From assembly GCA_947462335.1 (NCBI GenBank), contig OX381707.1:86177606-86241605 (forward strand): 64,000 bases of DNA, written 5' to 3'. The notes below the pieces were generated by a model. The model saw only the letters and a program-made list of their open reading frames with translations. It had not been told where the DNA came from and made no database searches. A program made the translations under genes and the position numbers. Each line of letters starts with the position of its first letter. Position 1 is the first letter of the stretch. Origin of the DNA: Harmothoe impar (lineage: Eukaryota > Annelida > Polychaeta > Phyllodocida > Polynoidae). Shown piece by piece: positions 1 to 64,000 of the stretch.

Positions 1-3000
1 CGGCAGTTTTGGGAGTGCTATGTATCAAATTGATGAAGAGAAAGTGCCGCTAGGATAGCAAAGGAAGCTCATTATTTACACAATAAAAAGGTAAAAGAGT
101 ATTGGGCTGCTGGTGAAGAGAAATGGAAATAGCATTGACAAGCTGAGAATGCGCTGGTCTCGCTTTAGTTACTGCTATCGACCCTATTCCTGGCTCTAGA
201 TTCCCAGATATGATAGTAGTGAATATCTTGACATATCAGCCATTGCATACTAACATGTATACAGTCTATACAATGATATGCTGTAGATAAGGACACAAAC
301 AACTTCCCTTTACTGATTGTCGTTATATTAGCTCCCATCATATTCTTGATGCTATATCTTAAGAAGCTGACAGTTTTGAGGAGTTTCCAGGGGGTTGGTT
401 AGACATTGCTGTCATGCGAAATTAAACCAACCGTTCAAGGCTGGTTCTGTTTTCCAGCGCAAGCTGAGTCTTGTTTTGGAAAAATGTATTTATCTATGAT
501 TAAGGACATGCATGCTTTATATTGTTTTATCTTTGATGTCTAACATGTTATAGTGCTACAGGGGGTGTTTAATTTACTTCAAGGTCTCAGTTCCTCTGTT
601 GATGTTGACAGGTTGGAGACTGACGAGTTTCTTAGTACGCCCTAGGATTGAATGACAGTCCCCAGAACACAGGGTGTACCAAGAAATTGGTACACCCATT
701 TATTGTCTTTTTTTCATATTTCCATGCCAAAATGCATAATTCTGATGCCACTATAGGAAGCAGAGGTCTATAATTTATGTATGTACCCTTTTTCATAACT
801 AAAATCGGAATATTATCTAAGAAATGGCTTTATCTACATATTTTCCTTCAGTAAATGTTTAGTAAAATCAGTTTGCTAATTTTTTGTTAAATCTGCTAAT
901 AAAAATGAACCCATAGGATGAAATCATTGATTAAGGCCCACAAAATGACGTTTTTGTTTTCACTCAGTGATGTTTGATAATGTAGTAAATAAGCCATATA
1001 ATGTAAATATAAGTATGAAATAGTACAGTGGTTTCCCTAGTCCCACCTATGACCCCAGTGACCCCACTAATTACATGCACAGATAATGGTTACAGTCCAG
1101 TGACTACAGGTAGGGTACATGAGTACTGGGCTGTGATTGGCCCATTTACCTGCATGAGCAGGGGTCATGGTCCAGTGAGCACACCAGGTGTACCAATATT
1201 ATGGTACAGCCTAAGGTTGGGCACTGTACCATAATCCTGGTACAGACTCAATGGAAAGAGTGTACTATGTATTTAGTACGTTCTAATAACATGGTCCCGG
1301 CCCCAACCTGGTTGAGTGAATGCAAACAGTAATGTATGAACAATATTTCAACATTTAGATCTTTTAAACATCCTTTGAATCTGATTCTGTGCCTACATCA
1401 TACCCTAGATCATTACCTTGTTAGCATCAGAGAAACTATGCCTCATCTTTTAATGAAATACAATGTGGAATTAAAAATGGCTGCTGAAGATGCTTCTTGT
1501 AAAGGAGGTGACAATGCAAAGTAACTAAGTAATAAAATGTGTCAACCCAGATCCAAAGAGCCCAGCCCTAGCCTAGATCTAGCACACACTATAAAAATGT
1601 ACTATATATGGTAATTTTCGGAGGCACATAAGATATCAGTATTTTTTGAAATATCTACAATGTATTTTTTAGACAGAAATAACCATAACCCAGATATGGG
1701 CAATTCCAGCTGGCTTAGTGAAACACATATATGAGCCTCAAGGACCAATGCTGATTCAGGCCTTGACAAGTGATATTTGATGGTTCAGCCTGCTATAAGA
1801 CCCGGACCACTCTGCAGAACTCCTATAGCTCCAGTCACCTAGAAAGGGCCAGTGCATACACACACTTTGCTTCTCTGATATAACAACATGGAATGGCCTG
1901 TGGGTGATTTTCTTAATTACAGGAAATGAATACACACATATATTATCTAAATCTCATGTAATATATCTAAAATTATTCAATAGATCTTTTTTTCTTATTG
2001 ATATTTGGAGGAAAAGCACCATTTTGTCTATTTCAGCCCATAAATGTCATTCAATCAAGGCAAAGTGAACATCCATTAAGAGTTCTCAAAGGATGATTGT
2101 CATTATGTCTGTACTATAGTAACATTTTATAGAACTACTATACCAGGAAACATCAATTGATGGTTCACAGGTTCGTTTTGTTCGATAATTTGGAACAGAT
2201 CCTGCAAATGGCGGCCATTTTTGATTAAAATGTTCACTGAACATAGGGATATTGAGACATCCAGCCCTAGAAGCCATGATTTTGTCATACATCTCATTTC
2301 ATTTTCATTGAATAGCTAACTTTCACCACATATGGGTCTGTTAATGACAGCAAAAGACTTTGTATATTCAAAAATTGTCCTCAATTGGACCTCAGCCATA
2401 ACAATTCTCAAAACGACTGTCAGTATTCAACTCTTTGCAAGCACATTTTTTTAAAGTTCAATAAATTTGAATATATGCAGTACACTTGATGGGATGAAAC
2501 ATCCATTGTGATAGGAATTGCCAAAAATTGTGAAATTGAACATTTCACCGTGAACTTCAAATGTCCATTTCAAGGAGACCAGACTAGATATAATGTCCCA
2601 AATGGAATCATTTGAAAGATAATTTTGTGATGGACCTCCACCTCTTAATACATTTAACTGTGTAGGGTAGCCTTTGTTGCTATGGAGATTCTGCTGAAAA
2701 AAGGAGAACAGATTTTGAAATTTTGCTGTTTTAGAATGTTCGTTGCCATGGCAATAGAGTTCACATTTTTCAAAATTTTGATTATTTGATAACATACACA
2801 TATTCTATGATGTATTGGCTTTAAATAGATATCTAAATACCACTTGTGTGCCTTTTGGTCATCAAATAAATGGAATTCTATGAAAAGATGTAGAGGAAGT
2901 TTTAAACGTTTGACCTATTCTTTATGACTGGAGCTATAGGACAATCATCACACGGTCAGCCATTGAAAGGTTGCCTGACATAAATGAAGATTGCTCTACA

Positions 3001-3492
3001 CCAGATCTACACTCTCCAATGCTGCCTCTTACCCTGTTTCTATTCTACCAGGAGTTTAAAGGCAACTTTCCTCATTTTCATGATTGGATTAATTCAGTGG
3101 GAATATTTAATAAGAATCAATACACCCAGAAATATAATGAATTTGAAACTCTATTTAAATGTACAACTCTTTTAGTATTAAATTAAGATCGAAAGGTTGT
3201 ATCAATTTATCAATTAATGGTGATACTAAACTCTATCATGAGTTGAGTGTATGTAAAATGAATAGAAAAAATGGTATCTAATTTCAATAACTCGGCAATA
3301 TAATCCATTTAAAGGAAAGTTATGGGAATCAAAATATCTTGGAGGGGGGTGTGGTCAAAACACAGGACCAATTTCGATGGTACAGATCATTTGGTGTCAA
3401 TTATTGGGTGTCCTCACTACCATGTTTGATTCTTTGGTTAAGGTTATGTGCATGGGGCTTGCTGCCATGAGAGCTAACCAGGTTTCTCATGG
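1..3492. other. Non-coding, no gene recognised
   Basis: Short ORFs only, none with a recognisable motif or codon pattern. Two hairpins: 672-697 (GGGTGTACCAA and inverse) and 1,192-1,241 (18-bp arms, ACCAATATTATGGTACAG and imperfect inverse), sharing a GTACC core, perhaps parts of one repeat. Nothing else stands out. Confidence 0.6.
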
Positions 3493-4284
3493 GGTTAATA
3501 GAGGCAACTCCCAGTGATCACTCTCACTGTCACTGATTGCATGGCACTGCTAAACACTTGGTGTAATGAGACAAATTACACGCCTAAAGACCTATGGACA
3601 CCCAGAGTTAGGTCGTCAGGCCTCAAAGTGGAAGCTAGAGCGTTCTGAATACACTGCAGGCCAGTATGAAATATTTTGTATTATAGACTTTTTTTTCCTT
3701 TTTTTTCCCAACAACTTATGCATCATGATGACAAATGGTATAATGCATGAATGTGCCATGTCTTCCAAACTGCACTATCATCAGAATATGCAGAAGCTCT
3801 CACCACATCCAGCACTAAATGTCTGTCCCCTAAGCTTACTTTACTCACAGCCAGCGCTAAGCTCATCTGGGGGATGATCCATCTCAACGCTTCAAAAGGG
3901 TGATTATTAGGCCTTTTCAACAGAACTGGTTTAAGCTCTGAAGTGAAGGGTGATGTATCAGAGTTTTGTTTATTGAAATCCTGTTGGGACAAAGAAATCT
4001 ACTGCCAGTTTCTGAGGAAGAAAGCTGAAACGGACAATAATGAAATGCGAGGGAATGTGACTTTCTCAATCAGGTTTCACAGAATTTCCATGACTTCAGT
4101 TTCAATGGGTAATGAGTTAACAGAGTTCTAATACAAGTTTTGATGATGAGAGCCTATCGACTTGACTTTCTTTCATCCCTGGATGGCATATTGCCTTAAT
4201 AGCTTAGTAATTAAGATGTAACAGTAAAATGACACTTAATAATATGATAAACAGAGCCAGCTTTCTTTTGATACCAAACATGCC

Positions 4285-4438
4285 TATATGGGGTGCGGCT
4301 TATAGAAGAGTTTTTTTTTAAGTATAATACAGTACTAAATTAACAATTTTCATATACCCTATTAGTCTTATAGGATTTCCCAAAGTTAGGGGTGCGGCTA
4401 ATATGTGAGTTAGGCTTATACGCAAGGTTTTACGGTAG
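4285..4438. repeat. GCGGCTTATA-type MITE fragment
   Basis: Contains GGGGTGCGGCTTATA near the left, GGGGTGCGGCTAATA in the middle and ends GCAAGGTTTTACGGTA, matching in reverse the start of the element at 37,430. Confidence 0.5.
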
Positions 4439-7400
4439 ACACAATACTGTAGATGAGAACAGACAGAGCAACTCTGGCTTAGTGTGTGCCTACCCTCAGC
4501 TAAAACTCATGTGGCCCGGAACTGATGGACCCGGTGAAGCCTGTAAGGACTGAGTACTAGCTCCAGTTACACTGTCACTAATGTCAGCCCGAGCAGACAA
4601 AGGGAAGGCTGAAACCTCTCAGGATGGAATGATGCATTAAGGGTTAATATCTATTTGATTCATGATATCACCAATTGAATCCTGTCATCAGTGAAGCTTT
4701 CTCACCTTATGCATGAGTGTATGAATGCCAAATGTTTTGCATACTGTAGAAAGGTTAGCTCGCTCAGTTGCCAAATTTATGTGTCATACAAATGACAGGA
4801 TAAAGTGCATTAAATTACTTGGCTGCTCTTAAAGGGTGGCAGAGAAAAGCTCATAAGTAGTGCTTATCAAGATGACCACAGTTTTATACATGGTTTGTGG
4901 GAATAAAATCATCGAGTTAAGTTATTATACACTCCTAGAGAGTCAGAGTGATACACATATGTAGCCTTGGCTAGAAGCTCCTCACAAGGGATGCACTCTG
5001 GTACATTTGAATGAAGGGCATATGAAATTATGGACTATGCAGGCCCTAAAGGAATAACATATGTAACATCTGTAGATTCTACTGTAGGTGTACAGTTTAT
5101 TGTAGGTGGTTAACAGCAAAATCTACAATGGATTCTACGGGAGATCTATTTGTAGGTGTACAGTTTTTTGTAGGTAAACAGTAATATTTGCTGTGGAATT
5201 TACACTAAATTCTACCGTAGACCCATTCTACGGTAAATTCTACGTTACAGTGTGATGCACTCTAACATCATGCTAGGAAGATAAATGCTACACACCGATA
5301 CCAGCAGTGGGCATTGTAGAAAAATGTGCCTGAATATGGTTCTGTGTTATCAATCCAGCAAGACCATGTTATGTTATATCGGTAGTGACATGTAGAGAAC
5401 TCAGCATCCAGCATGACGAGGTTAAGACTCTCAACTGGTCCTCCTGAAACATTCAGCACAGGTCTTAGGGAATATCACGATGAGTTAATGCTCTAGACTA
5501 AAAGGATAAAGAGTAATCATGCACAAGAAAGAAATATGTAGACGGAAAATACAAGGAAATCAAAATCAATGACATGTAAACAATGGAAGTGGTAGACATA
5601 GATGCAGAGGCAGGCCTCAAATGGAGGGATAGTGACATATGCAACATACACCTTCTCTATGAAGGATGGTATTGTTTTTAGTCTATGAGTGCATCTTGAG
5701 CCGTTTCCTTAGTAGGCCTGTCTGGTCTAATCTTCCAGTAGCAGACCGTGAGTCTGAGCTTGGGGCAGGGTCACAAAAAGAGAGAGGTCTGTACACCTTG
5801 TACAATCTGTCTCTACTAGACTTCATCTCCTGGATGAAGAGGATCTCCTCAGCCTCAAGTTCTACAGGCTTCACTCGGCCAATCTTCCATTAGTTCCTTG
5901 AGGTAAGTCTTGGGGGGGGGGGGGGCAGGGACACAATAAGGGAAAGGTGTACATGCTCTGTCTCTTCTAGCTGGCAACACAGTGTGTCTACTAGCTGCAT
6001 TGGCAGGAATAGATCTATGAAGCAGATTCATTTAAGCCATCACATTAAGAAAGCTGTTATTATGTCTTAAGGATTAGCACACTCTCCTCTGAATAATGAA
6101 AAATCTTTGAAATGGTTTTTCATTCAATTTCAATGGAGAATTAAACTGTTCTTCTCCATTTCGTTTCATCAAATTCGTTTTTGCCTCATGCTGCAGATTA
6201 AAAGTTATACTCTGTATAAACCTAATTTCTTCTTTTAGATGCAGCATCTTTCTACATCGCATACCTTGTGTTTTACGTTGGCCTTTTATTAGCCATGATG
6301 AGGAACTGGATAAGCCTTGAAAATGCTTTCAGAAGTAACTGCCCTCCCTCAAAGATTAGTGTTTATGCAGTCAGGAAATCAATATAATTGGTATCAGTTG
6401 GAATGTAAAAGGTAAAAGAGTTTCTTGGTAGAGACGTGACAGAATGCATTTATACCAATGAGAATATGTTACCGGTAAGTTGACAAGGAAATGTTTCTAA
6501 AGAGGGAACATTAGACTAAATGATACTTAATAGAGTAGGTTTAAATAGAGTAGGCTTAACAAATATATCATACTCAGCTTCATTTTCGAAAGACCATGAT
6601 GTGAACCCAAAATTTTTCGAAAAGAGAAACAAATTGAGACCACCACTATCCAATGATTTCTACCGAAAATAGCCAATAGACCTTCATAACTTAATAACAA
6701 TATGGTCCTCATAGGAGACCTCCAGTCCTCTTACTGCAGCTGGAAGGATTCTGTCCTGGCTCTGTAAAAAATGGGCAAAAGGTTTGGTTAGTGAACACAT
6801 ATTGAACCTGAAGAAAGGTTATGAAGTGGTTGTAGATGGAAGATGTATCAAGATGACAAAGAGTACTTGACGTGAGGAGAACAAGAGGCACTGTGAGGGT
6901 GCCACCCGTTATGTTGATGAAGACAAAGCACCCTGTTAGGTTAGGCTGGTCTCCATGATTTGTACATAAGGTTTTAATTCTAGTGCTGGGGGAGGATGGG
7001 AAGACGAGGGAATAGAGAAAGCAGAAGAAAATAGTACCAGATCACGTTCTCACTGCATGAATACTTGCATTTAAGCAAATTTAAGATACCTTATTATAAA
7101 CTCTTTTAGTGGCTTCAAGTTCAATAATGCCAAGCTAATATATGGGAAAGGCCATTTAAGTGGCGTTCAGCATTTTCAATATACATCTTTACATTCTTGC
7201 AATTGCTTTTGCTTAACCAATACCATCTTGAGACTCTTGTTTAGTTAATCTGCTGTCTAGGACCCCGGGTATACTATTGATGAAGTTGAGGTTTTAACAA
7301 GATTAAGGTTCTGGGGAAAAACTTATATGAATTGGCCTACTTAGACATCTAGCAGAAAAAGGGTGAGACTAAGGTCACAGTAGAGATACTGCAAGGTAGG

Positions 7401-8834
7401 GTTTGGTGATATTTCTTAGAATCATTGCTTAACCGAAATATCCCAAGAGATAGCATTCATGTGAGCCCTAAGCTTGGGGATGATTCATTGTGCTGATAGA
7501 ATAATGATCACAATAGCTCTTTTCCTGAAAACAAGAATAAGGTGGGAAATAAAGGGTAATTTTTCAGACTTTTGTCCATTGGATTCATTCCTCCAGGAAC
7601 AAAGACATCGTCTTTGCTGTGGCGCTGTGAATTAAAACTGTGAAATGCAGCTTTGAAAGGAGATGTTTTTGATCAGTTTCACTTGATTTATTCTCATGGA
7701 CTTTTAGGCCACTCATCACATGATCTTAAGCAGCAGCTGCACCGTGTGATACTAACTGCACAGCGGCTCTGTGATATGGATATTTACCCTTTTTAGGACG
7801 TATGTAGTCATGGTGCACCAATGCAGCCTTGGCAGCTAACTCTCTGGTGCTGCATTGGTGCATCATGCCGAGCCCTCAGGAGTGTTATAATGTTGGCATG
7901 ATGCTTGAATTTAGCCCTAGAATACAGTTTTAGCCGTTGATAGAGGACGCCTTCCCTTGTTCAAACATGTTATAATCAGGTTTAGAGTTACCAAAGACAT
8001 AGGTAATAAGAGACAAGCATGTGAAAGGCCTTGATATTGTGCTAATACAGTGTCTTTACCCCAATGCAAAACTAAAGAGAATAAGAATGAAACAGAAAGA
8101 ATACATTTTTCAGTAGGGCTGATAGTAGTTGGGCATTCAAGGGTTCTTTAAGGATCAGGATATACATTTAAGCACAAGTATAAAGAGAATGAATGTAGAA
8201 CTTTGTATGTAGATTTCTATTGACATTCTCATATAAAGACTTTGTAAACTATATAGCATTGCTCTACCTCCATCAAGACTTCTCAAGGTCTGGCCCAGAT
8301 ACGGAAGTGTGTGGCAAATTGCACAAGGTTTGCCATATCTTCCTATACTAAATAATTCATTTTTCAGAACTTGAATTATTTGATCATACAATGACATGCC
8401 TACTGTCAAGCCAATCTCTGATGGAATAAGCCTGCATAATTCCCTATGTAGCAACCAGCCATCTTTGTCTCATCATATAAAATTACTAATTAAGGCCTTA
8501 ATTAGGGACACACAGACTGTGTGAGTAAAGGGACTGTAGCCTCTGACTGCTGCAGGTAATGCAGTCTGTTTATGGGATTTTACAGATCTAAGGTTTCCTA
8601 ATAGAACATTTATTTTAAGAAGCCTAATGCTCATGAACCTATGTGATGTTCAGTTATTGTTTAAAGTTTATAATTTGCACACACTGTATGCGTAAAATGG
8701 GCATGAAAAAAAAAGTTATGTTGATACTGTAATGAGACCTTATACTTGCGGTTTTATTCAGGTGCTTTAGAACATGATGAACATCTGTCAGGTGGGTGGA
8801 AACTAGACTAATTTTGCACATTTCCAACAACTTA
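4439..8834. other. Non-coding, no gene recognised
   Basis: Contains R2 copies, a repeat at 5,060-5,245 with recurring TCTACNGTAG/GTAGGTGTACAG words that could be a short MITE, a 12-G run at about 5,912, and the 7,811 hairpin. Sequence at 8,500-8,830 recurs at 9,700-9,980 and weakly at 46,690-46,850. Confidence 0.5.
7811..7865. repeat. Short hairpin, 17-bp arms
   Basis: TGGTGCACCAATGCAGC and its inverse with one mismatch, loop 21 nt. The size fits a small RNA precursor, but no second copy or context supports transcription. Confidence 0.35.
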
Positions 8835-9156
8835 GGGAGTGTTATTTTTTAACAACAGGGGGGGGTAGGTTGGTGGTTTTTCGCGTGAAGGGGTTGGAAA
8901 TTTTGTTGTTGTCCCCCACCGAAGGGGTCGAAATATTTTCGGTCCCCCCCTTAGGCCAGCAGAAATTGAACGTGGCCGACCCCTTTGAGCTATAGTAACG
9001 TGCAGGCTTTTACACTAAAAAGGGCGACCAATTTTTTGGTCCCCCCTCTAGAGGGGTCCACAATTTTTGGCCCCCCCCCCCCTTCAAGGGGTCAAAGTTT
9101 TTTTGGTCCCCCTCGAATCCACCCCCCCCCCCTGTTGCCAAGAAATGACCACTTTC
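8835..9156. mobile_element. 322-bp G/C-run MITE with TTA target duplication
   Basis: Ends are imperfect inverted repeats (GGGAGTGTTATTTTTTAAC... and, from the right, GAAAGTGGTCATTTCTTGGC...), both leading into CAACAGGGGGG. TTA lies on both sides. The related repeat at 9,978-9,986 shows the unoccupied site (AACTTATTG), which confirms the insertion boundaries and the 3-bp duplication. The interior is full of G and C runs around GGGGTC words. A third copy's left end is at 37,317. Confidence 0.78.
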
Positions 9157-9625
9157 TTATTGCGGGTGCACATGGTGTAGAACCCCATGTTCTGTGTAAT
9201 AAGAAGCAAGTGACTTTGAAGAATGACAGAAATCTTGAAGTATGTTAATTCTTATGAATGTTTTAAGACACAATTTAAAGCATTTTATATGATTCTTTCC
9301 GTGGTATCTGTTCTTCTGACATGATAATATGGTTCAAGAGACATCAAACCTAAGGACTGTTGCAGCCCACTGTTAGTGTAAATTGTCACCGGAGACACAT
9401 ATTTAACTGCTGAAATCCATGGTAAGGTTAGAGCTAAGATTTACCCATTTGTCGTCTTGGCTGCTCTAGAATTAAACAGAAACCTCCAGAAGGCTTTAGG
9501 TGCATTATTAAACCTAGGGCAACAAAGCATACAGATTCCCCATCTCTTAAATATAGAAGCTGCTGACAGCGTACAAGAGTTGAATAAAACCACTCGTATG
9601 CAACTGCTGTGAAGTTTTAGCTTAT

Positions 9626-9710
9626 GATTCCATGAGTTTCTGCTCCCACTTAGCAGTGACATGCAATAAGTGACAGTAACAGTGATCACTGAGAGCCGCC
9701 TCTATTAACC
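9626..9710. repeat. Dispersed repeat family R1 (GAGAGCCGCCTCTATTAACC)
   Basis: TTAGCAGTGACATGCAATAA followed by AGTGATCACTGAGAGCCGCC and TCTATTAACC. Other copies: 3,493-3,553 (inverse), 10,161-10,260, 14,301-14,355, 44,775-44,848 and 49,128-49,205. Length about 70-100 bp; no pol III boxes seen. Confidence 0.65.
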
Positions 9711-10689
9711 TCAGTCTGTTTCTGGGAGTTTTCCAGATCTAAGGTTTCCTAATTTATTTCGAGGAGACTAATGCTCATGAACCTATGTGATGTTCAGTTA
9801 TTGTTTGAAATTTATGATTTGCACATACTGTATGCGTGAAATGGGCATGAAAAAAGGAAGTTATGTTGATACTGTAATGAAACGTTTTACTTTCTTTTTA
9901 ATTCAGGTCCTTCAGAACATGATGAACAACATGTCAGCTGGGTGGAAACTAGATTCACTTTGCACATTTCCAAAAACTTATTGTGGGTGCACGTGGTGTA
10001 GAAACCCATGTTCTGAAGCAATTGACTTTGAAGAATGACAGAGATCTTTGAGTATGTTAATTCTCCTGAAATCCATGGTAAGGTAAGAACTATGATTTAC
10101 TCATTTGTCATCATAGCTGCTTTAGAATTAAACAGAAACCTCCAGAAGGCTTTAGGTGCATGATTCCATGAGTTCCTGCTGCCACTTAGCAGTGACATGC
10201 AATAAGTGTCAGTAAGACTGATTGGTGAGAGCCACCTCTATTAACCTGCTGACAAACCTGCTTCCCAGGCAGAACCTTTGCTTGTAGCACACCTCAATTA
10301 AGTTTCTCGTTGCTACTCATTTTCTTGTCTCTGATTGAAAATATCTGTTCACATTAGAAACCAGGGGATTTATCAAATACCAGCGCCTTCGGCGTTGGAC
10401 TTAGCCCCCGCTCCCAGCAAAGAACAAAAGAAGAAGGATAATTAAAAGACCAACCAGTCATTTAGCTTCAGATCTTTTTTGATATGAAGGGCCTACCTAA
10501 ATGATCTAGGCCTACTTATATCAATAGGCCTACGTCTTCAGTATTATGCCTAAGTAAGGAAGGGGAGGGGGGAGGGGGTGGCATACCTATGCCTATTTTT
10601 TCTCCCGTGTCATTTATAATTTCCTCCCCCTCCCGTACCTCATGTAACCCTACACCAGTGCAAACAACCTAGCCATCTATTTTTAAAAA

Positions 10690-10826
10690 GTGGCCTATTC
10701 CTACTGAAACCCACGGGAAATTGTGGCCTATTATCACGGCAAACTGTGGCCTATTCTCATGGTGATTTGTGGCCTATTCTCATGGCGAATTGGGACCTAT
10801 AGGGGGCCTATTCCAACGCTAAATTA
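10690..10826. repeat. Short tandem repeat (GTGGCCTATTCTCATGG)
   Basis: Four to five degenerate units of about 30 bp followed by a run of 14 C. A GGCCTA-rich stretch lies just upstream (10,505-10,560). Confidence 0.6.
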
Positions 10827-13493
10827 AAGCCCCCCCCCCCCCCCGACACACATACTAAAGCTGTCTCAGGTCAACGCAGACCGGCGTATTCTCTCGTAGT
10901 GGCTCGATTCAGAAGTTTAAGCAAGCATATCTCGGTATCTATGAAAGGGTTTAACACTATATTCAAATTGGGGGATAACATGGATATTTACTTCATTATG
11001 CCATTGTATTTTGTCCTTCTCTTTATATAATTATCTTATAATGTGGCTATTTTAAAAGGCAAAACAATGGCGGATTTGTGCGAGAAATTTGGTCTCTTGT
11101 TGTCAAGCAATCAGTGCCGAGGTTATGTTTTAAAGGATTGACTACTTCCTGATGAAGACTCACCATGGCTGCAACGTCGATCATCCACTATCATTAATCT
11201 ATGTTCATATGAATCATCATCATTTCACGATCGACTTGTTGTAATGCCTTCCCATATAAATGGTGACAAAAGCCTACTAAAAGGGACTGTGTCGGGGGCT
11301 GTGTGACATACAATATTTAGTAAATGCCTGATGTCACTATACCTGAAAGAAGCTTGTAATCTTAGTTAGGCTTCCTGTCAGATATCAGTCCTCCAGTATA
11401 GACAGAGCTAGACAAATCACTATAGGGTAAGGGTATGCCTTAGATCACTGGCTCCTCATGTCAAAGAGTGTATCAGGTCAGTCTACCTAGCTCATATGAT
11501 GCCTGGTGGTCTGACACGTTTTTCAATTATAGTAGAGAAGACACATGCCCCCCGAATGTCATTTCTAACAGTCAAATTGGCAATGTGCTTCATCTGTCTA
11601 TCTCTGTTTGCCTTTTTCCTATTCTGCCTTCCTTACATTCCTTCTCCTAGTCTCTCCTTGTGTGTCTTATTCATTTAAGACATTGAGACATTAATGGGTT
11701 AGATTTTTCTTCGAAGATAAGAAAGCATCTAAGCAAACAGCAAATTTAACAAGGCATGTGAGGGCAGCTATCAGCTTCTATAAATCTGTAGAACAACAGC
11801 AGCCTGGTTAGACAGCTAGACAGTCACATGACAGCTGTATTGTGAGCCACACTGAGGCATGTCCCAGCATACAGTCATGATATCAAAGAGAACGTGCTGA
11901 GATTGCAGTTATTCATTTTGAGAATGAGCCTACGTGACATTTGCCTCTTTCTGTAAGTTCCAACCTAATTAATGTCATCGAAGTATTCTGTGTAACCACT
12001 GGAACACTGAATCATCTTAAAAATACGCTAAAGCATGTATTTCACAATCGTCTCTTGGCTGAAATTCTGTCGTCAGATGAAAGTTCACAATGTTAAATTT
12101 ATAGACATATCTGTTCCAACCAAAGGAATCACAACTGATTCTGTCAGTGGAATACTGGCTCTGAGAGAGATAAGCTGAGGACAGAGACATGTTGCGCTGG
12201 GTGGAAGCGGAGATTAGAAAATATGCTTATATTTGTGATCGCCTGCCTACCTTAACTTTCTGTTTTCTCCTATACTTGGCTACATTTCCCACCCTAACCG
12301 CTTTGTTTTCTTATATGGCATCCAGACTGAATTATGGGGAACACTTACATTTGATTCTAAGGGAAATATAATGTTAACCAAAGTGTTTTGCTGTAATAAT
12401 GTTTGAACATTAACATTGTTAAGACACAGAGGCAATGTGAACCAAGTGTATTTCTTATATAGAGTATCATCCTTAAACTTACTTTTAAACCAACTTTGCT
12501 TCATACATAACCTGATTGCCTTTTTAAAAAGTACGCCTTCCTAGCTATTTCACTGCAAATTGCCGTTTACTGGAGTCTGATTGATACAAATGCATTTCTA
12601 CATTACCCTATCTACGTCCTCCTCACTCTTCCACCTGTACTCGACAGGTTGGGTAGATGGTAGAATGGCTTGATTGCATGAAGGATTGACTAGGGAGTGG
12701 CAATAAGATGTTTTGCTTTCCCTTTGCCTATTCTCTACATTTAACTCTTTTGACAATGGAAATCCTAAGAAGAAGTGTCCAATTATTTGTAATTAATGAA
12801 CACTGAGTAAATTGATTCCTAATGATTTAATTTCTCTAAATATAAATTGAGGGAAACTCTAATGTAGTTTATTTATTGTTCATTTATATTAAAGCATGCT
12901 ACTGTGGAGGGAGGGGATAACATATAGGTCACAACTTAATTAAAGAGAAATCTTGATCAGTTGGATTGATGAAATACAATTAATGATTAAAAGGATAATC
13001 TGTCTATTCCCAAAAGATAATATTAGGTTTGAAATAAGATTGTACTTAAATATTCTGTTTGCAGATGATATTTCATACAGACAAACATTTTGTGGATAGT
13101 GGTTTATTGTGCTGGCACCTTTAACATGTGTGACATTGCAAGGTGTATAGAAAAAAAGTACCGGACCGAGGTGCATGTTAAACATTCTTGAGTATGGCTC
13201 TAGATGAACTGATGTTACCAAGAAACTACTAAAAGGACTTCTTTTTCATTATTGAGAGCTTTTGTTCATTAAGTCTATTGAAACAATCTGGTTTAAGGAA
13301 TATGCCTCTCCTCATGTTCATGCGGCATAGACAAGTAACAAGGCTGTAGTGCACTAAGGAATAGTTTATGTAAGATGGGGCATACTAGGTACAAACGCCA
13401 CCTTATGAGACCACACTCTGAAAGACAAAACTTTCCAACACTAAGGAACATTGCCATCAGGAAAGGACAAGCGTTAGCAGACACTGTGATGTG

Positions 13494-13600
13494 GACTAGT
13501 AGAGACAGAGCAGACAGTGCATAGAGACCTCTCCCTCCCTGCCCCCAGCTAAGACTCACAGCCCGTAACTAATGGAAGCTGGGACCAGACAGGCCTGGGG
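13494..13600. repeat. Dispersed repeat family R2 (TAGAGACAGAGCAGAC...AGCTAAGACTCAC)
   Basis: Consensus words GTAGAGACAGAGC, AGACCTCTCCCT, TGCCCCCAGCTAAGACTCAC and ACCAGACAGGCCTG. Other copies: 5,704-5,822 (inverse), 5,877-5,972 (inverse, with a G-run), 48,370-48,485, and a weak one at 4,452-4,540. Confidence 0.6.
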
Positions 13601-14863
13601 CTTAAGAAGTGGCCCTTTGTATGAGGCTCTAGAAAAGCATATACCAAATTGTGTTTCTGAATTTAATCCTTTCAGTCTTATCCATACATATGTTTGCTGC
13701 ATCCTGTTTACAGTGGCAGAGATTCAGGGATGTTGACATGTTGACAGTTATAACTGTACAGTGCGAGATGCTGAGTGCTGCACATGTCACCACAGATAAA
13801 CGTCAAATAGCTCTGTCAGCTGCCTGAGGGAGTCACTACAGATAAACATTATATTGTATAGTTATGGTTTGCTGCCTGAGGATGCGATAATAGACAGGAA
13901 TAACTAGTTCTACACAGCACTTATATAAGTCTAACAAAATTATGGTTTAATAACTGCAGACTATTGATTCTGGCCTAAATGTGTCAATTTAGCATGACAA
14001 CTGAAGAGTCAAAGCAATAAGTCATTTATAAATTTTTACAGAAGTCCATGCATATTGTATCCAGGAAACTCTGGCTCTGAATCATTAATAAATTTTGTTA
14101 TCAGTTATGAGGCAGTAAGTTGTAAGCTGTTGTATCCTCATCAGCATTGACTTTTAATGGTGAAATTGTATTTCGAAGTATTACCAGTACATGTCAGCAT
14201 AGATGTGCAATATTCACTATCTAAAGCTGTTAGAACCTCAGCACCCTTGCCATGGTCGGTGTTAGATTTCTAATTTCATGGGCCTCTCTGCAGATTTATG
14301 ACTGATCACTGGGAGCCGCCTCTATTAACCTGCTGGTAAACCCACTTCCCACATAGAACCTCTGCTGTCAGTGAGGCCCACACATTTGAACCTCTGCTGG
14401 CAGAAACCTCCAGACATTTTATAACTTGTCGGTCACATGTGTTTCTGCTCCAACAAATATATGTTTACATGGAAAAAGGATAAGTTATGTATATGTAAAT
14501 AAACTTCATAAACATTCACTTTTTTGCCCTTTTTAACCAAATGATAAATGTGATCAAACAACATAATTTCATGAGAATTCTTTAGTGATCATATTGTGAT
14601 CTTGCAAGGTGCCTTTGATTTTTTATTTTATTTTTAATCTATATGTGCCCCTGATGCTTAGGGATACTTATGCAACATTACTCGACTGCAAGCCAGATCT
14701 TGTGCAGAGAAAATTAATTGTATTTTACAGCTTTACTCTGGTGCAGAGTCAAGCTCGTGTAGGAGCTGGTTGGAGAGTGCTATCAAACCCAGGCTCACAT
14801 TAGTCATCGGTCAAGTCTGGGGGGGGGGTTGGGGGAGTAGGCTGACGCTTTAGAGCAGACATG

Positions 14864-15003
14864 ATTATCTGGGGTGTTCTGTAAAGTGGGATGTGACACC
14901 AAACCATGACCTTCAAGATCCGGGGTCATCAATCAAATTGGCACCTGTCAATGCTGACCAGACAATGTCTGATCTCCACTAAAAATGGCCAATAGCAGGT
15001 CTG
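14864..15003. repeat. Dispersed repeat family R3 (CAAATTGGCACCTGTCAA)
   Basis: TTCTGTAAAGTGGG, GACACCAAACCATGACC, GGGGTCATCAATCAAATTGG and CACCTGTCAATGCTGACCAG in order. Other copies: 34,563-34,690, 43,883-44,010 and 45,180-45,255. Confidence 0.6.
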
Positions 15004-15394
15004 GCAGAATAGATATCACATACATACTACATCAGGTTATTTTTACCTTTGACACACGCATACTGTGTAATAGAATACTAAATACTTTGCTACGTTAGTT
15101 AACTGAAGCCTGATATGATAATGACAGTCACACAACCACTGACAATAGTGAGGGGGTGTTGGGTTTCAATCTTACATCACTATTTATGTTAATATATCTT
15201 TATGCTGGTGAGCTTCTTGGTTGGTCAGGTTCTCTTGCACATAGGGTCAGCACTCATGCTTCAGGTTGGGGGTTTTCACACCAGGTGGCACTGTCAGTCT
15301 TCCTTCTGGTCACATGGAGAGATTGAGGTAGCCAGTCAGTCTCAGCCTACAGCCAGGTGCTCACCTGAGTATACCTGTCTTTATACCACAAACA

Positions 15395-15799
15395 GTCTTT
15401 ATCCCTCAAATAAGTACCACTTTGTGCGATAAAGACACTCTTTTTTATTGCAGAGCTGTTTGAAGGTGAAAAACACCCAAAAGTGACATTTTTCAAAATT
15501 CTCACCCATCTAGGCTTTGTGGGATAAAGACTGTTCACTTAATGGCCATATAGCCACTATAAAGGTTTTGTGGGATAAAGACTGGTCGCTGTATGGCCAT
15601 ATATAGCCACTATATAGGCTTCGGGGGATAAAGACTGTTCACTGAATAGCCACTATATAGGCTTTGTGGGACAAAGACTGGTCACTGTATGACCATATAT
15701 AGCCAATGTATAGGATTTAGGGGATGAAGACTGGTCACTGTATGGCCATATGTAGCCAATGTATAGGCCTTGTGGGATAAAGACTGTTCACTATATGGC

Positions 15800-15837
<38 letters not shown>

Positions 15838-16024
15838 CACTATATAGGCTTTGTGGAATAAAGCCTATATCATTGGCTTTGTAGGATAAAGACTATTATA
15901 TTGGCTTTGAGGGATAAAGACATTTGTGGGTTGAAGACACTTAGGCTTTAACGCCATAATTGAGGGATAAAGACCCGTGGGTGTCTTTATCCCTCAAGGA
16001 AGTACTTATTTGAGGGATAAAGAC
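15395..16024. mobile_element. Foldback element 1: 23-bp inverted ends plus internal tandem array
   Basis: Perfect 23-bp inverted ends (15,395-15,417 and 16,002-16,024) start GTCTTTATCCCTCAAA. The interior repeats a module beginning KTGGGATAAAGAC, with TATGGCCATATATAGCC and CACTATATAGG, about nine times between 15,518 and 15,920, one stretch broken by an (AT)n run at 15,801-15,834. The internal GGATAAAGAC copies match the sequence at the ends. Just inside the right end is a further inverted copy (GGGTGTCTTTATCCCTCAA). There is no coding capacity. Confidence 0.78.
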
Positions 16025-16344
16025 CCCAGAGCTACCCTTTAGGTGTGGCCAAACAGGATTATCAAAAGCCTGTCGCTCTCATACTTTCCCTACCAAGTTT
16101 GGGAACTAACGGACCCTTGCCCCAGTATATAAGGCCAAATAAATAACAGTTTTGTTTCAGGTAACATGGGATGAATCTCAAGGGTCGTTAGGTCGGATTT
16201 TTTTTTTTTTTTTTTTTTCTTTTTTTTTACATTGCCTTAAAAATGACTCAAAAAAGTATGAAATTGGGAAGATTTTTTTCAAAACTTTTGAAAAACTAAA
16301 ATGAGTCTCACCTCAGCTTCCTAATCACCTCCTTTAGATGTAAC

Positions 16345-17230
16345 ACTCCTTACAAGAGTCATCCCTCCATATCTGGGTTATCTCTTCGTATCTTGGTCAT
16401 CCCTCCTTATCTGGGTCATCTCTTCTTATCAGGGTCATCCCTCCTTATCTGGGTCATCTCTTCTTATCCGGGTCATCCATCATTATATAGGTCATTCCTC
16501 CTCTATCATGTATGGTTATTGGATCATCCTTCTTTATTAGGGTCATCCCTTCACAGGGGGGCCTTTCCTCCTTATTAAGGTGATCCGACCATATTCGGGT
16601 CATCCATCTAATCTCTCCTAATTGGGTTCATCCCTTCTTATTGAGGTCTTCCCTTCTTATTACGGTCATTCATCCTTATCTGGGTAACCCCTCCATTTGT
16701 AGGCATCCCTTCTTATCTGGGTCATCCCTGCCTCTCTGGGTCATCCCTCCTAATTTGGGTCATCCCTTCCTATCTGGGTCATCCCTGCCTCTCTGGGGAC
16801 ATCTCTCCTAATCTGGGTCATCCCTCCTCACCTGGGTCATCCCTCCTGATTTGGGTCATCCCTCCTTATCTTGGTCATCCTTTATTATATAGGTCATCTC
16901 TCCTCATTTAGGTCATCCATTCTCATCAGGGTCATCCTTCCTTGCCTGGGTCATCCTTCAATATCTATTGGTCGCCTCTCCTTACCAGGGTCATCCCACA
17001 TTTTTTGGGTCATCCCCCATAGTTGGCTCATTCCTTCTTATTTGGGTCATCCTACATTATATAGCTCATCACTCATGATTTGGGTTGTCCCTTCTTATTG
17101 GGTCATCCTACATTATATAGGTCACCCCTCATGATCTGGGTCATCTCTCCCTATCCGGGTCATCCTTCATTATCCGGGTCATTCTTACTCAGGGGGGAAT
17201 TCCTCCTCATTGAGGTCATCTCTCCTTGTC
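16345..17230. repeat. 19-bp minisatellite, copy A (GGGTCATCCCTCCTTATCT)
   Basis: About 45 degenerate head-to-tail units. Long open frames rich in Gly-His-Pro-Ser cross it only because of the repeat. The same array, with the same order of variant units, occurs at 49.7-50.3 kb and resumes after the LINE at 56,864. Confidence 0.9.
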
Positions 17231-17883
17231 AGGGCCATTGCTTTTTATCACAATCATTTTTTGTCACAATAAGATATGACCAAGCAGCACTTATCCATCC
17301 TAGTAAGTCATTCACCCTTAAAAGTAAATCAACTTGTTGCCAAGGTATACTTGTTATAAGCAAAACACCACATAGAGTTATCTACACTAGGATGGCAGAT
17401 GGCATGATACTTTTTTTTTTTTTGTAACAAATAGCTTTATTTCAGTATATAGACTGGTGGGCCAAGCCTCAAAAGTCCTCTAGAAATCATTTCTAAGGGC
17501 ATGGAGCAGTAGAGCTAGGCAACATGATTTTTTTTAGCCTCTGGAACTTGCTGAATCTGAATATCAATGTTGCCCGGCTTGAATTTTGGGTCTTCTATGT
17601 TTAATCTTCAAATGAAAAAAAAAGTAAGAAAATACCAAAAATTGAAAGAAAATCTAAAATAAATAACAAAAAGCCATATGATGACTCAAACTCTTGGGAT
17701 GTTCATAGTTGAGTGTCTCCTCAGCAATAATTGATGATATGGTAATCTTAGTATGAAGGTCAAGGTCAAGTTGAAGAAAAAGAAAGGTGGAAGATATCTT
17801 GTGAATCAGAGTGGATATCGTATATCTCATCTTTCCATTTGTGTTCTTCACTAATAGTGCTTATTACAGGTGATATCTGAATC

Positions 17884-17912
17884 AAAGGTCAAAGGTCAAA
17901 GGTCAAAGGTCA
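17884..17912. promoter_or_regulatory. Four tandem AAAGGTC units (DR1 nuclear-receptor-type spacing)
   Basis: AGGTCA half-sites lie at 17,886, 17,893, 17,900 and 17,907, each one base apart, which is the DR1 arrangement bound by RXR/HNF4-type receptors. It lies at the inner end of a transposon arm with no nearby host gene, so it may be a plain 7-bp microsatellite. Confidence 0.25.
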
Positions 17913-18967
17913 GAAATCAAGGAGATTCCTGTTATAATTTCTATGTTCTACAGGGCCAATCTGTACCATGCTGAGACTTCCCAGGAGACCTGCCTGTAGA
18001 GTCATTGTGGGACAACAGCAGCAGTTGCAATGTCAACTGCTAGTATACATATATTTTGGTCCATTCTATGACCTTTCCTACATGAAGGAAACTAGCCCCA
18101 AGCACAATTCAACTGTTATGCAAGAACTTGATCCACACTATGATTGGAGAGTGACTGGAACTGCTAGCTCCATGTCATCATTCATGGAGTGCAGACAGAA
18201 TCCCACCCCAGAGAGCAATAAGGACTTTTGGAAGTCTAGCAACCATTTTGTGCATTCAATCTAATGATAGGTATTATGGTAAAAGGGTATTCATTGTTTA
18301 ATATAATGCTGCAAGACCTTACAGCATACAATTGATATGACCAGCACCCTAGCTCTGCAGGGATCATGCAGTCAGGTCCTACAGACTGATTGTTTTTATA
18401 CCATCAGATAGCTGGCATTTTGTAACAGATGGGTCAGTGGATTGGGTGGATCCATATTTTTTATGCACCCCCTCCCCCCAGGCAGGCTTCAAATTCATTG
18501 TACATAGTTGTCTTTATCTTTATCATTGGTTTGGATTTTATGCCAAACAAGGTGATGTCTCCTTAATCCCTTGGTCAAATGGGGTAAAATGTCATTTTTG
18601 GTCTTAATGTGTCAAAATTTCTTCCAACCCCCTCCCAAATCCACCCACATTGCAATGACTGTTAACAGGGACCTTTGGCATACCTGATGTAGCTAATGGA
18701 ATGCAGACATAGCGGTACTATACATGTGTGCATTAATGAGCTACATCATTTTTTGCTAAAGGTCCCTTTTCAGAAGGGGGTGGGGGCAAGATTTTTACTG
18801 ACAGGCAGAAATTCCATGTAAACTAATGCCCCCTGTGGAAATCAAAGAATACTCTCAGATTAAAGTATTAAAATATCTACCGCTTACTTAATATTTCCCC
18901 TATGTATATTCTGCCAAAAATATAAAACTACTTCAACCCCTACAGGTCTAACAAAGATAAGAGATAG

Positions 18968-19367
18968 TACCTCCTCAAGAAGGAAGATCAGAGATCCAAA
19001 AACATTGAAAAGGTAGACCGCCATATTATGTTCTCAAAATCAAAGAAAGCTGAGGCACTACCACAAACCAAGGATGCACTGCATTTCCACATCATGAGGT
19101 TCCACCATCAGACCATGATATGGAAGCAAGCCGATTCTGCAGAACCAGACATTCCTGATCCAACTGCAATGGGTTGGACCAAGAGAAATGGAGGACTGGA
19201 ACCAATCCTGATGTCATTATCCCCAATCCCAAAAGCGTGTATGGAAGTCATTTTCTAAAACAAATTGCAGAACACAGCGTTGCAAGTGCAGAAAGGCTGG
19301 GTTACAATGCACAATAATGTGTGGATGTAAGAAAGATTTGGAAGACCTGTGCTTGAATAAGCAGTAA
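18968..19367 (+). pseudogene. Transposon-encoded CXC (tesmin/TSO1-like) domain C-terminal fragment
   Basis: The frame opens at 18,968 and reads through ALPQTKDALHFHIM, a Trp-containing segment (MIWKQAD), GWTKRNGGLEPILMSL and PKACMEVI before a stop at about 19,258. A one-base shift there leads into a Cys-rich segment (NCRTQRCKCRKAGLQCT, then CGCK) ending with TAA at 19,365-19,367. The order of a TKDA..H, Gly/Trp and PILM segment ahead of a CXC motif is familiar from uncharacterised invertebrate transposon-like proteins. The Cys motif binds zinc and usually DNA in tesmin/TSO1 proteins. It sits inside the long-TIR element, so I take it as the end of that element's protein, now broken. Confidence 0.6.
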
Positions 19368-20633
19368 GACTTTCACTTGATTAACTTGTATGTATCAGCA
19401 AGATTTAGAGGACATAGCTAAACTTAATTTATTAAGCATTGAAACTTTCTATGCTAGTGCCTGTCACCTACACTGAATTATACATTAGAATAATGTATGA
19501 TGTATGCGCATTTGTTAATCTTATGGTAACAATTTTCATCCAGAAAGCATGATTAGGTGTGGCATAAAATACAACAGCAAATTAAAGATGAAGATCATTA
19601 ACTTTCCTGTCTTTGCTATCCTATACAGTGACTTACAGTGTCCTATTGCAATTTGCTAGCTAAATGGCCTTCCTTATCAATCATACTGATCAATTTCCTA
19701 GGACAAATAGATGTCAATACTACATACATATAGTATATAAATGTGTTTCATCTCCATTAGTGCTTTAGAAAATGGGTGTGTAGTATTGAATATCAAATAC
19801 AAAGTGCTATCAGAAACAGCCTCTCCTTTTCCACTTGGTTGACCTTGACCTTTAACCATATCATACATAATTGTTAAGGTGACACTAGGCATTGTACATC
19901 CCATGAGTTTGAGTCATTATATGGCATTTGATTATTTAAAAAAAAAATTATTTCAATTTTTGGTATTTTTCTTACTTTTTTTTTCATTTGAAGATTAAAC
20001 ATAGGAGACCCAGAATTCAAGCTGGGCAACATTGATATTCGGATTCAGCACGTTCAAGACATGAAAAAAAATCATGTTGCCTAGCTCTACTGCTTCATGC
20101 CCTTAGGAATTTTTCCCAGCGTGCCGACCACCAGTCTAATAGTTTTACAGTTTTCATTTTTGTTTCAAGGACAATTTTCAGAAACAGATCTCTGCAAATA
20201 AAGCAGGCCACGTTTCAGTTTAATAACTGGTTTTCGGCAGTAACCTCGTCACACTGTGACATACTGTGATTATACAATTGATTACAAATAGTAAGACAAC
20301 TGCCTGGTGCATTAAGTACTTTCTTGGTAATAAATATGTATTACAGATTTCACATGAGCTCCAATATAAAACCGTAGATTAACATAATCAAACAAGTCTA
20401 CAAACAAACAGACACTACTATCAGGTTGTACAACATTTAATGCTCCTTCTGGTGCATCATAAAATTAATCAAAGGACGGAGTGAGTAAAGTGTGAGCCCA
20501 GTTCGGCTATTACTGAATATTGACTTGTGATTACAAGCATCATTAGATATCTTAAAGCTACATATACTCAAGGAACTTATTTCAACCTTGTGTGGTGATG
20601 TGGTATCATGAAATACAGCTTACATAAATTGAT

Positions 20634-20987
20634 CTAATCTGGGAGTCTAGGAAACTTGTCCAACAATCTTTGTTTCATAGTGGACTTGAATAGCTCAAGA
20701 GAGGGTATAATCCTATCTTCAACCTTGGTGCTATTCAATAGACTTGCCAGTGTATATTCTAGACTATACTGATACATGGTTAGCATGGAATTACACATTT
20801 TGAGCATCGGACCATCCCATCCTATAGTCATCAATTGCCTTTGGTCAATATATTTGTCTTGTCTTGACCTCTGGTACGCAGCAATCAACATGTGAGATTT
20901 TCTCCTTTCTTTTATACTATTTGACCTAGTGGCCATTAATATTTCATCTGTAGGAGTTCTTACCAGTACTTTTACTGCATTCTTCAA
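20634..20987 (-). pseudogene. LINE ORF2 C-terminal fragment
   Basis: A 117-codon open stretch resembles the region after the RT fingers/palm in CR1-like ORF2: SIKERRKSHMLIAAYQRS matches the REKALAIASFQY and HRRDIQLLYYAF positions of the other LINEs here, and it ends with a SLELFKSTMKQRLL segment like LFKSKLKKDYP elsewhere. No catalytic part is present. It lies in the 3.6 kb found only in duplication copy A. Similarity is weak, so confidence is moderate. Confidence 0.5.
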
Positions 20988-21824
20988 GCATTTACTTTGA
21001 CACCTTTCATGTATCTATCAAGCCTATCAAGGAGGTTTTACAATAATCTCTGATTATCCTTAATATAGTAACTCATTAAGCACATTAATAATATATCCTA
21101 TTTCACATTTAATTTTGGCATTCATTAATCAATATTGAAATCAGAATAGAATCATATATCATGCTTCAATGTGTTTATTTCAGGTCATCATTGTACAGAA
21201 ACCTCCAGTGTTCATCTGACCATTGGTGCTCATTACTAGATACATGTTGATGTGCCTTAAGTGTGGTATAAAGCTAGAACGACATACAATGTAACATAAT
21301 GTTATGTCTCCTTTACTTGTAGAATACATAATATAAGACATCTTTTGTTTTGGTATTTTGCCATTAATTTAAGACAGGTTATGAAGTGGTTGTTATCACT
21401 CGATTTAGCAATTGTGTATAAACATGTTACTATTAATCATTGGTGAATTTCAGTTTCATTCTATGAATTAATACATTCAGGTGCAAACAGTATGTGTATT
21501 ATCAGGTGTGTAGAGGCTGGGCTTCATTGAGTTCAGGACAAAGTGGCTGCATACCTCGTATTGCTATATTAACATACAGCAACAGTCACACAGCCGGTGG
21601 TCATTGTGACTCTACACTGACAAGCCTCCCCATTCTGTCACTGTGATATTATCAATACTTAACCGCTATTATCACTAGTGGCGTTCCGCTACTGTTTGTG
21701 TATAAGGCAGTGCTCACCACAGCCCACCATCAGAACTGGTTCAGCACGCATAGGGTCGATTCACCTAGAGTCAGACACATACCTTGAGACAGACACTTGA
21801 TTGTGAGGTTATCAAAACATTTGA

Positions 21825-22491
21825 ACCTCACCCTACTCATACCACGTTACAGCTTCATGAAAGGAGCAAGTGTAGATATCTCAATAGGAGAAGAGACCTG
21901 CATTTGCTTTACTATGCATATACTATTAAATCACTTGACGCTGAGAGTAGTTATATTGACTCTAGAAGAGTTAATACACGTTATATGTTAGGATTAAGGT
22001 ACATTGAGAGGTTCTCCAGGAATCCTGTTATTCAGAACTGCTTTCATGAGCGGGCAATTAGGCACTGGAACAAGCTCAAAGCTGAATTTACTTTGGTAGT
22101 TGACCTGAAATTGTTTAAAAGTAAATTAAAAAAGGACTACCCCGCCTGTTACAGGGTGGACCCACTACATATAGTATAGTTTTTCTAGAGAAACCTTATA
22201 TTTTTCTAAGGCTAAAAAAGCTCATCTCTACAGATATTATATTATATTATCTATTGTTTCTCATTGTATAATTTGATATTACCAGCACACCAAAAACCAA
22301 ACCCCCCCTCCAGCCCCCTTTGTTGCTATGATCATGGTCATTTACACATTCTTATAGTAAACTAGATAGGCAAGCATTAAAAGAAGGACTGAACGGCAGA
22401 CCGGATTAATCTGAGTTCAGCTTTAGATTGTATGTTTTCATACTATGTCTAATATACCTTAATAAAAATCTATAAAAAAATTAAATTAAAA
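21825..22491 (+). mobile_element. 5'-truncated LINE tail, relative of the 50-56 kb LINE
   Basis: The equivalent spot in copy B (58,146-58,238) has no LINE. In copy A, about 665 bp begin at the sequence encoding TLQLHERSKCRYLNRRRDLHLLYYAY, close to the NHRRDIQLLYYAF part of the intact LINE, and continue through HERAIRHWNKLK and FKSKLKKDYP to a stop at about 22,179. A 3' UTR with ACGGCAGA follows (also near the 3' end of the full LINE), then AATAAA (22,461-22,466) and an A-rich tail. The insertion disrupted a hairpin MITE and removed part of its loop and right arm. Confidence 0.82.
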
Positions 22492-23361
22492 ATTCACTGT
22501 CCGTGTCAGGGTATGTGTCTGACTCATGGTGAGTCTACCCTGGTGGGTATTGCTGCAGAGGTGAGAACATCGACGCTGTTAGTATGTACAATAAACCCAG
22601 ATCACACACCTAATTGCCAACTGTATTATCACTTACTGTCACGCATATCACTTTGTAGATTAGTAGTCAAATATAAGATGATGATGGCCCAATATGACAT
22701 CACTATCCAGCCTACACCACTAGATAACTAAATCCCTTTTACCCATTTTCATTACATCCAATTAGGTAAACTCTAGTTTTATGTATGTATGAATGGTGTT
22801 ACAGCCCTCTAGATTGCTCTATATTCAATCAATCTCAATACTTTCACACTTAGGGAAACTACTTTTAAAACAGATTGTGATACTGGTTAAAAGATATTAG
22901 ATCATCTTGATTATAATACCTCTTTTTAAGCAGAAGGCATGGTATTTTATGACATTTTATGCCACCTGCCCAGATAGGACCTTCATTTGAAGCTGTGAGT
23001 TAAACATTTTATAAACCTTATTACTTTATAATGTAGGGAACTATTAATGTCATTTCTACTAACACATCATCTTGTCCCAGTTGGAGTAGTTTTGTAAGAG
23101 CTGATGCAGTGTGACCCACACTGACCACTAGCGTCATAAAGCGCCCAGTTTGCCTTGTTTCACCGTGTCCATGTGTAAATGTGCTTCTGACGTAAACGAG
23201 ATAAAAGTCTGCCCCATGTCATCATAATGCATGATTGCATCCCTAGAGAGGACCTCTCCTGAGCTGCATTCAAGCATCAGGGGTTATTGTATAATCAATG
23301 GGGCATCAAAATTGTCATTAGATTAAACAGCACTGTTGTATCTGCTAAAGTGCTCGATGGG

Positions 23362-23480
23362 TTTACTTCAGGCTAAAAAAAAAAGATTTGTTTCAGGTAG
23401 CCCGACTGACTATATCTAAATAGGGCCGATCCTACATTTTTAATGCAATTTTGAATAAATTTATGTACCTCTTGTCAAAT
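23362..23480. repeat. Dispersed GATTTGTTTCAGGT repeat family
   Basis: A-rich lead, then GGTTTGTTTCAGGTMA followed by CGAC(C/T)GAC and TATATMWA. Other copies: 16,150-16,205, 29,152-29,230, about 29,985-30,053 (inverse) and 59,147-59,265. The 29.15 and 30.05 kb copies face each other and may be the ends of one 0.9-kb element in GPCR intron 3. Confidence 0.55.
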
Positions 23481-23567
23481 TTAGCATATGTGGGGAAGCT
23501 AGTTTGCATATTAATGTTTTGAAAAAAAAGATTAACCTCCCGACCCTAGATTTTCTTCAAACTAATT

Positions 23568-23573
23568 TTTATT
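23568..23573 (-). terminator. Candidate poly(A) signal AATAAA for GPCR copy A
   Basis: TTTATT on the plus strand reads AATAAA on the coding strand, about 70 nt past the TGA stop. It is conserved at the same spacing in copy B. It lies in an A/T-rich tract, so chance occurrence is possible. Confidence 0.4.
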
Positions 23574-23641
23574 TTTTTTGACCTCAGTAAGATGAAACTT
23601 GGTGCTCCTCTGTGGCAGCTGAAGCATCCACTTTGTCATGT

Positions 23642-26600
23642 TCAGTTCTGGGTCCTGGTTACATCTACCTGCTTCTTGCAGCAGCAACCAAGGAGCTCAA
23701 TGAAGGCCGCACGGAATTGTCTACAATACATTGCAAGTGAAAATAGAACTTTACTTATAGAGAAAAACTGCTTTACTTAGTTTTGACTATCAATTTTCAT
23801 AAAACCAAATGATGTCCTGTCAGACCAATAGACAAATGAAATTTTACCTAAAATTCATGCAAAATATATCTGTAATTTGCCATTGATTTGGCTAGAATTT
23901 AATTTAAAATTCATAAGAAAATTACCTTGCATCTAAAATGAGGAATAGGATCTGGGTTATATGTTTGAATTTACACAAAACTGACCTTGAAATTATGATG
24001 TAAACAGCAAAATTGGTCAAACTGTTCATTCCTTTGATCAGATCGGTCATATTTAAACTTTATGCAAAAATTACATTTCATTGACTTGTGCTTTGTGTGG
24101 AAAGTCTAAGATAAGGGATATTATCTGAGTGATATTTTCAGATTTATACAAAACTCACCTTGAAATGATGCTGTAAACAACAATGTTGGTCCAGCTATTT
24201 ATTCCTCTGATCAGATCAGTCGCACCAGACACTTTCTTGTAGTACTGGGCGCTAAACTTGCGATACTCTGGATGAAGGGTGTCCGTGAAATAAACAGCCT
24301 CGAGGATCCTGCCTGGTGTCACTGTGATGATGTAGATTACGACCAGGGTTACCATCATGTAGGTCAGCTGAAGGTAGAGAACACAACTTAGATACCACTG
24401 TTTTTAATCTGAATATATTTTATTTCACCATAAGTTGTAGTATGGATTGTCCATATCTTTGGCTTATATCAACGTGATTGATGTTGTCACAGGTATTGTA
24501 AACAATAAGTATGGTAGCAAGAATATTGAACAATACCTCCACCAAGTGTAGGTCTACATTTGTTCTGCTAATAAAAATAAACTTTTAGGCAGAGCAAGCT
24601 AAAGTGACTCACTCACTCACAGAGACTCTTTGCAGTGGCTGTAGGCATAGTGCAGAGCGCCCAAGCCACGGTGAGTGCAGTCAAAACTTACAAGGTCAAT
24701 GTTAAGTGCAGCTCAGGGTTTATTTCATGGTTTTGCAGTAAATTATTTTGTTTTATTGCTCCCACTTTCCTAGTCATTCGATGTTCTTTATCAAGCTGGT
24801 CATGATCTTCAATATATTTAGTTTTTTTCACATGTCCTCCATTGTAGATGCCCTTATGTAGTTAGTAGGGCTATCTGGCCAAAGTTTACTCCTTGGCTGG
24901 ATTACAGACAATATAACGCAGAAAAACATCAGTTATTTAATCAAATAAAAATAAAGAGTTACTTACCTTGAGCCGAGCCTTTTCAGCTGCAGTTTGGGCA
25001 CTGCATGGGAAGAAAAACAAGGTACTCTTAATGAATTTATTCTGTCAATAGTCTTTTTTTACAGGTAGCTGGGGGAGGCATATTTTCACACAAACATCTC
25101 TGCTTGAGAGTCTTATTTTCTCACCCCCAGCTCTAGAGGTTTTTAAATATTTTTACCCCCCTCCCCTCATTCAAGAAGCCAGCTCCCAACCTGCATTTGT
25201 GAGTAGCAGAGGCACAACACAGCATCCACCCTCTCCGAGTAGGCATAGTATTTTATCCTACAGGCTAATTAGCAATGCAGTTTTTTGAAAAATCATAGTA
25301 ATATTTTGATGTTAACAAGGTTATGACCTTTTGAAAATAATATTGTGTTCTGTTCTTGTTTAATTGAAGGAAACAAGTACCTTGAGTCGCCTGTCATCTG
25401 CCGGGACCTCTTGATGCTGGTGAGCAGGCTGCGTACAACACAGATGTAGTTGAAGCACAAGATGGGGATGGGCAGAACCAGGTAGCAGCTGAGGTTGTAG
25501 ACTAGGGAAGGCCAGTGTCCATACGGATTACGCCTGTAGCATTGGTGTTCAATCCTATGGATTCCATGCAACTGTCAAAGAGAGAAATTCCACCAAATTC
25601 TGATACATTTAGAAAGCATTACAGTTTCATTGTTTATATAAAACTTCATCAGAATATTAGAAGGCTGCCTGGTGATTTAATGCCCTTGGCCTTGAAGTTG
25701 ATTAAATGTAGCTGTGGTCAGAAACACAAAAGCGCTGCATTTTAGCACCGGGTCAGTACCTTCAGCTGGGGGAGATGTGCTTTGTGATTTAAATAAACAG
25801 AGCTGCATACTAAAATGGCTGTGTGCAATACATCCCAAGGACCACTCCTGCAGTAACCAGTGAAGAGGGCACTTTTAAGCGATGCTCTGTATTTATCTCC
25901 GGGTATTTCAATGTAAAATAGATTACTTCTGTGCTGTTTGTTTACTTCCGTGAGGACACAATTTTGAATTCCGCACATCGGTAGCTTAGCGACCCTATGA
26001 TGACCCCATGGTGACCCAGCTTGTGGGGACAAGTCAATGTAACCTACCTGAAACATTAGTATTGAAGCTGGGATAACTTGTAGGAATGCCAACATCCAGT
26101 TAAATACAATCATCAAAACGGTTTTCTTTTTGGTGAATTTCAGGTTTCCCTTCATAGGCCAGCATACAGCAAAGTATCTGTTGACAGTCAGATTTAGAAT
26201 ATGTCCATTATGACAAGTTAGTTATGTTATATTAAAGCAAAAACTGCCTCATGCAATGGTGGTAAAAGGTCGATGTTGTAGCGGTGCAGGGGGAGGGCTA
26301 GCTCTTCCTCCGCACAAATCGTGCAGAGGAGGTTTGTGCCCATGCTGCTCGGGGGCGCCACCTCCACATGGCGCATACAAGGCGCCACCCAGAGGAGGGG
26401 CGACAGTGTTGCTCTGAGCTTTGCAATACTAAGTTGATGATCATTCTACCTTGTAACTGTAATAGCCTGTGCTTGCTGATACTATATCTTCTTACTACTA
26501 CTTCCTCTCCTTGTCTTCCTTTCTAGTTAGGCCCTAGCCTTATAGTTCTATTACAATATATTACATCTGCAATAAGCAAATTATTTCATCTTGATAAGTG

Positions 26601-29600
26601 ATATATGATAATGGTTCAGATAACTGCATGCATGCTATAAACATCTCATTACGTGTTTGTACAACCTGCAGGGGAGACTATTTGTACTTAGCACCTTACC
26701 CTCCCACACTACTTGTGGTTATGACACCAAGAAGCTAAACTGCTGTAGGCTCTGAGATTGTGACAATTGAAACGCCTGTGTAGTTTTAACCGGGTGTAGT
26801 CTTTGACCAGCAAGTTTCAAAAGGGCTGAAATGGGAGCTAAGTACACAGAAATGCAGGGAAGTTTGTAATATATTCTGTTCAAATATCCATTAACCTTTC
26901 CCCCCATTTCTACATAGCCCCCATTTCAGCCCTTTTGAAACTACACAGGTCAAAGACCACACCGGGTCAACTCAGGAAACACAGCCTGTACCTCTCAAAG
27001 CTGAGGGCAGCCAGCTGGGTGAACTCTTTGAAGAGATTCATGACGGCACAGCCAACGGGTCCCAGGATGGGGTTGGTGAGGTATGACAGGAACGTCTCCA
27101 GGTACTGAAAGTGGGGAACTGTACTATACAGGTTTCATATATTAGTGTGAACTGTCTGTTTTGAGGGCATGGATTCTAAGCGGGCCAAATACAACCCTGC
27201 TTGTTGCAACAACCCTGCCTAAAAATGAAAAGATTTTACTTCATTTTTTAGACAAGCATTACATCTTTTTAAAAGTGATAGGTGGACTCATAATGTGTGT
27301 TCCCAAGGAGGACTATTTGAGGGTCAACATGAACTATATTAGAACCTTCTAACTGGTATAAATCTAATATAAATCAGATTTGAATCTAAAACCTTCGAAC
27401 TTGTATACATTTGGTATGAATCATATTTGAATTTCAGTGCCGAGGTTCAAACCTTAACATAACAGATATGAAAAATTGAGTGAAAACCAATCCTGTACAG
27501 TAACTTACGGCATGGAATACAATAGTAACAGAATTCAGACAGTCAGCCACTGCCATGCCAGCAAGCAAGAGGTTGGTCGACGTCTTCAACTCTGGACTCT
27601 TCAGAATTGAGATGATGATCAAGATGTTTCCTATAATACAATGTTAGGGAGGTGTCATTGTTTTAAAACCAAGTAGTAGAGTTGCTGCCTTTTAAGGTTA
27701 CAGGTCTCAGGGTTTCTTAGGGTTTCTGATACAGTAGAGAAGCTAAAAATATCACTATGTCAACACTATTTAGAATGAAATTCTTTGCATTATTCAAGTT
27801 TAAAGGGGGGGGGGGTTGAAATTGCACCACCTCTTGTTTGAAAGTAGCCTTTATTAGAGTTTTGCATGGGTGCTTGTGTTTGCATGAGATACAGGCATGG
27901 CCCAAAAGATTTGCCTTGTGTTGATTTAAAAAAAAATCTTATACTATACCAAAGGCTTTATAAGGAAGAGCAATTTATTGCCATTGGACATTTTCCATTG
28001 CTTTCTTGATATCCCCATTTTGAAAATCAAAAGGAGTTTACAAACCAATGCATCGCAGGCCATTCAATATGGCCCCAATTTATGCAACAAAATATTACTT
28101 CACAGTGGTAGTTGCCATACTTACCACAGATTCCTAGCAGCAGGGAGAGAAATGCTAATATAGCATTAAAGACAGAAAGAGGAATGTTGTCTCCCATCAT
28201 CCCGAGAGGAGAGTTTTTCCAGTATTTGAGAAAAACTGATGAATTGCCAGGCCAACACTGCACAGACCAGCGTTCCCCATAATCAGGGAAATTTACTATC
28301 ACACAATACAATTTTGAACGCAGAATTGGGTTCATGGCTATTTCCCCTGACTTCTTAAGGAACTTAGTTCCATAATTTGTTCGACCTTCTAGATGGACCG
28401 TGAATTGAGTGATGTAAGGCCATGAATTACGGACACCCTGCTGAAAAAATGATGAAAAAACTTATTTATTTAGCTGGTAAATTAGGCTTCCTGAGTCTAT
28501 ATGGCTGAATAACGAGGGACATTTCTTGTTCCTAAAATGTCCTAAAATATCAACAATCAAAAAAAACTGTATAGAGGCATGTCTGGTTGATAATGGAGTT
28601 AGGATAAGGAGCATGTGCAGCCTGGGCTGCCTGATTACATGGATAGACAGATCTAGTAATGTTCTAACCCTGCAAACAACTTAGTTAGCACTATTAATTG
28701 ACCCTGTAAGGACGGCATGACACCTTAATGAATCATCCTCTGGTCGTCAGGATGCATGAATGCAGCCCTTGTGTGTAACTTAGTACATTCATCCTTCATA
28801 GGGTTAACCAAAAATTCACCATAGTCTTGGTTTTAATTTAGAACTAGTTTTGTGTAAGCTCTAGTTAAGGTTGAGTTTGGAATACCTTTTTAGCACTTAT
28901 GAATATAGGGCCGAATCACTCACACATCACATAAAGCATTGAACTATGTAATATATCATCATAACAAGGCATACATTAAACATGTAGTTTGACCTTAGTT
29001 GGCATGAAGAATGAATGCATCATGCTGAAACTACAGAAATGTATCACCTCCATAGGGACAGCATGATGCATTGATGTATCATCAGTGAGCCCCAGAGATG
29101 CATTCATTCATCAGGTAATTAGGTGCACTGCCTCTACAGGCCCTAAGACCTACAAAAAAAGGTTTGTTTCAGGTCAACCGACCAACCCTATATAAACAGG
29201 ACCAACCCCACCTTTTTTTTGCAAATTGTCATATTTTTACACTTTTTTGGGAGTCAATTTTAGATTAACAAAAATTTAGTATTTTTTTTTGGGTCACTTT
29301 TAGAGGGGAAGTAAAAAAAAAGTTAAAACAAGAAAAATATGGTCAAAGAGTCTTTAAGACTCATTTTTCCTGCACCTGCCTAGGCCTTCATGATAACATG
29401 TATGGGACTGTGTAGGTCTACAGGGACAGGATCAGTTGTGGAGACTGTAGGATGAATTAGGATATCACTATAGGCATAGGCTATAGCAATGGGCATGCTA
29501 GTCATCTCAGTAAACCTACATTGTCTAGGCCTAGGCCTATATCTCGCCCCTTCTTCCCCAAATTCATAGATCCACCTAACTGGGACTGGTTGTCATGCAG

Positions 29601-31779
29601 CTATCTGTTGTGTGGCACGTTGCCTGGTAATCCGAGGTACTAAGTGACGTGATAACGTTACACTTCCTTATTTGGGACAGGCCGAAGCTGCCACAACTCA
29701 CTTCGTTGTGAGCCAACATCGTCATACAAAGATGTTTTACTCTCAGACCAATGCAGTGGGATCATTGTCATTGAGTTTTTTTGCCTGTATCCCCAAATAA
29801 GCTCCAGGAAAAATTATATATTTTGATTAGCGCGAGGGGCCTTGCTTATTTTAATGACCACAATCTGTCCTAGTGACGTCACAGGTGCCCCATGAGCTGC
29901 CCAGGCAAACCGAAAACATTAATAGGGTTGCCATAACGTTGCTGTGCAACTTCAGGTCGCTACGCTCCGGCAACCCCCCAAAAAAACGACCTACTGACCC
30001 TAGAGTTTTTTTCCATGTTACCTGAAACAAACCTTTTTTTTTAAATTTGGCATAAAGCAGTAATTTCACTGACCAGCTTTTCCTCGCTGAAACAGAAATC
30101 CACACAGAACCTGATCTTCCTCAGCCATGGGTTATTGAGGATGTCACCAGGAGGGAAGGGGCTCCAGTCTACTTCTGTGGTGGGCAGGGACAAGTCTGTA
30201 GTGGCTTTGGACAAGTCTGTATTTGGAATAGACAGGTCAGCATCTGTCCTCCAGTCTGCATCAGTGGCAGGAATAGCCAGCGCTGTATTTATTTCCTGAG
30301 ATACATTCCTGCCTGTTAAGTTGTAAAGTCATCACGTTATACACCAATTTATAACCTACTATAATAATATGCATCCATGGCCAGCAACATTGTGAGCAAC
30401 TGGATTTTCCAGTTAGGTAGTAGGCATAAAAAAAGCAATGCCCTTTTAAGCAAAATGGCCAGCGGGTCACTATAGTGCAATGGGGGAAGGCAACACATTT
30501 TTGGTACCTTATGTGGGACATTTAATGTTTCACCAGTTTACATTTTTCAGGGCCTACATGTGAGATTTGACGATTCCCCCTATAATCATCCCTATGGGTA
30601 CTCAGGACTTGCTCATAGATTCATCATGATGCACATTTAAGTCCAAGTACCATGAATTCTAGGGTAGAATCCATGGCTAGTACCATATTCAGATTGTCAG
30701 TGCAGCTTACAGATCTACGTGAGTTCTTAGATGTATACTACTTTACTAGCATTGCAACAATAAGAAACCATGTGTTGCTTATAAACTTTTCCCCAAAGTC
30801 TTTGTGCAGCTAATACATGACTTAGGGCTGGGCCAGGTTACGTGAAACACAAGTTTTTGGCCTTAAGATATGTTGTACTGGGCTTAAAGGAGGCTGACCC
30901 TTCAAAGGTGACCACGGCAGGGAACAGTTTGATTGGTCCAAAACATTAGCTCTGGCATGGAGTGTACAGATGAACAAGAGAAAATGTCTTCAACAAAGTA
31001 ACGACTAGAGGGTGTAGAGGGACAAAGAGAGACTTGTGATGAGAGATCTGGCAGAATTCAAAGATCAGGTGTAGGGCAAGTTCCTCATCAATATACAAGT
31101 TCTCTTACCACTTTGAATGCCTTCTTCACTTTGAGCTGCTCCAACCATAAATAGAAACACCAGACATATCACCGTCCTGCTCAATGATAAAATATGAACA
31201 ATCATTTCCACTGCATAAACCATCCAATTTAAGAGACATTGAACATAATTAAAGTTGATCAGTCACCTTTTCTAATCTATTCAAAGACGTTTGCAGCAGT
31301 TTTAAGCAACTTTAATCCAAATTAAATTAAGAAAAGAAGGCAATTAATCAATTTAAAATTGTCCTTAGAATAAACTAGATTAGATAATTCATGCATACAT
31401 GATATGGAAATAGTGCAGTTGTCTGAAATAAGAGGAAATTTATTTCTTTTGGAGCTGGAGTGAAGTCCCCTGTTGCCTCAAAACTGGCCCATATTTACAA
31501 AATCTGTTATCAGATTATCCTTTTTTTATAAGAAAACCCACTGGTTAATTCCTAGAGGCATATTCTAGAAAATGGAGAGTTTTTAGACTAAGTGATACAA
31601 AATGTGTCTTTTTCTAATGATCCATGTAGTGGCTTAAGAAAAGATGCCAGTTATCTAAAATGCTACTTTTTTGAAGAAAGCTCTGCAGCTTTCGAAGTGG
31701 AAGGCCTTGGCTTTAGACAGGAGATATGTGGATTGGACCACATGTAGGAAACTTCCACCTACCTGACAGACTCCATCAT
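23642..31779 (-). CDS. Class A (rhodopsin-type) GPCR, copy A, 11 exons
   Basis: Model built from GT-AG junctions; all phases agree, giving 505 codons plus stop. Exons: 31763-31779, 31109-31176, 30074-30312, 28125-28440, 27509-27630, 26992-27104, 26048-26177, 25381-25571, 24967-25000, 24159-24367, 23642-23720. Start is the first of two adjacent ATGs, followed by a hydrophobic signal peptide (residues about 7-22). Residues 23-190 form a Cys-containing ectodomain I do not recognise. Seven helices follow: TM1 ends in GICGN, D243 is the TM2 Asp, C273 the TM3 Cys, ERY 291-293, W319 and P328 in TM4, C346 in ECL2, P428 in TM6, NIVVY 471-475 replaces NPxxY, and C492-C494 are likely palmitoylated. Peptide-receptor-like by the ERYFAVCWPMK and TM7 patterns; ligand unknown. 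Expected at the plasma membrane, signalling through G proteins. Compared with copy B, six residues are missing before ERY, so this copy may be non-functional. Exons 1-3 are less certain than 4-11. Confidence 0.84.
26276..26400. repeat. GC-rich hairpin-forming segment in GPCR intron 6
   Basis: Contains TCCTCCGCACAAA facing TTTGTGC and GGAGGTT, followed by two GGCGCCACC copies. It is also in copy B (62,066-62,192). Base composition differs sharply from the flanking intron. Probably a short mobile element. Confidence 0.45.
26788..26968. repeat. Hairpin repeat in GPCR intron 6, copy A
   Basis: Arms of about 53 bp (26,788-26,840 and 26,915-26,968) are inverted copies: AACCGGGTGTAGTCTTTGAC and CAAAAGGGCTGAAATGGG on the left, their complements on the right. 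The right arm ends about 24 bases from the exon 6 donor. The equivalent in copy B is 62,583-62,763. Confidence 0.75.
28125..30312 (-). other. GPCR copy A ectodomain exons 3 and 4
   Basis: Exon 3 (30074-30312) encodes a Thr/Asp-rich stalk with imperfect repeats (TDADL, NTDLS, TTDLS, TTEVDW), then a Trp/Cys segment with FCVDFC. Exon 4 (28125-28440) continues with cysteines in LYCVI and VQCWPG, an N-glycosylation sequon (GNSS), and runs into TM1. The exon 3 donor is gtcagt, a weaker consensus. The exon 4 acceptor is a CAGCAG tandem, so alternative use would add or drop one codon in frame. I do not recognise the fold. The length (about 170 residues) is long for a simple peptide receptor, and the paired cysteines suggest a folded extracellular domain. 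A 5'-flanking repeat pair sits in the intron between the two exons. Confidence 0.65.
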
Positions 31780-32250
31780 GTCTGCAGCAGTGACCTGTCC
31801 AGGTCCTGCTTAAGCCACGTCTTGGCACCAACTCCTGCTAACAGGAGCCGTAAGGTAGCATCCGGTCAGGATAACATGACTGTCTCCATCAATGTAGCCT
31901 CATAATGTAGGATTTAAAGACTCCATCTGACCACTTCTGTCAGAAATGTAAAACCTAACTGAGGTAGTTATCGTTAGTGCAGCAGTTAATCCTGTAATGG
32001 GTGATTGTACCAGGGGCGTATCTGAACTAGCGCGGGCCCCGCCTAGATGAAGTGAACTCAGTGGCCACACTTATACAGAGTTCTAAAGGTTATTAAATTT
32101 TAATCTAAAAGTTGAATCATCTATAACTTATGTATAATAATTATCCTCTTGTAATAAACTAATATTCTTATAACTAAGATTCAGTTATAAACATCTATCA
32201 CTCACCTTTAGGCAAAAGCGAAGGCTTCTACTATCAATTACTGTCAATTT

Positions 32251-32300
32251 TCACTTTTGTCTTAGCACTTATATATATATAAGTGCTAAGACGAAAGTGA
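32251..32300. repeat. 50-bp near-perfect palindrome
   Basis: TCACTTTTGTCTTAGCACTT and its inverse (one mismatch) flank a short TA alternation, forming a stem of about 25 bp. Not recognised as part of another element. Confidence 0.8.
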
Positions 32301-32996
32301 GATGTTTCACTTTTAGATTACATAATGTTCTTCAATGCAACTCGACCAGAAGAAGGGTATTCCAGGTCAGTGACATCACAGTCTTACCAACGTCACCAAG
32401 CAACCTTACTAGGGCACATAACATTGTCGCAACGCCACTAGCAAAATGTCACGCGCTTGGCAGTGCCAGTTGTTTTGATTTTGTCACATCAATATGCCGG
32501 CAGATGATATCCGCACGAGGAGCTCGTGCAAATAGCGCCCCTTATTTGCACGAGGAACCGTTGAGAGAGGCGAAGGCAAGAGAGGTGACGACAAGCGAGG
32601 CGACCCGCACGAGGAGTCCGCGAGAGAGGTGACCTGGAGGAACCAGCGAGAGAGGCGACCTGCATGAGGGTTGAAGCTATGGTACACGGAATTTAGGCAC
32701 TTGGATTAGGCACCCTGAATACAGGCCCCCTACTGTCAGGCCCTCCAGATTTAAACCCGCAGTTCTTACTGCACGTCCAGTAACAGTCAGAGTGCAGTCG
32801 GGACAGGAACTCAGCTCTATATATAAGGGCGCTGGGCCTTTAAAGCCCCCGGTCTTTTTTCACCCCGACCATATGCCCCCTGCTCATGGGCCACTTATCA
32901 TACGTCCACAACCCTGTCATACATCCATTTCATTGTCTCTAACAAATGATTCTGTGTCCACCTCCTTCCCTCACGTTCACTACGTCAACCTCTCGT

Positions 32997-33128
32997 CCAC
33001 TACCTCACGTTCATGTCCACTACCTCACCCTCATGTCCACTACCTCACGTTCATGTCCACTACCTCACCCTCATGTCCACTACCTCACCCTCATATCCAC
33101 TACCTCACCCTCATGTCCACTACCTCAT
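32997..33128. repeat. 20-bp minisatellite (TCATGTCCACTACCTCACCC)
   Basis: Six to seven head-to-tail copies with CACCC/CACGT variation. Open frames across it are by-products of the repeat. Confidence 0.85.
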
Positions 33129-33467
33129 CCCACAGAACTTTCATGGTCACCCTCGTGTCCACTATCTCACCGGCCCCTTTGAACTCTGTTTATAGTAGGG
33201 TTGTGGACATATGACAGGGGTGTGGGCTTATGACAGGGGTGTGGGCTTATGACAGGTTTGGACGTATGATATGGGTGTAAAGGCAGCGGGCCTCAGATCC
33301 GAAGGGGCCTGTGGGCTGGGGGCCTGTGAGTTTGAGTTTTTGAGTTTAGATTTTTTTTATTTGGCAATAATAAATTACAGACGAGGGGCATTTCTCAATT
33401 AAAGCCAAGTGGCATTTTTCAATTAAAGCCTGTGTTCCCTGGGCCTGTGGGCTGAAATGAAATGCTG

Positions 33468-33548
33468 CCGTCGCCTCTCTCATTGTCACGTCGCCTCTCT
33501 CATTGTCACGTCGCCTCTCTCATCGTCACGTCGCCTCTCTCATCGTCA
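33468..33548. repeat. 20-bp minisatellite (GTCGCCTCTCTCATYGTCAC)
   Basis: Four near-perfect head-to-tail copies in the right half of foldback element 4. Confidence 0.88.
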
Positions 33549-33561
33549 CATCACAAAAATG

Positions 33562-33637
33562 TGCTCATTTCGGGAATTGAACCCGGGCCTCACAATTTGG
33601 AGGCGGACACCCTAACCATTTCACCATAGTATCACTT
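33562..33637 (-). repeat. tRNA-like sequence (SINE head or tRNA pseudogene)
   Basis: On the minus strand, TGGTGAAATGGTTAGGG looks like a pol III A box, and CCCGGGTTCAATTCCCG is a T-arm/B box. CCGCCTCCAAAT in between resembles an anticodon arm. The acceptor stem does not pair well and the anticodon stem is poor, so a working tRNA is unlikely. It lies between two minisatellites inside foldback element 4. Confidence 0.5.
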
Positions 33638-33666
33638 GCTGATGTGCACAGAAAATATGTTATACT

Positions 33667-33800
33667 CATGTCGCCTCTCTCGCCATGTCGCCTCTCTTGC
33701 CATGTCGCCTCTCTTGCCATGTCGCCTCTCTTGCCATGGTGCCTCTCTTGCCATGTCGCCTCTCTTGCCATGTCGCCTTTCACGCCATGTTGCCCCTCTC
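33667..33800. repeat. 17-bp minisatellite (GCCATGTCGCCTCTCTT)
   Basis: About eight copies sharing the GTCGCCTCTCT core with the neighbouring 20-bp array, so the two arrays probably arose from one sequence. Basic-looking translations (ERRHGKRGDM) come from the repeat. Confidence 0.88.
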
Positions 33801-33913
33801 CCCATGCCCTCAGGTGTCTCTCTTGCTGTGTCCCCTCTCTCACCATTCCTCGTGCGAATAGCAGAACTTATATGCACGAGTTCCTCGTGCGAGTATCGCT
33901 GGCGCAATATGCC

Positions 33914-35240
33914 TTGAGAAGGATCCATTGTTTACTATGATAATAGGCTGTGAGAACTGAGTATGGTCTAAACCTGCCTACTTTTGTACAGGGATGACGT
34001 CGTGGATTGACTAGGGCACCAGGGAAGGAGCTTACTTTATTGAAATAAGACATTGTATAAACGTTATGGCACAACAAATAAGACCGAATAGGAAATAAGA
34101 AGAATGCGTTTGACAGGGGGCTCAAAACAGCCTACTATATGGATGAAGATAAGGGTGATGTCAAGATGCTCTCTGCCAAACCTGAAATATACAGGTTAAA
34201 TGACAAGAGAGAAAATCATATGAACACAGCAGTGTTTAAGCTCTCACAGGTTAAAGATCAGGTGGATTGTAAAAATATAAACACCAGAGCTCATGATGGC
34301 AAATTCCTTAAGATTATTTGGCCCAAAGACTCATTATATAGAAAGCGCCTTGAGTATAGAATACACTTGGAATAGTCCCAGAATATACACCACAATCTGG
34401 AAACATTTGATAACATTTCAGGGTTGGAACAATCATACAAGTGGTAGAGATGGCGTCTTTCTTGGGACAGAGACTAAAAGAGAAGAACGATCAGGTAGGA
34501 GAGTGCAATCAGATGAATCATCAATAAGTTCTGCTGGGTAATGTCTCACCACTCATATGAGTATCTGAGGAGTTCTGTAAAGTAGGTCATGACACCAAAC
34601 CATGACCTATAACATCTGGGGTCATGAATCAAATTGGCACCTGTCAAGGCAGACCAGACAACATACACCGGATTTGCACGAAAAACGGCCTTGCTTCAGA
34701 TGAAAAAGTTGTTAATTAGTACAAAAATGTAGCTCCTGAAAGGTTCACTAAATCATACATAATAATACCCGTCTGTCTCAAGCGCCTACGTTGGCCTACT
34801 CAAAGATAAATTGTATGGCTTATGAAAATTGTACGGAAGTATTTTGTGCTCAACAATGGAATGCCCTTGATATTGTAGCTAGAGGTATACAAGATTTTGA
34901 AGTGTTCAAAGACAAAATGAAAGATGAAAACTGTACCAAAGAAACCTGAAGGGCTGTAAAGTACTGTCAACAAATCTAAGTATTCTTTTTTAAATTTTAG
35001 TGGGATGTATCTTTTTCATAAATTTTTTTTCTTTAAAGGGCATATAGGGGAATGTCAAGGAAAGGTACAAGAACACCGCTTATTCTTTCTACAAGAATTT
35101 GTTTATTGTGTAATAAGTTTATATGACTGGTAAATTTTGTGTCGTTACCGTAACAACAGCGTGCTGATGGTGCGACACTAACTTTATTTGTAGTACCTAG
35201 ATTATGATGTGTCCTTTTTATTATCAATAATGATAACAGA
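33914..35240. other. Non-coding, no gene recognised
   Basis: Holds an R3 copy (34,563-34,690). Short ORFs (up to 85 codons) lack recognisable motifs and splice context. Confidence 0.5.
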
Positions 35241-36174
35241 CTCACTCTCACCAAATCAGTGCAACTGAAAAAGTGGACATACATGATCGGTGGACGTACA
35301 TGATCGGTGGACGTACATGATCGGCAGAGTACAAAATGCACCTATTACCCCCTGTACCATGATATATAACATTCCTAACCATACCTACAGGCTGTAATGT
35401 ATCTTTGGAGAGTTTATTAGAAAAAAAATACTCCCAAAATATTTATAGGGGTCAAATGGGGGAGGCTCAATGTACAACCGATCATGTACGTCACATGACA
35501 TACATGATCGGTTTATAATGTAATGTAAAATTTTCTCATTACCCACTGCTTCACATGTCTAAAATCTTACATGTCAAGACATACATCATATGTACACCTT
35601 GCTATGATCGATTTATGTTTTAAACATGGTCAGAGAGGGTACTTAAGGCACTGATCATGTACGTCACCGATCATGAACGTCACATGACGTACATGATCGG
35701 TATTGAAATGTCATGTAAATTTCTCTTTAATAGTCGCATTTACACATGCCTAAAATCTTACATGTCAAGACACACATGATATGTACATCTTGGTAAGGTT
35801 TATTTGTGTTTTATCATGATTAGAAAGGGTAAGGCAGTCAATAAATCACCTATCATGTACGTCACTGATCATGTACGTCACATGACGTACATGATCGGTA
35901 TTAAAACATCATGTAAAATTATCTTATAGTCGCATTTACACATGCCTAAAATCTTACATGTCAAGATACACATCATATGTACATCTTGGTAAGGTTTATT
36001 TGTGTTTTAACATGGTCAGAAAGGGTAGGGCAGTCAATAACTCCCGATCATGTACGTCACCGATCATGTACGTCACCGATCATGTACGTCACCGATCCTG
36101 TACGTCCGCCGATCATGTACGTCCGCCGATCATGTACGTCACAATAATAGTTGCATCGATCTGGTGAGAGTGAG
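35241..36174. mobile_element. Foldback element 3: inverted ends with ATGTACGTCA palindrome arrays
   Basis: The ends are 26-bp inverted repeats with three mismatches, starting CTCACTCTCACCA (35,241 rightward; 36,174 leftward). Inside each end lies a short direct array of GGACGTACATGATCGG (35,274-35,326) or its inverse (36,046-36,140). Between, about 190-bp units recur three times, each holding a palindrome of GATCATGTACGTCA joined to its inverse (near 35,483, 35,666 and 35,868) plus TCTTACATGTCAAGA. No coding capacity. A related unit is not seen elsewhere in the window. Confidence 0.78.
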
Positions 36175-36870
36175 CCAACAATACATATAAATGATGTTCA
36201 TGGCATAAAATTGACACAATTGAAGAAAGACCACTTGATTGTAACTTGTCTATGATGAGCGACGTTGAGCTTTGAAGATTTTTCTGTACCCGTATCCATA
36301 TAAAAAAGTGCAAATACAGTTTAAATTTGTTCACAAAAAAAATACATTAGGGAAAACATAACATGCAACTGCGTGATGAATGAACTTTCCACAAAAGTGT
36401 TTACCTCATCAGTGACAAGTGTTGTTGAGTGTGTTCATTTACAGTCTTCTGAACAAGAAGGGGCTAGAGGAATTCAATAAACAAAGAGAAATTACCCTTC
36501 ACTTCAGCGCTAAACCTAATCCTTAGGAAATTGGCCAATAATCACATTTTTGCAGCATTGTGATGGATCGATTCCCAAGAGAGCTTACGCCTGTCGGGGA
36601 GAAAAGCACAAACCGATGGGGTCTTTATTTAAAGCGAGAAAAATCCAAACCTAAAATGTCATCTCTAATGTTAGGCGTACTGCTTCAAACATTTTATTTT
36701 TCATTGATTTGTTTCATTGTAAAATGGTACACAAGAATATCGTTATCACTTTGGACACTGGTTCAGCATGACAATGAGTGATTATAAAGCCATTGGCTCT
36801 AATGGAGCTCTAACTATAATATCCTATAGACATACTTCCAATCGAAAAACCAATACCATATAGGTATATA
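36175..36870. other. Non-coding, no gene recognised
   Basis: A segment at about 36,450-36,555 is an inverse copy of 3,895-3,990 (core CTGAAGTGAAGGGT with TTTGTTTATTGAA), another dispersed repeat. Nothing else seen. Confidence 0.5.
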
Positions 36871-36873
36871 TAA

Positions 36874-37952
36874 GGGGCCTTCCATAAAGTATGTACGCAC
36901 CCAGGGGGGGTGGGGGGTCAGGGCAAATGCATACAAAAGCATACATGAAAACAGGGGCGGGGGGGGGATCCAGAGCCATTTTAGCATACTCTTTATGTAC
37001 GCATTTTCGATCTATTTTGTGAGAGAAATTTAGGACAATCCAAACTTTATTTTTGTGGTGATAAAACTGACTTGACTTTTTTTCTGCAGAGGTAAGCAAA
37101 AACTGTTCTGTGATGCCATATCTAACTTATAGTTGCTGAACATTCTTCATGGCCAAAACATTATATAGCTACTGCAGTTGCATTAGATGTATGATTATAA
37201 AAAACTGTTAGTTCTTTTTGTCAAAACACCTGGAGGGGGTTTACATGTATGGAAGGGTGTGATAATTACATTATAGAGCTATCAAACATATGTGGTTGTC
37301 CTATATGAGTCATTTAGGGAGTGATCATTTCTTAACAACAAAATGTATGTCAACCTCTTGAGCAGGGGGTGAAATGAATTTAAACCCCTCTTGAAGGGGG
37401 GCAGTGAAAATAATTTCATGTGTGTGTTACTACTGTAAAAGCCTCGCATATAAGACGCAGCTTGTATGCAAATCAGTTCAGCAGTGCGGCTTTAATATAG
37501 GAACAGGCCAGGGTCGGGTTGTGGCTTATATGGGAGTTTTTGCCACAATGGTACATTATTAAAATCGGCATTTTTAGATCACCAGTGCGGCTTATAGGGT
37601 AGGCTTTAACTTGGCGTGCGGCTTATATGCCAGTTAGGCTTGTAAACAACTCAAGTTGGTATGCTTCAAAGAGCCTGCGTTTGGTAATTTTTGATCCCTA
37701 GGGGGGATAAAATAGTTTAACCCCTTGACTTGGGGGGGGGGGATGTTGTGTGTAATAAAATCCACCTGCAGGCAAGGGGTACACTAGAGATCTTCAGTTA
37801 AAAAAGGGAGGGGGGGGGGGGTCAGTTACTCAAATGAGTATGTACTTTTTTTTTGGGGGGGGGAGGTCACCCTGATGCATACATAATGCAACATGGGGGG
37901 TGGGGGGTCTATTTTCTGGAAAAAAATGTGTACATACTTTATGGAAGGCCCC
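36874..37952. mobile_element. Harbinger-like MITE with TAA target duplication and nested repeats
   Basis: Ends are inverted repeats starting GGGGCCTTCCATAAAGTATG, flanked by TAA on both sides (36,871-36,873; 37,953-37,955), the 3-bp T-A-type duplication of PIF/Harbinger elements. Subterminal G-runs lie on both sides with ATGCATAC words. The middle holds at least two further repeats: the start of a GGGAGTGATCATTTC element at 37,317 and a GCGGCTTATA element at about 37,430-37,652. No transposase ORF. Confidence 0.82.
37430..37652. repeat. GCGGCTTATA-type MITE (nested)
   Basis: Begins CTACTGTAAAAGCCTCGCATA and contains three copies of GCGGCTTATA or close variants. It is related to the copy at 4,285-4,438, which ends with the inverse sequence (CGCAAGGTTTTACGGTAG). 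Confidence 0.55.
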
Positions 37953-37955
37953 TAA

Positions 37956-39463
37956 CGTGGAAAATGAAATGGTAGATTGAGGGAAAGTACTATTTACCTG
38001 AATTGGAATATGAGTTTCGAGTTTGGCCACAAAGTGACCTGTTTGGGACCTAGGATTTCTCCTTGATTTTTGAACACACATCAGCAACAAATGATAAAAA
38101 AACGACTGTATTCTCTCCCCTCCGCAGCCTGACCAATTAAGAACCCTCTCCTAAACGGGCTAGTTTTCTTAACATTTTCCTCCCACCCTGGAAAATTATA
38201 ATCACTTAGCCAAATGAAATGTGAGTTTGGTATTTTGGCAAGAAACAGGTTGTCTGCATGGCGACTGATGTAGCCTTAAATTAATAATCCAGTAAGGAGG
38301 AAGACCATAAATTTGAACAGTTTTGACTTGTTGGCGGCAAATGTAGATTTGGTCTGCATCCATCCAATGCTTAGTTAACGCCATGAGGGGCCAAACGTCA
38401 GCTAAACTGACATTACTCAATGGGGTTGAGCAAGCCCTGCCCTGGGGGAGAATTGCTTCAAATAATTCCCATCCCAAACCCTCATAATAGGTTATACACC
38501 TTGTTAACAATTTTACACCACTGAACATTATTGAAAATGTCATATTCAATTTGATGATGGCAAAAATATTTTCCTGAAAGCAATTCAACTGCATGTCTTG
38601 GTCATGAGGCATGTTTTTTTAGAATAAGGTATATTGACGTATGCATCTGGGGAGGGTGTCATGTATAAGCATATACAATTTAGCACAGCTATATCAGTAC
38701 ATTGATATCTATGCTTGTTGTTCATAACATGAGTGTCTCTGGACCCTAATTGAGTAATTTCTTGTTCAGAGACACATAACTACAAAAACTTGGATAGGTA
38801 CAACGTGGGATGAGCCTCTTAGGTCATGCAGCAGAACAGGATGAGCCAACATCTTTACGTCTTGTGGCACAGCTGGCAACGACTATCTTCATCACGGCAT
38901 CAAATTAACTGCAATAGGATTGTTAACAACCCCCTTGGTGCCTGCTGTTGCCTGCTGCCAGTCTGGGCATATGCACCATTTGCAATGGTGATTTATAAAT
39001 CCATTGTCCACCTGTCGCCTGCCCTATATGTCAAGTCCGCAATCATTTGAATTCATTTGAATTCATTTGCTAACTTTATTATCAGCCAAGAATACTATTG
39101 GTTGGCTTTACGGGGTGGCAAACTATATTCAGAAGGACTATTAGATAATAAATACTCCTAATTTCCTAAATGTCCATGATTGACCGAGTGGCAGCCCGCA
39201 GTAACGTCACGGCGTCACTGGCGGGAGAGCTGGTACCACCCCCTGTCGATCAATAGTCGTACTAACTTGTTAGTCCATATCATTTTCTTTAATCAAATAG
39301 CAATGATTTACTTTGTTTTTTATATATTTAGCAGCCCTTTGTGTGTTACTATTTATATGAAGGCATTGGTCTCTTAAATTCCTATGGAAGAGTCACATCA
39401 GTGTAATCTGAGATATAGATATAGATTTTTGAATAATGTATTTTCATACCTATAAGGGCACCT
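37956..39463. other. Non-coding, no gene recognised
   Basis: A 136-codon open stretch on the minus strand (38,202-38,612) has no motif I recognise. Otherwise unique-looking AT-rich sequence. Confidence 0.45.
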
Positions 39464-40852
39464 CAATTCAATTCAATTCAATTCAATTCAAAATTCTTTA
39501 TTTAAACTGCAACAGACAGGGATAAATCCCTGTATTTTGTCTATCACAGCAAATGCATAGATATTCATTTCTCGACATCTTGCATATTATACTATTCAAA
39601 GGCATCCTGATTAGATGCAGTTTAAACTAGTGATATATTCATTAAGGCATGTTGACAACTTTTAGAGTGTGTTACGTCATGTCTATCATACTGTTTAGTA
39701 TTAGTATAGTACATGTATCATAGAACAATATATATTTGGTCTCTCAGGGAATAGGAGTAGAATCTGGGTAACCATATTGCTCGGGCCAGGAGCAGTCAGC
39801 TATCATACATATTACAGATTAAGCAACCAGTATAATTAATTATAAACGATTTTTAAACACAAGTAGAGAGGATGAGTTTCTCTGAGCAACTGTGAGTGAG
39901 TTCCATTTATGGGTTAACCTGTATGTTACACTATGCTGGGCTGTGGTAGATTTATACCAATCCACCTTAGCTAGGATTGCATCATGCATTCTGGTGTGGA
40001 TTTGTCGCACATCATGGTGCTCTGGGTTCTGCATATATTGAAATGAGGCAATTGCAAGTGCCTTTTCCCTTCTTACCGCAAGGGAGGTAAGCCCTGACCT
40101 AGTCCTTAGGATTTCTATGTCCAGATCTTTCTCAAGATAGTAACAGACTTTGGTCATCCTATCAATTGAACTTTGAATTTTGTCCAGACCTTATTTGTGG
40201 CCGGTGCCATATATGAGTTGGCCATAGTCTACTATGGGCATGACCATAGTTATAAGGGTGTCAAGGGCAGCATCAAGTGTTAGCCTAGTTCTGAGCCTAG
40301 TTAGAAGATAGGACTTATATGATAGACTTTTATTGACTACTTTAAGGTGGCCCTTAAAATTCAGGTCACTATCCAGCTCAATACCCAGGTATCTATATTG
40401 ATGAGTTTGCAATATTTGCTGGCCATCTATAGACAGGTTTGGGATGTCTTGCCTAGCAACTCGCTGCTGAGTCCCATATAAGGCAAATTTGGTCTTTTTT
40501 ATATTTAGTGACAGCTTATTCTTCTTGCACCAATTGGCAACATTTGCAAGGTCTTGGTTGATTAGAGCTAGGATGTTAGGTGTGAGCAGAGGGTAGATGC
40601 AGTAGAGAGCAGTGTCATCAGCATATAATTGACTCTTGAAGGTTTTCAGGGAGGTATCAAGGTAGTTTATGTAAACTAAGAAAAGCAGTGGGCCCAAGAT
40701 AGAGCCCTGTGGGACCCCACACAGGATAGTACCAGGGGCTGAGACGATCCCATTTGCTTTGGTAGTTTGTTGCCTATTGGTTAAATAGGATTCAAACCAG
40801 TTTACAGTGGCTTCACCAAGTCCAATTTTCCATTTAATGGATGTAAAAACAC
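39464..40852 (-). mobile_element. 5'-truncated LINE with (TTGAA)n 3' tail
   Basis: On the minus strand, an RT reading frame starts abruptly inside the palm domain near 40,852 and runs through the C-terminal domain to a 3' UTR. This ends with AATAAA (39,497-39,502) and about five TTGAA-type pentamers (39,465-39,490 read as ATTCA on the plus strand). A microsatellite tail instead of poly(A) is typical of CR1/L2-like elements. It is a different family from the 50-56 kb LINE. Confidence 0.85.
39840..40852 (-). pseudogene. Reverse transcriptase fragment (RT palm to C-terminus)
   Basis: One frame covers the segment, interrupted by a single TAA at 40,191-40,193. Visible motifs: WFESYLTNR, GVPQGSILGPLLF, YADDTALY, a KKTKF segment, YLGIELD, then the C-terminal region REKALAIASFQYMQN. 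The catalytic YADD is present; the first catalytic Asp (motif A) is lost by the 5' truncation. No endonuclease part remains, so it is a dead copy. Confidence 0.87.
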
Positions 40853-41784
40853 CTAGTACCACCCACCATCTACGACACCTCTGGGAAGCTTTACCTGTTG
40901 TAGATGTGGAAGTCCCAATGCCTGTGTTTTATATTCCATTCAGGAGTCCATTCCAGGCTGGTCTAACTTAGTAAAGCGACCAATAAGACACATTGTGTGA
41001 GACTGATTGGTAGTAAATGGTCACTAGGCCTGCCTCACCGCTCACAGTGCTGGAATGTGGGTGTTCGCTACAGCTGAATTACATCAGTCCCTGCACTCAC
41101 AGAATACTGTACTAGAAATATTTGTTTTCTGCTTCGGTACATCAAGGAGAACATTTGACTAGCTATTTTCATAAATATGAAATGTCAAACATCTATATAT
41201 AAGTTAAGCTTACTTAACCTCAAAGTGCAAGTTGAATAGTAATCATATATATTGAATACAGCAGTCTATTTAGTGCAGTTGGTAGGAAATGAAAATAGCA
41301 CTTAGGTAGCAAGAATGAGTGATGGGATAGAAAAAGTCCCTCACCTCTTTATTCCTCTTCCACCCTAACCACCTCAGTGTCTGCCCTAATAAGTCATATA
41401 GCCAATTAAGTGACACATTACACTGGCCTGCCCTGGGGCAACCAGTTGAGAGGTTGACTATTAAGGAGAGTCTAGATTGGTTTGTAAGGGAATACATTTA
41501 TATCAATCAGATGAAAGGAAATGGTTAGTTAGTAATGAAAAAGCTCTAGTAGAAGTTAAAAAGAAAAACTCTGAAGGGAGAAGATAAAAGTAAGGGTACG
41601 GACAATTGTGACTGCAGTCATCAGTCACAGTACTTTCTTCTGTAATGGATGATCAAACACATCAAGATAATCAGATTTGAAACGTTTCAGAAAGCTCCTC
41701 ACCAGTAACCATAGACATTGATAGATGTACAGGTGTCTAATGTTCTGCCTCAGAGAGGGTCTGATTATGAATGGAGAGCCTGTG
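40853..41784. other. Non-coding, no gene recognised
   Basis: Unique-looking sequence between the truncated LINE and foldback element 2. No features. Confidence 0.5.
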
Positions 41785-43308
41785 GGGCCCTTACGCCACA
41801 AATTTGCCACTAACCCTCAAAAAGATGACCGTTTGAGGCATAAGGGCAAACCATGGGCCACTATACCACAAAAATGGCATTAAAGCACAAATGCCCTTAT
41901 GCCACAAACGCCCTTACATCACAAATGCCCTTATGCCACAAACACCCTTACACCACCAATGCCCTTAGGCCACAAACACCATAAGGCCATAGTATTGGCA
42001 CACTATATAGCATTATAGGCATAAGGGCAAGTGGACATCTTGAAGTAGTTAAGTACTTTAACTGACTATATAGTGTTTGAGGCATAAGGACAGGCGAATA
42101 TTTTAGGCTTGTTTAGTACATTAGCTGACTATATAGGTTTTGAGGCATAAGGGCAAGATGTTATTCAAGGCATATTCGGTATATTGGCACACTATATAGT
42201 GTTTGAGGCATAATGGCATGTGGATATTTTAGGGTAGTTTAGGATATTAGCTGGCTATATAGGTTTTGAGGCATAAGGGCAAGTTGTTATTTAGGGCCTA
42301 TTTGGTATATTGGCACACTATATAGTGTTTGAGGCATAAGGGCAGGTGGATACTTTAGGGTGGTTTAGGATATTAGCTGGCTATATAGGTTTTGAGGCAT
42401 AAGGGCAAGTTGTTATTTAGGGCCTATTTGGTATATTGGCACACTATATAGTGTTTGAGGCATAAGGGCAAGTTGATATGTTAGGGCAGTTTGCTATGAT
42501 TTCAACCTATATAGTGTTTGAGGCATAACGGCAGGCGGATATTTTAGGCTTGTTTAGTACATTAGCTGACTATATATAGGTTTGGGGCATAAGGGCAAGA
42601 TGTTATTCAAGGCCTATTCAGTATATTGGCACACTATATAGTGTTTGAGGCATAAGGGCAGCTGGATAGTTTAGGGTAGTGTAGGATATTAGCTGGCTAT
42701 ACAGGTTTTGAGGCATAAGGGCAAGTTGTTATTGAGGGCCTATTTGGTATATTGGCACACTATATAGTGTTTGAGGGTAGTTTAGGATATTAGCTGGCTA
42801 TATAGGTTTTGAGGCAGAAGGGCAAGATGTTATTTAGGGCCTATTTGGTATATTGGCACACTATATAGTGTTTGAGGCATAATGGCAAGTTGATATTTTA
42901 GGGCAGTTTGCTATGATTCCAACCTATATAGTGTTTGAGGCATAAGGGCAGGCGGATATTTTAGGCTTGTTTAGTACATAAGATGACTATATAGGTTTTG
43001 AGGCATAAGGACGAGTTGTTATTTCAGGCCCATTTGGTATATTGGCACACTATATAGTGTTTGAGGCATAAGGCCTCAAATGCTATATAGTGTGCCAATA
43101 CTATGGCCTTATGGCGTTTGTGGCCTAAGGGCATTGGTGGTGTAAGGGCGTTTGTGGCATAAGGGCATTTGTGATGTAAGGGCGTTTGTGGCATAAGGGC
43201 ATTTGTGCTTTAATGCCATTTTTGTGGTATAGTGGCCCGTGGTTTGCCCTTATGCCTCAAACGGTCATCTTTTTGAGGGTTAGTGGCAAATTTGTGGCGT
43301 AAGGTCCC
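41785..43308. mobile_element. Foldback element 2: about 230-bp inverted arms plus 63-bp tandem array
   Basis: Left arm 41,785-42,013 and right arm 43,078-43,308 are inverted copies starting GGGCCCTTACGCCAC / GGGACCTTACGCCAC. Each arm itself contains short repeats of ATGCCCTTATGCCACAAAC type. Between them, GAGGCATAAGGGCA recurs about 17 times at roughly 63-bp spacing, alternating two variants (one with GGCTATATAGG, one with TTGGCACACTATATAG), which gives a higher-order repeat near 126 bp. No meaningful ORF. No clear target duplication was read. Confidence 0.8.
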
Positions 43309-44764
43309 TACGGAGCCCCCTTGGTGGGATGAGTGAATAGTGACATTTGTTAAAATTAGCCCAAGGGGATAAAATACTGGATGATAACACATTAGCAGCC
43401 ATTGATTGACTCTGATGTCAAGTTGGGGGAACATTACCATCTTTGTACAGAAGAGGCCCCAGATCACAGCAATTTGAAGGTATACCTGGAGTCGTGAACT
43501 GTTTGAAGAGCACTCTTTGGTCTTACAAATCAAACAAATATTATCATGATAAATTGTATTGTCTGACCTTGTTAAATGCATTCTTCCATTTTCGGTCAAT
43601 ATCTCTATTGGAAGTGTTATCTAGCCTTCATCGGCAGACATCTTTCTGACATATCTTGTAAAAAAGTTGCCTTTATGCCTTTTCATAGAAACATTAGGAA
43701 TAGTCTGAAAAATAAGTGTCTACAACAATCTGTGTGAACCATTTATTCCCCAGACCTATGCCATGGTAAAATTTCAAGGGGATATAGTAGCAAGACATGT
43801 TAAACACTGTTTGAGAGTACCACTGGAACCCAGGCCCGATCTGTCACCATTCATTCCCCTCCCCCCACCCTGCTGACGTGATTATCTGTGCTGTTCTGAC
43901 AGGTCAGAAACCACACCCTGAGGCGTGGCACAGCCATCAATCACATTATCACCTGTCAATGGTCACCAGACTGTGTGCTCTGATAGACAAAGCCAATAGG
44001 GTGGCTCATGAAATATATATGTATATACATGTCTGGCCTATGCATAACAAAGGTTCACTTGTGTCTTCACATCAAAACAAATTTATAAAGTTGATTCATA
44101 ATACGTCACTTAATATGACTATGTATACTCTACGGGCTGTATAATTACATTTAAAGCGTGCAGGCAATGAAGGAAGGCTGAGTCTGAGTGCGGTGACGTT
44201 GGGTGGCATTTTATTATTATCATAGTGTAATCAATGGATGTAACATTGTATAGTTTATTGCATGTTACATATAAGTCAACCTGCCATAGAACAGGAGTTG
44301 TCTTTGTAGGAGGTTCCAAGAGGCAGGCCGGGGATGTTCAGCTCTGTCTGACCCTCTTGTTGGTAGATGTCTCCCTCACTGACAGCTCCACCGCTAAATG
44401 GACCTTAACTTATGCCTCCTGGGGCAGGTTCAGACAACAGAGGAGCTTCACTATCTCATGGGGAGGTGTAAGAAGGTGGTCACCCGATGGTCGGGTTTCA
44501 AAAAGAGGAGGTCTAAGTTGGCCGCCATTTTGGGGTTGAGCAGAAGGTCAGGTTACCAAGAGGAGGTGTCTCTGTGTCTAACAGTAGAATGTCTAACAGT
44601 AGAAATGGGATTCTGACATTCTTTTTGCTCGGATTGAGAGGAGCAAATTCATCAAGAGGCTAAATACAAGCAATGTTGCTAGAAGTTCGCTTACAATGAT
44701 CGAATCAAATGGCTACTTATAATCATATTTCTAAATGGGCATAAATATTTTACGCACAGCAGTA
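43309..44764. other. Non-coding, no gene recognised
   Basis: Holds an R3 copy (43,883-44,010). An overlapping pair of about 100- and 72-codon frames at 44,234-44,616 has no recognisable domain. Confidence 0.5.
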
Positions 44765-47700
44765 CCCTTTCAGTTTGCTCCCACTTAGTGGTGACATGCA
44801 ATAAGTGTCAGTAAGAGTGATCGGTGAGAGCCGCCTCTATTAGCCTGCACACTAGCAGACAAACCCCTGCTTGCAGGAAACAGCATTCATTGCTAGTCAT
44901 TCTTCTCTCTGCTTTAAAAAATCTATTCACATTAGAAAAAAGGCAATTTACCAAGTATTTTTTCAAAAAAATAAGTGGCAGATGTGAGCAATTATATTTT
45001 CTTTTGATACAATCTTTTAGAGAGGTGGTAGCTAGTTGAGACAGAAAGGTTTGCCATGTTCATTGTGCAATATAAAGAGGCTTGGAAACTTGCTCAAACA
45101 GTGCAATAGGAACCTTGACCAGATCTTTCGTCGCATATTTTAGCCCAGCAACATTTCCACAGGCCCACATCACATCATTTGACGTGCACTACAATTGGGT
45201 CATGACAACAGACCAAGCTGTCAATCAAAGCAGCACCTGTCAATGTGAAGCAAGCAATATAAGGCTGCAACAACTTATAGCTGATTCTCTGCATTAAGGA
45301 GAGGTGCTTTCATGTGTAGAATTACCCAGTTTGCATCTAAAGTCTGACTCTTTGCATTCACTTAGGCATGAAGCAGATTCATTACTGGTAATGACAAGTT
45401 TAGTTTGCATCCATAAATTTATTTGATGCACTAAAATTGACATTGATCATCATGCCTTCTTCAAAGGATCTACTTGACATTAAATGCGGGACTGAGACAG
45501 TGAAGTACTACATAGTATACTTAGTACTACTTTATATCAGACATCAAAGAACTGCTTATACAGGATACATATGTGATGTATCTTTAGTTATGAATGAATG
45601 CTGTGTTCAAAATTAAGATTATGAAATTGATTGATGAGAATTCTTAAGAAAAGCCTGATGTCAGTATTCTCAAAAGTACCTTGTAATCTATCTTAGTAAG
45701 CTGCCAAATCACAGTCCCCTGGCACAGCCAGAGGTAGACAAATCACCTTAGGGTCAGGGTATGCCTCAGATCATTGACATTTCATGTCAAAGACATTCTT
45801 CTCAAAGGCCATTACGTCAGTCAATCTAGCTGATATGATCCAAGGTGGTCCGTCAGGTGCTCTCTCCAATTACAGTAGGAAAGGCACATGCCCACTGAAT
45901 GTCATTTCTAACAGTGAAATTAATCTGTCTATCTCAGCCTGCTGTTTTCCTTCTCTTCCTTCATCCCTTACTTGTCTTTGTCTCTCCTTATGTATATACA
46001 TGTCTCTTTCTTAACATTAAAGTCAATTTTAGGTAAGACTTTTCTTTGAAGCTAAGAAAGCATCTAAGCAAACAGCAAATTTAACAAGGCATGTGAGGGC
46101 AGTTATCAGCTTCTATAATTCTAAGGAACAACAGACAGTCACATGACAGATGTATTGTGAGCCACACTGAGGCATGTCCCAGCATACACTATAAGGATAT
46201 CAAAGAGAACGTGCTGAGATTCCAGTTTTTCACTTTGAGAATTAGCCTACGTGACATGTGCCTTTTTCTGTGAGTACCAACCTAATTAATGTCATTGAAG
46301 TATTCCATTCAAACACTGAAGTCATGCTGCTCCTCTATCTAGACATTAATCCAACACACCAAAAGCACCATTATATTGTATTTTTCTATATGGTATATTG
46401 TAAAGAAAAAAGTTGTCTGTTTGATACTATCAAATTGCGAACTAAACCTTCCTATTATCAAACTCAAACTGTGAAAGGCCTACTCCTAAAGCCCACCTTT
46501 TGTGTGCATTTTATTCGCTGATACTTTAAGTGATGGTTCTGACTACATGTGGGAGGGTTAATATCTATAATGAATTAGTTGGTATAAGATATAATACTGC
46601 ATCCATCCAGGACCCCAGGTAGCAGCCAGTTACTCCCTACTAAAAGCCTCCTTTAATCGTCTCAGTATGTAATTTTACATCTAAAGCGCCTCAATGAAGG
46701 ATGCACAGAGTACTCAGTGCCTCGGATAATGCAATCTATTTCTGTAATTAACAGATCAAAGGTATTGCATAAATAAACAACAGCACTGTAAGAAAGTTGT
46801 TATGCTACGTTCAGTTAACTATAATTTGCATACGAAAAGAAATGCCTTTGGAACTTATTTTCACTCAGAACATATCCTAGCAAACAAATGTTTTTGTGTT
46901 TGCATCAAAGCCAGATACAAAGGTTGTAAGGAATTACTCCTCAATTCTTGGCTAAAATCACTTTGATACATTCCCCGCCACAACATATTTGCTTTCTTAG
47001 GCATCCAAACCAAATTGAGGTGAATATTTACACTAAATTTTGACAAAAGAAAATGGTAACCAATGTATTTTGCTATAATAATAATTGAACGTTAACATAT
47101 TTTAGACACAATGGCAATGTGAACTAAATAATAGTCTTGACATTATCAAACTTGTGTATTTCCTTGCATCAAGTACAAATGATATATACCCTAATAATAC
47201 TTTTAAACCAACTTAGCGTTGTATATAAAGTTATTACTTTCTCAAAATGTATGCCTTCCTACCAATTTATCCTTTTCTCAAGTGATTTTGTTGCCATCAT
47301 ACCCTTTACTGGAGTCTGATTGAAATAAATGTTTTCCTTTGCTACCCTATCTAAGCTCTCCTCCATCTTCCACGTGTGCCCGGCAGGCTTGGTCGGGGGC
47401 AGAATGACCTTATTGCATGATGGACTGACTAGGAATTGGCACTGAGATGTTTTGCCTGTCCTATGGGTTACCCATTTGCGTATTCTCTTCATTGAGGGGT
47501 ATATATAGATTAAACTCTTTATTTATCTTTATCTGTGCTGAGGCATTCCCTATCTTTGATTTCTCAACTGAAAGCAGCAATTTGTGGACACTGTGTAAAT
47601 TAATTGCTTTTCTAGTAAAAAATCTCTAAATATAAATTTAGGGTAACTTTATGGGAACAATATATCAACGGATATATTGGGGTATAAACACACACCAAGA

Positions 47701-49500
47701 TGGAGCATGGATCATGGATCTAAGACTAGTGACTCATCATTCACCATAGTCATATGTATGGATAGATATAGATAGATATATATACTAATATATAAGGACT
47801 GTGTAGGCTGTCTGCTACTGGTGGTACTTGACTTATACACCAGGGGGAGAAGGATTGCAGGATGTGGTATGGGGGCCAATCAGAGGACAACCAATCAGCT
47901 CATACCTCCACCAAAGCTGGAAGGGGCAGGGCCTTCTTGTCTGCCACTTCTCCAACGGCAGCCTCCGCTGAAACTACACACACTGAACTTGCAGATGTTG
48001 TCTGACTTAGACACACTTTACATGAAGATAGTGGTCTCTAGTGCTTCACCTTTAACATATGTGACATTACAGGGCATGGCTACAGTGTGACCAAGACCTG
48101 ATATAGGGAGAAGAACTACACCAATGCTGGGGTTAAACTTGGTCATTCTAAAGTATGGCTCTAAATGAACTGAGGGTATTTAGTCAGTTAGCCTAAGGTA
48201 GATGCTAGTGAGAAACTACTGTAAGTTATTTTAATATCTTACAGGTTCCATTTATCAAATCTCCAAAAACAATCTATTTTGATGGACTTTGCCTATCATC
48301 ATGTTGATGCATCATAGACAAGTAACAAGCCTAAAGTGCACTAAAGAATATTGTGGACAGCCTGTGATGGAGACTAGAAGAGACAGAGCAGACGGTGCAT
48401 AGAGACCTCTCCCTTGTTGTCTGCCCCCGGCTAAGACTCACAGTCCTTAACTAATAGATGCTGGAACCAGACAGACCTGTGGCTGAAGATGCAGTCCTTT
48501 GTATGAGTCTCGGGAAGACTATAGACCAAAATTGTGTTGCTGAATTTAATCCTCTCAGTCTAATCCATACATATGTTTGCTGCATCCTGTTTACAGTGGT
48601 AGAGATTCAGGGATGCTGACAAGTTGACAGTTATATCTGTACAGTGCTTGATGCTGAGTGCTTCACATGTCATTACAGATAAACATTAAAAAACTATGTT
48701 AGCTGCCGCTATGGTCACTTCAGATAAACATTATATTGTATAGTTATGGTTGCTGCCTGAGGATGTGATAATAGACAGGAATAACTAGTTCTACATTGCA
48801 CTTATATAAAGTTGATCAGAAATATGGTTTAATAACTGCAGACTATTTATGTTGGCCTAAATGTGTCAATTAAGTATGACAACCAAAGAGTCATAGGCAA
48901 AAAGTCATCAAGCATTTCTTACAGATGTCCATGCATATTGTATCCGGGAAATTCCGGCTCTAAATCATTATTGTAAGCTGCTGTATCCTCAATGTATTAG
49001 CATTGACTTTTAATGGTAGAGTTGTATTTCAAATTATCACCAGTAGATATCAGCATAGATGTGCAATATTCTCTAATTAAAGCTGTTAGAACCTCAGGAC
49101 CATTGCCTAAGTCAGTGTTAGATTTCTAATTCCATGAGCCTCTACCCACATTTAGCAGTAACATGCAGTGATCACTGGGAGCCACCTCCATTAACCTGCT
49201 GGTAAACCCACTTTCTATATAGAAGCTCTGCTGCCAGCAAGCAACAAAGACATTTTTACCTCTGCTAGCGGAAAGTTTAAGACATTTTATAACTTGTCAG
49301 TCACATGTGTCTCTGCTCCAAAATCATATATGTTTACATGGGAGAAGAAGAAGATAGATATGTGTATCTAAACTTCATAAACATTCACATTTTTGCCCTT
49401 TTTAACCCAATGATAAATGTGATCAAACACCATAATTTCATGAGAATTCTTTAGTCTTCATTTTGTGATCTTGCTAGGTGCCGCTAGTTCTACTATATTT
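44765..49500. repeat. Older duplicated block, copy B (partner 10,150-14,610)
   Basis: Same order and orientation as copy A. Contains copies of the dispersed repeat families at 44,775, 45,180, 48,370 and 49,128. No coding exon is recognised; short open frames are not conserved between the two copies. Confidence 0.85.
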
Positions 49501-49734
49501 CATTTATCTGTGTTCCACATGCTTAGGGATATATCATTGCACAACCTTGTGCAGAAAAAATAAATTGTATATATGCAATATCATCCTAATGGTAGATTTG
49601 GATACAGAAAGATTTAATCACAAGACAGTTAACCAAAGCTGATGGTCCTCTTAAAGACTATATATCTAGACTAGACAACAACTAGTCTTGCCTCTTAATC
49701 ACCTCCTTCAGACATCACACTCCTTATCAGAGTC

Positions 49735-50330
49735 ATCCCTCCTTATGTGAGTCATTTCTTCTTATCTGGGTCGTTCTTCATTATATAGGTCATTCCTCCT
49801 TTTTTTGGGTTATGCATTGTTATTGGATCATCCTTCTTTATTCGGGTCATCCCTTCTCAGGGGGTCCTTTCCTCCTTATTGAGGTGATCCCACCATATTT
49901 GGGTCATCCATCTCATCTCTCCTTATTAGGGTCATCAATCCTTATAGGGGTCATCCCTTTCTTATTGAGGTCTTCCCTTCTTTTCGGGGTCATTCATCCT
50001 TATCTTGGTAATCCCTCCATTTGTAGGCGTCCCTTCTTATCTGGGTCATCCCTGCCTCTCTGGGTTATCCCTCCTGCTTTGGATCATCCCTCCTTATTCT
50101 CATCAGGGTGATCCTTCCTTATCTGGGTGATCCTTCAATATATTGGTCATCTCTCCTTATCTAGGTCATCCCTTCCTTTCAGGATCCCTCATTTTTTGGG
50201 TCATCCCCCTTATTTGGGTCATCCCTCCTTTATTTGGTCATCCTACATTATATAGGTCATCATTCATGATTTGGGTCATCCCTACTTATTGGGTCATCCT
50301 ACATTATATAGGTCGGCCCTCCTGATCAGG
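49735..50330. repeat. 19-bp minisatellite, copy B, left part
   Basis: Orthologous to the 16.3-17.1 kb array but with fewer units. It is interrupted at about 50,330 by the LINE. Confidence 0.9.
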
Positions 50331-50559
50331 AAGCTATGGAGAACGAGACCTGCTAGATGCGCCGCCGCTGAGCTCTGAGGGATATTCCCCCCAGGAATGG
50401 TTAAAACAACAGTGAGAGCCTTAACATACACCACACTACTGGAGTAAGGTTCTGTGATCACGTTGGACTGGAAATTTACAGCCTGGCTGAACTCAATAGA
50501 GTTCTACATGCCGACATAGGTTTCTCCAGAATCACCGGTGCCCACTGCTATACGTAAAC

Positions 50560-52533
50560 ATGGCGTCAACCACCCTTGACGAGGTGGAAGGCATAATCAA
50601 GGAGCTCGCCACTGAATCGGCCAAGACCCGCTCTGGTCCTAACATAGGAGGTAAGGTGTCGACTGCATTAGACTTTGTTCTTACTGGATTGAACTCTACT
50701 AAAGAACTACTGTCAGAGTCTATTGAAAATGCCCACGGGAGGATTGTGACAGTTGAAAATTAAAAGGCGGTACTGGAGGACAGGGTAAGACAGCTTGAGT
50801 CTAGGCTTGACAGGGCGGAAAGGCAAGTGAGGGTTAACACCCGTGACATTGCAGAATTAGGGATCTCTCTAGCTATACAGGACCAAGCGGCCAGACGCAG
50901 GAACTTAGTCATAGAAGGCTTACCCTTCACCCCCAGAGAGAATACTGATGATATCACCTTTGAATTATTGAAAAAGATTGACCCGACCATTGATAGAAAC
51001 GAACTCGATTACGCCTATAGGCAGGGTGCCCCAAACACCACCAAGAGAGCCATAGTAGCTGTCTTTACCAAGGCTTCCACCAGGGTCAAGCTTATGACAT
51101 TAAAAGGTGGTTTAAACAATGATCCTGAAGTCAAGCATATATATGTCTCTGAGGATACCAACGCAGTAATTAAAAAGCAGAAAGCTGACGTCTCATCTGT
51201 GGCTCAGCTAGCTTTCGAGATGAACTATGATGTAAAGGCAAAAGGTAGAGGTCTTATTTATAACAACCGTTATTATACCCACCAGAACCTGAGCCGACTC
51301 CCCGAGGAGATCAAATTAGCAAACTGTCGTACGGTAGTCACTGATACATACGTAGGGTATCACTCTGAGTTGGCTCCCCTCTCCAACTTCTACCCATGCC
51401 GAATTGAATCTGGTCAACATATATATTCGTCAGTTGAGCAGGGCCTTTGCCATAGAAAAGCCCTATATGCAGGGGACATGGTCAAGGCACAAGAGATTAT
51501 GGACGCCTTTACTCCTCTTAAGGCAATGAACCTTGGTAAGGACATAGACTGCCCTACATGGAGGAATCATGACGAGAGTAACCTCCAACAACTGAATGTG
51601 ATGAAATATGAACAAGATGCAGGCCTCCTTCAAATTTTGAGGGCAACCGAATCTCGAGTGCTTTTGGAGGTCACAGGTTCCAAATTTTGGGGCATAGGGG
51701 CCTCTATGAAAAGCAAACCCCTTAAAAATGGTACGTGGAAAGGCCAAAACAGGGGTGGATATATACTGATGGAGGCCAGACGAATCCTGTGTGGGATACC
51801 TAACCCACATGCTAGGCCTAAACCACAAGAGACTGGAGGAGCAGCCATCCCACTCCTTCCACCCCCCCCCCCCCTCCAGCAGTAACTCCTGCCGCAGCAC
51901 AACCTGATGCCACACCTGCGGTACCTGCGGTACCTGCGGCACCAACCACCGCAGCACCGACCACACCACCTGCGGCAGCTACACCTCCAGCAACAGCTAC
52001 GGCAGCTACATCAACCTCAACAAACGCAGAGCCAACTACTACAGCACCACCAGCCCCCCCCCCCAGTCATCACGAACGTAAATGATATGTCGACACCACC
52101 AAAGGGAAAAGCTTCTGAAGTGCAAACTCCGGGCGCCGCTGCTGCGATCGTCCACCTGCCCAAACCAACACACACACTCCAACGCACAGCTCTTCCCACC
52201 ACATATAGGCAGACGCAGGATGTCAGATACGACTCAGCCCCCTGGGGTGCAGGGCGACGACCAGACAACAGGAGGAGGGGCAGATCTAATAGAGGCTCGA
52301 GAGGTGGGGCTTGGCATGATGCTACGAACAACATGTACAATAGCCATGATACCAGAAGGAGCCTTGAGGTGTATCATCAGCCTGTCATCCCCCCTCTTGG
52401 AAGCCCTGGATGTATCATAAGGCCTAGCAAGCTGAACTTTACTCCCACGCCCCAACAGGGACAAGGACAAGGACAAGCCAGTCAAGATCTACATGCCCTA
52501 ATGAAGGGACATGTACCTACACAAGGCCGTTAA
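50560..52533 (+). pseudogene. LINE ORF1: coiled coil, RRM-like, NADAR, A/P/T linker, RG-rich tail
   Basis: ATG at 50,560 opens a frame that continues to the TAA ending at 52,533 except for three breaks: an in-frame TAA at 50,761-50,763, and two C-tracts (13 C at 51,862-51,874; 11 C at 52,054-52,064) that shift frame one way and then back. Between the tracts the original frame is the Ala/Pro/Thr-rich one. In order: a heptad-like region (about residues 45-90), an RRM-like segment beginning RRNLVIEGLPF with the YVSED stretch typical of LINE ORF1 proteins (about 110-245), NADAR (about 263-411), linker, then a C-terminus with RRRGRSNRGSRGG that should bind nucleic acid. Expected role is packaging LINE RNA in the RNP. 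The breaks mean this copy does not encode intact protein as read; C-run length errors in assembly are an alternative. Confidence 0.82.
51350..51792 (+). other. NADAR (YbiA/DUF1768) domain inside LINE ORF1
   Basis: About 147 uninterrupted codons match the NADAR pattern from end to end: LSNFYPC near the start, SVEQ followed by a Lys-Ala helix, TPLKAMNLGK, a Trp, an M-x-Y-E-Q segment equivalent to the usual K-F-Q, ATESRVLLE, FWGIG, and G-x-N-x-x-G-x-x-L-M-x-x-R at the end. The family glutamate (SVEQ) and the WGIG loop are present. Known NADAR proteins cleave N-glycosidic bonds in nucleotide-derived substrates; some remove ADP-ribose from guanine in nucleic acids. That this LINE domain is catalytic is inference. 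No stop or frameshift falls within it, although two C-tracts flank it downstream. Confidence 0.85.
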
Positions 52534-52598
52534 ATACATATTAAACTATATATATGTCTGTGAGTACCAGTTATGTAACCAAAGTGCCGTTTGACATA

Positions 52599-53274
52599 TG
52601 TGACCCATCCTTACAAAATGAGGCACAAGTCGCACATATTGGAACCTAGATATGGGCCCTCAAAGGTAGAATGGTCAAAATGTTTGAAAATGACTTTTTA
52701 CTTTTTTTTTAAATATAGATGTTAATTTATTCACATAGATAGCATTCAGATTGACATTCACTCCTAAAAGGCAATTTTTATCAACTCAATTAGGCATACA
52801 CCAGGTGATCCTACTCACAGTCACTAGCTTATTGATTTTAGTGGCATTATTGATTGGTAACAGTGAATAGAACTTTACTGGTTGCCATGGTAACAAAAGT
52901 TAGAATGTTCTAATGAATAATAACAGAGAGGGCATTCTAACAGCTTTCAGGAAATGTAATATGATGCATATGTCTGGCAAACGTATCTGGTCATTTAGAA
53001 ATTGCTCAGACCTAGGTTATCACCTTTAATAGATTTTACATTTATCGGCATTTAGTAGTTCTGATATCTCGGAACATATTGTTTGTTGTACATTTTCTCA
53101 ATTTATTATATTTACGGTTCTAATTTTCAAAAATAATTTTAAAATACTTCCCATGCCCCTACATACAAGTGTAAGACATCAAATGAAAGCTCTTGATGCA
53201 TACTATTTGAATATGTGGCTAACACAGTTTTTATATTTTGCGACTTGTGCCTCATTTTGTAAGGATGGGTCACA
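52599..53274. mobile_element. 676-bp MITE nested between LINE ORF1 and ORF2
   Basis: The ends are a perfect 36-bp inverted repeat (52,599-52,634 and 53,239-53,274) beginning TGTGACCCATCC. The element is flanked by TA on both sides (52,597-52,598 and 53,275-53,276), as expected for Tc1/mariner-type insertion. The interior is AT-rich with no meaningful ORF. The perfect ends imply a recent insertion. Removing it leaves about 470 nt between ORF1 and ORF2. Confidence 0.85.
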
Positions 53275-53680
53275 TATGTGCTAACGACCTGTTGGATTGA
53301 TTGCCCAGTCCACCCTTAGCGGCAATGTTATGTAAGATCTAGCTGTCTAGCTGACCTACTGACCCGCCATAGTCAGTGTGTGTTGCAGGCTCCTAAGGTC
53401 TCTACCGTATATTATACCAATCCAATAAGCTCTGTGGATTGTGCCTTCTCAATTTAATTATTTATAATTTGTGAAAATTAATCTTTCTCACATAATTACC
53501 TATAGCATTGTGCATATATATGTGTGACCCTTACTACCGGTAATATACACTTTTCATAATCATTTCTTCTTCTTTAGGCTCGTAGAATGCTCAAAATATC
53601 TGTATTACCCCGGAGCTCTAAGCTTCTCTCTGATACCATAGCTATGCTAGAATGTTACAGATGCGATCAGCTTTTCATAT

Positions 53681-56569
53681 GTGTTATCATGTCATCTCAT
53701 ATCATCTACCGTACCACCGAGTCCTGGGCTCTACGCAATGGTTAGGTTAGACACAGTATCTGACCGTAAAGGTCTTCTCTTCTCATGTATTAATGCTAGG
53801 TCAGCTTACCCAAAAAGGGTCATTATTAAGAAATTTATTACGCACACGGATATTACAGGTGTCGTAGAATCGTGGCTCACCCCTACTATATCTGATGCAA
53901 TGATGCACCTCCCCGGTTATCAATTTTTTAGGCTTGATAGGTACCCCAACCGGAACAAAAAGGCTGGAGGTTTAATGATTTACTTAAGAGATACATACAC
54001 TGCCACACTAGATGAGAATGCCTGTATAATTGATAGGGAATATGAAATTTTGTGTGTTGATGTTGAAATTGGTAAGATTAAATATAAAATTTTCGTGTGT
54101 TATAGGCCACCTGATGCGGATGTAAGCAAAAGGGCTATTTTTGATAAATTAACGGAACTCAAAACACCTGTTTCTAAAAATAGGAAAATAATAATGTTTG
54201 GAGATTTTAATGTGGACCTTTTTACTAGGAAAGATATTCAAGACTCTAATGTAGAGAGCTTCTGTACTGACAATGATATGTTTCAGCTCATTGATGAGAT
54301 AACTCGCCCTATTTCTGGTACACTCATAGATCATATTTATATCAATGAGAGGATTCACAATGTATGTGAATTTGGTACCATAGATTTTCATATTGCTGAT
54401 CATAAGCCTATTTATTTATTGATTAAGTGTGAGCGCACAAAAATTAGAAAAAAAGTTGTCGATGCTAGATCGTATAAGCATTATGATATGCAGCATTTTA
54501 AAAATTTATTATTAGCTGAAAAATGGGATGACATTTTCACTTGTAATAATCCAGATACTTTATGGGATAATATTATTTATACGATTAAAAGATGTTTGAA
54601 TGTATTATGTCCCATACGTAGGCTGGTACTACCGGTCTATACACCGGAATGGCTTACACCACCAATTATTAACGCTATGCAGGTTAGAGACTCACTATAT
54701 GTCAAAGCCCAGAGGTCGATGGATCCAGACGACTGGAATATAGCTAACTTTCATAAGAACAGGGTGGAGGCTATGATACATTACAGCAGGAAAGAGAAGC
54801 TAGACGAACTCTTTGTACAAAGAAGAAGTAACCCTGCTCAGTTCTGGGCAGGTGTTAGGAAGCTTTTACCGACCAAAACAGGTTCTACTTTTATTAAATT
54901 GAAAAATTCTCTGACTAATGAAATCATATCTTCAGAAGCCTGTTCTAAATTCATTAATGATTACTTTTCGACCATTGGTTCCAAGCTAGCTGAGGTGCTG
55001 CCACCTATTGACCCACATGTATATTACACTCCGCCTGCTACTGCGCCAGTCAACAAGGTTGATCTACTATGGGAACTTAGCTATCTAGATGTTATTAAAG
55101 TTATTAAAACAATTAATGTTACTAAGTCTTCTAGTATTAAACATGTAAAATCTTATGTTTTAAAGGATGCTCTATTCATCATACCTGAAGCGTTAATGTG
55201 TCTGTTTAACTTATGCCTGCGTAAGAATTATTTTCCCCGGTCCTGGAAGGCCGCCACTGTTGTTCCCCTACCGAAAAAGGCAAACTCCATGAGTGTTAGT
55301 GATTTAAGACCCATTAGTCTCCTCCCTCTACCAGGTAAATTATTTGAGCGTGTTATATGTAAGAGGCTTCAGCATCACATGAGTACTTATAATCTTTTGA
55401 CCCCAGCGCAACATGGCTACAGGCCTGGTCACTCCACCATTTCAGCCACTACCACACACATTAAATTCATTATTAATAACATTATTAATAACCTGCCTAC
55501 ATATAGCCTCTATTTGGACTACAAAAAGGCATTTGATACGATTTCCCACCCTATTCTTCTTAAAAAATTAGATGGTTTTGGACTTAACGAAGAAACATGC
55601 GCTTGGTTCAAAAGCTATTTAACTGATAGAGTACAACGCACAGTAGCTAATAATACACTCTCAGATGATGCTCCTATAGTATATGGTGTACCACAGGGTT
55701 CTGTGCTAGGCCCTATCCTTTTTTCCATATATATTAATTCTTTACCTTTAATTGATGACTTTCACATTGTACTTTACGCTGATGATGCAGTTTTATCTTT
55801 CACTAATCCAATACAAATGCAAGTGTGTCTTGATAAGCTATCAGTATGGTGTAGGGAGCATAGTCTTACAGTGAATGAAAACAAAACTCAATGGATGATT
55901 TATAATAATATTCATAACGATAATCCTATCTTTACTATGAATAATGTTACTCTATCTCGATGTTACACCTTCCCTTATTTGGGTATCACCTTGGACCCTG
56001 ATTTATCTTTTATTAGTCACAGGAAACTAGCGATGTCCAACATAAGACATAGAATTAATGAGCTGGGTAAAATAAGAACACATGTTGATAGTGCTAGTGC
56101 CCTAAGCATATATAAGGCCATGGTGATACCATCTTTTGATTATGGGGATTTTGTTTGGGATAGGGGTAAAAAGGGTGAAAATTGGGAGCTTCAGTTGCTT
56201 CAAAACAAAGGCTTACGTACTGTTTATAAGGTGAAGCTCGAGGAAAACCCTATGTATAATACAGATGAGTTACACACTAAAAGTGGATGCCTTTACCTTA
56301 ATCATAGACGTGACATTCAACTTTTATATTATGCGTTTTCATTGTCAAAGATGCCTGACATGCTTGATGTACGCGATATACCTACACGTAGACACTTAGG
56401 AAATAGGCTTAAGGCCATACGCAGCCTTAAAACCAATAGTGACAAAAAGTGCCCTGTATAGGGCCATTGACAGGTGGAATGACCTGAAACCATCCTACAC
56501 GCTTATTGACTCCCTGAGGGACTTTAAGCTAGCCATTAAGCGCGATTACCCAGACTGCTTCATGGCGTG
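53681..56569 (+). pseudogene. LINE ORF2: APE endonuclease and reverse transcriptase, one frameshift near the 3' end
   Basis: Open for 926 codons from 53,681 to 56,461; a better start may be the Met at about residue 20. The APE-type endonuclease covers about residues 30-245: N38 in INAR, E63 in VVESW, GDFNVD at 174-179, DHIY at 217-220, ADHK at 239-242 (final catalytic His present). RT follows, with RPISLLP, GYRPGHST, DYKKAFD (D613), GVPQGS from 669 and YADD 699-702. The C-terminal domain (NHRRDIQLLYYAF) resembles the fragment at 21.8 kb. A one-base frameshift between about 56,410 and 56,440 ends the frame at 56,461; the shifted frame continues (RAIDRWNDLK) to TGA at 56,567-56,569. The enzyme would nick target DNA and prime reverse transcription of LINE RNA. 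Confidence 0.88.
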
Positions 56570-56841
56570 AACTTGCCATCTAACTTACAATGTCTCATCT
56601 CTCATCTCATCTCATCATTCTTATATAATAACATACCAAAACTGTATGTATATGATATAATCTATTTATATATATTAATGCATTACATGATGTAAACATG
56701 CTACAAGGTTCTCCATAGCTTATAATGAAAGAGATTAAGACCGTCCAACACTTGATGTAATTTAGATAGGGGTACGGACGGCAGAAAGGCAATGCGCCTA
56801 AGTCTAGGTTTGGCTATATATATTATATAGTCATTAGACCC

Positions 56842-56847
56842 AATAAA
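56842..56847 (+). terminator. LINE poly(A) signal AATAAA
   Basis: AATAAA lies a few bases before the 10-A tail that forms the 3' junction with the minisatellite. Confidence 0.75.
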
Positions 56848-56863
56848 TACTTTAAAAAAAAAA

Positions 56864-56960
56864 GGTCATCCCTCCCTATCTGGGTCATCCTTCATTATCT
56901 GGGTCATTCCTACTCAGGGGGGAATTCCTCCTCATTGAGGTCATCTCTCCTTGTCAGGGC
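56864..56960. repeat. 19-bp minisatellite, copy B, right part
   Basis: Array units resume directly after the LINE poly(A) and match 17,140-17,235 of copy A, including the TACTCAGGGGGGAATTCC variant. Confidence 0.88.
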
Positions 56961-57055
56961 CATTGCTTTTTATCACAATCTAATTTTGTCACAATAAGGT
57001 ATGACCAAGCAGCACTTATCCATCTTAGTAAGTAATTCACCCTTAAAAGTAAACC

Positions 57056-57235
57056 AACAGTAGGTCACCCAGAATGCTGGCTTCTGATTGGCTGAGAGTC
57101 CTAAGTAGGTCACATTACCATGGCAACGGGTCACATGACCAAATGGCGGCCTCTGATTGGCTGCATATCGAGTGAGTAATAAACAGTACTTAAGCATAGT
57201 CCCGTTCCGATACATTATATACTACTGGCATGATA
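57056..57235. repeat. Insert unique to duplication copy B
   Basis: Where copy A carries 3.65 kb (transposon and LINE fragment), copy B has this 180-bp stretch. It has two copies of TCTGATTGGCTG and paired GGTCACATKACC words around CATGGCAACGGGTC, suggesting a short mobile repeat. No gene. Confidence 0.5.
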
Positions 57236-58086
57236 CATTCATGTATCTATCAAGCCTTTTAAGGAGGTTTTACAATAATCTCTGATTTTCCTCAATATAG
57301 TAACTCATTAAGCACATTAATAATATATCCTATTTCACATTTAATTTTGGCATTTAATGATCAATATTGAAATCAGAATAGAATCATAGATCATGCTTCA
57401 ATGTGTTTATTTCAAGTCATCATTGTACAGAAAACTCCTGTGTTCATCTGACCATTGGTGTTCATTACTAGATACATGTTCATGTGCCTGAGGTGTGGTA
57501 TAAAGCTAGAACGATATACAATGTAACACAATGTAATGTCTCCCTTAATTGTAGAATACATAATATAAGACATCTTTTGTTTTGATATTTTGCCATTAAT
57601 TTAAGACAGGTTATGAAGTGGTTGTTATCACTTGTTTTAGCAATTGTGTATCAACATGTTACTATCAATCTTTGGTGAATTTCAGTTTCATTCTATGAAT
57701 TAATACATTCAAGTGCAAACAGTGTGTGTATTATCAGGTGTGTAGAGGCTGGGCTTCATTGAGGTCAGGACAAAGTGGTTGCATACCTCATTTTGCTATA
57801 TTAACATACAGCAACAGTCACACAGCCGGTGGTCAGTGTGACTGTACACTGACATGCCTCACCATTCTGTCACTGTGTTATTATCAATACTTAACCGCTA
57901 TTATCAAGCTGTACATTTCTAGGATAATACATCCTTTACTATGTTGTTGGTAATTATCATCACCCACAATGCAGGTCTAGGCTTGTTAGCTAATACCTAC
58001 AACTACCACTAGTGGCGTTCCGCTACTGTTTGTGTATAAGGCAGTGCTCACCACAGCCCACCATCAGAACTGGTTAAGCATGCATA

Positions 58087-58297
58087 GGGTAGATTCACCT
58101 AGAGTCGGACACATACCTTGAGACAGACACTTGATTGTGAGGTTATCAGAACATTTTAGCTCATTATTTGTGAATATTGGTAAAGTCTCATTGTTATTCT
58201 TCAAAAAAGCACACAATACAAGTCTTATTGTACATGAATAACCTCGCAATTCACTGTCCGTCTAAGGGTATGTGTCCGACTCATGGTGAGTCTACCC
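58087..58297. mobile_element. 211-bp hairpin MITE, copy B (intact)
   Basis: Two 60-bp inverted arms (58,087-58,146 and 58,238-58,297) start GGGTAGATTCACC and match at roughly 50 of 60 positions; the loop is 91 bp. In copy A the same hairpin (left arm from about 21,753) is broken by a LINE tail. Confidence 0.75.
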
Positions 58298-59337
58298 TAG
58301 TGGGTATTGCTGCAGAGGTGAGAACATCGACGCTGTTAGTATAAATAATAAACCCAGATCACACACCTAATTGCCAACTGTATTCTCACTTACTGTCACG
58401 CATATCACCTTGTAGATTAGTAGTCAAATATTACATAGTGATGGCCCAATATGACATCATTATCCAGCCTACACCACTAGATAACTAAATCCCTTTTACC
58501 CATTTTCATTACATCCATCAGGTAAACTCTAGTTTTATGTATGTATGAATGGTGCTACAGCCCTCTAGATTGCACTATATTCAATCAATCTCAATACTTT
58601 CACACTTAGGGAAACTACTTTATTAAACAGATTGCCATACTGGTTAAAAGATATTAGATCATCTTGATTATAATACCTCTTTTTAAGCAGAAGGCATGGT
58701 ATTTTATGACATTTTATGCCACCTGCCCAGATAGGACCTTCATTTGAAGCTGTAAGTTAAACGTTTAATAAATCTTATTACTTCATAATGTAGGGAACTA
58801 TTGGTGTCATTTCTACTAACACATCTAGTTCACATCATCTTGTCCCAGTTGGAGTGGTTTTGTGAGAGCTGGTCCAGTGTGACCCACACTGACCACTAGC
58901 GTCATACAGCGCCCAGTTTGCCTTGTTCTCACCGTGTCCATGTGTAAGTGTGCTTCTGACGTAAACAAGATAAAAGTCTGCCCCATGTCATCATAATGCA
59001 TGATTGCAGCCCTAGAGGGGACCTCTCCTGAGCTGCATTCAAGCATCAGGGGTTATTGTATAATCAATGGGGCATCAAAATTGTCATTAGATTAAACAGC
59101 ACTGTTGTATCTGCTAAAGTGCTCGATGGGTTTACTTCAGGCTAAAAAAAAAAGATTTGTTTCAGGTAACCCGACTGACTATATCTAAATAGGGCCGATC
59201 CTACATTTTTAATGCAATTTTGAAGAAAATTTATGTACCTCTTGTCACATTTAGCATATGTGGGGAAGCTAGTTTGCATACTAATGTTTCGAATAAAAAG
59301 ATTAACCTCCCGACCCTAGATTTTCTTCAAACTACTA

Positions 59338-59343
59338 TTTATT
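59338..59343 (-). terminator. Candidate poly(A) signal AATAAA for GPCR copy B
   Basis: Same position relative to the stop codon as in copy A (about 70 nt downstream on the coding strand). Confidence 0.4.
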
Positions 59344-59411
59344 TTTTTTGACCTCAGTAAGATGAAACGTGGTGCTCCTCTGTGGCAGCTGAAGCATCCA
59401 CTTTGTCATGT

Positions 59412-62400
59412 TCAGTTCCGGGTCCTGGTTACATCTACCCGCTTCTTGCAGCAGCAACCAAGGAGCTCAATGAAGGCCGCACTGAATTGTCTACAATACA
59501 TTGCAAGTGAAAATAGAACTTTACTTATAGAGAAAAACTGCTTTACTTAGTTTTGACTATCAATGCATCAATTTTCATAAAACCAAATGATGTCCTGTCA
59601 GACCAATAGACAAATGAAATTCTACCTAAAATTCATGCAAAATATATCTGTAATTTGCCATTGATTGACTTTTTATTTGGCTAGAATTTAATTTAAAATT
59701 CATAAGAAAATTACCTTGCATCTAAAATGAGGAATAGGATCTGGGTTATATGTTTGAATTTACACAAAACTGACCTTGAAATGATGATGTAAACAGCAAA
59801 ATTGGTCAAACTGTTCATTCCTTTGATCAGATTGGTCATATTTAAACTTCATGAAAAAATTACATTTCATTTACTTGTGCTTTGTGTGGAAAGTCTAAGA
59901 TAAGGGATATTATCTGAGTGATAACTTCAGATTTATACAAAACTCACCTTGAAATGATGCTGTAAACAACAATGTTGGTCCAGCTATTCATTCCTCTGAT
60001 CAGATCAGTCGCACCAGACACTTTCTTGTAGTACTGGGCGCTAAACTTGCGATACTCTGGATGAAGGGTGTCCGTGAGATAAACAGCCTCGAGGATCCGG
60101 CCTGGTGTCACTGTGATGATGTAGATAACAACCAGGGTTACCATCATGTAGGTCAGCTGAAGGTAGAGAACACAACTTTGATACCACTGTTTTTAATCTG
60201 AATATATTTTATTTCAACATAAGTTGTAGTATGGATTGTCCATATCTTTGGCTTATATCAACGTGATTGATGTTGTCACAGGTATTGTAAACAATAAGTA
60301 TGGTAGCAAGAATATTGAACAATACCTCCACCAAGTGTAGGTCTATATTTGTTCTACTAATAAAAATAAACTTTTAGGCAGAGCAAGCTAAAGTGACTCA
60401 CTCACTCACAGAGACTCTTTGCAGTGGCTGTAGGCATAGTGCAGAGCGCCCAAGCCACGGTGAGTGCAGTCAAAACTTACAAGGTCAATGTTAAGTGCAG
60501 CTCTGGGTTTATTTCATGGTTTTGCAGTAAATTATTTTGTTTTATTGCTCCCACTTTCCTAGTCATTCGATGTTCTTTATCAAGCTGATCATGATCTTCA
60601 ATATATTTAGTTTTTTTCACATGTTCTCTCCCTCCATTGTAGATGCCCTTATGTAGTTAGTAGGGCTATCTGGCCAAAGTTTACTCCTTGGCTGGATTAC
60701 AGACAATATAACACAGAAAAACATCAGTTATTTAATCAAATAAAAATAAAGAGTTCCTTACCTTGAGCCGAGCCTTTTCAGCTGCAGTTTGGGCACTGCA
60801 TGGGAAGAAAAACAAGGCACTCTTAATGAATTTATTCAGTCAATAGTCTTTTTTTACAGGTAGCTGGGGGAGGCATATTTTCACACAAACATCTCTGCTT
60901 GAGAGTCTTATTTTCTCACCCCCAGCTCTAGAGGTTTTTAAATATTTTTACCCCCCTCCCCTCATTCAAGAAGCCAGCTCCCAACCTGCATTTGTGAGTA
61001 GCGGAGGCACAACACAGCATCCACCCTCTCCGAGTAGGCATAGTATTTTATCCTACAGGCTAATTAGCAATGCAGTTTTTTGAAAAATCATAGTGATATT
61101 TTGATGTTAACAAGGTTATGACCTTTTGAAAATAATATTGTGTTCTGTTCTTGTTTAATTGAAGGAAAAAAGTACCTTGAGTCGCCTGTCATCTGCCGGG
61201 ACCTCTTGATGCTGGTGAGTAGGCTGCGTACAACACAGATGTAGTTGAAGCACAAGATGGGGATGGGCAGAACCAGGTAGCAGCTGAGGTTGTAGACTAG
61301 GGAAGGCCAGTGTCCATACGGATTACGCCTGTAGCATTGGTGTTCAATCCTATGGATTCCATGCAACTGTCAAAGAGAGAAATTCCACCAAATTCTGATA
61401 CATTTAGAAAGCATTACAGTTTCATTGTTTATATGAAACTTCATCAGAATATTAGAAGGCTGCCTGGTGATTTAATGCCCTTGGCCTTGAAGTTGATTAA
61501 ATGTAGCTGTGGTCAGAAACACAAAAGCGCTGCATTTTAGCACCGGGTCAGTACCTTCAGCTGGGGGAGATGCGCTTTGTGATTTAAATAAACAGAGCTG
61601 CATACTAAAATGGCTGTGTGCAATACATCCCAAGGACCACTCCTGCAGTAACCAGTGAAGAGGGCACTTTTAAGCGATGCTCTGTATTTATCTCCGGGTA
61701 TTTCAATGTAAAATAGATTACTTCTGTGCTGTTTGTTTACTTCCGTGAGGACACAATTTTGAATTCTGCACATCGGTAGCTTAGCGACCCTATGATGACC
61801 CCATGGTGACCCAGCTTGTGGGGACAAGTCAATGTAACCTACCTGAAACATTAGTATTGAAGCTGGGATAACTTGTAGGAATGCCAATATCCAGTTAAAT
61901 ACAATCATCAAAACGGTTTTCTTTTTGGTGAATTTCAGGTTTCCCTTCATAGGCCAGCATACAGCAAAGTATCTGTTGACAGTCAGATTTAGAATATGTC
62001 CATTATGACAAGTTAGTTATGTTATATTAAAGCAAAAACTGCCTCATGCAATGGTGGTAAAAGGTCCATGTTGTAGCGGTGCAGGGGGAGGGCTAGCTCT
62101 TCCTCCGCACAAATCGTGCAGAGGAGGTTTGTGCCCATGCTGCTCGGGGGCGCCACCTCCGCATGGCGCATACAAGGCGCCACCCAGAGGAGGGGCGACA
62201 GTGTTGCTCTGAGCTTTGCAATACTAAGTTGATGATCATTCTACCTTGTAACTGTAATAGCCTGTGCTTGCTGATAATATATCTTCTTACTACTACTTCC
62301 TCTCCTTGTCTTCCTTTCTAGTTAAGCCCTAGCCTTATAGTTCTATTACAATATATTACATCTGCAATTAGCAAATTATTTCATCTTGATAAGTGATATA

Positions 62401-64000
62401 TGATAATGGTTCAGATAACTGCATGCATGCTATAAACATCTCATTACGTGTGTGTACAACCTGCAGGGGAGACTATTTGTACTTAGCACCTTACCCTCCC
62501 ACACTACTTGTGGTTATGACACCAAGAAGCTAAACTGCTGTAGGCTCTGAGATTGTAACAATTGAAACACCTGTGTAGTTTTAACCGGGTGTAGTCTTTG
62601 ACCAGCAAGTTTCAAAAGGGCTGAAATGGGAGCTAAGTACACAGAAATGCAGGGAAGTTTGTAATATATTCTGCAAATATCCATTAACCTTTCCCCCCAT
62701 TTCTACATAGCCCCAATTTCAGCCCTTTTGAAACTACACAGGTCAAAGACCACACCGGGTCAACTCAGGAAACACAGCCTGTACCTCTCAAAGCTGAGGG
62801 TGATGAGGTGGTTCAGGGCAGCCAGCTGGGTGAACTCTTTGAAGAGATTCATGACGGCACAGCCAACGGGTCCCAGGATGGGGTTGGTGAGGTACGACAG
62901 GAACGTCTCCAGGTACTGAAAGTGGGGAACTGTACTGTACAGGTTTTATATATTAGTGTGAACTGTCTGTTTTGAGGGCATGGATTCTAAGCAGGCCAAA
63001 TACAACCCTGCTTGTTGCAACAACCCTGCCGAAAAATGAAAAGATTTTACTTCATTTTTTAGACAAGCATTACATCTTTTTAAAAGTGATAGGTGGACTC
63101 ATAATGTGTGTTCCCAAGGAGGACTATTTGAGGGTCAACATGAACTATATTAGAACCTTCTAACTGGTATAAATCTAATATAAATCAGATTTGAATCTAA
63201 AACCTTCGAACTTGTATACATTTGGTATGAATCATATTTGAATTTCAGTGCCGAGGTTCAAACCTTAACATAACAGATATAAAAAATTGAGTGAAAACCA
63301 ATCCTGTACAGTAACTTACGGCATGGAATACAATAGTAACAGAATTCAGACAGTCAGCCACTGCCATGCCAGCAAGCAAGAGGTTGGTCGACGTCTTCAA
63401 CTCTGGACTCTTCAGAATTGAGATGATGATCAAGATGTTTCCTATAATACGATGTTAGGGAGGTGTCATTGTTTTAAAACCAAGTAGTAGAGTTGCTGCC
63501 TTTTAAGGTTACAGGTCTTAGGGTTTCTTAGGGTTTCTGATACAGTAGAGAAACTGAAAATATCACTATGTCACCACTATTTAGAATGAAATTCTTTGCA
63601 TTATTCAAGTTTAAAGGGGGTGGGGGTTGAAATTGCACCACCTCTTGTTTGAAAGTAGCCATCATTAGAGTTTTGCATGGGTGCTTGTGTTTGCATGAGA
63701 TACAGGCATGGCCCAAAAGATTTGCCTTGTGTTGATTTAAAAAAAAATCTTATACTATACCAAAGGCTTTATAAGGAAGAGCAATTTATTGCCATTGGAC
63801 ATTTTCCATTGCTTTCTTGATATCCCCATTTTGAAAATCAAAAGGAGTTTACAAACCAATGCATCGCAGGCCATTCAATATGGCCCCAATTTATGCAACA
63901 AAATATTACTTCACAGTGGTAGTTGCCATACTTACCACAGATTCCTAGCAGCAGGGAGAGAAATGCTAATATAGCATTAAAGACAGAAAGAGGAATGTTG
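59412..64000 (-). CDS. Class A GPCR, copy B, partial (exons 4-11; 5' end outside window)
   Basis: Tandem paralogue of the 23.6-31.8 kb gene, same strand, about 35.8 kb away. Exons: 63936-64000 (exon 4, cut by the window edge), 63320-63441, 62785-62915, 61843-61972, 61176-61366, 60762-60795, 59948-60156, 59412-59490. All splice sites and phases are kept. Exon 6 is 131 nt against 113 in copy A; the extra 18 nt encode NHLITL in TM3. This restores 25 residues between the TM3 Cys and the Arg of ERY, the usual class A spacing, so this is the likelier functional copy. By eye, replacements elsewhere are Met to Ile (TM4), Phe to Leu and Ile to Met (exon 10), and one Arg/Ser and two Gln/Arg changes in the C-tail, against about five silent changes. 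Ligand unknown; expected at the plasma membrane. Confidence 0.85.
62583..62763. repeat. Hairpin repeat in GPCR intron 6, copy B
   Basis: Same two inverted arms as in copy A, with small differences (one is CCCCAATTTC for CCCCCATTTC), so the hairpin predates the duplication. Confidence 0.75.

What the first reader, a model, noticed from the sequence alone, without database searches (positions are those of the whole stretch)
50560..52533. LINE ORF1 carries a NADAR (YbiA-like) domain
Seen: within one ORF1 frame, an RRM-like segment is followed by about 147 unbroken codons matching NADAR end to end (LSNFYPC, SVEQ, TPLKAMNLGK, FWGIG, final G-x-N...LM..R), then an Arg/Gly-rich tail. Known: NADAR proteins cleave N-glycosidic bonds in nucleotide-derived substrates, and some remove ADP-ribose from guanine bases, opposing DarT-like toxins. 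Inference: a retrotransposon RNP protein with this domain could strip ADP-ribose from its RNA or cDNA and so resist a host ADP-ribosylation defence, or use the fold only to bind nucleotides. I do not know whether this has been reported.
Basis: partly seen in the sequence, partly recalled or inferred. Interest (0 to 1): 0.92.

Follow-up and report, generated by a model that had tools for sequence, protein, structure and literature searches.

The report
LINE retrotransposon protein carrying NADAR enzyme
A jumping gene in an animal genome carries, inside its RNA-packaging protein, an enzyme domain known elsewhere for removing ADP-ribose from DNA guanines; related jumping genes in the same genome keep its active-site residues, which suggests that the element needs this chemistry to copy itself.

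The parts
50313..56863 (+). LINE insertion inside a GTCATCC-type minisatellite; ends approximate, A-run at the 3' end
   Evidence: Minisatellite arrays at 49920-50300 and 56864-56911; terminal AATAAATACTTTAAAAAAAAAA and AGGTC on both sides; the short duplication is weak because the unit repeats.
50560..52533 (+). ORF1 (family-level extent); in this copy interrupted
   Evidence: extent supported by near-identical copies.
50761..50763 (+). In-frame TAA private to the window copy
   Evidence: Absent in 3 of 3 near-identical copies.
50764..51330 (+). Coiled coil + RRM + CTD, homologous to L1 ORF1p (type II ORF1)
50902..51153 (+). RRM fold within ORF1
51349..51789 (+). NADAR domain
51436..51438 (+). 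Catalytic glutamate equivalent to E43 of 8bau (SVEQ)
   Evidence: E in 25 of 25 LINE rows; codon GAA 10/GAG 8 in 18 family copies.
51457..51459 (+). Phosphate-binding lysine equivalent to K50
   Evidence: K 23, R 2 of 25 LINE rows; AAA 10/AAG 8 in 18 copies.
51667..51669 (+). Catalytic glutamate equivalent to E125, the YbiA-subfamily residue
   Evidence: E in 25 of 25 LINE rows; GAG 13/GAA 5 in 18 copies.
51790..52533 (+). Low-complexity Pro/Ala/Thr then Arg/Gly-rich tail, with frame displaced between two C-runs in this copy
52594..53279 (+). Foldback/MITE-like element nested between ORF1 and ORF2, with terminal inverted repeats
   Evidence: blastn of the segment against itself: 58 columns at 91% and 48 columns at 96%.
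53651..56461 (+). ORF2 frame: APE-type endonuclease and reverse transcriptase
   Evidence: PF00078 1.3e-37, PF14529 5.9e-07, PF03372 3.6e-06, each over its cut-off.

Best explanation
ORF1p of this LINE is an L1-type RNA-binding protein (coiled coil, RRM, CTD) with an active NADAR hydrolase fused to its C-terminal side. The ORF1p coats the element's RNA, and probably the nascent cDNA at the target. The NADAR domain, brought there at high local concentration, removes ADP-ribose, most likely from guanine bases, so that reverse transcription is not blocked. SHOWN: the domain, the fold match, conserved catalytic residues, purifying selection, recent copies, recurrence across LINE groups. INFERRED: catalytic activity (about 0.75), ADP-ribose-guanine as the substrate, action on the element's own nucleic acid, and the identity of the host ADP-ribosyltransferase.
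Against: R79 of 8bau is R in only 1 of 25 LINE rows, Y84 is missing in 16 of 25 and Tyr in 1, and D86 is kept in 2 of 25; D130 is kept in 15 of 25. The adenine side of the pocket is therefore remodelled, and the substrate may not be ADP-ribose or may be held differently. No host guanine ART was identified: the DarT-family (PF14487) and PARP (PF00644) searches of the host genome did not complete. I have no biochemical data on any LINE NADAR. NADAR looks confined to a minority of LINEs: only 1 of 14 strongly RT-scoring loci showed it in the 1.9-kb stretch sampled, so it is not essential to LINEs in general.
Confidence: 0.45

Rival explanations
1. The NADAR domain is an active N-glycosidase but acts on a diffusible NAD- or nucleotide-derived molecule (for example a host defence signal), not on the element's nucleic acid.
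For: NADARs also process riboflavin intermediates, and for phage NADARs soluble ADPr derivatives are the proposed target (PMC9503650 passages); the adenine-side contacts differ in LINE NADARs.
Against: Fusion to an RNA-coating protein argues for a nucleic-acid-bound or RNP-bound substrate; eukaryotic RNA-virus NADARs are proposed by the same paper to act mainly on macromolecular ADPr.
Confidence: 0.2
2. The domain binds ADP-ribose or nucleotides (reader or RNP assembly role) and its chemistry is not used.
For: Pocket remodelling; E88A of E. coli C7 NADAR had only a minor effect in vitro.
Against: Both catalytic glutamates are kept in 25 of 25 rows across LINE groups whose NADARs are often about 30% identical; a binding-only domain would be expected to lose at least one of them in some lineages. 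The rows come from best-scoring hits, which may flatter this.
Confidence: 0.15
3. It removes ADP-ribose put on ORF1p/ORF2p or nearby chromatin proteins by host PARPs.
For: PARP-family factors touch LINE retrotransposition (ZAP paper PMC4441479, seen in a search listing only); [quoted passage not shown]
Against: In the passages read, the activity demonstrated for NADARs is on guanine-linked ADPr; no demonstrated protein deconjugation was seen there.
Confidence: 0.1
4. A one-off capture of a host or bacterial NADAR by a dead LINE copy, or a chance resemblance.
For: The window copy itself is damaged.
Against: E-value; 41 matches in the genome; dN/dS 0.02-0.04; 19 of 20 other NADAR loci with RT downstream; host NADAR genes L001-L004 differ in loop length and fall among bacterial and oomycete NADARs in the tree.
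Confidence: 0.01

Closest known systems
NADAR/YbiA superfamily (PF08719), e.g. P. nicotianae NADAR 8bau and E. coli YbiA 2b3w
   Same: Profile hit, fold, E43, K50, W89, E125 and C-terminal G-x-N..G....R motif.
   Different: Fused to LINE ORF1; the loop between E125 and W133 is one residue shorter in the LINE rows measured (7 against 8); R79, Y84 and D86 mostly not conserved.
L1-type (type II) LINE ORF1p, human L1 ORF1p 2ykp/2yko
   Different: L1 ORF1p has no NADAR (recalled; none appears in the matches); here it follows the CTD closely (window, L009, L015, L022, L026) or after a long linker (e.g. L010, L018, L019).
Tx1 LINEs of Crassostrea gigas with YbiA-family NADAR in ORF1 (PMC12477816)
   Same: NADAR domain in a LINE ORF1.
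   Different: The window ORF2 is not of the L1/Tx1 group; that paper gives one sentence and a supplementary figure that I did not see. L026 in this genome is L1/Tx1-like and may be the nearest to it; not compared.
[quoted passage not shown]
   Same: A retroelement that acquired NADAR.
   Different: LTR element, Pol not ORF1, brown alga; outside Ectocarpus, blastp of those domains retrieved almost only bacteria.
DarTG1 antitoxin NADARs (BC4488 family)
   Same: Same superfamily, and a guanine de-ADP-ribosylation model.
   Different: BC4488 has Asp in place of the YbiA Glu (E125); the LINE rows have Glu. No DarT-like partner seen in the element.

Membership tests
NADAR superfamily (PF08719) | Profile score over curated cut-off along the whole domain | tested here: met
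   79.2 bits vs 35.1, profile 9-162/163.
NADAR superfamily (PF08719) | YbiA fold | tested here: met
NADAR superfamily (PF08719) | Glu (E43) and Lys (K50) of the active site | tested here: met
   Window codons 51436 and 51457; 25/25 E, 23 K + 2 R.
NADAR superfamily (PF08719) | Full set of ADP-ribose contacts of 8bau, adenine side (R79, Y84, D86); a property of the solved member rather than a defining one | tested here: not met
   R79 in 1 of 25, Y84 in 1 of 25 (gap in 16), D86 in 2 of 25.
NADAR superfamily (PF08719) | N-glycosidic hydrolase activity | not testable with these tools
   Needs purified protein.
YbiA subfamily of NADAR | Glutamate at the E125 position (Asp in BC4488, His in phage) | tested here: met
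   Glu in window (51667) and 25 of 25 LINE rows.
BC4488 / DarT1-associated NADAR | Aspartate at that position and an adjacent DarT | tested here: not met
   Glu, not Asp; no sense ORF of 120 aa or more in the element besides the ORF1 and ORF2 frames.
Type II (L1-type) LINE ORF1 | Coiled coil, single RRM, CTD | tested here: met
   definition from PMC4120745 passages.
Non-LTR retrotransposon (LINE) | Downstream ORF with APE endonuclease and RT | tested here: met
   PF14529, PF03372, PF00078 over cut-off.
L1/Tx1 group (ORF2) | ORF2 alignable with L1 ORF2p through endonuclease and RT, with C-terminal zf-RVT (zf-RVT as a group mark: recalled) | tested here: not met
   Window ORF2 aligns only over RT (E 5e-17 at best), no zf-RVT at E <= 1. 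L026 ORF2 by contrast 2e-98 over 11-880 with a zf-RVT match at 2.4e-05 that stays under Pfam's cut-off (25.3 vs 27.5 bits).
CR1/L2 lineage of the Jockey superfamily | Position in a reference RT phylogeny | not tested
   No reference RT set was held; the assignment of the window ORF2 to this lineage is from recall of sequence character only.

The most novel reading that the evidence does not exclude
Base ADP-ribosylation of RNA or DNA is an animal defence against retrotransposons. LINEs of several deep lineages answer it with an ORF1p-borne NADAR hydrolase, an anti-restriction domain derived from one ancient capture (shared one-residue-short active-site loop) and since spread by ORF1 exchange or long vertical descent across L1-type and non-L1 LINEs.
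Probability: 0.27. Interest if true: 0.93.

Novelty: new variant of a known kind. Interest (0 to 1): 0.68.

Why it matters
Why some LINE ORF1 proteins carry enzymatic domains is a standing puzzle. Here the domain is one whose studied relatives remove ADP-ribose from guanine, it keeps its catalytic residues across very divergent LINEs, and it is under selection as strong as that on the RNA-binding core. That makes a concrete hypothesis testable: that nucleic-acid ADP-ribosylation limits retrotransposition in animals. It would also give a possible physiological setting for eukaryotic NADARs, whose roles are described as poorly understood (PMC11125620 abstract).

Tried and rejected
Rejected readings: chance match, dead one-off capture, and recent capture from the host's own NADAR genes (see rivals). 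I first took the 'LME' glutamate near the C-terminus for the third catalytic residue. After reading PMC11543638 section 12 and mapping 8bau numbering the residue is the Glu of 'LLEVTG'; the LME position varies.

Results that did not favour a neat story. (1) One clade of LINE NADARs is neither shown nor rejected: the unconstrained tree needs 4 label changes and p-AU is 0.0935 (trait columns removed; 24 LINE rows against 34 others, namely 4 host, 2 PDB and 28 of the other P rows). (2) dS saturates, so the pairwise ratio uses only pairs with dS 0.05-1.5: 58 of 153 pairs, 40 of the 105 possible among 15 copies. The codon model over all 18 copies gives omega 0.043, higher than the pairwise median. 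Between very close copies the ratio is unstable, e.g. L016-L025 NADAR 0.64 against 0.39 upstream at dS of about 0.02-0.03. (3) NADAR first-look candidates (3484) and RT first-look candidates (27232) are not counts of copies; 150 of each were scored. I looked at neighbourhoods of 20 of the 150 NADAR hits, all among the best-scoring, so residue conservation may be flattered. (4) L013 had no RT by profile in the held 10 kb, and L028 only part of one. (5) Of 14 RT-anchored stretches of 1.9 kb only L067 showed NADAR, partial; several others look like SGNH-esterase ORFs by eye, and some may be truncated copies or have NADAR outside the stretch. (6) The 8bau-type adenine contacts are not conserved.

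Attempts to name it through the paper library found nothing. Prior-art searches; among the results listed only PMC12477816 tied NADAR to a retrotransposon by title, abstract or passages seen (one search matched 1,315 papers, 15 listed; the other papers listed were not opened except PMC12832006, where Nadar is a university's name).

Full report
WHAT IS THERE. The window holds a LINE of about 6.5 kb on the + strand, inserted in a GTCATCC minisatellite (arrays at 49920-50300 and 56864-56911). It ends in AATAAATACTTTAAAAAAAAAA. ORF2 (frame 53651-56461) has an APE-type endonuclease and a reverse transcriptase. ORF1 spans 50560-52533 at family level. In this copy it has TAA at 50761, a stop at 51883, and a stretch between two C-runs that reads on in another frame as a Pro/Ala/Thr-rich linker. 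The TAA is absent in 3 of 3 near-identical copies, and C-run length differs between them. A foldback element of about 690 bp (52594-53279) sits between the ORFs.

CATALYTIC RESIDUES. In P. nicotianae NADAR the distal ribose is held by E43 and E125 and the pyrophosphate by K50 among others; mutation of the equivalents in E. coli C7 NADAR abolishes activity or rescue for most substitutions, E88A being mild in vitro (PMC11543638 section 12). Mapped by alignment, E43 is Glu in 25 of 25 LINE rows, E125 in 25 of 25, K50 is Lys in 23 and Arg in 2, W89 is Trp in 23, W133 is Trp in 22 and Tyr in 3, K75 is Lys in 22, G78 is Gly in 20 (rows L006, L009-L028, window, P0001-P0003; L005, L007 and L008 dropped as near-copies; P0009 counted among the others there). 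Against this, R79 is Arg in 1, Y84 is absent in 16 and Tyr in 1, D86 is Asp in 2, and D130 is Asp in 15. The catalytic and phosphate side is kept and the adenine side is remodelled.

SELECTION. The DNA of the domain has 41 matches in the host genome: the window itself, three copies at 99-100%, 25 copies with most of the segment at 74-97%, and 12 shorter or weaker ones. I fetched 20 of these 28 copies. Of the 20, 17 full-length intact ones plus the window were compared; L033, L037 and L043 were dropped (stops or length). The catalytic motifs are present in all 18. Median pairwise dN/dS is 0.027 over 58 usable pairs of 153. In 15 copies with an intact upstream part it is 0.024 for NADAR and 0.028 for RRM+CTD over the same 40 pairs. 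A codon model gives omega 0.043 over the 18 copies; fixing omega at 1 on the same tree costs 352 log-likelihood units. Of 153 codons 105 never change amino acid and 95 of those change synonymously; E43, K50 and E125 codons change only synonymously. By the pairwise measure the domain is as constrained as the RNA-binding core. In another group L016-L017 and L017-L025 give NADAR dN/dS 0.08 and 0.07 against 0.32 and 0.30 upstream; closer pairs have too few changes, and dS was not computable for NADAR in most more distant pairs.

NOT ONE FAMILY. The host genome (1.51 Gb, 736 contigs, unnamed) gave 3484 first-look NADAR candidates; the 150 scored all passed the cut-off, four of them the stand-alone ORFs L001-L004. 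I fetched 20 of these 150 with about 10 kb each: 19 of 20 have a reverse transcriptase on the same strand downstream of the NADAR ORF; L013 does not, and in L028 it is only partly held. L026 ORF2 is L1/Tx1-like (2e-98 to human L1 ORF2p over 11-880; a zf-RVT match just under the cut-off). The window ORF2 aligns to L1 only in the RT (5e-17 at best) and shows no zf-RVT. L016/L025 form a third, distant group. So NADAR sits in at least three RT groups. RT and NADAR distances agree (Mantel Spearman 0.46, 1 of 5000 permutations as high; 17 loci plus the window), and supported small clades recur in both trees. The domain has thus long travelled with its RT. P0001, P0002 and P0003 (source tags lgn, ena, lgn, organisms unnamed) have the same architecture, and P0009 looks like an ORF1 fragment by the CTD-like residues before its NADAR.

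ORIGIN. The spacing between E125 and the following aromatic (W133) is 7 in the 28 LINE rows (L005-L028, window, P0001-P0003; L005 and L009 are one place) and in P0009. It is 8 in 119 of the 122 other database rows that could be measured (one each 7 [P0009], 9 and 10; P0006 could not be measured), in 4 of 4 host NADAR ORFs, and in 8bau and YbiA (rows). This suggests one origin. The tree without those columns neither shows nor rejects it (p-AU 0.0935). The four host NADAR ORFs (L001-L004) fall among bacterial and oomycete NADARs, not with LINE NADARs. NADAR nevertheless looks confined to a minority of LINEs: of 14 RT-anchored stretches only L067 had a (partial) NADAR.

HOW IT MOST LIKELY WORKS. 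L1-type ORF1p coats the element's RNA (established for L1; recalled). A C-terminal NADAR would then ride on that RNA and on the cDNA at the target site. NADARs from bacteria and from P. nicotianae hydrolyse guanine-linked ADP-ribose (PMC11543638 and PMC11125620 passages). Guanine-N2 ADP-ribosylating enzymes are native to some animals, e.g. CARP-1 in a clam (PMC11209040 passages). RNA viruses of animals carry NADAR or Macro domains, proposed to undo host ADP-ribosylation (PMC9503650 passages). The reading that LINEs use NADAR in the same way is inference. The remodelled adenine side leaves room for another substrate, and no host enzyme has been identified here.

COMPARISON WITH WHAT IS KNOWN. 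PMC12477816 (Genome Biology, September 2025; [quoted passage not shown] gigas, suggesting a role in processing RNA intermediates. The existence of NADAR in a LINE ORF1 is therefore not new. What I did not find in print is its presence in non-L1 LINE groups, its junction to an L1-type ORF1p core, the conservation of the catalytic residues, the selection result, and the LINE-specific loop.

Noticed in passing
L016:5832-5834 (-), L025:5856-5858 (-), L017:4063-4065 (+): In one LINE group the NADAR ORF1 and the endonuclease-RT ORF2 lie in the same frame, separated by a single in-frame UAG in 3 of 3 copies held, including one about 80% identical in NADAR; a candidate for stop-codon readthrough.
   Followed up: partly
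L011:5170-5964, L012:5691-6449, L023:5149-5898, L024:5648-6316, L027:5657-6517 (all -), L028:4542-5354 (+): A middle ORF of 223-287 aa between NADAR ORF1 and ORF2, SGNH-esterase-like by eye (GDSRVRD, DGLHP motifs; recalled), without a Pfam hit under E 0.01; possible three-ORF LINEs.
   Followed up: partly
window 52594-53279: Foldback/MITE-like element of about 690 bp with terminal inverted repeats of about 48-58 columns at 91-96% inserted between ORF1 and ORF2.
   Followed up: partly
window 40194-40928 (-): A second reverse-transcriptase fragment, E 1.7e-58 to the LINE RT profile.
   Followed up: no
L002, L003, L004 (host contig C21, 30.056-30.084 Mb) and L001 (C19): Four stand-alone host NADAR ORFs, three within 28 kb, with the usual 8-residue loop; an animal NADAR gene cluster that does not group with the LINE copies.
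   Followed up: partly
window 16358-17182 and 49720-50300: Two separate arrays of the same 19-bp GTCATCC-type minisatellite, the second interrupted by the LINE.
   Followed up: no
window 27343-27432 and 63154-63243: Two tandem pairs with the same 47-bp consensus unit 36 kb apart.
   Followed up: no
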